64,000 nt of DNA from Natrarchaeobaculum aegyptiacum (lineage in GTDB: Archaea > Halobacteriota > Halobacteria > Halobacteriales > Natrialbaceae): contig NZ_CP019893.1 in the NCBI RefSeq assembly GCF_002156705.1, forward strand, positions 3,720,001 through 3,784,000. The letters run 5' to 3'. The position numbers and the translations under genes are program-made. Positions 1 to 64,000 of this stretch are shown piece by piece (the stretch's first letter is position 1; every line of letters begins with the position of its first letter). Under the pieces are notes generated by a model. The model was not told the origin of the DNA and made no database searches. It saw only the letters and a program-made list of their open reading frames with translations.

Positions 1-252
1 ATGGCAACAGATGATATCGTAGTTGGGGTCATCGGAGCAGTAGCCAAATCCGATGGTCTGAACCCATCAGAGGTAGACTTCGTCCTCGCCGAGTACATGG
101 ACCCCGAAGTACTGGAAACGTTGGGTGACATGGAAGACGGCGTCTGGGAACTCACATTCCGTGTTTCCGACCACCAGGTTCGAATTACACACGATGGCGC
201 GATTTTTGTGAACGGAGTGAAACAAGGTGCGGATACCGCGCGGCAAAAGTAA
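1..252 (+). CDS. HalOD1 output-domain protein, possibly 5'-truncated by the window edge
   Basis: An 83-residue reading frame begins with ATG at the first base of the window, so the true start may lie upstream. The body matches the pattern of the halobacterial output domain HalOD1: a helical stretch with LNPSEVDFVLAEYMDPEVLE followed by an aromatic beta segment with LTFRVSDHQVRI and DGAIFVN. HalOD1 domains occur alone or fused to receiver domains in haloarchaeal signalling proteins, and their molecular role is not settled. No transmembrane segment or signal peptide is visible. The following 390 bases hold no convincing gene, so it appears to be the last gene of its transcript. Family call fairly confident; function unknown. 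Confidence 0.75.
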   Translation: MATDDIVVGVIGAVAKSDGLNPSEVDFVLAEYMDPEVLETLGDMEDGVWELTFRVSDHQVRITHDGAIFVNGVKQGADTARQK

Positions 253-641
253 CCCAGTCCGCTCGGTCACCCACGCGGTACCACAGGTGGCGATCACCGG
301 CCACCTGCTCGAGGTCGAACCGCCGGAGAGCGTATCCGAACGGATGGATGTCGCAAAATATCCCGTAGTAACACTACGATGCCCGCCAACCCGACAGGAA
401 CGTGGAACGGCGGCGAAAGTTCCTGGAAGGGGGTTAATGCCGGGATCTGAGACAATGGAAACCCTACGGAGTCTTCCGTTTGTGACGGTTCCCACCGATT
501 CAATTTCCTCCCGGCCACATCGTTCCTCTCAGCCACTGGCCTCGCCAGCGATCACAGAGTGTCGTCGAAGTGGGGTGAAGCCTGAGCAGTTCAAACTGGA
601 GGCTGCTGCTCGATTCGGGTGATGTGGGAGCCGCCAGTGCG
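253..641. other. intergenic stretch without a convincing gene
   Basis: This 389-base gap lies between the HalOD1 gene and the 3' end of the minus-strand Tat-exported protein. The open frames crossing it are rich in Arg, Ser and Pro and lack the acidic composition of real genes here. I see no tRNA cloverleaf, strong inverted repeat or T-run. Confidence 0.5.
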
Positions 642-1676
642 CTACTCGTCTCGTTCCTCGTCGAAGTACTCGAGCGTGAACGCACCGGCGGCGTCGTCGT
701 CTGCGCCGATGACGCCGAGTGTGAAGTCGCTCTCCTCGAACGGCGTCGTCGAGACGGTGATCGTCTCGTCAGGGCCACCTTCTGCGTAGGCCCGGACGTC
801 GAAGGAGGCATCGAGGATACCGACGCCGAACGTTCCGCTGCCGCCGTCTCGAGTTACCTCGACTGTGATGGGGTCGCCGGTCAAGACGCTGTAGAGCGCT
901 GCGTCCTCGAAGCCATCCAGTTCACCGTCGCGCGTCTCACCGGGTTCGATCGGCTCGATGTCGTCCGGTTCCGGTTCTGGGTCCGGCTCTGGATCGTCGG
1001 GGTCCACTGGCTCGTCCGGATCTTCGGCGGGTGGTCGATCCTCGTTGACGTAGGCGAGTTCGTAGGGGCCAGCCGCGTCCGCGTAGTACGTTCTGACGGT
1101 CACGTTGTGGATGCCGGAGTCGACGATTTCGCCGGAGAACTCCGTCGATTCGTCCGGTTCGACCGTCTCCCAGGCGAGTAGCTGGGCACCGGGGCCAAAG
1201 ACGCCGACGTAGAACTCACCGCTTCCGCCCGGCCGGGCGAACTCGATGCGAACCTCGTCACCTGCTTCGGCGTCGAAGCTGTACATACTCCGGTCGAGGA
1301 GACTCTCGATCTCACCTTCGACGGTCTGTCCGGACTCGAGGACTGGCCCCCAGGGGATCTCCTCCGGGTCCAGTTGTGGCTGCGGGTTCTCGAGTCGATC
1401 GGACGGCACTCGAGCGGGCCGGTCGTCAGTTCTCCCGGAGACAGCCCCGCTAGCGATACCGGTCACGCCAGCGAGGGCGAGTCCGGTCGAGCGGAGGAGC
1501 CAGCGTCGTGGTCGACGGCGCGGTTGGTCGTCGCCACGCCGGGAATCGATTCCCGTGAATCCACGGTCCGGGCTCGAGTTCGAGTCCGAGTCTCGATCCC
1601 GTCGGTCGTCGACAGGGGGCTGGTCCCGGTTCTGTTCGGTGCTCCGTCCGCTAACTGGTTCGGTGTCACCTCCCAT
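642..1676 (-). CDS. Tat-exported protein with two PPC-like beta domains
   Basis: The 344-residue product has a long N-terminal region ending in a twin-arginine signal (RRPRRWLLRSTGLALAG, about residues 33-50), so it should be exported folded. Two copies of a pre-peptidase C-terminal-like (PPC) beta-sandwich follow: one near residues 100-210 containing MYSFDAEAGDEVRIEFAR and YELAYVNEDR, and one near 245-340 containing ALYSVLTGDPITVEV and FTLEYFDEERD. They are joined by a linker of Asp, Pro and Glu. PPC domains are usually accessory modules of secreted enzymes; here no catalytic domain is present. The next minus-strand gene upstream is also Tat-exported, starting with the same MGGD. Substrate or partner cannot be inferred. 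Confidence 0.7.
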   Translation of the reverse strand: MGGDTEPVSGRSTEQNRDQPPVDDRRDRDSDSNSSPDRGFTGIDSRRGDDQPRRRPRRWLLRSTGLALAGVTGIASGAVSGRTDDRPARVPSDRLENPQPQLDPEEIPWGPVLESGQTVEGEIESLLDRSMYSFDAEAGDEVRIEFARPGGSGEFYVGVFGPGAQLLAWETVEPDESTEFSGEIVDSGIHNVTVRTYYADAAGPYELAYVNEDRPPAEDPDEPVDPDDPEPDPEPEPDDIEPIEPGETRDGELDGFEDAALYSVLTGDPITVEVTRDGGSGTFGVGILDASFDVRAYAEGGPDETITVSTTPFEESDFTLGVIGADDDAAGAFTLEYFDEERDE

Positions 1677-1791
1677 CGCGCAGTGACTCCACTCCCGGGG
1701 ATCAAATAGCCCGATTCGAACTCGCGACGACAGTCACTCGAACCGAATCGGTTCGAGGTGGGCTGGTCGACGAACTCGGCAACGAGTGCGA

Positions 1792-2781
1792 TCACGAGCC
1801 ATCGTCGGGCGAGTCGACGACGAGCGAACTGAGCGCCGTTCGCAGGACAGCCGCGTCGGGGTCGCTCACGAGCTGCGCCCCGGCGATTACGACGTACGGT
1901 GGTTCCGGTGGGAAGTCGTCGATCGAGCCCTCGGGGAATTCGTCAGTGTCGGGACCGGGCCAGTCGGCGTCGTCCGTGTCGTCGTTTTCGTCGACGTCGC
2001 CGTTATCGTCGTCGGCAGCGTCCTCCTCGGTTGCACCATCGGCCTCGTCCTCGTCCCCGTCTCCATCGCCGCCCCAGGGCGGCATATCGTCTCGAGGCAT
2101 TCCGTTGTCTGGATCGTCCCACGGTGGCATGTCCTCTGGAGGCATCCCGTCTTCGGGCCCATCCCCCGGTGGCATCTCCCCGGGCGGTTGGTGCGGAGGG
2201 AATTGCCCACCTGCGCCAGCGATCGGAGCGCCAACCATCGAGACGTAGGCGGTCTCGAGGTCGTCGCAGTCGGTCCACACCTGTGCGAGGAACGCGTGGC
2301 CGCCGGCGGCAGTCACCCGTCGGCCGTCGTCCGAACAGTCGTCACTGTAATCGATGAATTCGTCGAGGAGGTCGTCCGGATTCGTCTCGAGGAGTTCGTC
2401 CTCGGTGGTGACGGTGACCTCGATGCCGGGGATCTCCCAGGACTCGAGATACCCCTCGAGGTCCGGCGAGGCCCAGATCGACGGGCCGACGTTAGCCGGA
2501 CGGGAGTCGACGTCGTCCCAGTCGGTGGGGACAGCGAACTGGATCGAATCGGTGTCGTCGGTGACCATCTCGAGGTCGTCGTAGTCAGGATCGTCCGGGT
2601 GGGGTTCGCCCTCCCACTCGCCGCGGTCGTCGTCTCCGTCGGGACCGATGGGCCACTCGGGATCGTCCTGTGCACCGACCGATACCGACGTCAGTACGCC
2701 GCCGATGGCGGTCATACCAGCCGTTCGGAGCAGTGTTCGTCTATCGATCCGCGCTCGACGTGGGGTGCTGTCGCCTCCCAT
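1792..2781 (-). CDS. Tat-exported acidic protein with Met-Pro repeat linker
   Basis: The product is 329 residues. A twin-arginine signal (DRRTLLRTAGMTAIGGVLTS, residues 13-32) directs export. Residues 75-190 contain SIQFAVPTDWDDVD and GGHAFLAQVWTDCDDLE, which loosely recall bacterial PsbP/LpqN-type secreted folds, but this is a weak resemblance. Residues 195-240 form a Pro- and Met-rich segment with five Met-Pro-Pro or Met-Pro-Arg motifs, followed by about 50 mostly Asp/Glu residues. The fold resumes at the C terminus (PYVVIAGAQLVSDPDAAVLR), so the low-complexity part looks like an insertion. Two Cys (residues 149 and 172) may pair. Start chosen for the signal peptide. Function unknown. Confidence 0.65.
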   Translation of the reverse strand: MGGDSTPRRARIDRRTLLRTAGMTAIGGVLTSVSVGAQDDPEWPIGPDGDDDRGEWEGEPHPDDPDYDDLEMVTDDTDSIQFAVPTDWDDVDSRPANVGPSIWASPDLEGYLESWEIPGIEVTVTTEDELLETNPDDLLDEFIDYSDDCSDDGRRVTAAGGHAFLAQVWTDCDDLETAYVSMVGAPIAGAGGQFPPHQPPGEMPPGDGPEDGMPPEDMPPWDDPDNGMPRDDMPPWGGDGDGDEDEADGATEEDAADDDNGDVDENDDTDDADWPGPDTDEFPEGSIDDFPPEPPYVVIAGAQLVSDPDAAVLRTALSSLVVDSPDDGS

Positions 2782-2910
2782 ATCGGGCGTTCACCGGACG
2801 ATGGCATGAAGGGCTGTTCCGACCGCCGGTGAGACTCACTCGAAGGGACCAGTCGTCACCGATCGATCCGGTGGCGACCCACCACGGTGACGACCGGTCG
2901 TGGGAGCACC

Positions 2911-2919
2911 CTTTATTAG
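2911..2919 (+). promoter_or_regulatory. TATA-like box for the AddAB-like operon
   Basis: The A/T-rich element CTTTATTAG sits about 33 bases before the ATG at 2948 in otherwise GC-rich DNA. The spacing suits an archaeal TATA box giving a very short leader. Confidence 0.45.
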
Positions 2920-2947
2920 CTGACTGTTCGAAAGGCTGGTATCACGA

Positions 2948-5293
2948 ATGTCCCCGATGGACTCGCCCGCGACGGGCGTCTGTACTCTCCTCTACGCGGC
3001 CGACGACGGGCTGTTCGACGCCATAGCCGACGCGTACGTCGACCTCGTCGAAGCCCACGGCGCGCAGAACGTCCTCGTGCTCAAACGACACCCCGCCGGC
3101 CTCGAGTCGGTCAGGACGATCCTCTCAGCGGTCGAGACGGCAGACGGCACTCCGGTCTCACCGCGCGTCGAATCACTCCCCGAGCACGCCTCGAAGGTCA
3201 TCGAAGAGTACGACCCGACCCTCGAGCGTCTCGAGTACGAAGAGCGGATCGAACTCATCTCGCTCGTGATCGAGGGTGCCAGTCGAGAGATGCCGGCGTA
3301 TCTCGAGCACGCGAGCGATCGCGAGGGGTTCACCCGCGACGTGGGTCGGCTGTTGCTCGAGGCGACCAGACAGCGCGTCGGCCTCGAGGACCCGACGAGT
3401 GACGGGCCAACCGCTGCAGAGTCCGGGACAACCGGGGAGTCCGCGGCTGCGGGGACAGCCCCGGAACACGTCGCCACGGACTGTCTCGCGTACCTCTACG
3501 CGATCAACGACCGGTTCCACGACGAACTGGCCGACCGCGGATACGTCGAACGAGCCGCGGTCATCCCACGAGCCGTCGACTTACTCGAGGACAACGTCGA
3601 CGGACTGCGCGACCGCGTAACCGCCGGAATCGACGCCGTCCTCGCGATCGAACTCGAGGAGTATCGGGCTCTCGACCGGCGGTATCTCGCAACCCTCACA
3701 GCGGACGCCGACCTCGTCTGTGTAGGCGAACGGGACGCCAGCATCGAGCGCACCCGGGTCGAGCCGGGTTGTATCGAGGACCTGCTCGAGTCCGAGCCGT
3801 ATCTGGACCTCGAACTCGAGGGCCACGACTCGAATCGAGCGGACGACTACCGGTCGAACACTCGACAGGGAGAATCGACCCCTTCCCACCGGGCAGTCAC
3901 CCGCTTTCTCGCGACTGGTGACGCGCCGCGAGCGCCGACGCTCGAGGACGGCGACGGGGCGCGATCTACCCGCGGCAAGACGGCGGGTCGAATCCGACGA
4001 ATTCGGGCCCGGACGAGCCGAAGACAGGTCGACGCCGTCGCGCGGGAAGTTCAGTCGCTTCGCGAGCGCCACGACTGGCCGTTCGACGCGTTTGCCGTCG
4101 CGGTTCCGTCCATCGAACGGGTTCCCGAGACGCGGCGTCGACTCCGGGACGCTGGCCTCCCGACGGCGACGATCGGCACGCCCGCGCTGGCCGAAAACCC
4201 CGCCGTCGGAGAACTGTACGCCGTGGTTCGACTGCAGGCACACCGCGCCCGAACGCGACATGCGGGCCACGCCGGTGGTCCCGAGTCGGACGAGTCGGTC
4301 CACGACTGCCTCGAGGCCCACCGGGATCGACTTCGAGCGAGAGTCGACGGGTTCTCGCCGGAGCTACTCGAGCGGTGTCGGGAACCGAGCGTGTCCCGAT
4401 CGATCGACCGGTGGATCGAGGCGACGGATCTGAAAGGAAGAATCGCCACTGCGGAGGAGTGGGTAGATGCCCGCGAGCAGTACGACGGAGTCAGGCGCGT
4501 CCGGGACATCGCCCGGTTCGTCGAGGAGACGGACCTCGTCGGTCCGGACTGGGAGGGACTCGAACGAATGCTCGAGCGAACGATCAGGTACGATGCGCCC
4601 TACGCCCACGCCGTGGAGACGAGTCCACCGACGGGCGGAGTCACCGTCTGCCCGGTCGGCGATCTGAAGTACGAACGGCGGCGGGCAGTGTTCGTCCTCG
4701 ACGTGATCGACGCGGTCTACCCGGGCGAACAGTTTCTCACGCAACTGTTCCCGTCGGCGTGGCTCGGGGAGTTGCTGGCGTTTCCTGCTGTTACCGACCC
4801 CGATCACGAGACGGTCGCCGACACCTTCGGTCCGGCCGACGCAGACGGGACTGGCGATCCGTTCGTCGCCTATCACGCCGAGCGGGCGCGTCGGCGGCTC
4901 GCACTCGCGACCCGGGCCGCGACCGACGCCTGCTACCTGTGTTCGTACGAACGCGGCCACGGCGGTCTGGCCCGCAGCTACGACGAATCGCGATACCTGA
5001 AACAGCTCGCGGCGACCCCCGGGCTCGAGCTCGTCGACGCCGACGCCGGGTCTCCGGCCCGGTACACCGGCGAGGCCCGGGCGCTCGAGGCGATCCTCGA
5101 GCAGCCGCGGGGCGAACTCGAGCGCGTGCTCAGGGAAGCGAGTACCGGCGGGTCGGCCGACCTCGCTGAGACCGAGGCGCTCTTTCAGGAGATCGCGCTC
5201 GTCCTCGAGGCAGGCGACGTCGACGACGACCTCCGGGATGCCGTCCACGCCCAGTTCGAGTTCGCCGCAGGGGAGGTGGCCGGTCGTGACTGA
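2948..5293 (+). CDS. AddB-like helicase-fold subunit (no Walker A)
   Basis: This 781-residue protein is the first gene of a three-gene operon with a split nuclease-fold protein and a UvrD-type helicase-nuclease. Around residues 560-595 it has a segment (VCPVGDLKYERRRAVFVLDV, then AVYPGEQF) that matches the late helicase motif of UvrD/AddB/RecC proteins. The N-terminal strand expected to carry a Walker A loop reads TLLYAADDGLFDAIADAYVD with no GxGKT, so ATP hydrolysis here is unlikely. I infer an inactive, structural AddB-type partner in double-strand break processing. Its last 8 bases overlap the next gene (GTGACTGA), suggesting translational coupling. A second ATG at 2957 is an alternative start. 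The family assignment is by architecture and context. Confidence 0.6.
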   Translation: MSPMDSPATGVCTLLYAADDGLFDAIADAYVDLVEAHGAQNVLVLKRHPAGLESVRTILSAVETADGTPVSPRVESLPEHASKVIEEYDPTLERLEYEERIELISLVIEGASREMPAYLEHASDREGFTRDVGRLLLEATRQRVGLEDPTSDGPTAAESGTTGESAAAGTAPEHVATDCLAYLYAINDRFHDELADRGYVERAAVIPRAVDLLEDNVDGLRDRVTAGIDAVLAIELEEYRALDRRYLATLTADADLVCVGERDASIERTRVEPGCIEDLLESEPYLDLELEGHDSNRADDYRSNTRQGESTPSHRAVTRFLATGDAPRAPTLEDGDGARSTRGKTAGRIRRIRARTSRRQVDAVAREVQSLRERHDWPFDAFAVAVPSIERVPETRRRLRDAGLPTATIGTPALAENPAVGELYAVVRLQAHRARTRHAGHAGGPESDESVHDCLEAHRDRLRARVDGFSPELLERCREPSVSRSIDRWIEATDLKGRIATAEEWVDAREQYDGVRRVRDIARFVEETDLVGPDWEGLERMLERTIRYDAPYAHAVETSPPTGGVTVCPVGDLKYERRRAVFVLDVIDAVYPGEQFLTQLFPSAWLGELLAFPAVTDPDHETVADTFGPADADGTGDPFVAYHAERARRRLALATRAATDACYLCSYERGHGGLARSYDESRYLKQLAATPGLELVDADAGSPARYTGEARALEAILEQPRGELERVLREASTGGSADLAETEALFQEIALVLEAGDVDDDLRDAVHAQFEFAAGEVAGRD

Positions 5294-6410
5294 CCCGGTC
5301 GCGCGGGTCACCGTCGCTGAACTCGAGACGGCACTCCACTGCCCCCGTCGGTACGCGTTCGCGTACGTCGACGACCTCGAAGCGAGTGACGACCACGCCG
5401 GTGAGAACGGGGGACCGACGGCCCGGGCCGACCTCCTTGCTCGAGCCATCACGACGGCGCTCCGCAGCGGGGAGCCCGAGGCAGAAGAACTTCTCGCCGT
5501 CGCCAGCGACCGCCTCGAGTCACTCTGGTCGGGTCACGAAGGGAGCTACCACTCGAGCGCCCAGCGTCGGCACGTTCGGGCAGTCCTCGAGTCGACGCTC
5601 GAGGCCTACGTCGACCAGTTCGGCGTCGACCACGCGAGGGGGTGTCGGCGACTCCTCGAGACGATCGAACGGCCGGACGACGATCGGGAGCACGAACTGG
5701 CAACCGAACTGATCGGGCCGGACCGCCCGCTCGCGGCCAGCGTCCAGGAGTCATCCGCGGTGCCCGAGACCGAGCGTACACGCACAGCGGACGGCGGCGA
5801 TGGCGAGTCGGCACGCGAGCAGTCCGCACGCATCCGAATCGACGCCACCGTCGACTACGTCACCACCGACGGTACCGACCTCGTGGGGGTCCGGTTCGTT
5901 CCCTCGGCGTCCCCGCTCGGCCCCCTCCGGTACCGCTCGAGCTGGGACGACGAGCTTCTACAGCTGGTCGACGATCACCTCGAGAAAGACAACGAGGCGT
6001 TCGACCCGGGACCCGTCGCCGCGCTGTTCGAGACCAGCGTCGTCCTCGAGGGGCTTCGCGGGCTCCGTGATCGACTGGGGCTCCCGGATCGCCCCTGCCG
6101 ATACGTCCAGCTTCCGGTGGCCGATCGGTGGAACTCGTCGACCGACTGGATCAGCGGGAGCGTCGAGACGACGCTCGAGGCCGTCGACCTGACGGACGTT
6201 TACGTCGACGAGCGAGACTACGCGATGGATCACGTGCATCGAAATCGTGCCGTCGACGATCGGCTGACCGAGTTCGCCGCCGGCGTGTGCTCCGGGGATC
6301 ACGACCCCACCGATCGATGGCGGTCGATCGAGCCCAACGCTTGCCCGGAGTGTGCCTACGCCGTCTGCTGTCCGGAGTACGTCGCCAGCGAGGTGCGATT
6401 CGATGGCTGA
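5286..6410 (+). CDS. PD-(D/E)XK-fold protein with AddB-type Fe-S cysteines, catalytic site apparently lost
   Basis: The 374-residue product starts at a GTG inside the last codons of the preceding gene. It has the cysteine pattern of the AddB nuclease clasp: one Cys near residue 19 in HCPRRYAFAY, then C-x2-C-x5-C near residues 351-361 in ACPECAYAVCC. In AddB, Cas4 and related nucleases this pattern binds a 4Fe-4S cluster. The region where the nuclease motif (a strand ending D-Y-K) is expected reads VDYVTTDGTDLVGVRFVPS, without the acidic residue-x-Lys pair, so cleavage activity seems lost while the iron-sulfur clasp remains. Its stop overlaps the ATG of the helicase gene by 8 bases (ATGGCTGA). 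Probably a DNA-holding subunit of an AddAB-like complex. Confidence 0.65.
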   Translation: MTDPVARVTVAELETALHCPRRYAFAYVDDLEASDDHAGENGGPTARADLLARAITTALRSGEPEAEELLAVASDRLESLWSGHEGSYHSSAQRRHVRAVLESTLEAYVDQFGVDHARGCRRLLETIERPDDDREHELATELIGPDRPLAASVQESSAVPETERTRTADGGDGESAREQSARIRIDATVDYVTTDGTDLVGVRFVPSASPLGPLRYRSSWDDELLQLVDDHLEKDNEAFDPGPVAALFETSVVLEGLRGLRDRLGLPDRPCRYVQLPVADRWNSSTDWISGSVETTLEAVDLTDVYVDERDYAMDHVHRNRAVDDRLTEFAAGVCSGDHDPTDRWRSIEPNACPECAYAVCCPEYVASEVRFDG

Positions 6411-9400
6411 TCCAGCTCGAGGCGGCGACCGACTCGAGCCCCGGGGGAACCAGCGAGCGGTCGTCGAGAGCGACGCGGCCTGCGTCTCCGTCGACGCTGG
6501 CGCGGGAACGGGGAAGACGACGACGATGCTCCTCCGGATCGAGCGCGCCATCGAACGGGGCGACCTCGACCCGGACGACGTACTCGTCCTGACGTTCGCG
6601 AACGAGGCCGCCGCGAGCATCCGGGCTGCCGTCGACGACCGCCTCGAGCCCGAGGCGGCGGCCGCAATCGACGTCTTCACCTACCACTCGTTCTGTCACC
6701 GGCTGGTCCGGGAGTACGCCTACGCGCTCGGGTACTCACCGGAGTTCGACGTCGTCACCGACGGCGAGCGACGCCGGATCGTCGCCCGACTGCTCGCCGG
6801 GCGCGAGTACGACTTCGCCGCCTCGTTCGTCGATGGCTCGGACGAGGAACTCGTCGATCGCGTCACGCGGTTTATCGACCGGGCGAGCCGGGAAAACGTC
6901 CGTCCGGCTGATCTCCAGACCGACCTTCCCGACACCCGGACCGTCGAACTCTGCCTCCAGTTCGTCCGCTGGCTCGAGCGGCGGGCCGACGACTCACTGA
7001 CGTTCGACGAGGAAGCGCTGCGATTCTTCTCCCGCGAGAGTCACGTCGAGACTGCCCGCGACGCCCTGCACGAGTACGGAACGCTACTGGAATTTTGCCG
7101 GGAGAAAATCGCCGAAGCACCGGTTCAGTTCCGCGAGGACGACGTGGTCAGTGACGTCGACCGATACCTCCGGGCCATGCAAGAGACCGTCGCGCGCACG
7201 GCAGAAACCCTCTCGCTCGAGGACCGGACGACAAAGCACCTGCCCAGAGTTCTGTTCGCAAACGAGATCCACGGTGGCGCGACCGCGCGGATCGAACAGA
7301 CCCCCATCGGCCGACTCAAACACTATCTCGAGTCCTGCCGGCTGGCCCGCTACTACGCCGACGTCTACGCGGACTATCACGCCCACCTCGAGGCCGAGCG
7401 GGCACTGGACTTCGACGAACTCGTCCGGACGGCCACCGCGCTCGTCTCCGGCGACGAAGAGACGACACACGGCGTGAGCGCCGAACGCGTCGCGAGCGAG
7501 ATCACCGACCGGTGGGAACAGGTCTACTGTGACGAGTTCCAGGACACAGACGAGACGCAGTTCGACCTCGTGACTGCCCTCACCGACGGCCCCGACCGAC
7601 CCGACCTGCTCGCGATCGGTGACACCGATCAGGCGATCTACGGCTGGCGTGGCACCGACCGCGAGGGACTCACTCGACTCGGCGAGGCGTTCGACGACCA
7701 CGAAGCGATCGAACTCGAGCTGAACTTCCGCTCGAGACAGGAGATCCTCGACGTGACGAACCACTGCGCGTACGGCGGCCAGTCCTCGAAGACGTTGCGA
7801 GAGGTCGACCGGCCGCCGGGCTCGCACTGGCGTCCGGGAGAAGTCACGGGGAGCGACGACGGGCGACGGAAGGCCCCTGCGGAGCCAGCGCCACCGGACC
7901 GCGTCGTCACCGTCGAGAGCGACGCCCTCGAGGCTTCGCCCGCCGAACAGGTCGCGACTACGGTCTCCCGGTTGCTCAACGGCGAGGCCGCGACCGTCCC
8001 GCAGCGAGACCTCGGCGATATCGCCGTCATCGTCAGGCGAAACCGCCAGGCACAGGCCGTGGCAGCGGCCTTACGCGAGAAGCGTATTCCCTACGAGGTC
8101 ACCGGGTCGCCCCGCGGTGAGATTTCGCCGGGGATCCAGACGCTGCTCTCGTATCTCCGGGTGGTCGTCGATCCCGGACCGACGACGGACGTCCACCTCA
8201 GACGGGTACTCACGTACCGCTATCGCGTCACCGCAGGCGACCTCCGTCGGCTCGGGCGCGGCGACGAGTCTCTCGCATCGGCGCTGCGCTCGTTCGACGT
8301 GGACGCGGTGGGAGACGAGTTCGATCACGCCGACCGACTCGAGCGCGCCCGCGACCACCTCGAGGCGCTCCTCGAGCAGCGGGACGTCTATCCGGTTTCG
8401 GGGTTCCTCAGGCGATTCAGGGAGCGCACCCGGATCGAGTGGTTCCTCACGCGCGAGGAACGGGCCGACCTCGACCGGCTGGACCGGTTCGTCGACTCTA
8501 GCGGCTCCGACGGCGTCGGAACGGTGCTCTCGGCATCGTTCGTCGACGCCGTCGAACGCCTGTACGCTGGCAGCGACCGCGACCGGACGCAGGGGACGAC
8601 CTCCACCGAGTGCGTCGACGTCATGACGGTCCACCAGGCCAAGGGCCTCGAGTTCGACACCGTGCTCGTCCCGTACCTCTCGGATGCGGAGTGGTGCGTC
8701 GACGGCGATCACGCCCGGCGCTCGAGTCACCGGCTGGTCGCGGCAACGCTGGACGAGGACGTCGACTCGCCGCTATGCGAGGACGTGGCCCGCGACCGGG
8801 TCGCAGAGGAGTGGCGCGTCCTCCACGTCGCGCTCACCCGCGCGGAGAACCACCTCTTCTGCTTCGGGTCGACCTACGACTACGACGGCGAGCCCGAGGC
8901 CCTCTCGACGGCGACGGCAGACGCCTGTCTCGCACCCGAACTCGAGTGGTCGACCGCCGGCCAGCGGATGGACCTCTGGGAGACGCTCATCGAAAGCGTC
9001 GAGCGCGTTCGCGAGACCTACCCCGAGAGCGTCGCCGACCGGACCGACGAGATCGGCCGCTCGAGCGAGGCGACACCGGGGACGATCACCTACTACGCCG
9101 GCCTCGAGGATCGACGGGTCGAACCGCTCGAGACGCAGGAGGCGATCGAGACGGTCCACCGGCTGGGTCGACTGCTCAGAAACGGAACGCTTCTTCCCGC
9201 GTCGGATGCGGCGGACGCAACCGACGGCTGGCCCACCGAGGCCGACGGCGGGATCGCGAAAGAGGGTCCACCCCCCACCTCGGAATCCGACCGCGAGGTC
9301 CGAGTTCCGACCGGCCGCGCACTCTCGGCGCTCGCTCCCGAGGCCGGCCGCTTCCCCGTCGACGCCCTCTCGAGTGCTACCGACTTGCCGGTCGCGATGC

Positions 9401-10218
9401 GCCACAGTTACACCGCACTCGAAACCCACGAGAGCTGCCCGCGGAAACACTACCTCGATCACGTCGTCGGGGCGTTCGACGATCCCACGGCCAGCGGCGA
9501 AGCAGGCGAGCAGGAGAGAGACTCGAGTCGACAGCCGGGCCGATCGGCCAGCCGAATCGTCGGGACGGTCGTTCACGACGTCGCCGAGGAGGCCTTCTAC
9601 CGCGGATACCGAACGCGAGAGCGCTGGCACGCCGCCGCGACTCGCCAGCTTACCGCGCGCGGACTGACCGCCCATCGAGACGCCGTCTTCGCCTGTATCG
9701 ACCACTTCTTCGAGGCACGCGCGCCCGGGATCGATCGACCGGTCGCCGAGTGGGAGGCCGTCGCAGCCGAACTCCCGTTCGTACTCGACGACGTCCCCGG
9801 CGTCACTGGCGAGGTCGTCGGCTACGTCGACTCGATCCGTCGGCTCCCGGAAGGGTCGGCCGACTCGAGCCTCGAGTCCGGCGATCTCGTCGTCCTCGAC
9901 TACAAGACGACCGCAAAGCCGACGACTGCCGAAGGGGCCGTGCAACTCGCGCTCTATCAGCGGGCGTGTGCAGACCGGTTCGACGACCCGATCGCCGCCG
10001 CCGGGTACGTCTACGTCGGCGACGGGGTGGGTCCGCGGGTCGACCTCTTCGACCCCGACGAGTTACCACCGTGGGAGGCCCTCGCCGACGCGCTCGCGGC
10101 CGTCGACGATCCCGGATTCACGGAGACGAATCCCGGGGACCACTGCCAGTACTGCCCACACCGCTCGCTCGGATGCGGGCCGAAAACTCCCGAATCCGTC
10201 CGAACTGACGGCGGGTGA
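6403..10218 (+). CDS. UvrD/Rep-family helicase with C-terminal PD-(D/E)XK nuclease (AddA-like)
   Basis: The product is 1,271 residues and carries the SF1A helicase motifs in order: Walker A GAGTGKTTT near residue 33, Walker B YCDEFQDTD near 374, GDTDQAIYGWRG near 405, MTVHQAKGLEFDTVLVPYL near 740 and VALTRAENHLFCFG near 810. A nuclease domain follows: SCPRKHYLDHV near 1012, VVHDVAEEAFY near 1055, VVLDYKTTAKP near 1160 (the D-x-K catalytic strand), QLALYQRA near 1181 and a final C-x2-C-x6-C near 1247. With the Cys near 1012 these could bind an iron-sulfur cluster. It should unwind and degrade DNA ends in recombinational repair, with the two upstream gene products as partners. Start chosen at the ATG overlapping the upstream stop; this keeps the Walker A strand intact. 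Confidence 0.88.
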   Translation: MADPARGGDRLEPRGNQRAVVESDAACVSVDAGAGTGKTTTMLLRIERAIERGDLDPDDVLVLTFANEAAASIRAAVDDRLEPEAAAAIDVFTYHSFCHRLVREYAYALGYSPEFDVVTDGERRRIVARLLAGREYDFAASFVDGSDEELVDRVTRFIDRASRENVRPADLQTDLPDTRTVELCLQFVRWLERRADDSLTFDEEALRFFSRESHVETARDALHEYGTLLEFCREKIAEAPVQFREDDVVSDVDRYLRAMQETVARTAETLSLEDRTTKHLPRVLFANEIHGGATARIEQTPIGRLKHYLESCRLARYYADVYADYHAHLEAERALDFDELVRTATALVSGDEETTHGVSAERVASEITDRWEQVYCDEFQDTDETQFDLVTALTDGPDRPDLLAIGDTDQAIYGWRGTDREGLTRLGEAFDDHEAIELELNFRSRQEILDVTNHCAYGGQSSKTLREVDRPPGSHWRPGEVTGSDDGRRKAPAEPAPPDRVVTVESDALEASPAEQVATTVSRLLNGEAATVPQRDLGDIAVIVRRNRQAQAVAAALREKRIPYEVTGSPRGEISPGIQTLLSYLRVVVDPGPTTDVHLRRVLTYRYRVTAGDLRRLGRGDESLASALRSFDVDAVGDEFDHADRLERARDHLEALLEQRDVYPVSGFLRRFRERTRIEWFLTREERADLDRLDRFVDSSGSDGVGTVLSASFVDAVERLYAGSDRDRTQGTTSTECVDVMTVHQAKGLEFDTVLVPYLSDAEWCVDGDHARRSSHRLVAATLDEDVDSPLCEDVARDRVAEEWRVLHVALTRAENHLFCFGSTYDYDGEPEALSTATADACLAPELEWSTAGQRMDLWETLIESVERVRETYPESVADRTDEIGRSSEATPGTITYYAGLEDRRVEPLETQEAIETVHRLGRLLRNGTLLPASDAADATDGWPTEADGGIAKEGPPPTSESDREVRVPTGRALSALAPEAGRFPVDALSSATDLPVAMRHSYTALETHESCPRKHYLDHVVGAFDDPTASGEAGEQERDSSRQPGRSASRIVGTVVHDVAEEAFYRGYRTRERWHAAATRQLTARGLTAHRDAVFACIDHFFEARAPGIDRPVAEWEAVAAELPFVLDDVPGVTGEVVGYVDSIRRLPEGSADSSLESGDLVVLDYKTTAKPTTAEGAVQLALYQRACADRFDDPIAAAGYVYVGDGVGPRVDLFDPDELPPWEALADALAAVDDPGFTETNPGDHCQYCPHRSLGCGPKTPESVRTDGG

Positions 10219-10342
10219 TCTACCCGTCGAGGACTGTCGTCTGACTCGACGATCAGCCCACACTCGAGCACGAGTGACGAGCGCGAGCGGTCGACCGATC
10301 GCAGACCGGACGTTTTTCGTCGCGAGCGACGAACGGTGGCGT

Positions 10343-11164
10343 ATGTGCGACGAGCCGACGGTCGTCGACCGCGACGAACCAGTCGTCGGAGTCCTCGAGA
10401 CCGACGGCATCGCGTCTGACCTCGTCGAGTCCGTCGAAGGCGTCCTCGAGTCCCGGGATGGAACCGTAGTTTGTGGCCCGGCCGAGACCGTCCGCAACGT
10501 CGATCCGGACCTCCTCGTCGCAGTTGGGACTGCTGGCGTCGCAGCCAGTGTCACTGCCGACCTCGAGCGACCGGTGCTCCCGGTCGGGTCAGTGACGGGC
10601 CTCGAGGCGGTCACCCCCTCGAACGTCGAATCGGCGGTCGAGTCGGCTCTCGACGGCAGTGCCGACGTCGAATCGCGCGACGTCCTCGAGGGGCAGGTAG
10701 TACCCGACGGAGACGACGATGGGGCGCAGTCCGAAACGGACTCGACACGCCCACAGCACACCGTGAGGGGCTGTTTCGACGTCACACTGGACACCGACGA
10801 ACCGGCGCGAATCTCGGAATTTAGCGTCTCGACCCGCGGTGAGACCGTGGCTGCGTTCCGGGCCGACGGCGTGGTCGTCGCGACCGCCGCCGGGAGTCAC
10901 GGGTACGCTGCGAACGTCGGCTCACCCGCGCTCTCGCGGGCCGTCGACGCCGTCACCGTCGCGCCCATCGCCCCCTTCGCTACCCGACCCAGACGGTGGG
11001 TGCTCCCACCGGCGGGCCTCCGGCTGACCGTCGAGCGCGACGAGTGTACCGTCGACCTCGTCGTCGACGGCCGCCCCGTGACGACGCTCGAGAACGGCTG
11101 GTCGGTCACTCTCCGGGCGGACCGATCGCTACCCGTCGTCGTCCCTGATCGCGGTCTCGAGTAG
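10343..11164 (+). CDS. NAD kinase-fold protein lacking the GGDGT motif
   Basis: The 273-residue protein has the C-terminal half of the NAD kinase/diacylglycerol kinase-like fold. ADGVVVATAAGSHGYAANVG corresponds to the family's substrate-binding strand-loop (usually T-x-x-GSTAY), and VAPIAPFATRPRRWVLPP fits the segment after it. In the N-terminal half, the place of the catalytic GGDGT loop reads LLVAVGTAGVAASVTADLER, with no Asp in the expected position. A poorly conserved acidic insert lies near residues 110-135. I infer a catalytically altered paralogue of NAD kinase, possibly a nucleotide-binding regulator. It is downstream of the helicase gene by 124 bases and probably separate from that operon. 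Confidence 0.65.
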   Translation: MCDEPTVVDRDEPVVGVLETDGIASDLVESVEGVLESRDGTVVCGPAETVRNVDPDLLVAVGTAGVAASVTADLERPVLPVGSVTGLEAVTPSNVESAVESALDGSADVESRDVLEGQVVPDGDDDGAQSETDSTRPQHTVRGCFDVTLDTDEPARISEFSVSTRGETVAAFRADGVVVATAAGSHGYAANVGSPALSRAVDAVTVAPIAPFATRPRRWVLPPAGLRLTVERDECTVDLVVDGRPVTTLENGWSVTLRADRSLPVVVPDRGLE

Positions 11165-11228
11165 CTGGAAAATGGCCGAACGCTGCCCCCTCGAGTCGCT
11201 CGCTCGTCGCGGGTCGTGAGGGGCCCGC

Positions 11229-11516
11229 TCAACTCTGGTAGGGCTCTTCGTCCCGGTGGTGGTTCGGGTTCGCGTTCTCGAGGGCGTCGGCCTCCCGTTC
11301 GGTCGACTGATGTTCGATATCGTCTCGTTTGTCTGCTTCGTCCTCGCGTTCGCGTTCTTCCTTTTCGGCCTCGGAAAGCTCCTCTTCTGTGTTGTCTTCC
11401 TCGTCTGCCTCCTCGCCCGTTTCGCTCGCTCGAGGCCGTTCGCGCTGTCGCGCCTGTTCTCGCATCTCCTCTGGGTCCGCGGCCTCCTCGGATGGTGAGT
11501 CGGTGTCGTCTGCCAT
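11229..11516 (-). CDS. small, highly charged acidic protein
   Basis: The 95-residue product starts MADDTDSPSEEAADPEEM and is made almost entirely of Glu, Asp, Arg, Lys, Ser and Ala, with no hydrophobic core or membrane segment. A middle helix-like run (TEEELSEAEKEEREREDEAD) suggests a single charged helix or disordered tail-like protein. An upstream in-frame extension exists but runs into the endonuclease III gene, so the ATG at 11516 is preferred. It lies 79 bases downstream of nth on the same strand and may be co-transcribed. Function unknown; composition fits halophilic coding DNA. Confidence 0.5.
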   Translation of the reverse strand: MADDTDSPSEEAADPEEMREQARQRERPRASETGEEADEEDNTEEELSEAEKEEREREDEADKRDDIEHQSTEREADALENANPNHHRDEEPYQS

Positions 11517-11595
11517 AGTGATCCCGTCCGGGGGTACCCGCGACCCGGGAAAGTTCGTTGGGCTTGCGACGGTCGGGTCCCGCCAGTAGGGTCGC

Positions 11596-12279
11596 CTACC
11601 AGGGGTCGCCGGAGGCCAGATCGACCTCGCTGTCGCCTTTCTCTGACGGACAGATGTCAGCGAGAACGCACTCGTCGCACTCGGCCGAACGCGCAGCACA
11701 GATCGCCCGGCCGTGGTCGATACAGAGGTGGGTGAACTGCTGCCAGTAGCCCTCCGGAACGATCTCCATCAGCTCCTGTTCGATCTTCTCGGGACGTTCC
11801 TCTTCGGTAAGCCCGAGTCGCCGCGAGAGACGCTGGACGTGGGTATCAACGACGATTCCCTCGACGACGTCGTGTCCGTGCTGGAGGACGACGTTCGCCG
11901 TCTTCCGTCCCACGCCGGGTAGCTCCGTCAACTCCTCCATCGTATCCGGCACCTCGCCGTCGTGGTCCTCGAGAATCTGCTGGCAAGATTCCGTGATGTA
12001 GCCCGCTTTGCTGTTGTAGTAGGTGATCGAGTTCAGGTCCTCGGCAAGTTCCTCCTCGGGCACGTTGGCGTACGCTTCCGGCCCGTCGTACTTTTCGAAG
12101 AGGTGCTCGGTCTCCGTGTTGACCCGCTCGTCGGTACACTGCGCCGAGAGGATCACCGCGATCAGCAACTCGAGGCGGTTCGTGTAACGCAGCGAAATCG
12201 TCGAGTCGGGGTAGGCCTCCTCGAGGCGGGAAACGATCTCCTCGGCCTGCTCGGCTCGCGTCTCGCGTGGGGTTCCCAT
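11596..12279 (-). CDS. nth: endonuclease III (DNA glycosylase/AP lyase)
   Basis: The 227-residue product removes oxidised pyrimidines and nicks abasic sites in base-excision repair. The helix-hairpin-helix is ELPGVGRKTANVVL (about residues 118-131), with the lysine that attacks the base. The catalytic Asp follows in GIVVDTHVQRLSRRLG. The C terminus has the iron-sulfur pattern C-x6-C-x2-C-x5-C within CAARSAECDECVLADIC. Length is normal for the family. The gene is divergent from the decarboxylase gene; a TATA-like GCTAAAACG lies about 27 bases before its ATG on the minus strand, predicting a leaderless transcript. Confidence 0.95.
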   Translation of the reverse strand: MGTPRETRAEQAEEIVSRLEEAYPDSTISLRYTNRLELLIAVILSAQCTDERVNTETEHLFEKYDGPEAYANVPEEELAEDLNSITYYNSKAGYITESCQQILEDHDGEVPDTMEELTELPGVGRKTANVVLQHGHDVVEGIVVDTHVQRLSRRLGLTEEERPEKIEQELMEIVPEGYWQQFTHLCIDHGRAICAARSAECDECVLADICPSEKGDSEVDLASGDPW

Positions 12280-12301
12280 GGCCGAGTGGTTGGCGGGACC
12301 T

Positions 12302-12350
12302 CGTTTTAGCGTTCGGTTTTGGAGCCGGACGGATGCCGTGACCTTTAAGC
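12302..12350. promoter_or_regulatory. divergent promoters of nth and the decarboxylase gene
   Basis: The 94-base gap holds two TATA-like boxes. One faces left at about 12302-12310 (GCTAAAACG on the minus strand), 27 bases before the nth start. The other faces right at 12342-12350 (CCTTTAAGC), 28 bases before the ATG at 12374. Both spacings predict leaderless messages. Confidence 0.5.
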
Positions 12351-12373
12351 GACCATCGGGTCCGTGTGAGGGT

Positions 12374-13357
12374 ATGAAAGCAACGGCGATGGCCCATCCT
12401 ATTCAGGGACTGGTCAAGTACCACGGGATGCGCGACGAAATCGAGCGGCTCCCGTACCACGACAGCATCAGCCTCTGTACGGCACCCAGCCACACCCGGA
12501 CGACCGTCGAGTTCTCGATGGACTACGACGAGGACACCTTCGTCGTCGACGGCGAGGAACTCGAGGGACGGGCCGCCGAACGCGTCGAGGCCGTCGTCGA
12601 GAAAGCACGGTCGATGTCCGACGCCGCCCACACCGTCTACCCCGTCCGCCTCGAGAGTGAGAACAGTTTTCCCTCGAACGTCGGCCTCGGGTCGTCGTCG
12701 TCGGGCTTCGCCGCCGCCGCGGTTGCGCTCGCCGAAGCCGCAGAACTCGACCTCTCGCTCCCCGAAATTTCGACCATTGCCCGCGTCGGTTCCGCCTCGG
12801 CCGCCCGCGCGGTCACGGGTGCGTTCTCACAGTTGCACACGGGCCTGAACGACGAGGACTGTCGTTCCCGTCGCATCCCGACGAACCTCCACGAGGACCT
12901 GAAGGTCATCGTCGGACTGGTTCCCTACCACAAAGAGACCGAAGACGCCCACCGCGAGGCCGCCGACAGTCACATGTTCGAGGCCCGAAACGCCCACATC
13001 CACAATCAGATCGCCGAGATGCGCGACGCGCTTCGCGAGGACGACTTCGAGCGCGCGTTCGAACTCGCAGAGATGGACTCCCTGTCGCTCGCCGCGACCA
13101 CGATGACTGGCCCCTCCGGGTGGGTCTACTGGCAGCCCGCGACGCTCGCCATCTTCAACCGCGTCCGCGAACTGCGCGAAGAAGAGGACATCCCGGTCTA
13201 CTTCTCGACGGACACCGGCGCGAGCGTCTACGTCAATACCACCGACGAACACGCCGAATACGTCGAAGAACAGATCGCAGACACCGGTGTCTCGACCACG
13301 ACGTGGGAAGTCGGCGGTCCCGCTCGCCTGCTCGAAGAAGACGACCACCTCTTCTAG
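12374..13357 (+). CDS. mvaD: phosphomevalonate decarboxylase (archaeal mevalonate pathway)
   Basis: The 327-residue GHMP-kinase-fold enzyme carries the ATP-binding segment FPSNVGLGSSSSGFAAAAVA near residues 97-116 and the family C-terminal strand FSTDTGASVYVNTT near 276-289. In haloarchaea this protein decarboxylates mevalonate 5-phosphate to isopentenyl phosphate, feeding lipid synthesis through isopentenyl phosphate kinase; that role is established for the Haloferax protein and transferred here by resemblance. MvaD-type sequence features such as the near-N-terminal LVKYHGMRDEIERLPYHDSIS are present. The ATG at 12374 fits a TATA-like box 28 bases upstream. It stands alone, divergent from nth. 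Confidence 0.88.
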   Translation: MKATAMAHPIQGLVKYHGMRDEIERLPYHDSISLCTAPSHTRTTVEFSMDYDEDTFVVDGEELEGRAAERVEAVVEKARSMSDAAHTVYPVRLESENSFPSNVGLGSSSSGFAAAAVALAEAAELDLSLPEISTIARVGSASAARAVTGAFSQLHTGLNDEDCRSRRIPTNLHEDLKVIVGLVPYHKETEDAHREAADSHMFEARNAHIHNQIAEMRDALREDDFERAFELAEMDSLSLAATTMTGPSGWVYWQPATLAIFNRVRELREEEDIPVYFSTDTGASVYVNTTDEHAEYVEEQIADTGVSTTTWEVGGPARLLEEDDHLF

Positions 13358-13512
13358 GACCGAGCGCACCGGTCGGCTACTGGCTCACGATTTCCTATTT
13401 TACGATCTCTCGCTACCGCAGGCGTCGAACACGAGACTTGCGTGGCGACGTCTTGCGATAAATCGACTGCCTCGGACCGCACCTTTTAGTTAACTGTTAG
13501 CACACACCAGCT

Positions 13513-14619
13513 ATGGTCGCAGAACAGTTTACCGCTGCCGCAGCACAGGTCGAACCCGTCTACCACGACAAGGAAGGAACCCTCGAGAAGACGTGCCAGT
13601 GGATCGAGAAGGCCGGCAAGCAGGACGTCGACGTCCTCGTCTTCCCGGAGACGTACTTCCCCGGCTACCCCTACTGGCGGGGCTGCTCGACCGACCGGTG
13701 GACCGAACTGATGGTCGAACTGCAGAAAAACAGCCTCTCGGCCGACGACGAGGCACTCGAGGTCCTCGGGGAGACCATCGACGAGGCTGACTGTCACGTC
13801 GTCCTCGGAACGAACGAGCTATCAGACCGGCCGGGGAGCGAAACGCTGTACAATTCACTGTTTTACTTCGACCGGTCAGGTGACCTCGTCCGTCGCCATC
13901 GCAAACTCATGCCGACACACGGTGAGCGGATGGTCTGGGGTCGCGGCGACCCGGCGACGCTCGATACCCACGATACCGACATCGGCTGCATGGGCGGACT
14001 CATCTGTTATGAGAACCACATGACGTTGCCCAAGGGAGCGCTCGCGGCGATGGGCGAGGAGATTCACCCCGCCGTCTGGCCGGGTTTCTGGGAACAACAC
14101 GGCCACCCGGGCGACAAGTCGAAAGCGACGGACCTCGAAGCAGTCGACACGTGCGACCAGTACCCCGCGATGCGCGAGTACGCCTTCGAGACCCAGTCGT
14201 TCGTCATCTCGAGTTCTGCCTACGTCAGCGACGACGTCCTCGAAGACTGGGACGAGATTGGCTTCAACATCGCCGCCGGTGGCAGCATGCTCGTCAACCC
14301 CGCCGGAATTGTCAAAGCGGGCCCCGTCCTGAACGAGGAGACACTGCTGGTCGCCGAGTTCGATCGGGACGAACGCCGCGCCACGAAGGCCTACTTCGAT
14401 GCACTCGGCCACTACGCGCGCTGGGACGCTGTCAACCTGAACGTCAGTGACGCCGTGCTCGACCCCCTCGAGACCGATGGCTCGGCCGACGCCGCGTCGA
14501 CCGACACCGACGATTCGATCCCGGTCCCCAGTTCGGCGACGATCGAGGACATCGCGACCGACCACGACCTGCCGTTCGAAACCGTCGAATCGATCGTCGA
14601 CGCGCTTCACACACGGTAG
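13513..14619 (+). CDS. nitrilase-family carbon-nitrogen hydrolase
   Basis: The 368-residue product has the Glu-Lys-Cys triad of the nitrilase superfamily: Glu in VFPETYFPGYPYW near residue 46, Lys in RRHRKLMPTHGERMVWGRGD near 131 and Cys in GGLICYENHM near 165. The GRGD following the Lys and the Tyr-Trp pair after the Glu resemble true nitrilases and cyanide-degrading members rather than amidases, so it likely hydrolyses a nitrile to the acid and ammonia. About 55 residues at the C terminus extend past the usual fold and end in a short helical motif (IEDIATDHDLPFETVESIVD) that looks like a small helix-turn-helix. Monocistronic; A/T-rich TTTTAGTTAACTG precedes the start by about 20 bases. Confidence 0.85.
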   Translation: MVAEQFTAAAAQVEPVYHDKEGTLEKTCQWIEKAGKQDVDVLVFPETYFPGYPYWRGCSTDRWTELMVELQKNSLSADDEALEVLGETIDEADCHVVLGTNELSDRPGSETLYNSLFYFDRSGDLVRRHRKLMPTHGERMVWGRGDPATLDTHDTDIGCMGGLICYENHMTLPKGALAAMGEEIHPAVWPGFWEQHGHPGDKSKATDLEAVDTCDQYPAMREYAFETQSFVISSSAYVSDDVLEDWDEIGFNIAAGGSMLVNPAGIVKAGPVLNEETLLVAEFDRDERRATKAYFDALGHYARWDAVNLNVSDAVLDPLETDGSADAASTDTDDSIPVPSSATIEDIATDHDLPFETVESIVDALHTR

Positions 14620-14713
14620 TTGAGCAGTCGAGGTCGAACCGACTCCCTCCAGTGTGATCCAGTGACAGCAAACGCCGTTCAGACCTATACCGCTCGAGGC
14701 CCAAACCCTCCTC

Positions 14714-15901
14714 ATGCACGTCGTCGTCCTCGGTGGCGGATACGCCGGATTGACTCTCACCCGATTGCTCGAGCGCGACCTCCCAGAAGACGTCGACCTG
14801 ACGCTGGTCGACCGGACGCCGGATCACCTGATTCAGACGGAACTCCACCGGGTAATTCGCCGGCCGGAACTCGCGGGCGAAATCACGCTTCCACTGCCTG
14901 CACTGCTCGAGCGGGCGACCGTTCGCGTCAGCGAGGTGGAGTCGATCGACCGCGAAGGGCGCGTCGTCAGCCTCGCTGATGGTGAGGTCTCCTACGATAT
15001 CGCGGCCGTCTGTCTCGGGGCTCGAACGGCCGATTACGGACTCGAGGGGGTCGACGAACACGGCCTCCCGCTGAAACGCCTCGTCGACGCGACTCGTATC
15101 CGGGCCCGGGTTCGTGAGGCGCTCGAAGAGTCAGATGGCGTCGCCCGACTCGTCGTCGGGGGCGCGGGCCTCTCCGGGATTCAGGTCGCTGGAGAACTCG
15201 CGGCTCTGGTCGAGGAATACAGAGACGAGACGGGTGCACCGAACGCTGGGACCGACGAGACGCCAGGGGACCCAACGGTGACGATCCTCGAGCAGTTCGA
15301 CGCCGTCGCCCCCGCCTTCTCGGAGGGATTCCAGCGAACCGTCGAACGAACACTCGAGGCCAACGGCGTCGACGTGAGAACTGGTGTAACCGTCGAGCGA
15401 GCGAACACGGACGCGATCACGCTCGAGTCCGGCGAGACCGTGCCGGCAGACTGTTTCGTCTGGACCGGCGGGATCGAAGGCGGAGACGCCGTCGACGGCG
15501 AGCGAGCGACGGTCGAGGCAGACCTCAGGCTCGACGATCGAACGGTCGCGCTCGGCGACGCCGTCCGGGTCGTCGACGCGACCGGGACGGCCGTCCCCGC
15601 GAGTGCACAGTCGGCCGTCCGTGAGGCCCAGACCGCAGCCACGAACGTGACCCGGCTCGTCGAAGCAGACCGCGCAGGCGAAGACCTCGAGTCCGTCGAC
15701 CTCGAGCGGTTCGAGTTCGACTCGCCGGGCTGGGTCGTCAGCGTCGGCGACGACGCCGTCGCACAGGTTGGATCGACGGTACTCACCGGCAAGAAAGCGA
15801 AGGCGATCAAGAAGTCGGTGGGCGTGGGCTATCGGTCGTCGATCGGTGCGTACGGCCCGCTCGCGGACGCAGCCTCGAGGCGGGTGTTCGCCGACGATTG
15901 A
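14714..15901 (+). CDS. FAD-dependent NAD(P)H oxidoreductase, NDH-2 type
   Basis: The 395-residue protein has an N-terminal Rossmann motif VVVLGGGYAGLTLTRLLER for FAD and a second GAGLSGIQVAGELAALV near residues 143-159 for NAD(P)H. A third conserved patch, VALGDAVRVVDATGTAVPASAQSA near 275-300, is the usual FAD-binding DxA region. The layout is that of type II NADH dehydrogenases, which pass electrons to quinone without pumping protons. The C-terminal segment (LTGKKAKAIKKSVGVGYRSS) is the part expected to touch the membrane. The quinone and physiological donor are not known. Convergent with the FEN1 gene. Confidence 0.85.
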   Translation: MHVVVLGGGYAGLTLTRLLERDLPEDVDLTLVDRTPDHLIQTELHRVIRRPELAGEITLPLPALLERATVRVSEVESIDREGRVVSLADGEVSYDIAAVCLGARTADYGLEGVDEHGLPLKRLVDATRIRARVREALEESDGVARLVVGGAGLSGIQVAGELAALVEEYRDETGAPNAGTDETPGDPTVTILEQFDAVAPAFSEGFQRTVERTLEANGVDVRTGVTVERANTDAITLESGETVPADCFVWTGGIEGGDAVDGERATVEADLRLDDRTVALGDAVRVVDATGTAVPASAQSAVREAQTAATNVTRLVEADRAGEDLESVDLERFEFDSPGWVVSVGDDAVAQVGSTVLTGKKAKAIKKSVGVGYRSSIGAYGPLADAASRRVFADD

Positions 15902-15949
15902 GCGACGACTGGACGGGCGTCGGTTCAGCAACGATTCAGCCGACGGCAA

Positions 15950-16927
15950 TCAGGTCCAGCGATCCAGCCCGGTCTGGGTGACGCTCTCCTCGATCCGTTC
16001 GAATCCGCGGGCGACCTCACCGGCGTCGACGCCCCACTCCTCACAGACGTACTCGCGGGCTGCCTCGACGTCGGGCTCGAGGCTCGTCTCCACCTCGTAG
16101 TCGTCGGTCACGTTCGGGTCCCGGAAGAGCTGGCGAACCCGGTCGCCGTACTCGACGCTGTCGCCGCGGGCCTCGAGGACGCTCCACAGGTCGCCGTGTT
16201 CGGTAATCTCGGTGATTGCCGTCTTCGGGCCGATTCCCGAGACACCCTCGTTGAAGTCCGTCCCGATGAGGATGGCCGCGTCGATCAGTTGCTCGAGGGT
16301 GAGGTCGTGTTTCTCGAGTGTCGCCTCGAGATCCATCAGTTCGGGATCGCCCTTGCTCGTGAGCTGTCGGAGCGTCAGTGGCGCGCCGAACAGCAGGGCG
16401 TCGTAGTCCTCCGATCCCACGTAATCGGCGTCGCCACGACGGACCATGTGTGCGGCCTGTGCCTCTCCCTCGGCGGGTGCCTCGACGATCGGCACGTCGA
16501 GTATCTCGAGGAGCTCCCGGCTGGTCTGCTGGATAGTCTCGGTCAGCCGCTGGGTCCGCGACTCGAGCTGTGCGATGGCGACCTCGTCACCCTCCTCGCG
16601 GGCGACCTCGAGTTGTTCCTCGTAGGTCTCGCGTTGCTCCCGGCGAGACTGGATCTCGTCTTCCTTCAACTCGGAGGGACCGCCGTCGAAGACCATCACC
16701 GGCGTGACGTCGTTCTCGAAGAATTTCGGCAGGCCCTGGACGATGCCGATCAGGTTCGCCACCTCGGTCCCGTCGGCGGTGGTGTACTTGTCGCTCGAGG
16801 TCCACTTGACGGTCGTCGTCAGATACCGATAGAGCCAGTTGTGGGCGTCGACGGCGACGACGCCCTCCACGTCGTCGAAGGGAACCTCCTCGATGACCGC
16901 GATGTCCCGGAGTGCTGCGTTACCCAT
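15950..16927 (-). CDS. fen: flap endonuclease 1
   Basis: The 325-residue product trims 5' flaps during lagging-strand synthesis and repair. N-terminal metal ligands are in [16 protein letters not shown] and [15 protein letters not shown]; the central cluster is in [33 protein letters not shown] with its acidic residues intact. The H3TH DNA-binding loop is [18 protein letters not shown]. The protein ends in TQTGLDRWT, which fits a PCNA-interacting (PIP) motif and is expected for archaeal FEN1. The start at 16927 gives the normal N terminus MGNAALRDI; a TATA-like TTATGAAA lies about 30 bases upstream on the minus strand. Confidence 0.96.
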
Positions 16928-16984
16928 TTGACCGCTATTGGGTGCCTCGGGATTTCATAATGGCGGTTCCCGGGCCCTCTACGC

Positions 16985-17614
16985 TCAGCCCCGGGACTCC
17001 GAAACGGCGTCTATCGCGGGCGGTTCCGAACCCACTCGAGACTCGAGAAAGTCCCCTTCCTCCACCGAGAGATCGCGCTCGCGAAACGCCTCGAGTCCCG
17101 ACTGGTAGCGCTCTGGACTCCCGTCGGCGGGTCGGGGGTGCTCGAGGACGAGTTCGGCGATGCCCGTCGTCTCGCCGGTGTAGCCGAATCCGGCGCGGTA
17201 GAGCGCCTCGTAGGCGAACGGGTTGTTGACCGCGATTCGGAGACGCTCGTAGCCGCGTGCTTCGGCCCGGTCCCGGACGAACCGGCAAAGTTCGGGACCG
17301 ATCCCCTCACCACGGTGGTGTCGGTCCACGGTGACGTACCGGAGCCAGAGCGTGTCCGGGTCGGTCCGGTCGGCGTTGAACGCGACGGCAGCGACGACGT
17401 CGCTGTCGAACTCGTCATCGGCACGATCGCCATAGACGTCGTCATCGTCGCTCCCGTCGTCGCCGGTACCGTCATCGTCGACCCCAACCTCCCGAACGAC
17501 CGCCTTCCCCGTGTTCGTCATGACGAACTTGCCCGCGTAGCTGAACCGCCGGTAATCGAGCCGGAGTTTCGGTCCGTCGGATGGCCAGCCGAGGAGGTCG
17601 TACTCGAGGTCCAC
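16985..17614 (-). CDS. GNAT-family N-acetyltransferase
   Basis: The 209-residue protein has the acetyl-CoA-binding signature of GNAT enzymes (VDRHHRGEGIGPELCRFVRD, about residues 94-113) followed by the last-strand pattern AYEALYRAGFGYTGET. An insertion of about 25 nearly all Asp, Gly and Glu residues (around 46-70) interrupts the early beta strands, probably a halophilic surface loop. The substrate (amine, amino acid or protein N terminus) cannot be read from the sequence. It starts 57 bases before the FEN1 promoter region in the same direction and ends just upstream of it. Confidence 0.8.
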   Translation of the reverse strand: MDLEYDLLGWPSDGPKLRLDYRRFSYAGKFVMTNTGKAVVREVGVDDDGTGDDGSDDDDVYGDRADDEFDSDVVAAVAFNADRTDPDTLWLRYVTVDRHHRGEGIGPELCRFVRDRAEARGYERLRIAVNNPFAYEALYRAGFGYTGETTGIAELVLEHPRPADGSPERYQSGLEAFRERDLSVEEGDFLESRVGSEPPAIDAVSESRG

Positions 17615-17759
17615 ACTGGAGCTACGAACGGGACGGCGGAAATCCGTTCGGGTCCGCGTAGTCGGCTCCCGGTGTGAACGCAGCGATTGTCAGAACGCTC
17701 ATCGCCTGTCACCTGCCGGACCAACCCTTTTGAGTCGGGTCGGTGTAGGGCGGTCCGTC

Positions 17760-18311
17760 ATGGCCTCCGATACCGAGAACACGTCGATCGTCGGCATCAG
17801 TAGCTCCTGGGGGTGGCCTATCGGTGGCGCCCTCGGTGGGGCACTCGGCGCGGCGGCGTTCGGCCTCCTCATGTGGATCTTCGATCCCGACGTCCTCGCG
17901 TCCGCCATCCCCGCGATCTACGGCCTCGAGCCGATCGGCGTCGTCGGCTGGGGGATCCACATCGCACACGGAATCGTCCTTGGGCTCGTCTTCGGCTTTC
18001 TCGTCACCCGGGGACCGATCCTCGGGATCGTCGCGACCTCGGCGGAGACCGACGCCCTCTCGAGAACCGGTATCGCGTTCCGCGTCGTCGCCGCCGGATT
18101 CGTCTTCGGGCTGGCGATCTGGGCGATCCTCCCGGTGCTCGTGCTTCCGGTCTGGGTCGAAGCCATCGGCGCCCAGGCCGCCGCGGACTTCCCGGCTGCC
18201 GCCGTCGAGAGCATGCTCGGCCACCTCCTGTTCGGGCTGGTCCTCGGAATCGTCTTCGCAGCGACGATCGATCTCGGCGATCGACCGGCCCAGTCACCGT
18301 TCGAGGAGTAG
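17760..18311 (+). CDS. four-helix integral membrane protein, unknown function
   Basis: The 183-residue product has four hydrophobic segments: residues about 18-40, 57-78, 108-130 and 155-175. It begins with a short Ser/Thr-rich tail and ends with an acidic C terminus. Glycines are frequent in the helices (WPIGGALGGALGAAAFGLL; HIAHGIVLGLVFGF), and helices two and four each contain a similar HxxHG/GHLLFGLVLGIVF pattern, suggesting an internal duplication of two-helix units. I do not recognise the family. The ATG at 17760 is preferred to an in-frame start at 17730 because a TATA-like run lies between them. Confidence 0.65.
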   Translation: MASDTENTSIVGISSSWGWPIGGALGGALGAAAFGLLMWIFDPDVLASAIPAIYGLEPIGVVGWGIHIAHGIVLGLVFGFLVTRGPILGIVATSAETDALSRTGIAFRVVAAGFVFGLAIWAILPVLVLPVWVEAIGAQAAADFPAAAVESMLGHLLFGLVLGIVFAATIDLGDRPAQSPFEE

Positions 18312-18677
18312 TTCAATGCCCCTCGGCAGGTCGGTCGCCCACGCCTCGATCGACGGCAGCGGTCCGATTCAGTCCTCGAGCGGCGGATAGGCCGCCGAGC
18401 CGGCAGGCTCGAGCCCGACCACGTACGCCGGCTGGTCGTCGCTGGCGTCGACGGTAACCAGTTCATCGGCTCCCTGCGGAAACTCGAACTGCCCGATCAG
18501 GACGGTGGCGACGATTCCCGGGCCGACGGTGCCGTTACCTCGTCACCCTCGTCGTATCGCTCTCTGTCGGTGCCACGCTCGAGGGTAACCACTCGGGTAC
18601 AGCAGGGAGATAGCCCGGACGTGCAAGTTCGAAGATGGCACAGACTACTCAGTCTGGACGGTTCGACGAAGCAGGAG
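18312..18677. other. gap between membrane-protein gene and tRNA-Gly
   Basis: This 366-base stretch contains only the frameshifted minus-strand remnant at 18369-18592. The rest shows no open gene; the bases directly 3' of the tRNA contain no T-run that would mark a terminator. Confidence 0.5.
18369..18592 (-). pseudogene. frameshifted remnant of a small soluble protein gene
   Basis: Reading the minus strand from 18592, one frame gives VVTLERGTDRERYDEGDEVT and then drifts into low-quality sequence and a stop. Starting near 18535 a second frame takes over with GTVGPGIVATVLIGQFEFPQ, then GADELVTVDASDDQPAYVVG, ending at a TGA at 18369-18371. The two parts read as one continuous acidic protein if a 1-base indel near 18525-18545 is corrected. 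The downstream frame has no start codon of its own. It lies just downstream of tRNA-Gly in the same direction. It could be a true pseudogene or a sequencing error; I cannot decide. Confidence 0.5.
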
Positions 18678-18751
18678 TGCGGGGCCCGGAATTTGAATCC
18701 GGGTTGAGAGCTTGGAAGGCTCTTGTCATAGCCAGACTAGACCAGCCCCGC
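18678..18751 (-). tRNA. tRNA-Gly (anticodon TCC)
   Basis: On the minus strand the 74 bases fold into a full cloverleaf. The acceptor arms are GCGGGGC and GCCCCGC. The D arm is GTC/GAC with a GG-containing loop. The anticodon stem is AGAGC/GCTCT with loop CTTCCAA (anticodon TCC). The variable loop is 4 bases, and the T arm is CCGGA/TCCGG with loop TTCAAAT. The discriminator base is A and CCA is not encoded. There is no intron. It reads GGA and, by wobble, GGG codons. Confidence 0.95.
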
Positions 18752-18858
18752 GCAGCTACGAATTCGACTGGACCCGTTAAGTCTCTTCCCATTTTCACTC
18801 GATGGAGACTCCTCGAGCGACCGGCGACGTGTACGGTAATCTATGAAGGGCATCCGCG

Positions 18859-19287
18859 TCAGCGAGGAGGAACGTGAGTCCCGCTGGCTCGAGACGCGAG
18901 GTCGTCGAATCGGTCGAGCGCCGCCCCGGTCAGTGGATAGTCGTCGTGGTAGGGGTCGACGCCCGAGACAGTGCGGATGGCGTCGGCAGCGGACTCGTAA
19001 CCGTCGTCGACGATGTCCTGAACGAGTACCGGCATCCCGGCACGGTTGCAGAGTTCCCTCGCCGCCGCGCGACCGGCCCAGATACGTCCAGCCTCGGCGT
19101 CGGCGACGATGAGCGCGAACGGGACCTCGTCGAACTGTGCCTCGAGAAACGCCTGTGCTGTGGGGTCGTCCCAGCGAACGACGCCGACGGTCTCGAGCTG
19201 TCGCACCGCGGTCGAGGACGCAGAACAGAACGGGCAGTCGCCGTCGTACAGGAGGACGCCCGTGAACGGTCGGTCTGTCGTGGACAT
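18859..19287 (-). CDS. DCC-family (DUF393) thiol-disulfide oxidoreductase-like protein
   Basis: The 142-residue product begins with the family signature VLLYDGDCPFCSASSTAVRQL (Cys about residues 18 and 21, in a C-x2-C redox-like motif), then a thioredoxin-like alpha/beta core ending in a Tyr-rich segment DPYHDDYPLTGAALDRFDDL. Family members are thought to be thioredoxin-fold proteins, but few have a defined role. On the minus strand a TATA-like TACTATAGCC lies about 20-30 bases before the start, so the leader is short. It is 107 bases upstream of tRNA-Gly on the same strand. Confidence 0.85.
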   Translation of the reverse strand: MSTTDRPFTGVLLYDGDCPFCSASSTAVRQLETVGVVRWDDPTAQAFLEAQFDEVPFALIVADAEAGRIWAGRAAARELCNRAGMPVLVQDIVDDGYESAADAIRTVSGVDPYHDDYPLTGAALDRFDDLASRASGTHVPPR

Positions 19288-19499
19288 GGTGTGGCGGCTA
19301 TAGTAGCCACTGCACGTCAGTGCACACCTGATCGCCAGACGGATCGGCGATCAGTGTGTGAATCGTTGCAGTTGGTACTATAGTGGCGGCCTACGCCTGA
19401 ACTGCTGGGTCGAATCCGTCGCCGCAGGCCGATTCGACCCTGCAGTCGACGCTCGGGACGGTACTGAGTTCTGACTGGTACTCGAGTGCAGGCAATCGG

Positions 19500-19871
19500 C
19501 TAGCCGAGTTTCGACTTTCCGGGCGGATTGTCGTGATCCGCCCGATGGCGCAACAACTCGCCGTACTGTTCGACCTCGAGGATGCAATCGGCCCGCGGTT
19601 TCGCGACGCAGGTCAGGACGAACCCCGCGGCCTCGTCCTCGGGATAATATCGTTTCGCGTCACCGTGGTCGACCTCACCCTCGAGCAGGCGGGCACCGCA
19701 GGTGATACACCAGCCCTGCTGGCAATCCGCCGAGAGCCAGAGCCCCTCGGCACGAGCGGCCTCGAGGATCGACTGGTCCGCTCGAACCTCGATCGTGACG
19801 GATTCGCCCGCCTGCTCGAGGTCGGCGTCGTCGGGCACCCGAAGTTCGACCGTCCAGATCGTCTCGGTCAC
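19500..19871 (-). CDS. 2Fe-2S ferredoxin, plant/halobacterial type
   Basis: The 123-residue protein is a small electron carrier. The cluster ligands are C-x4-C-x2-C in ADCQQGWCITCGARLLEGEV plus a later Cys in FVLTCVAKPRADC. Beta-grasp features precede it: SVTIEVRADQSILEAARAEG. Translation probably starts at the GTG at 19871, about 27-30 bases after an A/T-rich CATATTTC on the minus strand; no ATG lies closer in frame. It is shorter than the classical halobacterial ferredoxin and lacks its long acidic N-terminal insertion. The redox partner is unknown; the adjacent divergent gene is an NAD-dependent SDR. Confidence 0.85.
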   Translation of the reverse strand: MTETIWTVELRVPDDADLEQAGESVTIEVRADQSILEAARAEGLWLSADCQQGWCITCGARLLEGEVDHGDAKRYYPEDEAAGFVLTCVAKPRADCILEVEQYGELLRHRADHDNPPGKSKLG

Positions 19872-20005
19872 GTGCTCTCCACGTTCGCCATCTCGAGAGA
19901 AATATGCTGTGCGCGCGACAGCCGAGTGGACAGCCACGCCAGCCCCGACCGGAGCAAGAAGTCGCGTGCCGCGGCTCTTTTGGCCGAGAGGTCGACCAAC
20001 CCCGT

Positions 20006-20812
20006 ATGACAAACGTCGCGATTACCGGCGCGTCCGGGACCGTTGGACGGGAAGTCGTCGAGGCCTTTTCGGGCCGCGACGAAGACCTCACGCTCTTTTC
20101 CCACAGTGAAACCGAAGACCTCGAGACGACCACGCTCGAGATCGAAGACAGCGAGGCGTTCGTCGACGCACTCGAGGGCCAGGACGTGTTGATCCACCTC
20201 GCGGCGAACCCGAGCCCCGAGGCCGAGTGGGACGGCGTCGCCGGCCCGAACGTCGACGGCGCGTACAACGCTTACGCCGCGGCCATCGAGAACGACCTCG
20301 AGCGGGTCGTCTTCGCGAGTTCGAACCACGCAGTGAACATGGCGAACACGGTGTCGCCGGTCCGGCCGGAATCGACCGTCGGCCAGCCGACAGTCGTCCA
20401 CCCGGACGATCCGCCGGACCCGGACACCTATTACGGCGTCACGAAGGTCTTCGGCGAAGCGCTCGGGTCGTACTACGCGAAGCGTCACGCACTCGAGGTG
20501 GTCTCGCTCCGGATTGGCTGGCTGCTCACCCGCGAGGAACTCCGCCAGGAGGTCGAAGGCCGCGACGGCGCTGGCGAGAATTTCGCGCGGGCGATGTGGC
20601 TCAGTCCCGACGACTGTCGGCGACTCGTCGTCGCCGCGGTCACGACGGCCCTCGAGTCGAATCCGACCGTCGCCCACGGCATCTCCGCGAACGCCGATCG
20701 ATTCCTCTCGCTGACCCAGACGATGCGCGAACTCGACTACCGTCCCCGCGACGATTCTCGAGCCGTTCTCGAAGACGAGACGAATCACCGGGACGGCGTG
20801 CACAGGAGATAA
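20006..20812 (+). CDS. extended SDR / NAD-dependent epimerase-dehydrogenase family protein, Azf-like
   Basis: The 268-residue product has the N-terminal Rossmann motif TGASGTVGREVVEAF (T-G-x-x-G-x-x-G), the catalytic Tyr-x3-Lys in TYYGVTKVFGEALGSYY near residue 142, and a preceding Ser/Asn pair in VVFASSNHAVNMAN. The motifs FASSNHAV, ALEVVSLRIGWL and AMWLSPDDCRRLV resemble the haloarchaeal NAD-dependent glucose-6-phosphate dehydrogenase (Azf) and uronate dehydrogenases in the same subfamily, as far as I recall those sequences. The substrate could thus be a hexose phosphate or another sugar derivative. Start chosen at the ATG that begins directly before the Rossmann strand. Confidence 0.78.
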   Translation: MTNVAITGASGTVGREVVEAFSGRDEDLTLFSHSETEDLETTTLEIEDSEAFVDALEGQDVLIHLAANPSPEAEWDGVAGPNVDGAYNAYAAAIENDLERVVFASSNHAVNMANTVSPVRPESTVGQPTVVHPDDPPDPDTYYGVTKVFGEALGSYYAKRHALEVVSLRIGWLLTREELRQEVEGRDGAGENFARAMWLSPDDCRRLVVAAVTTALESNPTVAHGISANADRFLSLTQTMRELDYRPRDDSRAVLEDETNHRDGVHRR

Positions 20813-20965
20813 CAGGTCGGCTGGTCCGATTCGACTCGAGGGCCGATATCGGTCGGGGTTGGCCCCACCGATCACAGACGAGAGGGGCGCTTTCGGTCAC
20901 CGCTCGAGTCGACAGTCAGTTTTCCGACCGAAAGACCGAATATCCGAACGAATCAACAGTCTCGT

Positions 20966-21268
20966 ATGTCGACGACGGTTGGCGATTCGACGGGATATGT
21001 ACCGAACTTTCAGATGTCAGCGATCGGATATATCATAGCGGCGTTGCTGATCGTCGTCGTGCTTCCCGTTCTCCCGGTTATCGTCCTCGTGTGGATTCTC
21101 TGGCGCGTCTTCGTGGCCGAGGACGCGACCGAATCGCGGTACGAGACTTGGCGAGAAGAACGAACCGCGAGAAGCGCCTCGAGTGAGACCGAGAGCACGG
21201 ACGAGCGTGACGAGGCGGACGAACTCGAGGACGAAGCAGACGCAGACGACGACTCGACCGATTCCTGA
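20966..21268 (+). CDS. small membrane-anchored protein with acidic tail
   Basis: The 100-residue product has one long hydrophobic stretch (about residues 19-48, IGYIIAALLIVVVLPVLPVI then VLVWILWRVF) that could form one or two helices, followed by about 50 polar residues rich in Glu, Asp, Ser and Arg. No lipobox or signal cleavage motif is evident. The tail probably faces the cytoplasm given the charged residues right after the helix. Not recognised beyond this description. It has its own TATA-like surroundings (GAATATCCGAACG), and the next gene faces it. Confidence 0.55.
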   Translation: MSTTVGDSTGYVPNFQMSAIGYIIAALLIVVVLPVLPVIVLVWILWRVFVAEDATESRYETWREERTARSASSETESTDERDEADELEDEADADDDSTDS

Positions 21269-21399
21269 GACGGCCTCCGGTCCCTGTTCACCGCCGACCG
21301 GAGACGGGGCCAGGTGTACCCGACTGTTCTCTCTGCCCACTCTCGAACCGTCGTCGCAGCTACTCATCCGGTCAGGCATCGAGGGACAGTGTGTCCCGA

Positions 21400-21756
21400 T
21401 CACTTCGCTGCCGTTCCGCTCGCACGCCGTAATCGCACGGTGACGAACGCGACGTAGCCACCGCCAGCGAGCAACAACAGATATCCGGCGAGAATCCGAG
21501 GACCGCTCGATCCCGGGGCGAGAACGAAGAGTCCGAGGGCGGCGCTCCCGTGGGCGAGTGCGAAGTCCTGGCGGCCATAGGCCCCGTGGAGGATCGCCAG
21601 TGCGGCGAACGTGGCCCCGAAGACGGTGATCGCGAGCGTGGTCGCGTCGATTCCAAACAGCGATCCACCCAGATACGCCCCGTAGGCGTAGAGTCCGATG
21701 GCAACGACCGTTCCGACGCCGATCACCGTCCCCTGTACGTCCTCGGACTCCGCCAT
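21400..21756 (-). CDS. small four-helix membrane protein, unknown function
   Basis: The 118-residue product has four predicted membrane segments near residues 10-30, 38-58, 65-82 and 86-106. Gly and Ala dominate, with an acidic N terminus (MAESEDVQ) and a short basic C terminus (RLRRASGTAAK), so both termini are likely cytoplasmic. I do not recognise a catalytic or transport motif. It converges with the small membrane protein gene at 20966 and stands 177 bases from the DUF5817 gene's 3' end. Confidence 0.6.
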   Translation of the reverse strand: MAESEDVQGTVIGVGTVVAIGLYAYGAYLGGSLFGIDATTLAITVFGATFAALAILHGAYGRQDFALAHGSAALGLFVLAPGSSGPRILAGYLLLLAGGGYVAFVTVRLRRASGTAAK

Positions 21757-21933
21757 TTCGTCGTGATTCGCGGCCGGGGCTGAAAGCCCTGCCGTTCCCG
21801 GTCGATCCAGCGCCCCACCGTCGCGTAATCGCGACCGCCGACTGACGATCTCATACGCTTTGCTGTAACGATTTACCGGCGCAACCGTGACCCGTCCTGC
21901 GGTGTCGGCGAAAATGACATACAGCAGATCGTA

Positions 21934-22458
21934 TCAGAGGAGTCGATATTGTCCTCGATTCTCGCTGACCGTGCCCTGCCTGACCAGTTTCTCGAGGGCG
22001 TCGGTGACGTACGCCCGGGAGACGCCGTACTCGCTCGCGTACTCGACTACCTCGTCTTCGGTCGGTCGGTCGAGGTCGGCAAGTGCCTGTTCGACGATTT
22101 CTCTCTTGCTGCCACCTCCAGTCGACCCCCGTTGATCGCGTTCACCGGCCGCTTCGAGTTCCTCGACGTCCAGCCCTGACGCCTCGAGGTACTCTGCGTC
22201 GTCGACGACTCCATCTTCGACCTCCGCCTCGAGGTCGCTGTAGGAGGGGAGGGACGCGAAGGCCTCGCCTTCTCCCTGCCGGTTCGCGAGCATGGAGGCC
22301 CGGACCTCCCGGGCGTGGTCCCGGTCGTCGGTCTCGACGAACTTCTTGCGCTTCTCGTAGGCACGGCGAGCGCCACAGCGGGGACACTGCGTGGTCTTCG
22401 ACCGGCCCTCGATGATCCAGAGATTCGAACACTCGCTGCACCCGACGACTGCGTACAT
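21934..22458 (-). CDS. zinc-ribbon plus winged-helix protein (DUF5817-like)
   Basis: The 174-residue product begins with a zinc ribbon: CSECSNLW near residues 7-14 and CPRCGARRAYEKRKK near 24-38, giving two C-x2-C knuckles. A charged middle region follows. The C terminus (residues about 118-174) is a winged-helix-like segment containing KREIVEQALADLDRPTEDEV and YVTDALEKLVRQGTVSENRG. The architecture suggests a nucleic-acid-binding regulator or RNA-related factor; it resembles a conserved haloarchaeal family that I recall as DUF5817. The ATG at 22458 is chosen because the ribbon starts at once; longer upstream reading adds Arg-rich sequence without conservation. Confidence 0.7.
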   Translation of the reverse strand: MYAVVGCSECSNLWIIEGRSKTTQCPRCGARRAYEKRKKFVETDDRDHAREVRASMLANRQGEGEAFASLPSYSDLEAEVEDGVVDDAEYLEASGLDVEELEAAGERDQRGSTGGGSKREIVEQALADLDRPTEDEVVEYASEYGVSRAYVTDALEKLVRQGTVSENRGQYRLL

Positions 22459-22664
22459 CGCTCGAGTTACCCGTTCTCGGCGAGCGTACGTCAACGTTCG
22501 GCTCCCGCAGTGAACGTAGTCGCGGTACCGAACGAGACGACGTGATGGAAACAAGCAAATCCGACATTCTACAGACACAATTCAACACATGGGTACGGTT
22601 CAGATACCGCCCAGTTGCTGGGTGCGAAGAGGTGTTCGTCACACTGACAGACGACCCTCGCTAT

Positions 22665-22676
22665 TATTGATCAATA
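22665..22676. promoter_or_regulatory. 12-bp perfect palindrome in the tandem-DoxX promoter
   Basis: TATTGATCAATA is identical to its reverse complement. It sits 40-51 bases before the ATG at 22716, in a 50-base A/T-rich patch (about 22662-22705) that stands out from the GC-rich surroundings and should also contain the TATA box. The position just upstream of the core promoter suits an operator or activator site. Confidence 0.45.
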
Positions 22677-22715
22677 GATTAATTTTAATAACTATCGCAA
22701 TAATTGAAAAGGGGC

Positions 22716-24116
22716 ATGCTAACCAATTCGACCGATACGCTGTCGGACCGAGCAGGTCCCTGGATCGCGTTCGCAAGAGTGTTCGCAGGGCTCCTGTTAC
22801 TGTACGAAGCCACGGTCGGTGGCTGGTGGAAACTCGGATCGGTCTCGAGCGGCCCGAACCCGGACTGGGTCGAACCCGGAGCCGGTGGACTCGGCCCGTT
22901 CGTCGGAACCGAAGTCCAGTCGGTCGCCGACCGTGCGATCGATGAGGGGACCTACGGCTGGTTCGCCACTCTCCTCGAGGCGGTCGTCCTCCCGGTTCCG
23001 GAAGTGTGGACTGCGCTCGCGATGTTCGCACAGGTCGGGGCAGCGATCGCACTAATCGTTGGCTTCTGGACGCGACCCGCAGCGGCGATTACCGTCCTGT
23101 ACTTCCTGCCCGTGTTCCACTTCGGGATGATCCGGACGTCGCCGCTGTTCGCCGTTCCAATCGCGTTCGCGTTCGTCGCAAACGCCGGTCGCTACTCCGG
23201 CCTCGACGGCTATCTCTGGAACCGTCCCGACGCCCTCGGGCGGATAACGAGAGCGCTCAACGCACCGGTGCCGATCCAACGGTCGTGGTATCCCACGATC
23301 GCCGCCGGGTTCGCCGTCGTCGCAGTGTACTATCTGCTGACGATTCCCGAAATGGCCGATACTCGCGTCCACCTCACCGCCCTCGAGATGACGGTTTTCG
23401 CAGGACTCGTTGCCGGTGGTTGCTCGTTCGTATTCTACGGTCGCGAGCCGACGACGGTCGCCGCAGACGCCCTCCGGGTGTTCGTCGGCTACCGGTTCCT
23501 TCAGGAAATTGTCGTTCGATCCGAGCCCGGTGCGAACGCGCTCCCGGGCTGGGCTGACGCCGAGGCACAGACCGCAGTGTTCGAAGGAATCGCACAAGCG
23601 CACGTCCCACCAGTTGCGGCGATCATCGAACTGGCGATCCTCCCGGCGATGGGTGGCTGGGTCGTCGCGTTCGCGATCGTCCAGACCGCCGTCGGCATCG
23701 CGCTGCTCGTCGGGTACCGGACCCGAATCGCCGGAACCGCCGCCGTCGGATACCTCACCCTCCTGACCGCGCTCGGGCTCGTCCGACTCGCTCCGCTGGT
23801 CTTCGCCAGCGCAATCGTCGCCGCGACACTGGCCGGCCGCCACGCCAGTCTCGACGCGATCGCAGGCCGAACGTACCACCCCCCACAGCTCTCCCCGAAC
23901 GTCTCCGTTCCGGCCGCCGTCGCCGGTATCGCCTTGCTCGGGAGCGCGGCGGCGCTCGGAATCGACCCCACCGCTGGATACGGTGACGTCGCAGGCTCTG
24001 TCTCGCTCGTCATGATCGGATTTGGACTCATTGCCCTCGCAATTGCCTCGAGTGACCGTCTCGAGCCTGCAGCGCACCGTCTCGAGACGTCTGGCTCGTC
24101 AGCGAGCGACGACTAA
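22716..24116 (+). CDS. tandem DoxX-like integral membrane protein
   Basis: The 466-residue product consists of two similar halves. The first (residues about 15-170) contains IAFARVFAGLLLLYEATVGG and AIALIVGFWTRPAAAITVLY; the second (about 255-400) contains ALRVFVGYRFLQEIVVRSEP and AVGIALLVGYRTRIAGTAAV. Each half has the four-helix pattern of DoxX/TQO-type membrane proteins, and extra helices lie between and after. DoxX proteins are small subunits or partners in quinone or redox reactions in membranes, but many have no known role. Translation begins at the ATG at 22716. The long A/T-rich upstream region with a palindrome suggests regulation. Confidence 0.7.
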   Translation: MLTNSTDTLSDRAGPWIAFARVFAGLLLLYEATVGGWWKLGSVSSGPNPDWVEPGAGGLGPFVGTEVQSVADRAIDEGTYGWFATLLEAVVLPVPEVWTALAMFAQVGAAIALIVGFWTRPAAAITVLYFLPVFHFGMIRTSPLFAVPIAFAFVANAGRYSGLDGYLWNRPDALGRITRALNAPVPIQRSWYPTIAAGFAVVAVYYLLTIPEMADTRVHLTALEMTVFAGLVAGGCSFVFYGREPTTVAADALRVFVGYRFLQEIVVRSEPGANALPGWADAEAQTAVFEGIAQAHVPPVAAIIELAILPAMGGWVVAFAIVQTAVGIALLVGYRTRIAGTAAVGYLTLLTALGLVRLAPLVFASAIVAATLAGRHASLDAIAGRTYHPPQLSPNVSVPAAVAGIALLGSAAALGIDPTAGYGDVAGSVSLVMIGFGLIALAIASSDRLEPAAHRLETSGSSASDD

Positions 24117-24213
24117 ATCGAATCGAACCGAATCCGGGGCGAACGTTCTCGAAAAGAAATTAGTTACTCGGGAATACCACGGAGTTATATAGTTCAGTTC
24201 GAAAGGACCGCCG

Positions 24214-25578
24214 ATGACAGCGGACGTGCAATCGAGAGGCGGGAGACGGATCGTCGAGTTCGTTCGTCGGCTGGGCCCGACGTGGCTCGCGGGTGCAATC
24301 GCGGCCGGTCCGGCGACGATGGCCAGTTTGCTTGTCGCCGGCGCGAGTTTCGGATACACGCTGCTGTGGGTCGTCGTCCTCTCGGCGGTGCTGGGGACGC
24401 TCGGGCAGTACCTCGCGATGCGGCTGGGCCTGCTAACGGAGGCCGGCATCGTCACGGTGGTCGAAGATCGGCTGGGGTCGTTCTGGGCGTGGATTCTGGT
24501 GATCGACGTCGTGCTCGCGGCGGGGCTTGCCCAGCTTGCGATCATGCTGACCCTCGCGGAAGTGAGCGCGACCATCGTCGCCAGTGCAGGCCTCGGCGGT
24601 GGAACGCTCACCGATCCCCGATTCTGGGGAGTGGCCTGGGCACTGATCCTCGCAGCCGGGCTGGCTGGCGGCGGCTACCGGTTCGCCGAAATCGGAGCGA
24701 AAGTCGTGGTCTCGCTGGTCGTCCTCGCGTTCGTCGCCTCCGCGTTCGTCGTTCCGATCGACCTCGGCGACGCGGCGACTGGACTCGCGCCGATCATTCC
24801 CGACGTCGACGGTGCACTCGTCGCCGCTGGCGTCCTCGGTGGTGCCGTCCACATCACTCTCCTCACAATGCAGAGTTACACGATGCGCGCCCGCGGGTGG
24901 ACCCACGAAGACCGCGACATCGCCACCTTCGACGTCGTGAGTTCGATGCTCGTCGCGTTCGGCATCTTCAGCCTCGCCGTCTTCCTCGTCGCCGCGAGCG
25001 TCCTCCCGGAGGTCGTCGCCGATCCGGCGGCGATCGACGAGATCCAGGCCGCCGAAGCACTCGGCCCCATCGCTGGCGAGCACGCGATGTGGCTCTTCCT
25101 GCTCGGCCTGTGGGGCGCTGCCGTCTCCACGCTCGGCGGTAACACCATCGTCCCGCCGTACCTCCTCGCCGACAAACTCGGCTGGGAACAGTCGATCGAG
25201 GACCCTCGCTACCGGACAGCGATCGTCGTCGTCGCGCTCCTCTCGGCCGTCGGCGCGTTCCTCGGAGCAGCCTTCTTCCAGGTGCTCGTCCTCGTGCTCG
25301 CGTTCGGCCTCGTCGGCACGCCCTTCGCACTCGCCGTGATCCTCTACCTGCTCAACGACCCGGGGGCCGTCCCCGAGACCAACTCGCTCGTGGCGAACCT
25401 CGCCGGCGTGGCCCTCTTCGCCGTCGCGACCGTCCTCGCCGGCGAGTTCGTCCTCGCGGAACTCGAGACCGTCACAGAACCGATATCGGCGTTCGTCGTC
25501 GCCTTCGCCGCGGCGATGGCTCTCGCAATCGTCGGCCTCGTCGTGAAATACGCCCTCGAGCACGCCCGCAACGAGTAG
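24214..25578 (+). CDS. Nramp-related transporter lacking the metal-binding motifs
   Basis: The 454-residue product has 10-11 hydrophobic helices and the Nramp-like first segment RLGPTWLAGAIAAGPATMAS. In canonical divalent-metal transporters helix 1 carries D-P-G-N and helix 6 carries M-P-H, which coordinate Mn or Fe. Here helix 1 reads A-A-G-P-A-T and the helix 6 region reads TLLTMQSYTMRARGW, so neither motif is intact. It is therefore a divergent branch with unknown substrate, perhaps not a transition metal. Fold and length fit the family. It follows the DoxX gene by 97 bases with its own A/T-rich start region (AGTTATATAGTTCAG). Confidence 0.7.
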   Translation: MTADVQSRGGRRIVEFVRRLGPTWLAGAIAAGPATMASLLVAGASFGYTLLWVVVLSAVLGTLGQYLAMRLGLLTEAGIVTVVEDRLGSFWAWILVIDVVLAAGLAQLAIMLTLAEVSATIVASAGLGGGTLTDPRFWGVAWALILAAGLAGGGYRFAEIGAKVVVSLVVLAFVASAFVVPIDLGDAATGLAPIIPDVDGALVAAGVLGGAVHITLLTMQSYTMRARGWTHEDRDIATFDVVSSMLVAFGIFSLAVFLVAASVLPEVVADPAAIDEIQAAEALGPIAGEHAMWLFLLGLWGAAVSTLGGNTIVPPYLLADKLGWEQSIEDPRYRTAIVVVALLSAVGAFLGAAFFQVLVLVLAFGLVGTPFALAVILYLLNDPGAVPETNSLVANLAGVALFAVATVLAGEFVLAELETVTEPISAFVVAFAAAMALAIVGLVVKYALEHARNE

Positions 25579-25645
25579 GGCTACTGCGGCCGGACGTGTC
25601 GACTCACCACCGCATTTCAAGCCCCTCGAGCGCGACGTGAGTTGC

Positions 25646-26380
25646 ATGTCAACGCTCGACGGGGACGTGATCGTGGTCACCGGTGCGAGTCGTGGACTGG
25701 GGCGCGCGATGGCCGAACGGTTTTCGGCCGAGAGAGCCCGCGTGACGCTCACCGCACGTGACGATGACCGACTCGAGGCCGTCGCCAGCGAGCTCCCGGG
25801 CGACTCGCTCGTCGAACCGGCCGACGTTCGCGACAGTGAGGCAGTCGAGCGCGTCGTCGACCGGACGCTCGAGGAGTTTGGCCGGATCGACACGCTCGTC
25901 AACAACGCGGGCGTGAGCCTGCTCGGTATGACCGACGAGCGCACCGAACTCGTCGAGGTAAGCGACGAGGACTGGGAAACGATCCTCGAGGTGAACCTCA
26001 CTGGCGTCTTCTACTTTACCCGCGCGGCGTTGCCCCACATGTACGAGCAGGGTCATGGAACCGTGCTCAACGTCTCCTCGGGACTCGGCCGGCGCGCGAT
26101 CGCGGGTGCCGGGCCGTACGTCAGTTCAAAGTGGGGGCTCGAGGGGCTAACCCGGACGACCGCGCTCGAGGCCGAAGATCGGGGCGTCACGGTCAACGCG
26201 CTCGATCCCGGCGGCCGCGTCAACACCGACATCTGGGCGCACCTCCCGGCAGAAGAACGCGAGCAAATCCTCCAGCCCGACGTGATGAACGACGCCGCGG
26301 TCCTGCTCGCCGCGCAGGGACCAGACGGCGTCACCGGCGAGTCGATGACGGCACAGGAGTGGGAGCGACAGCTGGGGTGA
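25646..26380 (+). CDS. short-chain dehydrogenase/reductase, classical type
   Basis: The 244-residue enzyme has every classical SDR motif: cofactor loop TGASRGLGRAMAERF near residues 11-25, NNAGVSLLG near 88-96, catalytic Ser in NVSSGLGRRAIAGAG and Tyr-x3-Lys in YVSSKWGLEG near 155. The loop after the second strand reads TARDDDRLEAV; the Arg there suggests NADP preference, though this is weak evidence. The substrate cannot be assigned. The ATG at 25646 is used; a GTG nine bases earlier is an alternative. It converges with the glutathione-transferase-like gene. Confidence 0.88.
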   Translation: MSTLDGDVIVVTGASRGLGRAMAERFSAERARVTLTARDDDRLEAVASELPGDSLVEPADVRDSEAVERVVDRTLEEFGRIDTLVNNAGVSLLGMTDERTELVEVSDEDWETILEVNLTGVFYFTRAALPHMYEQGHGTVLNVSSGLGRRAIAGAGPYVSSKWGLEGLTRTTALEAEDRGVTVNALDPGGRVNTDIWAHLPAEEREQILQPDVMNDAAVLLAAQGPDGVTGESMTAQEWERQLG

Positions 26381-26430
26381 TCCACACCGCCGTCGGTGAT
26401 CGATTTCTCGGCTGCTTGAGGGACGGTCGC

Positions 26431-27447
26431 CTACGACTCGAGGTCGGCAGGCGGGGCACCTGGCAACTCGTCTCTGTCGTGGAGTGCGTCGAACTCGAGA
26501 TCCGGTCCGCGGGCGACGATCCGGTGGGGATTCACGTCAGGGTGTGTCGTGTAGTAGTGGTCTTTGATGTGGTCCATGCGGACCGTGTCAGCCACGACCT
26601 GTCCGTTCGGTGTCCCCGCTACGCCTGTCTGATAGAGATCACGCAGGTACGGCCAGAGGTTCTCGTACTCGCGGACGAACTGGACGTTACACATGAAGTG
26701 AGTGTGGTAAACGTTGTCGAACCTGACGAGCGTCGTAAACATCGCCACGTCGGCCGCTGTGAGCCGATCACCAGCGAGGTACCGCTGGTCGGCGAGCACC
26801 TCGTCCCAGTGGTCGAGCGCGTCGAAGAGGTCCTCGATTGCCTCGTCGTATGGCTCCTGTTCGGTCGCGAATCCGGCTCGGTAGACGCCGTTGTTGACCG
26901 GATCGTAGATTTCGTCGAGGATCCGGTCGACCTCCTCGCGATACCTGTCGGGATAGAGATCGACGTCCCGCGTCGCCTGTTCGTCGAACTCGGTGTCGAG
27001 CATCCGCATGATCTCGCGGGACTCGTTGTTGACGATGGTGTCCTCGTCGGTGTCCCAGAGGACGGGCACCGTCACCCGACAGGTCGCGTCCGGATCTGCC
27101 CGTACGTACAATTCACGGAGGAAATCGGCATCGTGAACGTGATCCGACGTACAGCCGTCTTTCTCGGGCGTAAACTGCCAGCCGTCGTCGTCGCGATACG
27201 GATCGACCACCGAGACGGAGATGGCGTCTTCGAGCCCGTTCAGTGCCCGGACGATCAGCGTGCGGTGGGCCCACGGACAGGCGTAGGAGACGTAGAGGTG
27301 ATATCGGCCTGCTTCGGGCTGGAACCGGGCGTCCGGCTCGTCGCGGATCCAGTCTCTGAACGTCGACTCCTGTCGTTCGAACGAACCGCTCTCGTCGGTC
27401 GTCTGGTACGCGTCGGTCCGCCACTCACCGTCGACGAGCATGTTCAT
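26431..27447 (-). CDS. glutathionyl-hydroquinone reductase-like GST (Xi class)
   Basis: The 338-residue product carries the Xi-class glutathione transferase signature: the catalytic Cys in YVSYACPWAHRTLIVRALNG, then the long N-terminal thioredoxin-like domain, and an all-helical C-terminal domain with RYLAGDRLTAADVAMFTTLV and FDNVYHTHFMCN. These enzymes use thiols to reduce glutathionylated hydroquinones. Haloarchaea generally make gamma-glutamylcysteine instead of glutathione, so the natural thiol may differ; this is inference. The start at 27447 (or 27441) fits MNMLVDGEW; a TTG start at 27474 is less likely. An inverted repeat lies upstream. Confidence 0.85.
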   Translation of the reverse strand: MNMLVDGEWRTDAYQTTDESGSFERQESTFRDWIRDEPDARFQPEAGRYHLYVSYACPWAHRTLIVRALNGLEDAISVSVVDPYRDDDGWQFTPEKDGCTSDHVHDADFLRELYVRADPDATCRVTVPVLWDTDEDTIVNNESREIMRMLDTEFDEQATRDVDLYPDRYREEVDRILDEIYDPVNNGVYRAGFATEQEPYDEAIEDLFDALDHWDEVLADQRYLAGDRLTAADVAMFTTLVRFDNVYHTHFMCNVQFVREYENLWPYLRDLYQTGVAGTPNGQVVADTVRMDHIKDHYYTTHPDVNPHRIVARGPDLEFDALHDRDELPGAPPADLES

Positions 27448-27484
27448 GTCCGGCAGGAGGGCCTCGAGGCTCAAATGGACTCGC

Positions 27485-27498
27485 TAACACCAGTGTTA
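27485..27498. promoter_or_regulatory. inverted repeat TAACAC-N2-GTGTTA
   Basis: Two perfect 6-base arms are separated by CA, 38-51 bases before the start of the GST-like gene on the minus strand and within the 80-base gap after the neighbouring membrane-protein gene. The position fits a repressor or activator site for the GST-like gene. Confidence 0.4.
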
Positions 27499-27527
27499 CC
27501 GCGCCAGGGTTGCAGTCAGCCGCGGGG

Positions 27528-28055
27528 TCACCGCGACCGAACTCCTGACGAAGCGCCAGTCAGCCCGAAGAGTCGACGGATCGTCCACTCGAGGACGCCC
27601 ACGAGGAGTATTCCGGCGACGAGGAAGGGGCCAAAGAGGACGTAGAGTGCGAGTGGGTCCGTCTCGCCGTGAACTCCAAGAAACGCGTAGACCACGAACG
27701 TGGTCACGATGGCGAGTGCGAACAGCGGTCCGAACAGGTGAAACCGGCCGTACAGCCAGACCGGAGCAGTCGCCTTCGCCCACAGGAAGGCACCACCAAC
27801 CCCGATCAGAAAGGCCAGCGACGAACCGCCCGCGGTCAGGACCTGCGACGACGCGATCACGCGAGCCCCGAGCCAGAGTGCGAGACAGGCGGCGGCGTAC
27901 CCCGCCCCGATTCCGATCGCGATCGGCGCGGTCACCCCACGACCGGTCCCTCGCTTCACCACGACGGAGACGAGCACGGTCGCGACCGGGATCCCGAGTG
28001 AAACCCCGAGCGTCAGTGGTTCACTTCCGAAGACTGGATCGGGCGAGGCTGGCAT
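27528..28055 (-). CDS. five-helix membrane protein, unknown function
   Basis: The 175-residue product has five hydrophobic segments (about residues 15-35, 43-63, 70-90, 100-120 and 135-158). No charged pair or catalytic motif stands out, apart from a C-terminal basic patch (EWTIRRLFGLTGASSGVRSR). It starts MPASPDPVFG, a typical N-terminal outside tail without cleavable signal. It is the upstream neighbour of the GST-like gene on the same strand, with an 80-base gap that contains an inverted repeat, so they may be separately controlled. Not recognised. Confidence 0.6.
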   Translation of the reverse strand: MPASPDPVFGSEPLTLGVSLGIPVATVLVSVVVKRGTGRGVTAPIAIGIGAGYAAACLALWLGARVIASSQVLTAGGSSLAFLIGVGGAFLWAKATAPVWLYGRFHLFGPLFALAIVTTFVVYAFLGVHGETDPLALYVLFGPFLVAGILLVGVLEWTIRRLFGLTGASSGVRSR

Positions 28056-28172
28056 ACTGCTACTGTTCGCTCGAGTTACCTAACACGTTCCGGATACGAA
28101 CAGCGGCCCGTCGACGTTCGGCGGGTGGTCGAGAGGCCAGCGCTTATATCGTCGCGGTGAGCACGCCACGCC

Positions 28173-29234
28173 ATGGCCGACGACGGGGACGGCGACGAGG
28201 AGCGACACCGCCAGAGTCGGCTGTTCACCGACGACGACGGCGGGTTCGACGCCGAACGGGCACGCGAAGAGTCCTTGCCGGTCGAAGACGGCGAACTGGT
28301 CGACACCGACGAACTGGCCGACCACCAGCGATACGTCGAGGGTCGGGGGATCTACGACGAGCGCAACCGGGTCAACGACCTCACCGGCCGAGAGTGGAAG
28401 TACGCCACGAAGTCCGTGATCCCGGAGGGCTACCCGCCAGACGTCCAGCACGACCTGCGAAGCGAACACGGCGGCCAGAAACCGCCTCGCCTGTGTGCCG
28501 AACTGATCGGTCGGTTCAGCAAGGCCGGAGACACGGTTCTGGACCCGTTCGCCGGCGTCGGCGGCACCTTGCTCGGCGCGAGTTTCTGCGAGCACGAGGG
28601 GACCGGCCTGCGGGAGGCGATCGGCTTCGAGCGCAATCCGCGGTGGATCGAAATCTACGAGGAGGTCATAGAGCGAGAAAACGCCGAGCGGCGCGCTCGT
28701 GGTGAGCCACCACTTGCCGGGCAGAACATGCGCCAGGGCGACTGCGCGGCGCTCATCGAGGACGTCCCCGACGACTCCGTCGACCTCCTGCTGACAGACG
28801 TCCCCTACTGGCACATGGACGAACTCGAGCAGACGCGCAACGAGCGAGCGACCCGGGAGAGTAAACTCGGGGCGTTCGACGCCGAGGGAGACGCGAGGGC
28901 AGGTGACGTGGCTCGACCCGAAGCCGAGGAAACGCAGTCGAAATCGGACTGGCTCGCGGACATGGCCGCGAAGTTCGATCGTTTCGCCGACGCGGTCCAT
29001 CCCGATGGACACGTCGTCGTCTTCATCGGCGACATGTACCGCGAGCAGTCTTACGAGTTCCTCTCGGCCGACCTCGCCCGCGCCATCGAGTCGACCGCCC
29101 CCCTGACGCTCGCGGCGAACCTGATCTGGTACGACCCGACGAAAGACCTCCACGTATACGGCTACCCGTTCTCGTTCGTTCCCTCGATGGTCCACCAGAA
29201 CGTACTCGTCTTTCGACTCGACGACGGCGACTGA
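28173..29234 (+). CDS. DNA methylase-like SAM-dependent methyltransferase
   Basis: The 353-residue product has the SAM-binding motif DTVLDPFAGVGGTLLGASF near residues 118-136, preceded by KPPRLCAELIGRFSKAGDTV, a pattern typical of N4/N6 DNA methylases. Near residue 209 the catalytic motif appears as LLLTDVPYWHMDE, a variant of D-P-P-Y/W. The order SAM motif then catalytic motif, and the absence of a clear target-recognition domain or restriction enzyme nearby, argue for an orphan enzyme. Target could be DNA or RNA. The first 70 residues are acidic and Arg-rich, ending in NDLTGREWKYATKSVIPEGYPP. Confidence 0.72.
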   Translation: MADDGDGDEERHRQSRLFTDDDGGFDAERAREESLPVEDGELVDTDELADHQRYVEGRGIYDERNRVNDLTGREWKYATKSVIPEGYPPDVQHDLRSEHGGQKPPRLCAELIGRFSKAGDTVLDPFAGVGGTLLGASFCEHEGTGLREAIGFERNPRWIEIYEEVIERENAERRARGEPPLAGQNMRQGDCAALIEDVPDDSVDLLLTDVPYWHMDELEQTRNERATRESKLGAFDAEGDARAGDVARPEAEETQSKSDWLADMAAKFDRFADAVHPDGHVVVFIGDMYREQSYEFLSADLARAIESTAPLTLAANLIWYDPTKDLHVYGYPFSFVPSMVHQNVLVFRLDDGD

Positions 29235-29520
29235 GTAACCCTGGACTAGTGGCCCGGTGCATGCGATTCTGGTCAGTGGCCGTGACGACCGCGGATGCTG
29301 CAGGAAACGATCACGCTCGCAATTCCCCGGTCACCGGAAACGGTGCCGGACCCGAATCTCACATCTGACCGAGTACCGACAGACGGCAGGCGGAGATGGC
29401 GCATCGGTAACACTCTGTTATTCGGTACTGCGAGACGGTTCCGACCCGAATACGACGATTTATCACAGAAATTACAATACCGGTTTATGCCGACCGCCGG
29501 GGGTAGCCACGTCTCGAGGC

Positions 29521-31083
29521 ATGAGCACGAAACTCGAACCGACACTCGTCGTACTCGTCGCGCTGCTGATGGTGACGTCCGGAGCGGCAGTTCTCACCAC
29601 CGCCAGTGCCTCGAGTCCGAACGCACAGGTCGATGATGTCGATCCCGACGCCGAGTGGGACGTAACGATCGAAAACGCAGACGTCGTGGTCCTCGCAGAC
29701 GATGAGGCGGCGATGGCCGGGCCGACTGATGACGACGACGCTCTCGACGAGACCGACGAGTACGAAGAAGACGACGATGCGCTCGAAGCGACTGACGATG
29801 ACGACTTCGAAGAAGTCCCCATCGAGGAGGACGAGCCTGCCGACGAGGCCGACCGAACGCTCGAGCTCGAGTCAGCCGAGGCGCTCGTCGTCCTCGACGA
29901 GCCAGTGGAGCCGGCTGACGACGAACCGACGCCGGACGACGAGATGCCAGTCACTGACGACGATGCCGGCGTCGAAGACGTCGACGCGGAAGACCGTGAG
30001 ATCACGTTCGAGCACGCGACGATCTTCGTTCACGTCCACGCCCTCGAGGACGAATTCGACGACGTCGACGTGAACGGACTCGAAGATGATCTCGACGACG
30101 CAGAAACAGCCGACGAGGAAGACGACCTCGACGACACCGAGACCGACGACGAATACGATCAGGTCGGCGATCGCATCACTGTCCACGAGATGCAACTCGA
30201 GGTAACGATCGAGAACGCGAACCTCGTCCACGTACTCGGTATCGAAGAACCGCCAACCGACGACCCACCGCTCGACGAGCCAGTCGAAGAGGAACCGACT
30301 GACGAAGCCATCGACGACGAGCCGGCTGAAGACGAACCGGTCCACGACGAACCTCCAGAAGCGCAGGATCAGATCATCGAGGAAGAGCCCATCGAAGACG
30401 ACGCTGTCGAGGACGGCGAGTACGACGACGCGGAAGCCCACGATGACGAGTACGGCGAGGAAGAACCGTCAGAGCAAGCGGTCGCTGACGAGACGCTTTC
30501 GGTCACGATCGAACAGGCCACCGTCGTCGTCGTGTACGACGGCGAGATGCCGGCTGACGAGCCAATGCCAGTCGAAACGCCTGACGAAGAGCCAATCGAA
30601 GACGACGATCCAGTTGACGACGCAATTGAGGACGACGAACCGATCGAAGAAGAACCGGTCGAAGAAGAACCGGTCGAAGAAGAACCGGTCGAAGAAGAAC
30701 CGGTCGAAGAAGAACCGGTCGAAGAAGAACCGGTCGAAGAAGAACCGGTCGAAGAAGAACCGGTCGAAGAAGAACCGGTCGAAGAAGAACCGGTCGAAGA
30801 AGAACCGGTCGAAGAAGAACCGATCGAAGAAGAACCGGTCGAAGAGGAACCGATCGAAGAAGAACCGGTCGAAGAAGAACCGGTCGACGATGACCAACTG
30901 ACCGTCACGATCGAGCAGGCGACGGTGTACGTCGTCCACGATGTCGGCGTTACCGACGACGTCCCGATCGAGGACGACCCGGAGGACCCAATCGATGACG
31001 ACGATACCGATGATACAGTCGATGACGACTACGCCGACGATGCCACCGACGATGACGAAGTAATCTCACTGCTGGCTGACTAG
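29521..31083 (+). CDS. secreted, extremely acidic repeat protein
   Basis: The 520-residue product has a Sec-type signal (LVVLVALLMVTSGAAVLTTA, residues 9-28) and no C-terminal anchor. Beyond it, about half the residues are Asp or Glu. Six short beta-like repeats of about 16 residues punctuate the acidic sequence: WDVTIENADVVVLADDE (46-62), RTLELESAEALVVLDEP, REITFEHATIFVHVHAL, LEVTIENANLVHVLGIE, LSVTIEQATVVVVYDGE and LTVTIEQATVYVVHDVG. Between the fifth and sixth is a tract of 16 near-identical five-residue units (Glu-Glu-Glu-Pro-Val/Ile). The same repeated bases leave long antisense frames open. Function unknown; a salt- or cation-binding surface polymer is possible. ATG at 29521 is used because it begins the signal peptide. 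Confidence 0.7.
   Translation: MSTKLEPTLVVLVALLMVTSGAAVLTTASASSPNAQVDDVDPDAEWDVTIENADVVVLADDEAAMAGPTDDDDALDETDEYEEDDDALEATDDDDFEEVPIEEDEPADEADRTLELESAEALVVLDEPVEPADDEPTPDDEMPVTDDDAGVEDVDAEDREITFEHATIFVHVHALEDEFDDVDVNGLEDDLDDAETADEEDDLDDTETDDEYDQVGDRITVHEMQLEVTIENANLVHVLGIEEPPTDDPPLDEPVEEEPTDEAIDDEPAEDEPVHDEPPEAQDQIIEEEPIEDDAVEDGEYDDAEAHDDEYGEEEPSEQAVADETLSVTIEQATVVVVYDGEMPADEPMPVETPDEEPIEDDDPVDDAIEDDEPIEEEPVEEEPVEEEPVEEEPVEEEPVEEEPVEEEPVEEEPVEEEPVEEEPVEEEPVEEEPIEEEPVEEEPIEEEPVEEEPVDDDQLTVTIEQATVYVVHDVGVTDDVPIEDDPEDPIDDDDTDDTVDDDYADDATDDDEVISLLAD
30646..30885 (+). repeat. 16-unit 15-bp tandem repeat (GAAGAAGAACCGGTC)
   Basis: Sixteen head-to-tail copies fill 240 bases and encode Glu-Glu-Glu-Pro-Val. 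Fourteen end in CCGGTC and two in CCGATC; one copy has GAG for the second GAA. The near identity suggests recent expansion by slippage, and the frame is kept because the unit is five codons. Confidence 0.97.
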
Positions 31084-31126
31084 AGCACTCGAGGCGACTC
31101 GAGCCCGTCAGCCGATCGTATTCCGG

Positions 31127-31154
31127 GATCGGTCGTTTTTGACCGGGACCGATC
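31127..31154 (+). terminator. hairpin with T-run after the acidic repeat gene
   Basis: GATCGGTC pairs perfectly with GACCGATC over 8 bases; the loop starts with five Ts. A shorter alternative stem (GGTC/GACC) encloses the T-run itself. It lies 44 bases after the stop codon, before the next promoter. Confidence 0.45.
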
Positions 31155-31295
31155 TTTCTTCGGTCGCAGCCACGACTGACCAGTGATGATTCGACCAGCG
31201 AGATCGAACATGACGGCTTGCGAGTGTTTCTCGAGTGGTAACACGCGTCGTCGAACAAGAGTACTGTTATATGCGTTCAGTTCTCACGACCGGTA

Positions 31296-31484
31296 ATGAG
31301 CGCACAGGTACGAGCCCCGACCGCTCGGGTCTGCGAACGGTGCGGACGGGCGGAATACTGGGATGCAGAACTCGGCGCGTGGCAGATCGACAGTGAAGAC
31401 GGCGAGAAACAGGTTGGCAGCCCCCACTGCCTTCACGAGTGGGACATCACCGGCACGTTCAACCCGGTCGTCGACGACAGCTGA
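31296..31484 (+). CDS. HEWD-family zinc-ribbon-like small protein
   Basis: The 62-residue product has a C-x2-C knuckle in VCERCGRAEYWDAELGAWQI and a second Cys in SPHCLHEWDITGTF, which contains the HEWD signature used to name this haloarchaeal family. A single structural zinc is likely. Its role is unknown. It is 51 bases upstream of cutA in the same direction, and may be transcribed with it; a TATA-like TGTTATATGC lies about 30 bases before the ATG. Confidence 0.8.
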   Translation: MSAQVRAPTARVCERCGRAEYWDAELGAWQIDSEDGEKQVGSPHCLHEWDITGTFNPVVDDS

Positions 31485-31535
31485 CCGCGCCGAACGGCGA
31501 ATCGCTTTTCGTATCGCGAGCCGTTCTCCCAGTTG

Positions 31536-31838
31536 ATGACGACAGTCTACGTGACGGTACCGACCGACCACGCTGACGACATCGCGACGACGCTCGTCGA
31601 GGAACGCCTCGCCGCCTGCGTCAACCGATTTCCCATCACGTCGACGTACCGCTGGGAAGACGAGGTTCACACCGACGACGAGGTCGCCCTCCTCGTCAAG
31701 ACCACCGACAAAGCCTACAGGGAACTCGAGGAACGCGTTCTCGACCTCCATCCGCACGACGTACCGTGTATCGAACGTTTCAACGAGAGTCACGTTCTGG
31801 AGGCCTTCGCCGACTGGCGAGAAGAGGCTACGACGTGA
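31536..31838 (+). CDS. cutA: CutA1 divalent-ion tolerance protein
   Basis: The 100-residue product has the compact CutA ferredoxin-like fold: MTTVYVTVPTDHADDIATTL, ERLAACVNRFPITSTYRWED and TTDKAYRELEERVLDLHPHD with VPCIERF. The Cys in AACVN and the Trp in YRWE are family hallmarks. CutA forms trimers and is linked with copper tolerance in bacteria, though its reaction is unclear. An in-frame TTG precedes the ATG at 31536; the ATG gives the normal N terminus. It ends 118 bases before rpl11, which has its own promoter. Confidence 0.93.
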   Translation: MTTVYVTVPTDHADDIATTLVEERLAACVNRFPITSTYRWEDEVHTDDEVALLVKTTDKAYRELEERVLDLHPHDVPCIERFNESHVLEAFADWREEATT

Positions 31839-31925
31839 CCGGGTCGGCTCGACCGGCTTCGGGCCGACATTGTGACTGTTGGCCACGGTAGCCTGTCGCA
31901 AGTGAAGACTGCCCGAAAAAGCAAC

Positions 31926-31933
31926 CCTTAAAC
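31926..31933 (+). promoter_or_regulatory. TATA box of rpl11
   Basis: CCTTAAAC lies with its centre about 27 bases before the ATG at 31957, predicting a nearly leaderless L11 message separate from cutA. Confidence 0.5.
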
Positions 31934-31956
31934 CGCGCACACGGGTTCATACGGGT

Positions 31957-32436
31957 ATGGCTGGAACCATCGAAGTGCTCGTTCCGGGTGGCCAGGCCAA
32001 CCCTGGCCCGCCGCTCGGTCCCGAGCTCGGACCGACGCCCGTCGACGTACAGGCGGTCGTACAGGAGATCAACGACCAGACCGAAGCGTTCGACGGCACG
32101 GAAGTGCCGGTTACCGTCGAGTACGAAGACGACGGCTCCTTCGAGATCGACGTCGGTGTCCCGCCGACGGCCGCACTCGTCAAGGACGAAGCTGGCTTCG
32201 AGACCGGCAGCGGCGAGCCCCAGGAGGACTTCGTCGCCGACCTCTCGATCGACCAGGTCAAGAAGATCGCCGAGCAGAAGAAACCCGACCTGCTCGCCTA
32301 CGACACCAAAAACGCCGCGAAGGAAGTCGTCGGCACCTGCGCCTCGATGGGCGTCACTATCGAAGGCGACGACGCTCGCGAGTTCAAGGAGAAAGTCGAC
32401 GACGGCGAGTACGACGACGTGCTCGCTGAGGCGTAA
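31957..32436 (+). CDS. rpl11: 50S ribosomal protein L11
   Basis: The 159-residue protein binds the GTPase-associated region of 23S rRNA. The N-terminal signature VLVPGGQANPGPPLGPELGP, the proline-rich hinge VGVPPTAALVKDEAG and the C-terminal rRNA-binding helix region VVGTCASMGVTIEGDD are all intact. Unusually, it is not followed by L1, L10 and L12 genes; a helicase gene runs toward it on the other strand. In several haloarchaea L11 is transcribed separately but lies beside L1-L10-L12, so those genes are presumably elsewhere in this genome. Confidence 0.98.
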   Translation: MAGTIEVLVPGGQANPGPPLGPELGPTPVDVQAVVQEINDQTEAFDGTEVPVTVEYEDDGSFEIDVGVPPTAALVKDEAGFETGSGEPQEDFVADLSIDQVKKIAEQKKPDLLAYDTKNAAKEVVGTCASMGVTIEGDDAREFKEKVDDGEYDDVLAEA

Positions 32437-32470
32437 TCCGAATACCACGCTCGAGACACGAGCAAAGCGC

Positions 32471-32476
32471 GTTTTT
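32471..32476 (+). terminator. T-run between convergent rpl11 and helicase genes
   Basis: GTTTTT, preceded by a GC-rich patch, follows the rpl11 stop by 34 bases. Archaeal RNA polymerase commonly stops at such runs. No strong stem is visible. Confidence 0.35.
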
Positions 32477-32542
32477 CTGCGGTCGATCGGATTTTCCGGC
32501 AGCCACAGATGGGCTGCGGTGAGCGGTAAGCGAGCCCGGCAA

Positions 32543-35158
32543 TCAGGCGTAAAATAGCGTTGGCCGCCGCCCGGGCTCTGCCGGTTCGTCCGCGAGATCG
32601 GCCGCAGCGTCGCCCTCGAGAAGTGACTCGAGGACGTCGACGGCCGCCTCGCGGTGAAGCGGCTGGTTGTCGTTGCCACACTGGTCGTCCATCACGCAGG
32701 CGGGACAGCCGTCGACGCGGCCGCAGTCACAGTCGGCGATCAGGTCGCGAGCTCGTCGGACGACGGCCTCGAAGTTCTCGTAGATCGCGCGGGCGAACCC
32801 GAGGCCGCCGTCGATGCCGTCGTAGATGAACCAGCCGCTCGCAGGCATCTCGTCCAGTCGACCCGCAATATCGCGGACGGTGGCCTCCGCAGCGGCGGCG
32901 TTGCGTGGCGCTGGACCTTCCGCCGCGTCGATAGCACCGGTCTCGCCGGGAGGCTGAGCGAGGTGGGCGTCGAGTGAGAGCGTCGCCAGCCCACCGAGGT
33001 CGCGCTTGTCGACCATCAACTCGAGCGGGGCGACTCCGATGGTCGCGTGTTCGGCGGCGTGGAGGCCGCCCGCGTAGCCGAGGTGGGCCGTCTCTGCGAG
33101 GTCGTCCTCGAGATCCGGAACGGAGAAGTCGCGGTAGCGCTCGAGAAGCGTCTGCTCGACGTTCCGGGGAACCTCGAGCCAGCAGAGTTGCGTCTCGATC
33201 GACAGTGGCGGGTTGTCGGTCGGCAGCCCCTGCGCTCGTTTCTCGCCGCCGTCGATCTCGAGTTCGTCGTAGGTGTCGTGAGCGATGACGACGCGGCCGC
33301 GACCGACGTGGAGCCGAAAGTCGCCGATCTCGCGTGACTCCTCCGAGACGGCGTCGAGGACGGTCACGTCGGTCCGGCTTCGCGTGTAGTAGTCGACGTC
33401 CACCGGCTGGACCGTCACCGAGGGCCGGTGGGACTCGTGGTCGACTGCGACAACCTCGTACTGCTGGCCCTGGTGAAGCCGGACGGCCCCCTCGTGAAAG
33501 TCCCGCAGGACGCGTTCTTTGGCGAGTGGTTCCATCCCCGGATCGTGGTGATCGTCGAATTCCGGTGCCAGTCGAACCTCGTACTCCTCGCCCGTCGTCG
33601 CGTACAGCGAGATCGATCGCTGGGGTCGCGGCGGCCCCGCGTAAGAGACGCCGGTCTCGAGCGAGCCCGACAGCTGCCCTGCACGTCGCCACATCTCGAC
33701 GGCGCGCTCGAGGCGCTCCGGGTCCCCAAAATCCCCTGCATCGGAGCGGTCGAGCGCGAGTTCGTCCGCTGCACAGCGCAGGTGCTGGGCGAAGACGGCG
33801 TCGTTGTCCACGTCGACGACGGCGTCCTCGACGCCCGACTCGAGCAGGTAGTCGGGATTGGAGACGACGTACTGGTCCAGTGTTCGGTGGTCGGCGACGA
33901 GCACGGAGAGGGCCCGACTGGTTCCCCGGCCCGCACGGCCGATCTGCTGCCAGAACGACTGGCGCTGGCCGGGGTAGCCAAGTTGCACCGTCGCGTCCAG
34001 TTCCCCGACGTCGATGCCGAGCTCGAGGGCACTCGTGGATGCGACGCCGTCGAGGACGCCGGTCTCGAGCTGGTGTTCCGTGCTGTGGCGGGCGGTGCGT
34101 GACAGCCCCGCGTGATACGGTTCGATCGCGGCGCTGCGGTCGGGACTGGTGTAGTATCGCGTTGTCTCCTCGCGGTGGCCCAGCGCGCGCTCGACCGAGA
34201 GTTCGGCGAGTTTGCGCGAGGGAGCAAAGAGCAGCGTCTGGGCACCCTCGTAGGTCAGGTGTGAGAGGAGTCGCGGGGCGTCGACGGTGGCAGGGACCCG
34301 CTCGATGGCTGCGGCATCGTCGTCAGCCTCTCGCTCACGAAACGGCGGGTTCCAGAGCACGAGGTCTCGCGGTCCGGCCGGCGAGCCGTCTTCGTCGACG
34401 ACCGTGGCCTGTTCGTCGATCAGCACGCTCGAGTGCTCCCCGGGATTCCCGATCGTCGCGCTCGTCAGCACGAACTGCGGGTCGGCGTCGTAGTACGCGA
34501 GGACGCGCTTCAGCCGACGGACGATCCAGGCGACGTGCATCCCGTGGACGCCGGTGTACGTGTGAGACTCGTCGATGACGAGCAGCTCACAGGATGCGAG
34601 AAAGCTGGCCCACCGGTCGTGATCGTGGAGGTACGTGTTTACGCCAGCGAAGTTCGTGATTATCACGTCCGACTCCTCACGAATCCGCCGTCGATCGCCG
34701 GATTTCGTGTCGCCGTCGTAGACGCCGACCGCGACCTCGAGCCCGAGTTCGTCGAAGAAGTCGGTCAGCGCGCGTTCCTGGTCTCGCGAGAGAGCTTTCG
34801 TCGGGTAACACAGATAGGCCGTCGAGGAGTCACCGCGAGCGCGGGCCTCGAGGAGGTTCCGGGCGATCTGGAGCGCGTAGATTCGGCTTTTTCCCGAAGA
34901 CGTGCTCGTCGAGACACAGACGTGCTCGCCGCGATCGAGCGCCTCGAGCACGGTCGCCTGATGGGAGTAGAGATCGTCCGCGAGCGCACCGGCGAGTTCG
35001 GGGGGGAGCACCGAATCAGGCGGGACCGTCGACGCGGGTCGGCCCGGACGCTCGAGGACGGTGACGTCCGCCGTCGTTCCAGCGCGCGGGAACGAGTCGA
35101 CGAGTTCGTCACCGGTGATCGGCACGCGGTCGCCAGCTTGGGGAGTGTCGTGAGTCAT
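32543..35158 (-). CDS. DEAD/DEAH helicase with C-terminal zinc domain, MrfA/Hrq1-like
   Basis: The 871-residue helicase shows Q-motif-like LYSHQATVLEAL, Walker A STSTSSGKSRIYALQ near residues 80-95, Walker B LVIDESHTYTG near 192, motif III FVLTSATIGNP, and motif VI WQQIGRAGRG. A C-terminal DUF1998/MZB-type domain carries four Cys in CDCGRVDGCPACVMDDQCG near 808-828 to bind zinc. This is the layout of MrfA/YprA and Hrq1 3'-5' DNA helicases. The upstream gene, 3 bases away, encodes a DEDD exonuclease, matching the bacterial MrfA-MrfB pair that repairs mitomycin-type adducts. A role in adduct or crosslink repair is inference from that pairing. Confidence 0.85.
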   Translation of the reverse strand: MTHDTPQAGDRVPITGDELVDSFPRAGTTADVTVLERPGRPASTVPPDSVLPPELAGALADDLYSHQATVLEALDRGEHVCVSTSTSSGKSRIYALQIARNLLEARARGDSSTAYLCYPTKALSRDQERALTDFFDELGLEVAVGVYDGDTKSGDRRRIREESDVIITNFAGVNTYLHDHDRWASFLASCELLVIDESHTYTGVHGMHVAWIVRRLKRVLAYYDADPQFVLTSATIGNPGEHSSVLIDEQATVVDEDGSPAGPRDLVLWNPPFREREADDDAAAIERVPATVDAPRLLSHLTYEGAQTLLFAPSRKLAELSVERALGHREETTRYYTSPDRSAAIEPYHAGLSRTARHSTEHQLETGVLDGVASTSALELGIDVGELDATVQLGYPGQRQSFWQQIGRAGRGTSRALSVLVADHRTLDQYVVSNPDYLLESGVEDAVVDVDNDAVFAQHLRCAADELALDRSDAGDFGDPERLERAVEMWRRAGQLSGSLETGVSYAGPPRPQRSISLYATTGEEYEVRLAPEFDDHHDPGMEPLAKERVLRDFHEGAVRLHQGQQYEVVAVDHESHRPSVTVQPVDVDYYTRSRTDVTVLDAVSEESREIGDFRLHVGRGRVVIAHDTYDELEIDGGEKRAQGLPTDNPPLSIETQLCWLEVPRNVEQTLLERYRDFSVPDLEDDLAETAHLGYAGGLHAAEHATIGVAPLELMVDKRDLGGLATLSLDAHLAQPPGETGAIDAAEGPAPRNAAAAEATVRDIAGRLDEMPASGWFIYDGIDGGLGFARAIYENFEAVVRRARDLIADCDCGRVDGCPACVMDDQCGNDNQPLHREAAVDVLESLLEGDAAADLADEPAEPGRRPTLFYA

Positions 35159-35161
35159 CGC

Positions 35162-36745
35162 TCAGAAATCACCGAGTCCGGTCTGTTCGGTCGTCGGCCG
35201 TCCGGCCGATTCGGTCGGCGTTCCGTCGTCGCCGGGCGATCGATCGGACGCACCCGCACGACCGCCCCGCGACCCACGGATCGACCGCCGCGGTGTGTCC
35301 GCAAGCCGTTCGTAAACGTGCCAGAGCGCACGGCAATCGTCCTCGCAGTAGGCCTCGTGGCGGTCCCATTCGAGTTCTTCGCCCGTGCGTGCGAAGCGCT
35401 GGTAGGCCGCTGCCGTCTCCGCACCGTCGAGACCGGTGCCAGCATCCTCGTAGCCGAGGGCAGTCGCCACGTCCTCGAGCTGATTCGTCCGGCCGGGAAG
35501 GATCGCGTTGTCCTCGCGGACGGCCCAGTCGTAGAGGTCGTACTTCGGAATCGACTCCCACTCGTCGTGGTAGTAGGAGACGTGCCGGGCGATGAACGAC
35601 CCGAGGTAGCGATAGTCGAACTGCCAGCCGTTCCAGGTGACCAGTGCCCGGTCCGGGTGGACGTCGAGCAACCAGTCACAGAAGGACTCGAGCACCCGCA
35701 CCGTATCGGTCGGATCGTCGCGTTCGACGAACGCGTGGTGATCGTCGCTCTTGGGGTCGTAGACCCCGATCTGCCAGATGATCGTCGGCGAGAGCCCGTC
35801 GGTCTCGACGTCCAGACAGAGCGGCGGTCTCGACCAGTTCTCACCCGGCAGCGGGTCGTCGGTCACACGTCTGGGCTCGCCCGACTCGAGCACTCGAGCG
35901 TGAGCGTGCATCGTTTCGGCGCGTTCGCGGCCGATCCCGGGGAGCGTCGTGAGGGAGTCGATCGGCGTTTCGAGGAGGTCGCTACGAGTTTCGACGCCCT
36001 CGTCGGACAGCCGTCCGGCCGTCTTCGGGCCGACGCCGGAGACGGACTCGAGGCCGAAGTTCGTCACGGCGTGGGTATCGACCCGTTCGACACCGTCGTC
36101 GGTGAGTTCGACCAGTGCGAACGAGGTCCGGTCGTCGTAGGCCTCGACGGGACCAGCGCCGACGACGCGGACCGAGACGCAGTCGTCGACGTGCCGTGGG
36201 GGAGCCGTTGCAGGATCGTGGTCGACGGTGCGAATTTCGCCCGACTCCGACTCGAGGTGCCAGCGTTCGTCGTACCCCGCTGGCTCGCTCGCGGTCAGGA
36301 GCGTCGTCCCCCGGTCAGTCGGCAACGTCTCGGCGAGGTCACGAGCGTGGGTGAGCGAGGTGGTCAGCTCGGTCGGTCGGACGATCGTCTCGACCTGATC
36401 ACACAACAGCGTGATCGGATCGTCGCTCACCGAGGCCCACTGGTCGTCCACGACCGAGGCGTCGACCCCCTCGAGTCGTGGAACGACGCCCACTGCAACG
36501 CCACCATCGTCGTCGATCGACCATTCGTCGACTGGATCGCCGCCAGCCTCGAGCGGCGGGTGAACCACCGGAACGTCGAACGCGCGACGTGCGCGCGCGA
36601 AGGTCTGTGGTCTACGGGCCGGCCCCGGAACCCAGACCGCCTCTGGCTCGAGCGTCGCCGCCACGTCCTCGAGTGTCGCCGCCGGCCGATCGGCGACTGC
36701 AGAGGGTGGGAGCGCGAGGAGACGAACACCTGCTCGAGCGATCAT
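35162..36745 (-). CDS. MrfB/YprB-like DEDD exonuclease with HhH and C-terminal PIP-like motif
   Basis: The 527-residue product has tandem helix-hairpin-helix motifs near residues 230-285 (VSGVGPKTAGRLSDEG; LPGIGRERAETMHAHARVL) and a DEDD 3'-5' exonuclease domain near 310-470. Metal-binding acids are in CLDVETDGLSPTIIWQIGVY, TWNGWQFDYRYLGSFI and HEAYCEDDCRALWHVYERL. The protein ends TEQTGLGDF, which resembles a PCNA-interacting motif (Q-x-x-L-x-x-F); FEN1 in this window ends in a similar TQTGLDRWT. The N-terminal 220 residues are unassigned. The start at 36745 is preferred to 36790, which only adds Arg/Ser-rich residues. It forms an operon with the helicase and is divergent from the toxin-antitoxin pair. 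Confidence 0.82.
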   Translation of the reverse strand: MIARAGVRLLALPPSAVADRPAATLEDVAATLEPEAVWVPGPARRPQTFARARRAFDVPVVHPPLEAGGDPVDEWSIDDDGGVAVGVVPRLEGVDASVVDDQWASVSDDPITLLCDQVETIVRPTELTTSLTHARDLAETLPTDRGTTLLTASEPAGYDERWHLESESGEIRTVDHDPATAPPRHVDDCVSVRVVGAGPVEAYDDRTSFALVELTDDGVERVDTHAVTNFGLESVSGVGPKTAGRLSDEGVETRSDLLETPIDSLTTLPGIGRERAETMHAHARVLESGEPRRVTDDPLPGENWSRPPLCLDVETDGLSPTIIWQIGVYDPKSDDHHAFVERDDPTDTVRVLESFCDWLLDVHPDRALVTWNGWQFDYRYLGSFIARHVSYYHDEWESIPKYDLYDWAVREDNAILPGRTNQLEDVATALGYEDAGTGLDGAETAAAYQRFARTGEELEWDRHEAYCEDDCRALWHVYERLADTPRRSIRGSRGGRAGASDRSPGDDGTPTESAGRPTTEQTGLGDF

Positions 36746-36847
36746 CGGTCGGAGTGACGAGCGGCGGGCCGAAGAGCGTTTGGAGTGCACGGTGAAAGTG
36801 AAGAGCGGTTATCTCATGGGCTTTTGCCGAAACTGTTAATCCGGACG

Positions 36848-36865
36848 TGCACACAGGTGTGTGCA
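36848..36865. promoter_or_regulatory. 18-bp dyad at the start of the antitoxin gene
   Basis: TGCACACA and TGTGTGCA are perfect 8-base inverted arms around GG, and the last base is the A of the ATG. A TATA-like GTTAAT lies about 25 bases upstream. The dyad therefore covers the predicted transcription start of a leaderless message, where autorepression by a toxin-antitoxin complex would be expected. Confidence 0.6.
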
Positions 36866-37110
36866 TGGGGGATAGAGAGTATCGAAATGTACGACTAACT
36901 GAGGACGCCTATCAACAGCTTAAACGCCGAAAACAGCCCGGAGAGTCGTTTTCGGATACCGTAGAGCGGATCGCTGGTGAACGGTCGTTGCTCGACCTCG
37001 CCGGAATACTAACCGAGGACGAGGCCGATCAGATGCGAGATGCAATTCGTAATCGGGAAGAGCAGTCGCGTGATCGACTCGACCGGTTTACAGACCGGAT
37101 GGAATCGTGA
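36865..37110 (+). CDS. vapB: VapB-like antitoxin
   Basis: The 81-residue product begins YRNVRLTEDAYQQLKRRKQP, a ribbon-helix-helix-like DNA-binding start with a beta strand and helix, followed by SFSDTVERIAGERSLLDLAG and a long charged helix. This is the pattern of archaeal VapB family antitoxins (DUF217 type). It overlaps the toxin by 4 bases (GTGA), as is usual for such pairs. It likely binds the toxin's active site with its C-terminal half and the upstream dyad with the N-terminal half; both are inference. Confidence 0.85.
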   Translation: MGDREYRNVRLTEDAYQQLKRRKQPGESFSDTVERIAGERSLLDLAGILTEDEADQMRDAIRNREEQSRDRLDRFTDRMES

Positions 37111-37499
37111 TCGTCGATACAGACGTCCTCATCGACGTAATGCAGGATTCTGACCGAGCCGTCGGGCAGATCCGAGAATTGGAACACGAGGGAGTCCCAC
37201 TCCACATTTCGTCGATGTCACTATTCGAGCTGAATCACAGCGTCGAACGGGTTTCAGATTCAGACGCGAGACGCCGTCGGATTGAGGCCGTACTCGAGAC
37301 CAAACCAGTCTATCCAGCAGACGAGGCGGTGATGAAGAAAGCAGGGCGGGTTGACGGCCGACTGACCACAGATGGGAACGCAATTGGGGTCGGTGATACG
37401 ATCATTGCTGCAACTGCACTCGTCCACGAAGAAGCCGTCCTCACGAGAAACGTCGATCATTTCGACCGAATTGACGGTCTCGACGTTTGTCCGTACTAA
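37107..37499 (+). CDS. vapC: VapC-like PIN-domain toxin
   Basis: The 130-residue PIN protein starts at a GTG in the overlap with vapB. Acidic residues of the nuclease site are in VDTDVLIDVMQ (Asp 4 and Asp 6 region), MSLFELNHSVERV, GVGDTIIAATALVHEEAVLT (central Asp) and RNVDHFDRIDGL. VapC toxins cut RNA, often tRNA, when released from VapB. All expected acids seem present, so the toxin should be active. The pair is divergent from the exonuclease gene and upstream of thyA by 70 bases. Confidence 0.9.
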   Translation: MIVDTDVLIDVMQDSDRAVGQIRELEHEGVPLHISSMSLFELNHSVERVSDSDARRRRIEAVLETKPVYPADEAVMKKAGRVDGRLTTDGNAIGVGDTIIAATALVHEEAVLTRNVDHFDRIDGLDVCPY

Positions 37500-37569
37500 C
37501 AGGACCCCCGTCACATCGATCCGTCTGAGAAGTCAACGCTAAAGAACGAGCACGCAAAACGGACTGACA

Positions 37570-38586
37570 ATGCAACAGTACCTCGAGCTCGTCGACGCCG
37601 CACTCGGGACGGGCACCTACAAGCCCAACCGGACCGGCGTCGACACGATTTCGTCGTTCAGCGAGCACTACGAGGTCGACCTTCAGGAGGGCTACCCGCT
37701 GCTGACGACGAAGAAGATGGACGGCTACCGGTGGAACTCGATGCTCCACGAGGTCTGCTGGTACCTCTCGGGAGAAGAACACATCCGGGACCTTCGCGAG
37801 GAGACGAAGATCTGGGACGCCTGGGCCGACGACGAAGGTCGCCTCGACACCGCCTACGGGCGCTTCTGGCGACGCTACCCGATTCCGGAGGCAGGGGCAC
37901 ACCTCGAAGGTGAGACCTGGCCCGACGCAGACCAGCGCTGGGTCACCGAGGAAGCGGAGGGCCGCCGAACCTTCGACCAGCTCCAGTACGTGATCGACGC
38001 GCTCTCCGACTCGCCGAACTCCCGCCGGCTCGTCGTCAACGCCTGGCATCCCGCGAACGCCGCCGTCTCGACGCTCCCCCCGTGTCACTACACGTTCGTC
38101 TTCAACGTTCAGGGCGACCGGCTCAACTGTCACCTCACCCAGCGCTCGGGCGACATCGCACTCGGCGTCCCGTTCAACATCGCAGCGTACTCCCTCCTGA
38201 CGACCGTCGTCGCCCAGCAGACCGGCTTCGAGCCCGGCACGTTCGGCCACACCGTAGTCGACGCCCACGTCTACTGCGGCCGCGGCGACCGCGGGGCGTG
38301 GTACGCCGACAACCTCGAGACCCTCCAGACTCGACTCGCCGACGTCGACGACCGCGAGGAGTACCGCGAGATCCGCGAGTGGCTCGAGTCCGAAGCGCCG
38401 GCGGAGGACGAGGGTGACGAACGACTGGATCACGTCCCCGGGCTGCTCGAGCAACTTTCGCGAGAACCGCTCGACCGCCCGACCCTCGAGGTGGCCGACG
38501 TCTCGATCGACGAGCTGGCCTACGAGGACGTCGAACTGGTCGACTACGAATCCCACGACGGAATCGCGTTCTCGGTGGCCGAATGA
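37570..38586 (+). CDS. thyA: thymidylate synthase (ThyA type)
   Basis: The 338-residue enzyme methylates dUMP to dTMP with methylene-tetrahydrofolate. The catalytic Cys is in STLPPCHYTFVFNVQGDRLN, and other signatures are RRLVVNAWHPANAA, LTQRSGDIALGVPFNIAAYS and DAHVYCGRGDR. It is longer than bacterial ThyA (about 264) because of an acidic insertion near residues 260-300 and a C-terminal extension (YEDVELVDYESHDGIAFSVAE). The terminal Val-Ala-Glu differs from the usual Pro-Val/Ile end. Its stop overlaps the folA start by 4 bases, so both folate-cycle enzymes are coupled. Confidence 0.95.
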   Translation: MQQYLELVDAALGTGTYKPNRTGVDTISSFSEHYEVDLQEGYPLLTTKKMDGYRWNSMLHEVCWYLSGEEHIRDLREETKIWDAWADDEGRLDTAYGRFWRRYPIPEAGAHLEGETWPDADQRWVTEEAEGRRTFDQLQYVIDALSDSPNSRRLVVNAWHPANAAVSTLPPCHYTFVFNVQGDRLNCHLTQRSGDIALGVPFNIAAYSLLTTVVAQQTGFEPGTFGHTVVDAHVYCGRGDRGAWYADNLETLQTRLADVDDREEYREIREWLESEAPAEDEGDERLDHVPGLLEQLSREPLDRPTLEVADVSIDELAYEDVELVDYESHDGIAFSVAE

Positions 38587-39140
38587 CCGACGCGGGAGGC
38601 GACGCGGCGACGGCAGATCCGATCATCGAGACCGATCTGGAACTCGTCGGGATCGTCGCCGTCGCCGATAACGGCGTCATCGGAGTCGACGGTGAGATGC
38701 CGTGGCACCTCCCCGAGGACCTCCAGCACTTCAAGGAGACGACGATGGATCACCCGGTGATCATGGGTCGTGTAACCTACGAGGGAATCGTCGAGACCCT
38801 CGGCGAGCCCCTGCCGGGCCGGACGACGATCGTCCTGACGAGTCGTGACCTCGAGACGCCCGAGAACGCCGTTACTGCCGGAAGTCTCGAGGCGGCACTC
38901 GAGGAAGCCGAGATGGCGGCGCACGAGCATCACGAGGACGCAGACCGGATCTTCGTCGCCGGTGGTGCGACCGTCTACGAACAGTTCCTGCCGGCGCTCG
39001 ACCGCCTGATCGTCACCGAAGTCGCTGCCGCCCCGGAGGGAGACACCAGATTCCCGGCGTGGGACAGGAGTGCGTTCCGTGAGGTATCTCGCGACGACCG
39101 GGACGGATTCGCGTTCGTCGAGTACGTCCGCGGCAGGTAA
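38583..39140 (+). CDS. folA: dihydrofolate reductase
   Basis: The 185-residue enzyme regenerates tetrahydrofolate after thymidylate synthesis. The signature GIVAVADNGVIGVDGEMPWH is at residues about 23-42; the substrate acid is in HLPEDLQHFKETT; NADPH-binding segments are VIMGRVTYEGI and IFVAGGATVYEQFLP. About 20 extra residues precede the fold. It overlaps thyA by ATGA. This gene pair fits the known haloarchaeal thymidylate synthase-DHFR arrangement. Confidence 0.95.
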   Translation: MTDAGGDAATADPIIETDLELVGIVAVADNGVIGVDGEMPWHLPEDLQHFKETTMDHPVIMGRVTYEGIVETLGEPLPGRTTIVLTSRDLETPENAVTAGSLEAALEEAEMAAHEHHEDADRIFVAGGATVYEQFLPALDRLIVTEVAAAPEGDTRFPAWDRSAFREVSRDDRDGFAFVEYVRGR

Positions 39141-39431
39141 GTTCTGCCTTCTGAGACATGTTCCGAGACAAGTGAAAGATATCCGACCGGTCGGTTCACG
39201 GACCGCCCCGGTTGGCGCTTCGTCGCCAGTCACGAACGGCGTCGAGAAAACCCGAGCGGCGCGATATCGATCGTCGGTCGTCGAACCGACGCTGGATCGA
39301 GACGACGGTGGTGGGAGTGACCACTCCTAATTCTTCTGGTTGCGACAAATAACTCGTCAAATATGGGGCTTATAAGGTCGCTTCGAACCGTTCTCGGCAG
39401 TTTCAAATGCAAGGGGGCCATAGCCGCCGGT

Positions 39432-42191
39432 ATGTCGACGACGGAGTTCTCGGATGCCATCCGGGAGTTCGAACACGACGGAGAAACGTACAAGATCGCC
39501 GACCTGACGGTCCTCGAGGAGAAGGGCCTCTGTGATCTCGACAAACTGCCGGTGAGCATCCGTATCCTGCTCGAGTCGGTGCTGCGCAACGCCGACGGCG
39601 GGCAGATCGACGCAGACTCGGTTCGCGCAGCAGCCTCGTGGGAGCCGGACGTGCCGGACGCCGAAGTGCCGTTTACGGTCTCGCGAGTCGTCCTGCAGGA
39701 CCTGACCGGCGTTCCCGCAGTGGTCGACCTCGCAGCGCTTCGCTCCGCCGCAGACCGCAAGGGCGTCGACCCGACGGTCGTCGAGCCCGAAGTCCCCTGT
39801 GACCTCGTGATCGACCACAGCGTTCAGGTCGACCACTTCGGCACCGAGGACGCCTACGAGCAGAACGTCGAAATCGAGTACGAGCGCAACGAGGAGCGCT
39901 ACCGCGCGATCAAGTGGGCCCAGCAGGCCTTCGACGAGTTCAACGTCGTTCCGCCGGGCACCGGCATCGTCCACCAGGTCAACTTAGAGCACCTCGGCCG
40001 CGTCGTCCACGAGCGCGAAGAGGACGGCGACCAGTGGCTCTACCCGGACACGCTCGTTGGCACGGACAGCCACACCCCGATGATCGGCGGTATCGGCGTC
40101 GTCGGCTGGGGTGTCGGTGGCATCGAAGCAGAAGCCGCACTGCTCGGTCAGCCGATCAACATGTCCCTGCCCGAAGTCGTCGGCGTTCGCCTCTCCGGTG
40201 AACTTCCAGAGGGCGCGACGGCGACCGACCTCGTGCTCCACATCACCGAGCGCCTTCGCGAGGTCGGCGTGGTCGACAAGTTCGTCGAGTTCTACGGCCC
40301 CGGCGTCTCCCAGCTCTCGGTCGCCGACCGCGCGACCATCTCGAACATGGCCCCCGAGCAGGGCTCGACGATCAGCATGTTCCCCGTCGACGAGAAGACC
40401 CTCGAGTACCTCGAGCTGACGGGTCGCGACGAGGAACACATCGAACTCATCCGCGAATACCTCGAGGCACAGGGCCTCTTCGGCGAGCAGGACCCCGAGT
40501 TCACCGAAACCGTCGACTTCGACCTCGGCGAGGTCGAACCCAGCCTCGCCGGTCACAAGAAGCCCCACCAGCGCATCCCGATGGGCGACTTAGACGAGCA
40601 CTTCCCGAACCTGCTCGAAGAGCAGGGCGTTCTCGGCCCCGGCGGCGAACCCGCAATCGGTGACGGCGGCGGCGTCGCAGCCGACTCGGGCGAGGCCGGT
40701 CCCGGTCTCGCACTCGACGAGAAGGTTCCCGTCGAACTCGAGGACGGCACCGAAGTAGAGATCGGTCACGGCGACGTCCTCGTCAGCGCGATCACCTCCT
40801 GTACGAACACCTCGAACCCGTCCGTGATGGTCGGCGCTGGCCTGCTGGCCCGCAACGCGGCCGAGCAGGGACTCGAGGTGCCCGACTACGTCAAGACGAG
40901 TCTCGCACCCGGCAGCCGCGTCGTCACGGAGTATCTCGAGCGCTCTGGACTGCTCGAGGACCTCGAAGAGCTGGGCTACCACGTCGTCGGCTACGGCTGT
41001 ACGACCTGTATCGGGAACTCCGGTCCGCTCCCGAAGCCCATCGAGGACGCCATCGACCGACACGACCTCTGGACGACGAGTGTTCTCTCGGGGAACCGTA
41101 ACTTCGAGGCCCGCATCCACCCGAAGATTCAGGCCAACTACCTCGCATCCCCGCCGCTGGTCGTCGCCTACGGTCTCGCCGGCAAGATGGACATCGACCT
41201 CGAGAACGAACCGATCGGCACGAACGACGACGGCGAGGAGGTCTACCTCGAGGACATCTGGCCGGACACCGAAGAGATCCGCCAGACGATCCACGACAGC
41301 ATCTCCCCCGAAATGTTCGAGGAGAAGTACGCCTCGGTCTACGAGGGCGACGAGCGCTGGGAGGCCCTCGACGCACCCACGGGCGACGTCTACGACTGGG
41401 ACCCAGAGTCGACCTACATCCGCGAGCCGCCGTTCTTCCAGGACTTCCCACTCGAGAAGCCCGGCGTCGACAACGTCGACGACGCTCGCGCGCTCATGAC
41501 TCTCGGCGACACGGTCACGACCGACCACATCAGCCCAGCCGGCCTGTTCAGCGAGGACCTGCCGGCCGGCCAGTGGCTCAAAGAGCGCGGCGTCGAACCC
41601 CACGAGTTCAACACCTACGGCTCCCGCCGCGGGAACCACGAGGTCATGATGCGCGGTACGTTCGCGAACGTCCGCATCGAAAACGAGATGCTCGACGGGA
41701 AAGAGGGTGGCTACACCATCCACCACCCGACCGGCGAGGAGACCACCGTCTTCGAGGCCTCCGAGCGCTACCGCGAGGACGACACGCCACTGATCGTCAT
41801 GGCCGGCGAGGAACTCGGGACCGGCTCGAGCCGTGACTGGGCCGCCAAGGGCACGGACCTGCTGGGCATCCGCGCGACCATCGGCAAGAGCTACGAGCGC
41901 ATTTACCGTGACAACCTCATCGGCATGGGCGTCCTGCCCCTGCAGTTCGAAGACGGCGAGGGCTGGGAGGAACTCGGCCTCGAGGGCGACGAGTACTACG
42001 AGATCTCCGGTCTCGAAGACGGCCTCGAGCCCAACGCCGAACTGACCGTCACCGCCGAAGACGACGACGGCGACGTCACCGAGTTCACGGTGACCGCACA
42101 GGTCGACACGCCGATGGCCGTCGAGTACGTCGAGAACGGCGGCGTCCTCCACCTCGTGCTCCGCCGCCTGCTCAACGAAGAACTGAACTAG
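39432..42191 (+). CDS. acnA: aconitate hydratase (AcnA type)
   Basis: The 919-residue enzyme interconverts citrate and isocitrate in the TCA cycle. Iron-sulfur ligands are in SAITSCTNTSNPSVMVGAGL (one Cys) and VVGYGCTTCIGNSGPLP (two Cys). Substrate-binding patches include GTDSHTPMIGGIGVVGWGVG, SVLSGNRNFEARIHP and EELGTGSSRDWAAKGT. A Gly/Pro-rich acidic stretch around residues 390-440 is an insert before the swivel. The start at 39432 gives MSTTEFSDAIREFEHDG; an in-frame ATG at 39363 adds 23 residues rich in Arg and Cys and lies beside a TATA-like TTATAAG, so it is less likely. Confidence 0.96.
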   Translation: MSTTEFSDAIREFEHDGETYKIADLTVLEEKGLCDLDKLPVSIRILLESVLRNADGGQIDADSVRAAASWEPDVPDAEVPFTVSRVVLQDLTGVPAVVDLAALRSAADRKGVDPTVVEPEVPCDLVIDHSVQVDHFGTEDAYEQNVEIEYERNEERYRAIKWAQQAFDEFNVVPPGTGIVHQVNLEHLGRVVHEREEDGDQWLYPDTLVGTDSHTPMIGGIGVVGWGVGGIEAEAALLGQPINMSLPEVVGVRLSGELPEGATATDLVLHITERLREVGVVDKFVEFYGPGVSQLSVADRATISNMAPEQGSTISMFPVDEKTLEYLELTGRDEEHIELIREYLEAQGLFGEQDPEFTETVDFDLGEVEPSLAGHKKPHQRIPMGDLDEHFPNLLEEQGVLGPGGEPAIGDGGGVAADSGEAGPGLALDEKVPVELEDGTEVEIGHGDVLVSAITSCTNTSNPSVMVGAGLLARNAAEQGLEVPDYVKTSLAPGSRVVTEYLERSGLLEDLEELGYHVVGYGCTTCIGNSGPLPKPIEDAIDRHDLWTTSVLSGNRNFEARIHPKIQANYLASPPLVVAYGLAGKMDIDLENEPIGTNDDGEEVYLEDIWPDTEEIRQTIHDSISPEMFEEKYASVYEGDERWEALDAPTGDVYDWDPESTYIREPPFFQDFPLEKPGVDNVDDARALMTLGDTVTTDHISPAGLFSEDLPAGQWLKERGVEPHEFNTYGSRRGNHEVMMRGTFANVRIENEMLDGKEGGYTIHHPTGEETTVFEASERYREDDTPLIVMAGEELGTGSSRDWAAKGTDLLGIRATIGKSYERIYRDNLIGMGVLPLQFEDGEGWEELGLEGDEYYEISGLEDGLEPNAELTVTAEDDDGDVTEFTVTAQVDTPMAVEYVENGGVLHLVLRRLLNEELN

Positions 42192-42523
42192 ACTCGAGAA
42201 CGCCTCGAGTTTCTGATTCGATTTCGACTGCGCCGACGTGCAGTCGTGTGCGATCAAAACGATTTTTTGACGTAGGAGGATCCGTAGCCGACCCGGTCAG
42301 TAGCAACGGACTGACGAAACCATGAGGGTTCGTCCGGGTGGCTGTGATAGCTACTGGATAGATCTGTCGATCACCGATTAAATATTGTGTGGGAATCCCA
42401 TTAGTGGGGGAAAAGGTTTATTCATCACTGCTCGTGTCTTTCCAGAAGTGATAGACGATACCTGTTCCTGGACCGTCAGTTCTGAGTGGCAGACCACCCG
42501 GCGATCGCTAACGGAGCGAGGCA
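42192..42523. other. intergenic region before the soluble transducer gene
   Basis: No gene is visible in these 332 bases. They hold a CTCGAG-bounded small repeat just after acnA, an A/T-rich patch near 42405-42430 (AAAAGGTTTATTCATC) that could be a promoter, and a Shine-Dalgarno-like GGAGCGAGG about 7 bases before the ATG at 42524, which supports that start. Confidence 0.5.
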
Positions 42524-43507
42524 ATGTCGTACGGTAGTGGCCCTGGCGACGATCGCGTCATCGACGGGAAGATGTCGGAGGTCGACACCGACGCGATCGA
42601 CGACATCGACACGGCGGGAAGCTACGACGAGAGTCGCGCCAACGACCTCCAGCGATCCATCGCCGAGATGGGACGGGGGATCACCGAGATCAGCGATCGA
42701 CTCGAGGAGATCCACGCTGAAGCGAACGAACAGTACGACGCGGTAATGCACGTCGCCGACGAGACCTCGAGTCTCTCGGCGTCGGTCGAGGAGATTGCGT
42801 CCTCCTCCGAGGAGGTCGCCGCTGCCGGCGAGACGGCACGAGAACTCGCCGAGGAGGGACAGGAATCGGCGACGGAAGTCGGCACCGCGATGGAAGCGAT
42901 ACAGGATGCTGCGACCGAGGTCACCGAGGACGTGACGGCGATCCAGGAGAGCGTCGAGGAGATCGACCAGATCGTCGCGGTTATCAACAACATCGCCGAC
43001 CAGACGAATCTGCTCGCGCTCAACGCATCGATCGAGGCTGCCCACGCCGACAAGTCGGGTGACGGGTTCGCCGTCGTCGCATCAGAGGTCAAGTCGCTGG
43101 CAGAAGACTCACAGGAACGTGCGGGCGAAATCGAGCGAATGATCAGAGACGTCGAGGAGAAGACCGACGCCGCGGTGACGAGCCTCGACGAGAACAACGA
43201 CCGGATCGAACGTGGCATCGAGTCGGTCGAACGCGCCGTCGAGATCCTCGAGGACATCCACGACACCGTCGGCGAGGTCTCCGCAGGCATCGACGAGGTT
43301 GCGGCCGCGACGGACGAACAGGCCTCGAGCACCGAGGAGGTCGCGAGCATGGTCGACCAGACGGTCGCCAGTGCCGAGAGCATCGCCGAGGACACGGGCG
43401 TCATCGCCGACGAGGTCGAATCACAGGCCAGTACCGTCGAGTCGATGGATCGGACGCTCGAGTCACTGGTCGACGACTTCGCGCCCGACGCCGGTCCCGC
43501 GCGATAG
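42524..43507 (+). CDS. soluble taxis transducer without a recognisable sensor domain
   Basis: The 327-residue product is almost entirely a methyl-accepting signalling hairpin. The conserved tip is [20 protein letters not shown] (about residues 153-172), flanked by long heptad-patterned helices with Glu-Glu pairs suitable for methylation ([20 protein letters not shown]). There is no transmembrane segment or PAS/GAF domain; the first 45 residues are acidic and unassigned. It should signal to a CheA kinase in the cytoplasm, through a partner sensor or direct cytosolic input. A Shine-Dalgarno-like sequence precedes the start. Confidence 0.88.
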
Positions 43508-43673
43508 TCTGAGAAAGTGTGTACTCGTACTCGCTGGCCACGATCACCGACGGTAAGGCAACGCCGCAACGGTCGGTGAACAAATTCGCGTCGGCCTCCC
43601 CTGACTGTTTACACTGACTGATCCCCTTAGTAATATACCACGGGCTTTTATTATCGCTGGCCGTAGCCGGGAC

Positions 43674-45851
43674 ATGGATCAACCCACCGAACGAAACCGC
43701 CTCGACGAGGAAGAGAGTCCCTACCTGCGCCAGCACGCGGACAACCCCGTCAACTGGCAGCCCTGGGACGAGCAGGCCCTCGAAGCGGCTCGCGAGCGGG
43801 ACGTTCCGATCTTTCTCTCGGTCGGCTACTCGGCGTGTCACTGGTGTCACGTCATGGAGGAAGAGAGCTTCGCCGACGAGGAGGTCGCCGACCTGTTGAA
43901 CGAGGAGTTCGTTCCGATCAAAGTCGACCGTGAGGAACGTCCCGACGTCGACAGCATCTACATGACCGTCTGTCAGCTGGTCACCGGCCGCGGCGGCTGG
44001 CCGCTGTCGGCCTGGCTCACACCCGAGGGGAAGCCGTTCCACGTGGGGACCTACTTCCCGAAGACCGCGAAACGAGGACAGCCCGGCTTCCTCGACATCT
44101 GTCGGCGACTCGCCGACTCGTGGGCCGACCCCGATGACCGCGCAGAGATGGAACGCCGGGCCGACCAGTGGACCGACGCCGCCAGAGATCAGCTCGAGGA
44201 GACGCCGGACTCGGTCCGCGGGACCGAGCCACCGTCGAGTGCGGTCCTCGAGTCTGCGGCCGACGGCGCAGTGCGGAGCGCCGACCGCCAGCACGGCGGC
44301 TTCGGTTCCGACGGGCCGAAGTTCCCCCAGCCCTCGCGACTGCGCGCGCTCGCCCGTGCCTCCGACCGGACCGGAAACGAACAGTACCGGGCGGTACTCG
44401 AGGCGTCCCTCGATGCGATGGCCGCCGGCGGCCTGTACGACCACGTCGGCGGTGGGTTCCACCGCTACTGCGTCGACCGCGACTGGACGGTGCCCCACTT
44501 CGAGAAGATGCTGTACGACAACGCCGAGATTCCGCGGGCGTTCCTCGCGGGCTACCAGCTGACAGGCGACGACCGCTACGCCGAGGTCGTCCGTGACACC
44601 CTCGCGTTCGTCGACCGTGAACTCACCCACGAGGAAGGCGGCTTCTTCTCGACGCTCGACGCCCAGAGCGAGGACCCGGAGACGGGAGACCGCGAGGAGG
44701 GCGTCTTCTACGTCTGGACACCCGAAGAGGTCCACGGGGTCGTCGGCGACGAAACGACGGCCGACCTCTTCTGTGATCGGTACGATATCACCGCGTCCGG
44801 CAACTTCGAGGGGACGAACCAGCCCAACCGGGTTCGCTCGGTCGACGACCTGGCCGCGGAGCACGACCTCGAGCCCGATGGGGTCCGCGAGCGACTCGAG
44901 GAGGCTCGCGAGGCCCTGTTCGACGCCCGCGAGGAGCGCCCGCGTCCCAGCCGGGACGAGAAGGTCCTCGCCGGCTGGAACGGGCTGATGATCGCGACCT
45001 GTGCTGAAGCCGCACTGGTGCTCGGTGAGGACGACTACGCCGGGATGGCCGTCGACGCCCTCGAATTCGTCCGCGAAAAGCTCTGGGACGACGACGCTGA
45101 ACGCCTCTCGCGCCGGTACAAAGACGAGAACGTCAAGGTCGACGGCTACCTCGAGGACTACGCCTTCCTCGCCCGCGGCGCACTCGGCTGTTACGAGGCG
45201 ACCGGCGACGTCGACCACCTCACGTTCGCGCTCGACCTCGCCCGGACCATCGAGGACGAGTTCTGGGACGACGCCCACGAGACGCTGTACTTCACCCCCG
45301 AGAGCGGCGAGTCACTCGTGACGCGCCCGCAGGAACTCACGGACCAGTCGACGCCCTCGGCCGCCGGCGTCGCCGTCGAGACGCTGCTCGCACTGGACGG
45401 GTTTTCCGACGAGGACTTCGAGTCGATTGCCGCGGGCGTCCTCGAGACCCACGCGAACCGCCTCGAGTCGAACCCCCTCCAGCACGTGACGCTCTGTCTG
45501 GCCGCCGACCGTCTCGAGACGGGATCGGTCGAGGTGACCGTCGCCGCCCCGAACCTCCCCGACGAGTGGCGCGCGGCGTTCGTGTCGCGGTACGTCCCCG
45601 ACAGGCTGTTCGCTCGCCGACCGCCGACGGACGACGAACTCGAGGGCTGGCTCGAAGAACTGGGGCTCGAGGATGCCCCGCCCATCTGGGCCGGGCGGGA
45701 GGCACGGGACGGCGACCCCACGCTGTACGTCTGTCGAGGACGGACGTGTTCACCGCCCACGCACGATGTCGAGGAGGCCGTGGAATGGCTCGAGGATAAT
45801 GGTTCGCCCTCGTTCGAATCGTCGACTGACGGGCCGACGAGCCCCTTCTAG
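43674..45851 (+). CDS. DUF255 (YyaL/SSP411-like) thioredoxin-plus-glycosidase-fold protein
   Basis: The 725-residue product begins with a thioredoxin-like domain: ESPYLRQHADNPVNWQPWDE, then the redox motif SACHWCHVMEEESFADEEVA with C-x2-C near residues 55-58, and WPLSAWLTPEGKPFHVGTYF. The rest is an alpha/alpha toroid like six-hairpin glycosidases, with WTVPHFEKMLYDNAEI and RPSRDEKVLAGWNGLMIATC as conserved landmarks. The family is widespread; its function is not established. The promoter region includes TAGTAATATACC about 40 bases upstream. Confidence 0.93.
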   Translation: MDQPTERNRLDEEESPYLRQHADNPVNWQPWDEQALEAARERDVPIFLSVGYSACHWCHVMEEESFADEEVADLLNEEFVPIKVDREERPDVDSIYMTVCQLVTGRGGWPLSAWLTPEGKPFHVGTYFPKTAKRGQPGFLDICRRLADSWADPDDRAEMERRADQWTDAARDQLEETPDSVRGTEPPSSAVLESAADGAVRSADRQHGGFGSDGPKFPQPSRLRALARASDRTGNEQYRAVLEASLDAMAAGGLYDHVGGGFHRYCVDRDWTVPHFEKMLYDNAEIPRAFLAGYQLTGDDRYAEVVRDTLAFVDRELTHEEGGFFSTLDAQSEDPETGDREEGVFYVWTPEEVHGVVGDETTADLFCDRYDITASGNFEGTNQPNRVRSVDDLAAEHDLEPDGVRERLEEAREALFDAREERPRPSRDEKVLAGWNGLMIATCAEAALVLGEDDYAGMAVDALEFVREKLWDDDAERLSRRYKDENVKVDGYLEDYAFLARGALGCYEATGDVDHLTFALDLARTIEDEFWDDAHETLYFTPESGESLVTRPQELTDQSTPSAAGVAVETLLALDGFSDEDFESIAAGVLETHANRLESNPLQHVTLCLAADRLETGSVEVTVAAPNLPDEWRAAFVSRYVPDRLFARRPPTDDELEGWLEELGLEDAPPIWAGREARDGDPTLYVCRGRTCSPPTHDVEEAVEWLEDNGSPSFESSTDGPTSPF

Positions 45852-46064
45852 GGCAGTTTCTGGAGCGACGATGGGTGTCGTTTGACGCTGGCAGTCGACT
45901 CCCCGGTTACGGAGACAGGCGGTTCCGTATTCGAGCGAAACGTCGGCCTCGGCCTGTAATCGTATCACTGCCACTCGAGGTCGCGTTCGTGGCCGCAGAA
46001 ACCGACCTCCTTCCCTGTTGGACAGAAGTATTATACCGCTGGTCATCCCCGATAGGGTGTTACC

Positions 46065-47528
46065 ATGGAATCGACCCTGAAGACGATCGAGACTGGCGTT
46101 TCTGGTCTCGACGAACTTCTCAACGGGGGACTCATTACTGGTCGTCTCTATCTCGTCGTCGGTCGGGCAGGAACCGGGAAGACGCTCCTCGGAAGCGAAT
46201 ATCTCGAGGAAGGACTCACCAACGGCGATACGACGCTGTTCGTTCACGGCGAGGAATCTGCCGACGAGATACTGGCCAACGCAGCGAGTTTCGGGATCGA
46301 TCTGACGGGAACTGAGTTTCTGGACCTCGGGCCGGATTCCGGTTTCTTCGACGGCGACAGCACCTACGACCTCGTCGACGCACGAGACGTGGAGTCGGAT
46401 CGGTTTATCGAAGAGATCAGAGACGCCATCGAGGAGATCAACCCGGACCGCGTGCTACTCGATCCCATCTCACAACTGCAGTACATCGAGCCCTCCGAGT
46501 ACCAGTTTCGCCGGCGGCTGATCTCGTTTATGCGTTTTCTAAAGGGACGCGGGACGACCGTGATCGCAACGAAAACGGACGAACCGTCCAGGGCCGACGA
46601 CGAAATCCGATCACTGAGCGATGGAATCGTCGAACTCGAGCGAGGTACTGGCGGACGGCGAATAACTGTCCCGAAACACCGCGGGATCGGTCAGCGAGAT
46701 GGAACCCATGGCCTGGAAATCACGGCATCGGGGCTCGAGATTCATCCAAGCCTGATTCCCGAACCGAACGAACGGACGTTTGGGCCCGAACTGCTGTCGG
46801 CAGGGGTGGACGAACTGGACGCACTTCTCGAAGGCGGTCTCGAGTGTGGGACCGCGACGTTCATCAGCGGACCGACTGGCGTCGGAAAGACGACGACGGC
46901 GATGCAGTTTCTCTCCGCGGCGGCGACGCGGGGTGGCAGCCCGGTAGCGTACCTGTTCGAAGAGTCCCCGAAAACTTTCCTCCACCGGGCGGAGGCGATC
47001 GGGATACCCATTCGCGAGCAGCGGGCCGCTGACGAGCTTTCGATCGTACCGGTCGAACCGCTTACACTCTCTCCCGAGGCGTTCGCCCGACAGGTAGCAG
47101 ATCGTATCGACGCCGATGGGACCAAACTCGTGGTGATCGACGGCGTCGATGGCTACAAAGTCTCGATACAGGGTGAGCAGGTCGAACTCGGTCGAAAACT
47201 CCACGCGTTGATCCGGTACCTCAAGAACCGAAACGTGGCCGTCATTCTCGTCGACGAAACCGATCAGATCACGGGAATTCCGAGCGCCTCGAGCGCGAAC
47301 ATCAGTTACATCGCGGACAATATCCTCTTTGTCAACTACGTCGAGGTTGACGGCGCACTCGAGAAAGGAATTGGCGTCCTGAAGAAGCGAGCGGGGCGGT
47401 TCGAACGAACGATGCGCGAGTTCGAAATCACACCGGACGGGATCGCCGTCGGCGAACCGTTCTCGGGAATCAGCGGGCTCCTCGAAGGGACGCCCCGGCT
47501 GGACCTGACCCACGACGATGGCCGATAG
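46065..47528 (+). CDS. KaiC-like two-domain RecA-fold ATPase
   Basis: The 487-residue product has two RecA-like ATPase domains. Domain 1 has Walker A VGRAGTGKTLLGSEYLE near residues 31-47 and Walker B DRVLLDPISQLQYI. Domain 2 has Walker A SGPTGVGKTTTAMQFLSAAA near 267-286 and Walker B KLVVIDGVDGYKVS. Catalytic Glu pairs typical of cyanobacterial KaiC (EE after Walker A) appear only loosely (HGEESADEI; LFEESPKTFL). Haloarchaea have several such proteins, often working in signal transduction. A histidine kinase gene follows in the same direction by 185 bases and may be its partner. Confidence 0.9.
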   Translation: MESTLKTIETGVSGLDELLNGGLITGRLYLVVGRAGTGKTLLGSEYLEEGLTNGDTTLFVHGEESADEILANAASFGIDLTGTEFLDLGPDSGFFDGDSTYDLVDARDVESDRFIEEIRDAIEEINPDRVLLDPISQLQYIEPSEYQFRRRLISFMRFLKGRGTTVIATKTDEPSRADDEIRSLSDGIVELERGTGGRRITVPKHRGIGQRDGTHGLEITASGLEIHPSLIPEPNERTFGPELLSAGVDELDALLEGGLECGTATFISGPTGVGKTTTAMQFLSAAATRGGSPVAYLFEESPKTFLHRAEAIGIPIREQRAADELSIVPVEPLTLSPEAFARQVADRIDADGTKLVVIDGVDGYKVSIQGEQVELGRKLHALIRYLKNRNVAVILVDETDQITGIPSASSANISYIADNILFVNYVEVDGALEKGIGVLKKRAGRFERTMREFEITPDGIAVGEPFSGISGLLEGTPRLDLTHDDGR

Positions 47529-47713
47529 CTCGAAGTGCGAACCGCCCAACGGTTTCCTGTGACCGTCCTGCACCGCCCGATTTTTCGGCACCCACGACTG
47601 CGCATCCACGTCGTAACAGAAGGCAACTGCAACGCTCGCATCGGCCACCCGATCCTGCAGCCGGCTGGAGGTGACCGGGCCGACAGCGACGGTTCGTCTC
47701 CTCCCGGTGGTGG

Positions 47714-48796
47714 GTGGGCGTGAGCAACACAGGCGGGAGTGCGGACACGGCGGCGACAGTCCAGTTACTCGTCGACGACGATGCTAACAGGGAGGCGCTT
47801 CAGACGATCCTCGAGCGCCGGTACGTCGTCACGACGGACGCGAGCGAGCTGTCGGGCGATCTCGTGCTGGTAGACGATCGGTCGTTCGCCTCTTCCCGGG
47901 ACGTAATCGAGACACCCGATGACGAAGACCGACTGGAGTTCACGCCGGTCGTCTTACTCCGACGTGCGGGAACACGACTCGACGAGTCACTTCTGACCAC
48001 CGGCCCCAGCGGCGAACGACCACTGATCGACGAGGTAGTGGATGCCCCCGTCCAGCCGACGATCCTCTTTCGCCGTCTCGACAACCTCATCACTCGCCGT
48101 CGACAGTTCGAGCTCCTGCAGAACCAGAACGAACAGCTCGAGGCGTTCGCGGACGTCGTCAGTCACGACCTTCGGAACCCACTCCAGATCGCGACGGGCC
48201 GTCTCGAACTGCTCGAGTCGAGCGTCCCGACCGACGAACAGGTCCACGTCGAAGAGATCCAGACGTCACTCGAGCGAATGGAGAAGATCGTCGAGTCGAT
48301 GTTGACGCTCGCCCAGAGAGGAAACGACACCGGGGCCCTCACTCCGGTCTCGGTGGGAGACGTTGCTGACGATGCGTGGGCCGTCATCGACGCACCAGAT
48401 GCGACGTTCGTGAACTCGGCGGCAGAGACCACGATCCTCGCGGACGAAGATCAGTTGCAGACGATCTTCGAGAACCTGTTTCGAAACGCAGTCGAACACG
48501 GCACAGCGGGTGAATCTGCGGGGAGTGAGACGGAGGGAACACTCACGGGTGCGATCGAAATCGCGGTCTCCGGTATCGAGGACGGATTCGTCGTCGAAGA
48601 CGATGGGGCCGGTATTCCGCCGGAGAAACGCGAACGCGTCCTCGAGCGCGGCTACTCGGGTGGCGACGGCGGGACGGGACTCGGCCTCGATATCGTTCTC
48701 ACCGTCGTCGAGGCTCACGGGTGGGACATCACACTCGAGGAGAGCGACGCCGGTGGTACGCAGTTCCTGGTGACCGGCGTCACGCGAGTCGAGTAA
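47714..48796 (+). CDS. histidine kinase with N-terminal receiver-like domain
   Basis: The 360-residue kinase has an N-terminal region (about 15-120) that looks like a receiver fold (VQLLVDDDANREALQTILER; GDLVLVDDRSF), a dimerisation helix with the phospho-His in AFADVVSHDLRNPLQIATGR near residue 150, and an HATPase domain with N-box FENLFRNAVEHG, G1 VEDDGAGIPPEKRERVLERG and G2 DGGTGLGLDIVLTVVEAHG. No membrane segment. A GTG at 47714 or 47720 is the start. Context suggests work with the upstream KaiC-like ATPase, which is inference. Confidence 0.85.
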   Translation: MGVSNTGGSADTAATVQLLVDDDANREALQTILERRYVVTTDASELSGDLVLVDDRSFASSRDVIETPDDEDRLEFTPVVLLRRAGTRLDESLLTTGPSGERPLIDEVVDAPVQPTILFRRLDNLITRRRQFELLQNQNEQLEAFADVVSHDLRNPLQIATGRLELLESSVPTDEQVHVEEIQTSLERMEKIVESMLTLAQRGNDTGALTPVSVGDVADDAWAVIDAPDATFVNSAAETTILADEDQLQTIFENLFRNAVEHGTAGESAGSETEGTLTGAIEIAVSGIEDGFVVEDDGAGIPPEKRERVLERGYSGGDGGTGLGLDIVLTVVEAHGWDITLEESDAGGTQFLVTGVTRVE

Positions 48797-48868
48797 TCCG
48801 ATCCGGAGCAGTTTGCTGGAGCCACAACGGAAAAGCGGCGACGACGTACTCGACAGCGAACGAAACAG

Positions 48869-49261
48869 CTACAGTTCGTCCTCGAGTTCCTGCGCGAGCC
48901 AGGTCGCCGGCGGCAGGTCCTCGTCCTCGACGAACCGGGTGATCTCCTCGCCCTCGTCTCTATCCGCGCTGGCGGGCGCGTGCTCGACCACGATCGTCGG
49001 AATGTACTCGATGCCGTACTCGTCGACGCCCGGGCCCTGCTTGTCCTGGTCGACCGCGATCTCGTCGATTCGGTCGTCGGGAACCCCGGCCGCCTCGAGT
49101 GCGGCCCCGAAATCGGGGAGGAGGCGTCGGCAGTCTTTACACCAGTCGCCACCCCAGACCCTGTAGACGACATCGTCGGCGTGTGCTTCGAGCGTGTCGA
49201 CGGCGTCCTCGTAGGAGGCGGCGTCCCACGTGGGATTCGGTTGCATGGTTTCGAGACTCAT
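48869..49261 (-). CDS. thioredoxin-like protein with WCKDC active site
   Basis: The 130-residue product has a thioredoxin-type motif VYRVWGGDWCKDCRRLLPDF (C-x2-C near residues 41-44), followed by a cis-Pro segment IEYIPTIVVEHAPA. There is no signal peptide, so it is cytosolic. The Lys-Asp pair between the cysteines differs from the Gly-Pro of classical thioredoxin, so redox potential and partners likely differ. The ATG at 49261 starts MSLETMQPNPTW; a longer frame exists. It is divergent from the cysteine synthase gene. Confidence 0.87.
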   Translation of the reverse strand: MSLETMQPNPTWDAASYEDAVDTLEAHADDVVYRVWGGDWCKDCRRLLPDFGAALEAAGVPDDRIDEIAVDQDKQGPGVDEYGIEYIPTIVVEHAPASADRDEGEEITRFVEDEDLPPATWLAQELEDEL

Positions 49262-49376
49262 ATCCCTGCCTTGCGGCTCGGGCGGCTTAACGGCCATGTT
49301 TCGGGGCAACCGGGACACCGGCACCGCCTGCCGTCGTCCAGCACCGGTTTATGCCTCCGCCGTCTATCGCCGGATA

Positions 49377-50354
<978 letters not shown>

Positions 50355-50382
50355 TCGGTGCGGTCACGAGGACAGAGAATCG

Positions 50383-50967
50383 TCAGGCGTACTCGTCTTC
50401 TGTCACCCGAACGACCAGCGTCTCGTCGACGTCCCGCAGGTCGTACTCGGGCAGTTTCCCGCCCGTTCGTCGAACGTAAAGCGGTTCGACGAGTCGACGA
50501 GTCGCCCCCTGCCTCCTGGCCGACGTGGCTTCCTCGTCGTCAGCCTCGGTGGATCGGGGCTCCGATTCCGCAGCCGCTGACTCCGGTCCGGAGTCGGTCT
50601 CGCCGTCGGAACCGGGGCCCGCCGGCTCACCCACCACCTCGAGGCCGTAGATCTTGCAAAATTCGGCCGTCTCGGCCGGCGTCACGTCCCCGTTTCGAAG
50701 GTCCGTCGCGAGCGCTCTCGAGAGCCACTCCTCGTCGCTGACGCTCGGTTCGAGGACGAGGGCCTCGTCGACGAACCGGGTGAGGTACCACTGGAGGTCG
50801 TTGAGCAACGAGATAGCCGCGCCGACGCTGACGGTCCTGACCGCGAGCGAGTTCTCGAACGGTCGCGTCAGATCGTACGTCGCCAGCGCTTCGCGAGACG
50901 TCTCTCGAGAGAGGAGCTCGTACTGCAAGGTGTAGTCGGGGTCCCCGATCAGGCAGACGCGCGTCAC
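50383..50967 (-). CDS. conserved haloarchaeal protein of unknown function (DUF5804-like)
   Basis: The 194-residue product has an alpha/beta N-terminal part beginning MTRVCLIGDPDYTLQYELLS and containing AAISLLNDLQWYLTRFVDEA, a low-complexity acidic linker (about 118-150), and a C-terminal beta segment with LVEPLYVRRTGGKLPEYDLR and VVRVTEDEYA. I recall a haloarchaeal family DUF5804 with this start, but no function. It lies downstream of thiI in the opposite sense to cysK, with both 3' ends about 30 bases apart. Confidence 0.65.
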   Translation of the reverse strand: MTRVCLIGDPDYTLQYELLSRETSREALATYDLTRPFENSLAVRTVSVGAAISLLNDLQWYLTRFVDEALVLEPSVSDEEWLSRALATDLRNGDVTPAETAEFCKIYGLEVVGEPAGPGSDGETDSGPESAAAESEPRSTEADDEEATSARRQGATRRLVEPLYVRRTGGKLPEYDLRDVDETLVVRVTEDEYA

Positions 50968-51057
50968 TGCGCGTACCTGCGAGCGGTCACCTAATGTTGG
51001 TTTCGCCTCTCGGCTGCGGTCCCGCGAGGCCAGAAAGAGAGACGACGAGCGATTTCC

Positions 51058-52236
51058 CTAGGGTTCGACCAGATCGGCGTTCAACGCGGCTTCCTCGGCG
51101 CGCTCGAACAGGTCGTCGGGTTCGATCTCGAGCAGGCGGTCCAGCCGGGCGTTGGTCTCGACCATGTCGGGTGCGACGCGATTGCAACCGGCGTTGATCG
51201 TCGCCTGTGAGAACGTGCCGATCTCGCGAGCCTGAGCGACGATATCCTGTTTGTCCCGGGTGAGCAGCGGCCGGTGGACCGGCAGGTCCGTGGCCTGACT
51301 CGTCACCGCGAGGTTCTGCATCGTCTGGCTGGACTTCTGACCGACGGCCTCGCCAGTGACGATGCCGTGGGCGTCGACGCGCTCGGCAAGCACTTCCGCC
51401 GCGCGGTAGAAAAAGCGCCGCAACGAGAGCATCCGTCCCTTCTCCATCTCGCTGACGAGCAGGTCCACCGTCTCGCCCCCCGGAATGCGGTAGACCTGCA
51501 TCTCCTGATTCGGCGCGTACTGTGAGAGGGTCCGGACGGTCTCCATCGCACGCGCCTCGTGGTCGATTCCGCCGTAGTCACCGAGTGACACGTACGCCGG
51601 GACGATCGGACTCCCGCGAGTCATCATCTCGTAGGCCGCTACCGGGGAGTCGATCCCACCGCTGACCGTCGCAACAACGCGCTCCTGAGAACCAAGCGGC
51701 AGGCCACCCGGTCCGTCGACGGTCTCGAGGTAGACGAACGCCGATTCGTCACGCACCTCGACGCCGAAGGTGAGGTCCGGATCGTCGAGGTCGACCGCGG
51801 GCTCGAAGTCGTCCTCGACGGCCTCCCAGATTGCCGTGCCACCCTCCCGCGCGAGGTCGTCGCTGCTGTAGGGGAGGGACTTGTCGGAACGACGGGCGTC
51901 GACGGCGAAGGTTCCCCCGTCGTAACACGCGTCTGCAATCTCGGCGAGTACCTCGATGATCTGTGCTTTCTCGGTACTGACGGTCCGACAGGGGCTCGCG
52001 GAGACGACGCCGAATGCGTCGGTCACGGCCGCTGTCGCGTCTTCGATGGCGTCTTCGGTCGTGTGAATCAGCGGCCGGTTCCAGCGGCGTTCGACGTCGC
52101 CGGGGATCGACCGGTCCGAAAGGAGGGCCTCGACGTTCTCCACGAGGGTCCCTTCCATCTGGCGCTTGACGGGGGTGCTCTTCGTGTTCAGGTCGCCGTG
52201 ACGGACGAGGACCGTATCGGCGCCGGGGGGATGCAT
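51058..52236 (-). CDS. thiI: ThiI-type tRNA 4-thiouridine synthase (sulfurtransferase)
   Basis: The 392-residue product has an N-terminal ferredoxin-like and THUMP region (start MHPPGADTVLVRHGDLNTKS) for tRNA binding, and the PP-loop ATP pyrophosphatase motif VVATVSGGIDSPVAAYEMMT near residues 190-209. Further conserved patches are RIPGGETVDLL, GIVTGEAVGQKSSQTMQNLA and INAGCNRVAPD, whose Cys may be catalytic. No rhodanese domain is present, as in other archaeal ThiI, so sulfur transfer must use this Cys or another donor. The start at 52236 is preferred to one at 52260. Confidence 0.92.
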   Translation of the reverse strand: MHPPGADTVLVRHGDLNTKSTPVKRQMEGTLVENVEALLSDRSIPGDVERRWNRPLIHTTEDAIEDATAAVTDAFGVVSASPCRTVSTEKAQIIEVLAEIADACYDGGTFAVDARRSDKSLPYSSDDLAREGGTAIWEAVEDDFEPAVDLDDPDLTFGVEVRDESAFVYLETVDGPGGLPLGSQERVVATVSGGIDSPVAAYEMMTRGSPIVPAYVSLGDYGGIDHEARAMETVRTLSQYAPNQEMQVYRIPGGETVDLLVSEMEKGRMLSLRRFFYRAAEVLAERVDAHGIVTGEAVGQKSSQTMQNLAVTSQATDLPVHRPLLTRDKQDIVAQAREIGTFSQATINAGCNRVAPDMVETNARLDRLLEIEPDDLFERAEEAALNADLVEP

Positions 52237-52465
52237 AGCAACGTGTAGATGGTTGCGCATATAAGGGCATTGCGAGGGGCAAGTCACAGGCGCGACGGTC
52301 GTGCCAGTGACGACTCGAGCGGTCGACGGAACAGCCAGCGAGGACAGGACCCCAGACAGGAAACAATCCGATCGCTTCGTCGCTGGCCGCCGGTTGTGTG
52401 AAGTGATTGAGCCGTTACAATAACGGCCAGAGTGACTATACGTTTCGAGGCTACTCTCTCGGACA

Positions 52466-53824
52466 ATGAGTAACGCGGCTATCCGTAGCGGGAATCAACA
52501 GATTCAGGGCAGTCAGGGAGAGGAAGCGCTCGCGAAGCCGTTTCTCGAGTCACTCGAGGAAGGCGACGAGTGCGAACGACTTCGCGCCGAACGGGACTTC
52601 TGGCGATCGCTGTACACACAGCTCATCGCGGCGTTTCCGGAGGGGGCGTTCGTGGTCGCAGCAGACGGTGAAATCACGAACTGGAACCCCGCGATGGAGG
52701 AATTGAACGGCTCGTCCGCAGGAGACGTCCTGGGCGCGAATGCCTACGATATCTTCGAAACCGACGGGCAGTCGGAGACGCTCGCAGAGACGGTCGTCAG
52801 GCGGAACGAACCGGTCCGAGAAGACGACACGCGTACCGTCCCCCACTCCGATCGCTACTATCAGGTGTACGCCGTCCCCCTTCGGGACCCGGACGGGAAC
52901 GCCATCGGTGCGTTCGAAGCAACCCCCGACGTCAGCGACTTCGTCCACCAGCAACAGGCCTACGAGCAGTTACAGGAGACGGTCTCACAGGAAGTCCGGT
53001 CGGAAGTCGTCGATCTCGAGAGCCACACCGAGTCGATCGCCTCGAGCATCGATCGCATTCACGAACTCGGCGTCGAAGAGACCGAACGGATGGAGACGAT
53101 CGCCACCGAGGTCTCGAACCAGAGTGCGACGATCGAAGAGATCGCCTCGACCACCGGAAACGTTCGGGAAACCAGCGACGAAGCGGCCGAACTCGCTGCC
53201 GCCGGGTCCGCCAACGCCGGTGACGCCATCGAGACGATGAACGCCGTCTCCGACGCTGCTGGCGCAGTTTCGGCGGACATGACCTCGCTACAGGGGAGTA
53301 TCGACGAAATCGAGGCCATCGTCGACGTGATCGACGACATCGCCAGACAGACGAATATCCTCGCACTGAACGCCCAGATCGAGGCTGCACACGCTGGTGA
53401 GGAAGGTGTCGGCTTCGCCGTGGTCGCGAGCGAGGTGAAATCGCTGGCCGAAGACACCCAGAAACAGGCCAGCCGCATCGAAACGACGATCGCAGACGTT
53501 CAACGCGAAATCGAAGAGACCGCCGGGAGCCTCGAGACGACGACCGACCGGATCGACGAGGGGGTCGATCGCGTCGAAGGGACGTTGAACCGGCTCGACG
53601 AGATCGCAGACGCGGTCGAGGACGTTGCTATCGGGGTCGACGAGGTGGCAGATGCGATCGACGAACAGTCGGCCGGGAGCGAGGAGATCGCCGCTACCGT
53701 CGACACCGCAGTCGAGGAGATGAACGACCTCCGGAACGAACTCGAGGCCATCACGGAGTCGACCCGGGAACAGCGCGAGAGCGTCGCCGCCGTCCGGTCG
53801 ACCGTCGGCCAGCTTTCTGAGTGA
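52466..53824 (+). CDS. soluble PAS-domain taxis transducer
   Basis: The 452-residue product has an N-terminal PAS domain (about 45-155) with [20 protein letters not shown] and [20 protein letters not shown], then a cytoplasmic methyl-accepting hairpin with tip [20 protein letters not shown] and [14 protein letters not shown]. There is no transmembrane segment, so it detects an intracellular cue such as redox state or a small ligand; a bound cofactor cannot be seen. The promoter has TATACG about 30 bases before the ATG. It shares signalling-tip sequence with the transducer at 42.5 kb. Confidence 0.9.
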
Positions 53825-53930
53825 ACCGCCTCGGGGTCAAGCCCCGAGGCACTCGGCCTGCTCCGCCTGTAGACGGCGACTCGAGCGCCAGAATCGGGGC
53901 GTGATCGAACCGGGAAAATCGATCGGCCGA

Positions 53931-55136
53931 TCAGAACGTCGTGAGTTCGCCCTCGATCACGCTACGGGTGATCTCGGTGACGTTCGCGAGTTCTGCGTCG
54001 ACGATCGCCTCGATGTCTGCCTGGACGTCCGAGAGGGCGACGCCCTCTTCGGTGACGACGTGGACGTCGGCGACGTGGGGCTGGTCGATCGGGCGACCGA
54101 TCTGGCTCAGGAGACGGACGCGCAGGTCGCGGATGCCGTCGACCTCTGCGACGACCTCCTCGGCGATCTCGGTCGACAGCAGGTTGTAGATTTTTCCGAT
54201 GTGGTTGACCGGGTTCTTCCCGCTCGTGGCCTCCATCGACATCGAACGGTTGGGCGTGATGAGGCCGTTGGCACGGTTGCCCCGGCCAACGGAGCCGTCG
54301 TCGCCCTGCTCGGCGGAGGTACCGGTGACGGTGAGGTAGATCGACCCTGACTCGTAGTCGTCGGCCGTGTTGACGTGGACAGTTACCTCGCGGTCGGTGT
54401 GCTCGCTTGCGACTTCTGCGACGAACTCGCGAACCGACTCGACGGCGTCGGCGTAGGCGTCGAGATCGGGAACGTACTCGTCGACCATCGCCGCGGCGAC
54501 CGTGACGTCGATCTGGTCGGCCTCGCGTTTGCCCATGATCTTCACGTCCGGCCCAAGATACGGGTTTTCGGCCGCAAACTCGCCGTTCAGGCGTCGTTCG
54601 GCCTCGAGGACGATCTGCTCGGTCTCGCTCAGCGGGGCGTGACCGACGCCGAAGCTCGTGTCGTTGGCCATCGGCACCGCGACTTCGTCTTCACCGAAGA
54701 CGTCCTGTAAGTCACCGCTGCCCTCGCCGAGCCGAACGTCGACGATCACGTCCTCGCCGTACTCGAGCTGGGGGATCGCCTCTTCGATGTACTCACGAGC
54801 GGCGGTCAGTGCGATCCGTTCGGCCGGGATCGTCTGGCCCTCGTAGTGTTTCGTCGCGCGACCGACGATCAGCAGGTAGATCGGGTCGACGATCTCGCCA
54901 CCGCCGAACGCCGGGGCAGCCTCGCCGGCGACGAGTTGCGTTTCGTCGGTGTTGAAGTGCAGTACCTTCCCGACGCGGTCGAGATACTCGCGTGCGAGCG
55001 CGCCCGCGACGCTCTCGGCGACCCCGTCACAGATGGAGTCCGGATGCCCGATCCCCTTTCGCTCGACGATCTCGACCTCCTGGTCTTCGACTGCCCGGCG
55101 GTCGATCGGCTCGACCCGGATGTTCCGTTCGCTCAT
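53931..55136 (-). CDS. metK: archaeal S-adenosylmethionine synthetase
   Basis: The 401-residue enzyme makes SAM from methionine and ATP. It belongs to the archaeal branch, with [20 protein letters not shown] at residues about 18-37, [37 protein letters not shown] and [20 protein letters not shown] with [14 protein letters not shown]. Length matches archaeal homologues. A long upstream in-frame extension is rich in Arg, Ser and Thr and is rejected; the ATG at 55136 gives [12 protein letters not shown]. An A/T-rich stretch (AACTTGCGGAAACATATT on the plus strand) just upstream probably holds its promoter. Confidence 0.96.
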
Positions 55137-55272
55137 TAGCGGTCCTAGAGGACTCGAGGTTCTATAACTTGCGGAAACATATTCTGCCAGATAATACCCT
55201 CGAGTAATCACAGTGCGGGAAACGGCCGGAGTTCGAGTCGTCACAGGCACGATCGAATAGCGCGACCGGCGA

Positions 55273-55845
55273 TCAGGACTCGAGCAGCAATCCGAGGTAC
55301 GAGGTCCGAATCTGGTCGTCCGGATCGAGGTCCAGACGTTCGAGGACGTCGTAGGCCCCCTCTCGTGCGGGCTCGAGGTCTTCCTCGTGGTCGACGTCGA
55401 GTTCGACTTCGACGAACTCGCCGACGTCGTCGACGGCGTCGAGGGTGACGGTGTAGCCGTCGAGGTCGTATCGCTCGCGTTCCTTGCGAACGGTCGCGGC
55501 CGGGTCGAAGCCGAGGTGCTCGAGGACGGCGGCCATCGTCCCGCCGTCGTCGACGCCAGTCTCGAACTCCTCGCGGCTCTTCGATTCGTCCTCGAGCAGC
55601 GGGCCCTTGTAGGTGACGCGGCTCTCGAAGGCTCCGTCCTCGAGTGGGTTCGCGCCCACGGTGCCGCCCGAAACCGACTCCCGACGAATCCGCAGTGCCT
55701 CGTCAGTCTCGGCGAACTCGCGGTGAGGCGCGTCGTAGTAGGTGTCGACCTGCACGACCTGGCCCAGCGAATCTGCCGCGACCGCCTCGAGTCGGTCACG
55801 GACGGTCGCGTGGTCTGCCGGCACCTTCACTTCCACCTCGTACAT
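55273..55845 (-). CDS. CYTH-domain protein (class IV adenylate cyclase/thiamine triphosphatase fold)
   Basis: The 190-residue protein begins MYEVEVKVPADHATVRDRLE with the E-x-E-x-K signature of the CYTH fold. The tunnel strands then carry charged residues in YYDAPHREFAETDEALRIRR, ESRVTYKGPLLED, VRKERERYDLDGYTVTLDAV and GEFVEVELD. CYTH proteins act on triphosphates (class IV cyclases, thiamine triphosphatase, tripolyphosphatase); the substrate cannot be chosen here. The start at 55845 begins with the signature strand. Divergent from the FKBP gene by 88 bases. Confidence 0.9.
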   Translation of the reverse strand: MYEVEVKVPADHATVRDRLEAVAADSLGQVVQVDTYYDAPHREFAETDEALRIRRESVSGGTVGANPLEDGAFESRVTYKGPLLEDESKSREEFETGVDDGGTMAAVLEHLGFDPAATVRKERERYDLDGYTVTLDAVDDVGEFVEVELDVDHEEDLEPAREGAYDVLERLDLDPDDQIRTSYLGLLLES

Positions 55846-55933
55846 GCGCGAGCTGACGGAACCGGGGCCCATGAATCGGTCGTTCTCGAGCCAAAGCGTC
55901 GTACTTAAATGTCGACGGCGGGAGGTACAACGT

Positions 55934-56920
55934 ATGACCGAGGATCAGGAGGCCGAGCCAGACGTACCGGCCGATGACGTCGATGCAGACGACGAAGCGA
56001 CGGACGAGGAAGCAGAAACCGACGGACTCGACTACGGCGACTTCGTCGAACTCGAGTACACCGCTTACACCGTCGAGGGCGACCAGCTCGTCGACACGAC
56101 CGACCCCGACGTCGCCGAAGAAGAGGGCGTCGACGCGCAGGGTCAGGAGTTCAAGGCCCGAACGATCGTTCTCGGCGAAGGCCACATCTTCGAGGGCGTC
56201 GAGGAAGCGCTCGTCGGCAGCCAGGTCGGCGACGAGGGCTCGGTGACGATCCCCGCCGAGGACGCCTTCGGCGAGTACGACCCCGACGACGTCCAGACCG
56301 TCAGCGCCGAAAAGATCGACGAGGACGACCGCTACCCCGGTGCGAACGTCCAGATCGACGGCCAGCAGGGCTACATCAGCACGATCATCGGCGGACGCGC
56401 TCGCGTCGACTTCAACCACCCGCTCGCGGGTGACGACGTCGAGTACGAGTACGAGATCGTCGGCGAAGTCGAGGACCGCGAAGAACAGGCCAGTGGCCTG
56501 TTCGAGATGTACCTCGGCTTCGAACCCGAACTCTGGATCGAGACCGAGGAAGTCGAAGAGGAAGTTCCCGTCGAGCCTGACGAGGACGAAGAAGACGACG
56601 ACGAACCCGCCGAGCCCGAGTTCGAGACGGAACTCGTCGAGAAGGAGAGCCTCTACCTCGAGGCCACCCCGCAGATGACCATGAACCAGCAGTGGATGAT
56701 GGGCAAGCAGCAGATCGGTCAGGAGATCATCGACCAGATCGGCGTCGACCGCATCGTCGTCCAGGAAGTCATCGAAGGCATGGGCCCGATGGGCGGCCTC
56801 GGTGGCATGATGGGCGGTGGCGGCGGCATGGGCGACCTCGAGGCGGCACTCGAAGACGCCGACGTCGACGCAGACGAGATCGTCGAAGAACTCGAGGCCG
56901 ACGCCGAAGCCGACGAGTAG
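55934..56920 (+). CDS. FKBP-type (SlyD-like) peptidyl-prolyl isomerase
   Basis: The 328-residue product has a Glu/Asp-rich N terminus, then an FKBP domain (about 35-190): DYGDFVELEYTAYTVEGDQL, ILGEGHIFEGVEEALVGSQV and IPAEDAFGEYDPDDV. The inserted-in-flap (chaperone) part includes GQQGYISTIIGGRARVDFNH and PLAGDDVEYEYEIVGEV, as in SlyD and archaeal long FKBPs. A C-terminal extension follows with an acidic hinge and a Met/Gly-rich stretch (MGPMGGLGGMMGGGGGMGDL near 283-302) between helical segments. It likely assists folding in the cytosol. Confidence 0.93.
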   Translation: MTEDQEAEPDVPADDVDADDEATDEEAETDGLDYGDFVELEYTAYTVEGDQLVDTTDPDVAEEEGVDAQGQEFKARTIVLGEGHIFEGVEEALVGSQVGDEGSVTIPAEDAFGEYDPDDVQTVSAEKIDEDDRYPGANVQIDGQQGYISTIIGGRARVDFNHPLAGDDVEYEYEIVGEVEDREEQASGLFEMYLGFEPELWIETEEVEEEVPVEPDEDEEDDDEPAEPEFETELVEKESLYLEATPQMTMNQQWMMGKQQIGQEIIDQIGVDRIVVQEVIEGMGPMGGLGGMMGGGGGMGDLEAALEDADVDADEIVEELEADAEADE

Positions 56921-56929
56921 CGACGGCCG

Positions 56930-56934
56930 TTTTT
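56930..56934 (+). terminator. T-run after the FKBP gene
   Basis: TTTTT lies 10 bases after the stop codon, followed by a second TTTT eight bases later, in GC-rich flanks. Fits an archaeal T-run terminator. Confidence 0.4.
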
Positions 56935-57174
56935 CGCGGTTTTCGAGCCGACCACCGTACGGTCCGCCTATCACTCTCTCGGATCAATCAGACTGACAAT
57001 CGGAGTCACCGAGCGCTGTCGCTGTGGGTGCTGCTCTCCGAAACCGGGAGATAGACCTTTGAGTGGAAGATGCCGGGACCGGGAGGCCGCTCTGGTACCG
57101 TTCCAAGCGTCGACTCAGAGGTGGAAACCCGTTGACTGCACCTGGGCTGATCGAGCAAATAGGACTGAACGCCG

Positions 57175-59118
57175 CTAGGGGTGAGACACACCACATTCGT
57201 ACTCCACCGGCTCGATACCCGCTGCCTCCAGACGACCGGGATTTGCTGGCGTGCAGCGGGGGGCCGTATCCACGACGCTCGCCTCGCGCATTCCGGAGAC
57301 GGTGCCCTCGAGAGTTGCCAGCTCGTCAAACAGAGGTGCCTGTGCGAGCGTCGGTGACCCACCACTTCGGTGAAGCCGGCTGTCGATGGGATCTGTCGCC
57401 GAGTAAGACCGACTGAAGACGACTGGCTCGCCGTCATCGGCCGAACTCTCGTCTACGTCACCGACTGTCCCGTGCCAGTAGTTACCCACGCCGTCGTGAG
57501 TCCAGATTCGCAGCGTCCCACGGCGTGCCTGCACGTGACGGTCGTTATCGACGAAATCGTTCGCGAGGACTCGGTTGGCCGGTAAGTAGTGGGTCGCACG
57601 GATCCCAACCTCGTTGCCGACGATGACGTTGTGCTCGTAGATGGAGTTGCCAGCCTCCGTCGTCATCCCGAGGCCGTTATCGACGACAACGTTATCGGCA
57701 ACGTAGGAGTTCCATCCCTCGGTTCGGATTCCCGTCGGGTTATTCCGGACGTGGTTCCCGACGACCGCGTTTTGATGTGGGTTCGTCATGACGTGAATGC
57801 CCGTCGCTTCGGCCGCTCGAATGTCGTTATCGGCGATTACCGTCTCTCCAGTGAACATCAGATGGACGCCGATTCGGTTTCGTTCGAGCGTGTTGTTCCG
57901 GAAGACGAGCCCGTGTGAACGATGGGTGTAGATACCGTCACGGCCGTCACGGAACGCCGAGTCTTCGATTATACCGTCACCAGAACGCATCGACATAACA
58001 CCCATGTAGGAATCCCCCCACTCCTCGCCACCGTCGACAGAGACGTTCCGGACGACCGTTTTCGGGCTGTCGCGGAGCATGACACCGTTCGAGGGAGTCA
58101 CTATCGAAATATTCTCGAGAAAGACGCCAGGAGCATCGTCGACGTAGACGCCAGCGTCACCACCGGCATACGCCGTTTCGAGGACGGTGTCGCCACCCTC
58201 GCTCGGGCCGTCGGTGACGGTCTCCTGTTCTTCGGGCATAACTGAATCGCCGACGTTCGTGATCTCGACGTTCCGGACAGCAGCATCTGGAGACTTGATC
58301 ATCACGACGGTGCTCTCACCATCGCCCCGAATCGTCACATCTCCTTTCCCCTCGAGAGTGACAGGCCGATCGATCTCGACCAGTTCTTCGTAGGTCCCCG
58401 CAGGGACGACGACCGTCCCGTTTGTCGGCGTACGGGAAACCGCCTCCTGTATCGTTTCGTTTTCTCCGACGACAGTTTTTACAGGTCGGTCGGCGACTGC
58501 CCGACGATGCTCGACGAGGGAATCTGCATCGGTCTGGCGCTTATCGACTCGATCACGAACGGTCCTAGCGTCCTCGAGTTCGATTTCGTACTCGAGGAGG
58601 TCGTCCCACGTTATTACGGACCCACCGGAGTCGGCCGCGTAGGTCTCGGCATCGTCGCGACTCGAGAACGGGACGGCCGTCTCTCCGTCGGGTGCCCTAG
58701 CATCGCTGTCGACGACGAACCAGGCCGATTCGGCATCTGTCCAGTCCACCCTGTCGTCGGTACGTGGGTATCCCTCAGCGGATAACTCGAGTTCGGTCCC
58801 GCTGTAATCGGTTACGTAGACTGTGAGTGGGTAACCAAAGCGCTGTTCGTGACCTTCTTGGCGCTGTGCGTCGACGAACCGCTCGACGCCGTAATAGCCG
58901 ACGACGTAGCGATACTGCGAATAGAACACCTGCGCCCGCGGGAGCTCGACGTCTGGATCGTCGATTTCGTCGTCGAAGGAGACGCCCATCGTGACTGTTT
59001 CGCTGAACGTAACTGGTTCGGGCGAGGTTGTCTCGACCTCGACGACGAAGAGTCCAGCGCCCGTGAGGACGACGATAACGACGAGGATCGTGGTTGAAGC
59101 GAGGACTATGTTCCGCAT
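57175..59118 (-). CDS. nosD: NosD-like protein with N-terminal NosL-like domain
   Basis: The 647-residue product starts with a signal-anchor (IVLASTTILVVIVVLTGAGL, residues 4-23). Residues about 60-185 resemble a NosL fold in its later strands (AWFVVDSDARAPDGETAVPF; DAETYAADSGGSVITWDDLL) but lack the NosL cysteines. From about 215 on is a right-handed beta-helix of NosD/CASH type, with PVKTVVGENETIQEAVSRTP and repeated turns such as GVYVDDAPGVFLENISIVTP, VFRNNTLERNRIGVHLMFTG and IYEHNVIVGNEVGIRATHYL. NosD serves copper-site maturation of nitrous oxide reductase, usually with NosF and NosY. Those genes are not adjacent; the next minus-strand neighbour upstream is nosL, 64 bases away. Confidence 0.88.
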   Translation of the reverse strand: MRNIVLASTTILVVIVVLTGAGLFVVEVETTSPEPVTFSETVTMGVSFDDEIDDPDVELPRAQVFYSQYRYVVGYYGVERFVDAQRQEGHEQRFGYPLTVYVTDYSGTELELSAEGYPRTDDRVDWTDAESAWFVVDSDARAPDGETAVPFSSRDDAETYAADSGGSVITWDDLLEYEIELEDARTVRDRVDKRQTDADSLVEHRRAVADRPVKTVVGENETIQEAVSRTPTNGTVVVPAGTYEELVEIDRPVTLEGKGDVTIRGDGESTVVMIKSPDAAVRNVEITNVGDSVMPEEQETVTDGPSEGGDTVLETAYAGGDAGVYVDDAPGVFLENISIVTPSNGVMLRDSPKTVVRNVSVDGGEEWGDSYMGVMSMRSGDGIIEDSAFRDGRDGIYTHRSHGLVFRNNTLERNRIGVHLMFTGETVIADNDIRAAEATGIHVMTNPHQNAVVGNHVRNNPTGIRTEGWNSYVADNVVVDNGLGMTTEAGNSIYEHNVIVGNEVGIRATHYLPANRVLANDFVDNDRHVQARRGTLRIWTHDGVGNYWHGTVGDVDESSADDGEPVVFSRSYSATDPIDSRLHRSGGSPTLAQAPLFDELATLEGTVSGMREASVVDTAPRCTPANPGRLEAAGIEPVEYECGVSHP

Positions 59119-59182
59119 GGCCCGTATCTCTCGGAGGGAGTTGGGATATCGTGCTGGTGCATGAGGGAGATAATGGTGAGGA

Positions 59183-59767
59183 TTACACGAACCCCAGGCT
59201 ATCGATCAGTTCTCTGGTGATCGAATCGTGGTCGTAGATGTCACCGCCATATTCCTCGGCGAACGATTCGGCGTCTTCCGGATCGGAAAAGCCGATCACA
59301 GATTGACCCATCGCGCCGAGAACCTCGCTGTCGACGGCAAACGTGAGATCGCGCGCGTCGGTGTGAACGTCGGCCTCGAAGTGAGCAGTGATGTATTTGA
59401 CATCTCCGTCACGATAGATCTCCCAGTCGACTTTCGAGTAGTCGGTCAGGTAGATCACCCGGGGATCCTCACCGTACTCTTCGTACTCGAAAACGTACTC
59501 GTAAGCACACGTGCTCGCACAGTAGGGAACGACACCGTCTTGCACGTCCTGATCTGGAATGTCCGCATCGTCCGGGTAGAAGGCGTGTCCGGCTGGACCA
59601 GGATGGTTGACGATTACCATATTGCAGACCGGACAGTTGTGATCGGCGTCAATTGTGATCGGGGCGGGTAGTTCTCCCTCGTCGGTCAGACAGCCAGCGA
59701 GCGCACCGACACTCGCCGCACCGACCGTCAGGAAGAGCGATCGTCGAGTCGGTCTTCGCCACCTCAT
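59183..59767 (-). CDS. nosL: NosL copper-binding lipoprotein
   Basis: The 194-residue product has a twin-arginine signal joined to a lipobox (RRSLFLTVGAASVGALAGC, Cys 26), so it is probably lipid-anchored outside the membrane. Copper-site residues of NosL are visible: CPVCNM at 45-50 and CASTC at 83-87. The later strands include YLTDYSKVDWEIYRDGDVKY and VIGFSDPEDAESFAEEYGGD. NosL delivers Cu(I) to nitrous oxide reductase. The neighbouring nosD lies downstream on the same strand. A TATA-like AATACATAG lies about 28 bases before the ATG. Confidence 0.92.
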   Translation of the reverse strand: MRWRRPTRRSLFLTVGAASVGALAGCLTDEGELPAPITIDADHNCPVCNMVIVNHPGPAGHAFYPDDADIPDQDVQDGVVPYCASTCAYEYVFEYEEYGEDPRVIYLTDYSKVDWEIYRDGDVKYITAHFEADVHTDARDLTFAVDSEVLGAMGQSVIGFSDPEDAESFAEEYGGDIYDHDSITRELIDSLGFV

Positions 59768-59987
59768 ATGTCGAAGTTCTAACCTACGTCCCCTATGTAT
59801 TCTGGTTTACAAGACGAATTGACAGTTTTCGGGCGTGTGAACGGACGGCGTCAGGGTCGTGGGATGTTGTGCCAACTGAAACGGGCCCCACACCGGCCCA
59901 CAGTTCACGGGTTGCCTCCCCGGCCACTCGACCCGGTGCCCTCGTCACTCGAACCGCGGCCGCCGTGCGACCGGGCGTGCACTGCCG

Positions 59988-60434
59988 TCAGTGGCTACTG
60001 TCGTCGGCGCGCTCGAGGACGACTCGCTGTTGGACCGCCGTCTGAACGCTCTTGTTCTCGAGACAAACAGTGATGGTGTCTTCGATTCGTTCACGTTCGT
60101 TCGTTTCGATGGCGGCGGTGATGGGCACGGGTTCGCCAGTCGGATCCGGGTCGAACGTGATCTCGTCGGCGTCGACGCGCTTTACCGTCGCGTTTTCGAG
60201 GTCGGAGTCGATAGTGAGTGTCCCGTTCGCCTCGTCGAGATCTAGCGAAGCGACCGTCTCGTCGGCTGTGCCGATGGCTGCGGCGTGACTGACGCCGAGC
60301 CTCGAGATGCCATTGGTTTCGGTAACGAGAGCAAGTGTCGAGAGTCCAGCGAGACCCGCAAACAGTCGGCGTCGACGCACTCTCATCGGCATCGCCCCAT
60401 TGTCTTCGTTCGCCCTCGCTCGACGATCAGACAT
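59988..60434 (-). CDS. small exported protein of unknown function in the nos-type cluster
   Basis: The 148-residue product has a basic N terminus and a signal-like segment (MRVRRRRLFAGLAGLSTLAL, about 17-36). The rest is beta-rich (ANGTLTIDSDLENATVKRVD; EPVPITAAIETNERERIEDT) with one Cys in ITVCLENKSV. It loosely recalls the small exported beta-sandwich proteins that haloarchaea make with twin-arginine-like starts, but I cannot name the family. A start at 60392 (MPMRVRRRR) is an alternative. It shares a 263-base divergent promoter region with the NosL-fusion gene and precedes nosL on the same strand, 220 bases away. Confidence 0.55.
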   Translation of the reverse strand: MSDRRARANEDNGAMPMRVRRRRLFAGLAGLSTLALVTETNGISRLGVSHAAAIGTADETVASLDLDEANGTLTIDSDLENATVKRVDADEITFDPDPTGEPVPITAAIETNERERIEDTITVCLENKSVQTAVQQRVVLERADDSSH

Positions 60435-60697
60435 CGGGTCGTTCCAGCGGGTAGGCACGCCATCACGTGACTATCGAAGATGGTGGTACCCATCTGTTGT
60501 GGTTCGTCAGCCGAAATCCACCAGCTGACGAAATCGACATTTTTGCCGATTGTACTAGTTTGTTCTACGAATGCACCACAAATTGTTAGATTATAACGTC
60601 AGCATATTTTATCGTACCATGTCGAAACATGACACGTGCTGGCCGTTCCGGAATCGCCTTTCAGAAACACACACACCCGCAGGCGGGGTGTGGTAGT
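60435..60697. promoter_or_regulatory. divergent promoter region of the NosL gene cluster
   Basis: This 263-base gap is A/T-rich between about 60535 and 60635. It holds a TATA-like CATATTTT at 60603-60610 directed to the right, and the inverted repeat CATGT-CGAA-ACATG at 60618-60631 just downstream of it. A repeat at that place would overlap the start of transcription, as an operator for a copper- or oxygen-responsive regulator could. Confidence 0.45.
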
Positions 60698-62365
60698 ATG
60701 CAACGGCGGAAATTCATGCTCGGCTCGACTGCGGCCGGGGTTGGATTGTTGTTCGGCACTGGTGCGTTCAGTGCAGCCGGAACTGAACACGGGGTTTCGA
60801 TTCAGACGGGTGATGGTAATCTTCACGTCGAACTCAACGACGAATACGAAGGCGATGCGGGAGCGTACGTGACGGAAGATCCCCTCGAGCTCGACGTCGA
60901 GGTCGGATCGAACGAGTGGATTCGGTTCGACGACCTGCTTCGCGTGACGAACACGGGGACGCAGTCAGTGACCGTCTACGTCGAGGATCAGGAGTGGCTC
61001 GGCGACGATGCGAACGCCGTTCTCGATTACCGGGTCGCTGATGAGACAGTCGTCGGTAACGACAACGGCGTCACTCTCGAAGACCCGTCAGGGGAGAATA
61101 GCGAAACGTTCACCGTTCTGGTCGATGCGACCGGTCACGACACCGTCGAAGATGCACTCCCCGACACGGACGAAAACGAGGACACCCATACCGTGCGGTT
61201 CGTCGCCGAGACCACGGACGTCGACAGCGGTAGCGGTGAGGAGCAACCGGACGAGGGCGATGATGATGGAGAGGACGACAGCGGTAGCGGTGAGGAGGAA
61301 CCGGACGAGGGCGATGACGATGATGGAGAGGACGACACCGAAAACGAGGACGGAATCCTCGAGGTTGAGGTGATCGACACGATCACGCCGCGTGAGGTCG
61401 CGGAAGTAACGGCGACGGTAAACAACGGTACCGATGAAACGCAGTCGGGAACAGTCACGCTCGACCTTACGGAACACGTCCATGCAGGCGAGGGGCTAGA
61501 CGTCGACCTCGAGGTCGACGTCGAGGAATTCCCGGACGCTGCCCCAGTTGGTGACCCAGAGTATATGTACATCGACCGTGGTGAATATCCCCAGGAGCTC
61601 CTCGAAGCCGACGTCACGGTTGAACCTGGAGAAAGCGACGACATAACGTTCGAGGTTCCAGCCGCATACAAAAACCTCGAGATGGGAGATCTCACGCTGT
61701 CCGAAAACGAGGTCGTGGTTACGGCCGATCTCGACGGAGGGACAGAAAGCGAAAGCGACGTTCTCACGATCGAGGATGCACCAGCACTCTGGTTCCAGCC
61801 CGATGACGCGCTCGAGTGTATCGTCTGTGGGATGGACACCGAGCACTACGAAGCGTGGAACGCACAGGCAACCCATGCGGATGGGACGCGAATCGAGTTC
61901 TGTTCGCTCGGGTGCGCCGTCGCGTACTGGACCCATCCGGAGCACTTCGTCGACCAGTCGTTAGGTGGGACGACGTGGGAAGGAGCCCACGAGTACACGG
62001 CAGCCGAGGACCTAGTGACGATCTGGGCCCCCGACTTCACCGACATCGAGATCGACGAACGACAAGGGAGAGACAACCACACTGGCGGTGACCTCGGTGA
62101 AACGTACGAGCACTTCATCGATATGCGAGAGGGCTACTTCGTTCTCGACGACGAGACCAACGACAAGTTCGGGACGCCGATGCCGGGCCACAGCCCCGTC
62201 TGCTTTGCCGACTACGACGACGCCGTCGCGTACGTCAATGGCGAACTGGACAACATTCCCGACGGCACCGATATGGGTAACGTCGACGAGGACGACATCG
62301 TCGAACTGGACGAACTCGCCGATCACGAGGCTGGATATCTGTACCGTGCCGGGAGGCTGCCGTAA
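60698..62365 (+). CDS. exported multidomain protein with C-terminal NosL domain
   Basis: The 555-residue product has four parts. Residues 1-28 are a Tat-like signal (QRRKFMLGSTAAGVGLLFGT). Residues 30-175 form a beta-sandwich like haloarchaeal TasA/DUF1102-type exported proteins (weak call). Then comes an acidic linker with a duplicated 18-19-residue unit (about 176-212). Residues 219-357 are a CARDB-like domain. Residues 360-555 are NosL-like, with CIVCGM at 374-379, Cys 402 and Cys 406 in RIEFCSLGCAVAYW, and DMREGYFVLDDET plus TPMPGHSPVCF. This looks like a cell-surface Cu(I)-binding protein. The ATG at 60698 is preferred; one at 60629 would add 23 residues before the signal. Confidence 0.8.
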   Translation: MQRRKFMLGSTAAGVGLLFGTGAFSAAGTEHGVSIQTGDGNLHVELNDEYEGDAGAYVTEDPLELDVEVGSNEWIRFDDLLRVTNTGTQSVTVYVEDQEWLGDDANAVLDYRVADETVVGNDNGVTLEDPSGENSETFTVLVDATGHDTVEDALPDTDENEDTHTVRFVAETTDVDSGSGEEQPDEGDDDGEDDSGSGEEEPDEGDDDDGEDDTENEDGILEVEVIDTITPREVAEVTATVNNGTDETQSGTVTLDLTEHVHAGEGLDVDLEVDVEEFPDAAPVGDPEYMYIDRGEYPQELLEADVTVEPGESDDITFEVPAAYKNLEMGDLTLSENEVVVTADLDGGTESESDVLTIEDAPALWFQPDDALECIVCGMDTEHYEAWNAQATHADGTRIEFCSLGCAVAYWTHPEHFVDQSLGGTTWEGAHEYTAAEDLVTIWAPDFTDIEIDERQGRDNHTGGDLGETYEHFIDMREGYFVLDDETNDKFGTPMPGHSPVCFADYDDAVAYVNGELDNIPDGTDMGNVDEDDIVELDELADHEAGYLYRAGRLP

Positions 62366-62468
62366 TTTCGGCTTCACGAGTCGTTGACGCACAGCCGGAC
62401 GGAACAGGCTGATCGTGGCTTCCTCGCCCGTGTTCCGTCCGTGATCGGCGTTTTTCGAAATTCAGCAA

Positions 62469-63560
62469 ATGGATAATACACATCGTCGAACGTTCGTCCG
62501 GAACGGTTGTATCGCACTCGCAGTTCCCGCCGTCGCGGGATGTCTCGATCGCGACGATCCAGACGACTCTCAGACCGACGATCCGGACGATTCCGGGATG
62601 GCCGAGCCCGGCCAACTCACGATCGGGGCCGACACGCCGGACAGCATACAGGTCCGTGACCCCGTCGAGATCGCTGCGACCGTCGAAAACGGCACGGGCG
62701 AACGACAGTCAGGGACAGTCGTACTCGAACTCGAGTACGTCGACCCGGAGGTTGACGCCGGAACGTACCCGGACCACGGGCCGGACGGCGATCCGGAGCT
62801 GGGTCAGCTCGTCATCGAGTACCCGGACTCCCCACCCAGTGCAGAGGTGATCGTCGATGCCGGTGACAGCGAGACAGTAGCGTTCGAGATTCCGACTGCG
62901 TACAAGAACCTCGAATTAGGGGGACTCTCACTGGGTGAGAACGAGTTCGCCGTCAGGGGTGAGTTCGAGGGGGCCACCGTTTCCGACGAACGCAAGTGTG
63001 TCATCGAGGACGCGCCGGTCGAGTGGTTCCAGCCGGATGGAATGAAGGGGTGTCCGGTCTGTGGGATGGACACCGAACATTACGAGGGCTGGCACGCCCA
63101 GGCGACCCACGCGGACGGAAGCCGAATCGAGTTCTGTGCGATCGGCTGTGCCGTCGAGTACTGGCTCCACCCGGAAGACCACGAGCTGTCCGGATTCGAC
63201 GGCAAACACGAGGGCACGCTCGAGACTGAACTAGTGTCGTTGTGGGTCCCCGACTTCACCGATGTCGAACTCAGCGATCACACCGACACTCACCCGGGGT
63301 ACGAGGCGTTCATCGACATGAGAGAGGGTTATTTCGTCCTCGACGACGAGACGGCTTACAAGTTTCACACGCCGATGCCGGGGGGGAGCCCACCCTGTTT
63401 CGCCGCCTACGACGACGCCGTTGCGTACGTCGACGGCGAACTGGCGAACCTACCCGCCGGGGTCGATATGAGTAACGTCGACGAGGACGATATTGTCGAA
63501 CTCGACGACCTCGAAGATCGCGATGCCGGCAAGCTATACAGAGCTGGGTACCAAGCATGA
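62469..63560 (+). CDS. NosL-domain lipoprotein, paralogue of the preceding gene's C-terminal half
   Basis: The 363-residue product has a Tat-type signal with lipobox (RRTFVRNGCIALAVPAVAGC, Cys 25), a CARDB-like domain (about 50-178) and a NosL domain with CPVCGM at 195-200 and Cys 223/227 in RIEFCAIGCAVEYW. It aligns along its whole mature length with residues 219-555 of the upstream protein, so the two are tandem duplicates with different N termini. The motif TEHYEGWHAQATHADGSRIE is near identical in both. The 4-base overlap (ATGA) with the next gene implies one operon. Role in copper delivery is inferred. Confidence 0.85.
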   Translation: MDNTHRRTFVRNGCIALAVPAVAGCLDRDDPDDSQTDDPDDSGMAEPGQLTIGADTPDSIQVRDPVEIAATVENGTGERQSGTVVLELEYVDPEVDAGTYPDHGPDGDPELGQLVIEYPDSPPSAEVIVDAGDSETVAFEIPTAYKNLELGGLSLGENEFAVRGEFEGATVSDERKCVIEDAPVEWFQPDGMKGCPVCGMDTEHYEGWHAQATHADGSRIEFCAIGCAVEYWLHPEDHELSGFDGKHEGTLETELVSLWVPDFTDVELSDHTDTHPGYEAFIDMREGYFVLDDETAYKFHTPMPGGSPPCFAAYDDAVAYVDGELANLPAGVDMSNVDEDDIVELDDLEDRDAGKLYRAGYQA

Positions 63561-64000
63561 ACCGACGAACGTTTGTCTGCGGTACTGGACTCGCGGCAAC
63601 GGCATCCCTCGCTGGCTGTCTCGATCGCGACAGTACTGAACACAACTCCAACGGGAGTGATGACAGCGGGTCAAACGCAACCGCCCCCGATTTCTCGGTC
63701 CCGGGATCGATCGACGTCCTCGAGGTACCGACGACGATGACGGTCCGTGACGACGCCGAATTCTCCCTCGAGGTGAGACACGGCGGCGAGAAGGACCACG
63801 AGACGGCGATCACTGTCACGCTCGGGACCGAAGAGCAAACTGTGAGAGTTCCGGTTACCAGTGGCGAGACGGAACGCGTCTCGGTGACAGTTCCCGGAAC
63901 CTACGACACCGTCGAGACGGGTGGGATCTCGCTCGGCGACAACGAGTGGACGGTCTCGTCGGCGACGATCGAGGACGAGTCACACGGCACGGTAACCGTA
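63557..64000 (+). CDS. lipoprotein with CARDB-like domain, 3' end beyond the window
   Basis: The 148 residues visible start MNRRTFVCGTGLAATASLAG with the lipobox Cys at 21, then a Ser/Asn-rich spacer and a beta-sandwich like the CARDB-like domain of the two preceding proteins (VSVTVPGTYDTVETGGISLG parallels VAFEIPTAYKNLELGGLSLG). It probably continues into a third NosL domain, but the window ends first. The start codon lies in the ATGA overlap with the preceding gene, so it belongs to the same operon. Confidence 0.75.
   Translation, partial: MNRRTFVCGTGLAATASLAGCLDRDSTEHNSNGSDDSGSNATAPDFSVPGSIDVLEVPTTMTVRDDAEFSLEVRHGGEKDHETAITVTLGTEEQTVRVPVTSGETERVSVTVPGTYDTVETGGISLGDNEWTVSSATIEDESHGTVTV

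Follow-up and report, generated by a model that had tools for sequence, protein, structure and literature searches.

The system closest to the gene pair described here is that of B. subtilis, in which MrfA (YprA) and MrfB (YprB) are likewise adjacent and combine an MZB-domain SF2 helicase with an RNase_H_2/DnaQ-type DEDD exonuclease. MrfB has been called a DEDDh enzyme, has a structure nearer to that of DEDDy enzymes, and carries a C-terminal TPR domain; how MrfAB reaches lesions in bacteria, and whether other factors help, is open (PMC11194089). The same paper does not mention a clamp motif for MrfB. A survey of YprA proteins recognizes two branches of the family, one for repair, with MrfB homologues, and one for defence (PMC12458937), and haloarchaea enter the MrfAB/YprA literature that we searched only there, as halophilic archaea, in connection with BRIGADE defence systems. 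A review of repair in Haloferax mentions neither MrfA nor Hrq1. The preliminary description of the DNA studied here knew of no account of a PCNA link in this family, and the literature searched, with the original MrfAB genetics lying outside it, is in agreement, as it mentions neither PCNA nor a PIP motif together with MrfAB/YprA. Such an absence is no proof of novelty.

We analysed a 64,000-nucleotide stretch of the chromosome of the haloarchaeon Natrarchaeobaculum aegyptiacum (NZ_CP019893.1, 3720001-3784000), here called the window, whose numbering is used throughout. The pair, with all of its features given below, lies on the minus strand. Upstream is the gene for an MrfB-like, DEDDy-type 3'-5' exonuclease (527 aa, ATG start, 35162..36745), followed by that for an MrfA/YprA-type SF2 helicase (871 aa, 32543..35158). 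Between the exonuclease stop and the helicase start there are three bases (35159-35161), and both reading frames and the gap are as they had been reported. Exonuclease and helicase form an almost universal unit: among 140 exonuclease loci with flanking ORFs inspected (60 from genomes of the class Halobacteria and 80 further loci), 139 contain the helicase. A wider conserved neighbourhood was rejected, as the rpl11/cutA neighbours of the window pair were found in 0 of the 140 loci within the fetched flanks. The N. aegyptiacum genome encodes no MZB protein other than the window helicase, and its second RNase_H_2 protein, encoded elsewhere, has no PIP-like tail of the kind described below. Among the ORFs beside the pair, none was recognized as a methyltransferase, PLD, or other effector gene such as make up the operons of YprA-type defence systems (DISARM, Dpd, Druantia, and ARMADA). 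The surroundings of the pair include two further items. Just upstream of the exonuclease gene, at 36868-37499, a small putative antitoxin ORF is followed by a PIN-like ORF (37107-37499), likely a toxin-antitoxin pair when judged by eye. At 29257-31083 there is a long acidic ORF with ~15 (EEEPV)-type repeats, apparently exported, with spurious ORFs in other frames nearby.

By its profile matches, the helicase is a clear relative of MrfA, as had been proposed. In the PDB, 6znp (YprA/MrfA) matches at E 1.6e-97 over residues 51-665 plus the MZB at 776-823, and the next match stands at 2.4e-16. A DEAD and Helicase_C core is followed by the MZB ("MrfA Zn-binding domain", PF09369, E 3.9e-16; residues 760-822, 32693..32881), with Pfam matches above cut-off and with invariant DExH and Cys residues. 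The C-terminal Cys cluster noted earlier is present, with five invariant cysteines (810, 812, 818, 821, and 827) rather than four, and runs just past the end of the MZB. The helicase also ends in a conserved short tail, the second of the pair, which reads RRPTLFYA (32546..32569) and recurs across loci. After a variable linker, helicases end in RRPxLFY[AS] in 67 loci and in an RRPPASIS-like sequence in 20, and these ends are absent from 30 loci of the other of two exonuclease clades. No other N. aegyptiacum protein with an RRPTLFYA-type C-terminus was found.

The exonuclease is a composite protein. Its AlphaFold model, built on a 33-row alignment, has a mean pLDDT of 87.7 and falls below 50 over residues 490-527, which are predicted to be disordered. 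Pfam recognizes HHH_5 at 232-284 (E 1.8e-12) and RNase_H_2 (PF13482) at 309-481 (E 1e-30). The N-domain (residues 1-230, 36056..36745), predicted alone at a pLDDT of 89.8, resembles calcineurin-like phosphoesterases along its whole length in fold searches with the model: every Foldseek match at E<=0.001 is a phosphoesterase, and the top 50 VIA-align matches are all phosphoesterase-fold proteins (best Z 10.9 over 181 residues). Because D27 alone among its acidic residues is near-invariant, and the 33 sequences share no conserved His or Asn, we read this domain as an inactivated phosphoesterase fold, a putative pseudo-phosphoesterase with no conserved metal ligands fused to the nuclease. A tandem helix-hairpin-helix, or (HhH)2, domain comes next (residues 232-284, 35894..36052), whose PDB profile matches include the RadA/Rad51 N-domain, NusA, and eL32. 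The exonuclease domain itself (residues 305-486, 35288..35833) aligns with the PolB-family proofreading domain 5mdn at a VIA-align Z of 16.2 (168 residues, rmsd 2.7). Its catalytic residues D312, E314, D377, and D470 are invariant in the 33 aligned homologues, and as the fifth, Tyr466 within Y-x3-D, is invariant too, the enzyme is placed in the DEDDy class. Beyond this domain lies a hypervariable linker predicted to be disordered (residues 487-519, 35189..35287; pLDDT below 50). Mean pairwise identity among the 33 homologues is 54% in the exonuclease core and 20% in linker residues 484-519.

At the end of this linker, within the disordered stretch of the model, the protein closes on the PIP-like tail EQTGLGDF (residues 520-527, 35165..35188), exactly as it had first been read. 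Conservation returns here: pairwise identity over the last seven residues is 69%, with Q521 and L524 at 100% in the 33 aligned representatives. The preliminary description had proposed a search for Q-x-x-L-x-x-F in haloarchaeal C termini, and the motif proved to be conserved in all 138 intact helicase-linked loci, which end in Q-x-x-[L/I]-x-x-[F/W] (once with I for F/W) followed by 0-3 residues; the pattern scored was Q-x-x-[LIM]-x-x-[FWYI], allowing up to four residues behind it. Judged by the last 150 aa, these loci comprise 118 distinct ones, and they include relatives down to ~30% identity. The observation of a gene pair with this tail is thus confirmed as real. The other two of the 140 loci are an exonuclease cut by an in-frame stop, whose second fragment still ends in EQTGLGDF (L182), and a distant protein that has neither a helicase in its locus nor the tail (L078). 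Haloarchaeal RNase_H_2 paralogues without a helicase are also without the tail (L078, L100, L275, and L276). A tree of the exonucleases separates two clades, one with Q-x-G-L ends (88 rows) and one with mostly Q-G-x-L ends (30 rows), and both keep the Q..L..[F/W] motif.

Within N. aegyptiacum, the same kind of ending is found on candidate and established clients of the clamp, of which the genome encodes a single PCNA. FEN1, our reference for a PIP tail (15953..16927, minus strand; Pfam XPG_N and XPG_I), ends in TQTGLDRWT, one residue longer than the PIP-like TQTGLDRW first given. Only 5 of 730 gene calls (0.7%) end in Q-x-x-[LIM]-x-x-[FWY] plus 0-3 residues, the calls being the longest ORFs in an 864 kb genome sample, a procedure that misses genes under longer spurious ORFs, such as the window exonuclease. 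Three of the five are known clients of PCNA, namely FEN1, RNase HII, which ends in EQTGLGQF and is thus near-identical to the exonuclease tail, and PolY (QASLTDFE). Set against a rate of 0.7%, the presence of the tail on every intact helicase-linked exonuclease homologue indicates more than chance. Searching the whole genome with a DNA pattern that encodes Q-x-x-L-x-x-[FW]-stop brings in a UDG (QSRLDGF) and a Hel308-type helicase (QSSLGDF). A FAD-dependent oxidoreductase and a few ORFs without assignment match as well, the former a clear non-client and presumably a chance match. In the Hel308-type helicase, encoded near genome position 1681786, a linker leads to the end NQSSLGDF, which is PIP-like in its own right.

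The PIP consensus is Q-x-x-h-x-x-a-a, classically with two aromatics. The exonuclease tail has a single F or W and lacks the second consecutive aromatic, as do RNase HII, UDG, and the Hel308-type helicase of the same organism. In Haloferax, the pocket of PCNA that receives PIP motifs is less hydrophobic and shallower (PMC2737543), and the core of the PCNA interactome in archaea includes FEN1 and RNase HII (PMC4929162). That the exonuclease would be tethered to PCNA through its tail is well supported by sequence.

We favor, as the probable reading, a haloarchaeal helicase-exonuclease repair module that is MrfAB-like in action and tethered to the replication clamp. By comparison with MrfA, the helicase would unwind the duplex at a lesion, and the DEDDy exonuclease, given its fold and invariant catalytic residues, would degrade the exposed strand in the 3'-5' direction while the (HhH)2 domain may hold the DNA. 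The Q-x-x-L-x-x-F peptide, on its flexible linker, would, as its sequence strongly suggests, occupy the PIP pocket of PCNA, which could bring the pair to forks or to sites of repair synthesis. The N-domain, with its dead phosphoesterase-like fold, probably serves as a scaffold for protein binding and might, more speculatively, receive the helicase. By analogy with MrfAB, from which the type of lesion is borrowed, the haloarchaeal pair would serve crosslink or adduct repair. Two features of the exonuclease count against such a module, namely the single aromatic in the tail and several departures from MrfB. If it holds, a conserved clamp-docking tail in archaea would supply a specific mechanism of recruitment.

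Other explanations of the tail were weighed against its variation among loci. One is that it is kept as DNA, for the ribosome-binding site of the downstream helicase gene, and not for the peptide. In the window, GGTGAT lies within the tail codons (35168..35173), 9 bases before the helicase ATG, where it could overlap a Shine-Dalgarno sequence, and the tail Asp codon is enriched in GAT (48 GAT/59 GAC vs a background of 1029 GAT/3432 GAC). However, GGT or AGT followed by GAT recurs mostly in the Natrialbaceae clade, and other clades write the same peptide with ACC GAC TTC, GCC GAC TTC, TCG GAC TGG, and so on. The supposed site comes only after Q and L, the most conserved residues, and exonuclease genes separated from the helicase gene by hundreds of bases keep the tail all the same (L065, L075, and L250). 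Because synonymous codons differ along the tail and F and W exchange among the 118 distinct loci, the peptide itself appears to be selected; on these codon comparisons, selection on the tail is shown here to act at the protein level. Codon variation and distant helicases thus largely refute a ribosome-binding artefact, which we consider highly improbable and reject, save for a minor overlap in Natrialbaceae, where part of the tail DNA looks like such a site and adds a nucleotide-level constraint. It is also quite unlikely, if somewhat less so, that the tail is a short linear motif for a partner other than PCNA, such as RPA or the paired helicase. At the end of a disordered linker, C-terminal motifs of any sort would look alike, and the tail occurs only in helicase-linked copies. 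Still, Q-x-x-L-x-x-F/W is the PIP pattern and is shared with the RNase HII of the same genome. From one exonuclease clade to the other the C-terminal tails of the helicases differ completely, yet Q..L..F/W stays constant in the exonuclease tail, and the methanogen pairs described below keep the helicase and not the tail.

A further question is what the pair is for, and here its distribution matters. A strong exonuclease match occurs in about 110 of 292 sampled Halobacteria genomes, a patchy pattern, and 47 plasmid records have a match, which is weak except in about 36 that hold full-type relatives. Patchy and often plasmid-borne occurrence is unusual for core repair and, with so many plasmid copies, leaves room for a role in defence. 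The pair could accordingly be mainly an anti-mobile-element module, or a plasmid-encoded one for defence or competition, and the tail would then take it to forks replicating an invader or its own host plasmid. Besides the plasmid copies, this account draws on one plasmid subclade (L058, L062, L218, L238, and L282) with a cassette of PLD, two small ORFs, a ThiF/E1 adenylyltransferase, a second MZB helicase, the exonuclease, and the helicase. The ThiF protein of the cassette matches PADLOC E1-E2 models. In the copy on a Haloprofundus halobius plasmid (L282, 1337-13028), the exonuclease is PIP-tailed and the ThiF/E1 protein has a weak JAB match; cassettes of this type are possibly an uncatalogued, defence-like arrangement. 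Yet very few of the 140 loci were found to have cassette genes next to them. In the family to which the window belongs, a strong match is present in about 60 of 74 sampled genomes. The window helicase matches PADLOC defence models weakly and through generic helicase motors only, and the YprA branch associated with MrfB is the repair branch (PMC12458937). On balance, we regard a mainly defensive or competitive module as unlikely. Another plasmid-borne pair lies on pHS3 of Halobacterium salinarum R1 (L283, 8590-13190), in which the exonuclease tail reads TQGTLADFSR; a third gene, for a small RNase H-like protein of 214 aa, follows this pair. It is conceivable, though we hold the idea only tentatively, that the exonuclease is no relative of MrfB and that the pair is a separate, clamp-coupled haloarchaeal machine for excision or processing at forks, with plasmid copies serving defence or maintenance. 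We give the same tentative standing to its proposed makeup, an MrfA-type helicase working with a chimera that joins a dead phosphoesterase domain, of the kind seen in polymerase B-subunits, to (HhH)2, a DEDDy exonuclease resembling that of PolB, and a PIP tail.

Returning to the clamp-tethered repair module that we favor, its likeness to MrfAB is clearest in the helicase, which aligns with the MrfA structure over nearly its whole length. The exonuclease core of MrfB, like the haloarchaeal one, resembles PolB proofreading domains (PMC11194089). By contrast, MrfB has a DEDDh site (His258-x3-Asp262) where the haloarchaeal enzyme has a DEDDy site with Tyr466 in Y-x3-D. MrfB also pairs a disordered N-terminus with its C-terminal TPR, whereas the haloarchaeal exonuclease has a phosphoesterase-like N-domain, (HhH)2, and a linker with the PIP-like tail. 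We looked in it for two features of MrfB and found neither the DEDDh histidine nor a TPR, for which there is no Pfam match in a protein that ends in a disordered linker after its exonuclease domain. An exonuclease profile search of the PDB did not find the MrfB chain by sequence, and MrfB 8UN9 is not among the best 50 Foldseek or VIA-align matches, which is compatible with some similarity between the two. The original equation of the pair with MrfA-MrfB stands for the helicase and for gene adjacency and holds only in part for the exonuclease, which departs from a standard MrfB in that it is DEDDy, has no TPR, and contains HHH and a phosphoesterase-like N-domain.

Two other groups of known proteins share parts of this architecture. 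The TM0106/TIGR03491 family of RecB-like nucleases has HHH followed by RNase_H_2 and matches exonuclease residues 226-479 below threshold (score 48 vs a cut-off of 97). In contrast to that family, the haloarchaeal set features a phosphoesterase-like N-domain, a helicase partner, and a PIP-like tail. Archaeal clients with a C-terminal PIP (FEN1, RNase HII, NucS, and NreA) carry, like the exonuclease, a Q-x-x-h-x-x-aromatic motif that ends a flexible tail, and none of them is an MrfAB-type helicase-exonuclease pair. NreA also acts in PCNA-dependent mitomycin repair in haloarchaea, including Haloferax (PMC4929162, PMC7776575); it works with UvrABC. If the exonuclease tail does dock on the clamp, the list of archaeal PCNA clients would gain a helicase-exonuclease pair beside NreA, the other PCNA-dependent factor of mitomycin repair.

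The closest archaeal counterparts come from methanogens, a label based on where these genomes fall in the phylum. When the phylum was searched by profile, no full-length exonuclease relatives were returned outside the class Halobacteria, only HHH or HHH-RNase_H_2 matches, and one of these, taken as a query in turn, had matches in 42 of 197 genomes. Most of the 30 loci inspected (L286-L315) have an adjacent or overlapping YprA-type helicase. These pairs share with the haloarchaeal one the order of HHH before exonuclease and a helicase gene next to or overlapping it, and since they have both, the pairing of HHH with a helicase is older or wider than the haloarchaea. Tandem HhH motifs had been put forward as an archaeal addition to the bacterial system; they are indeed present, and we reject them as a haloarchaeal novelty because methanogen exonucleases have HHH too. 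The methanogen exonucleases differ in having a DEDDh site, H-N-x-x-D in all that could be read, and a shorter, unrelated N-terminus. Little or nothing follows their last catalytic helix, and a PIP-like tail is present in 0 of 30. These loci are apparently an archaeal MrfAB-like pair without the clamp tail, and so it is the PIP-like tail, the DEDDy site, and the phosphoesterase-like domain that mark the haloarchaeal form.
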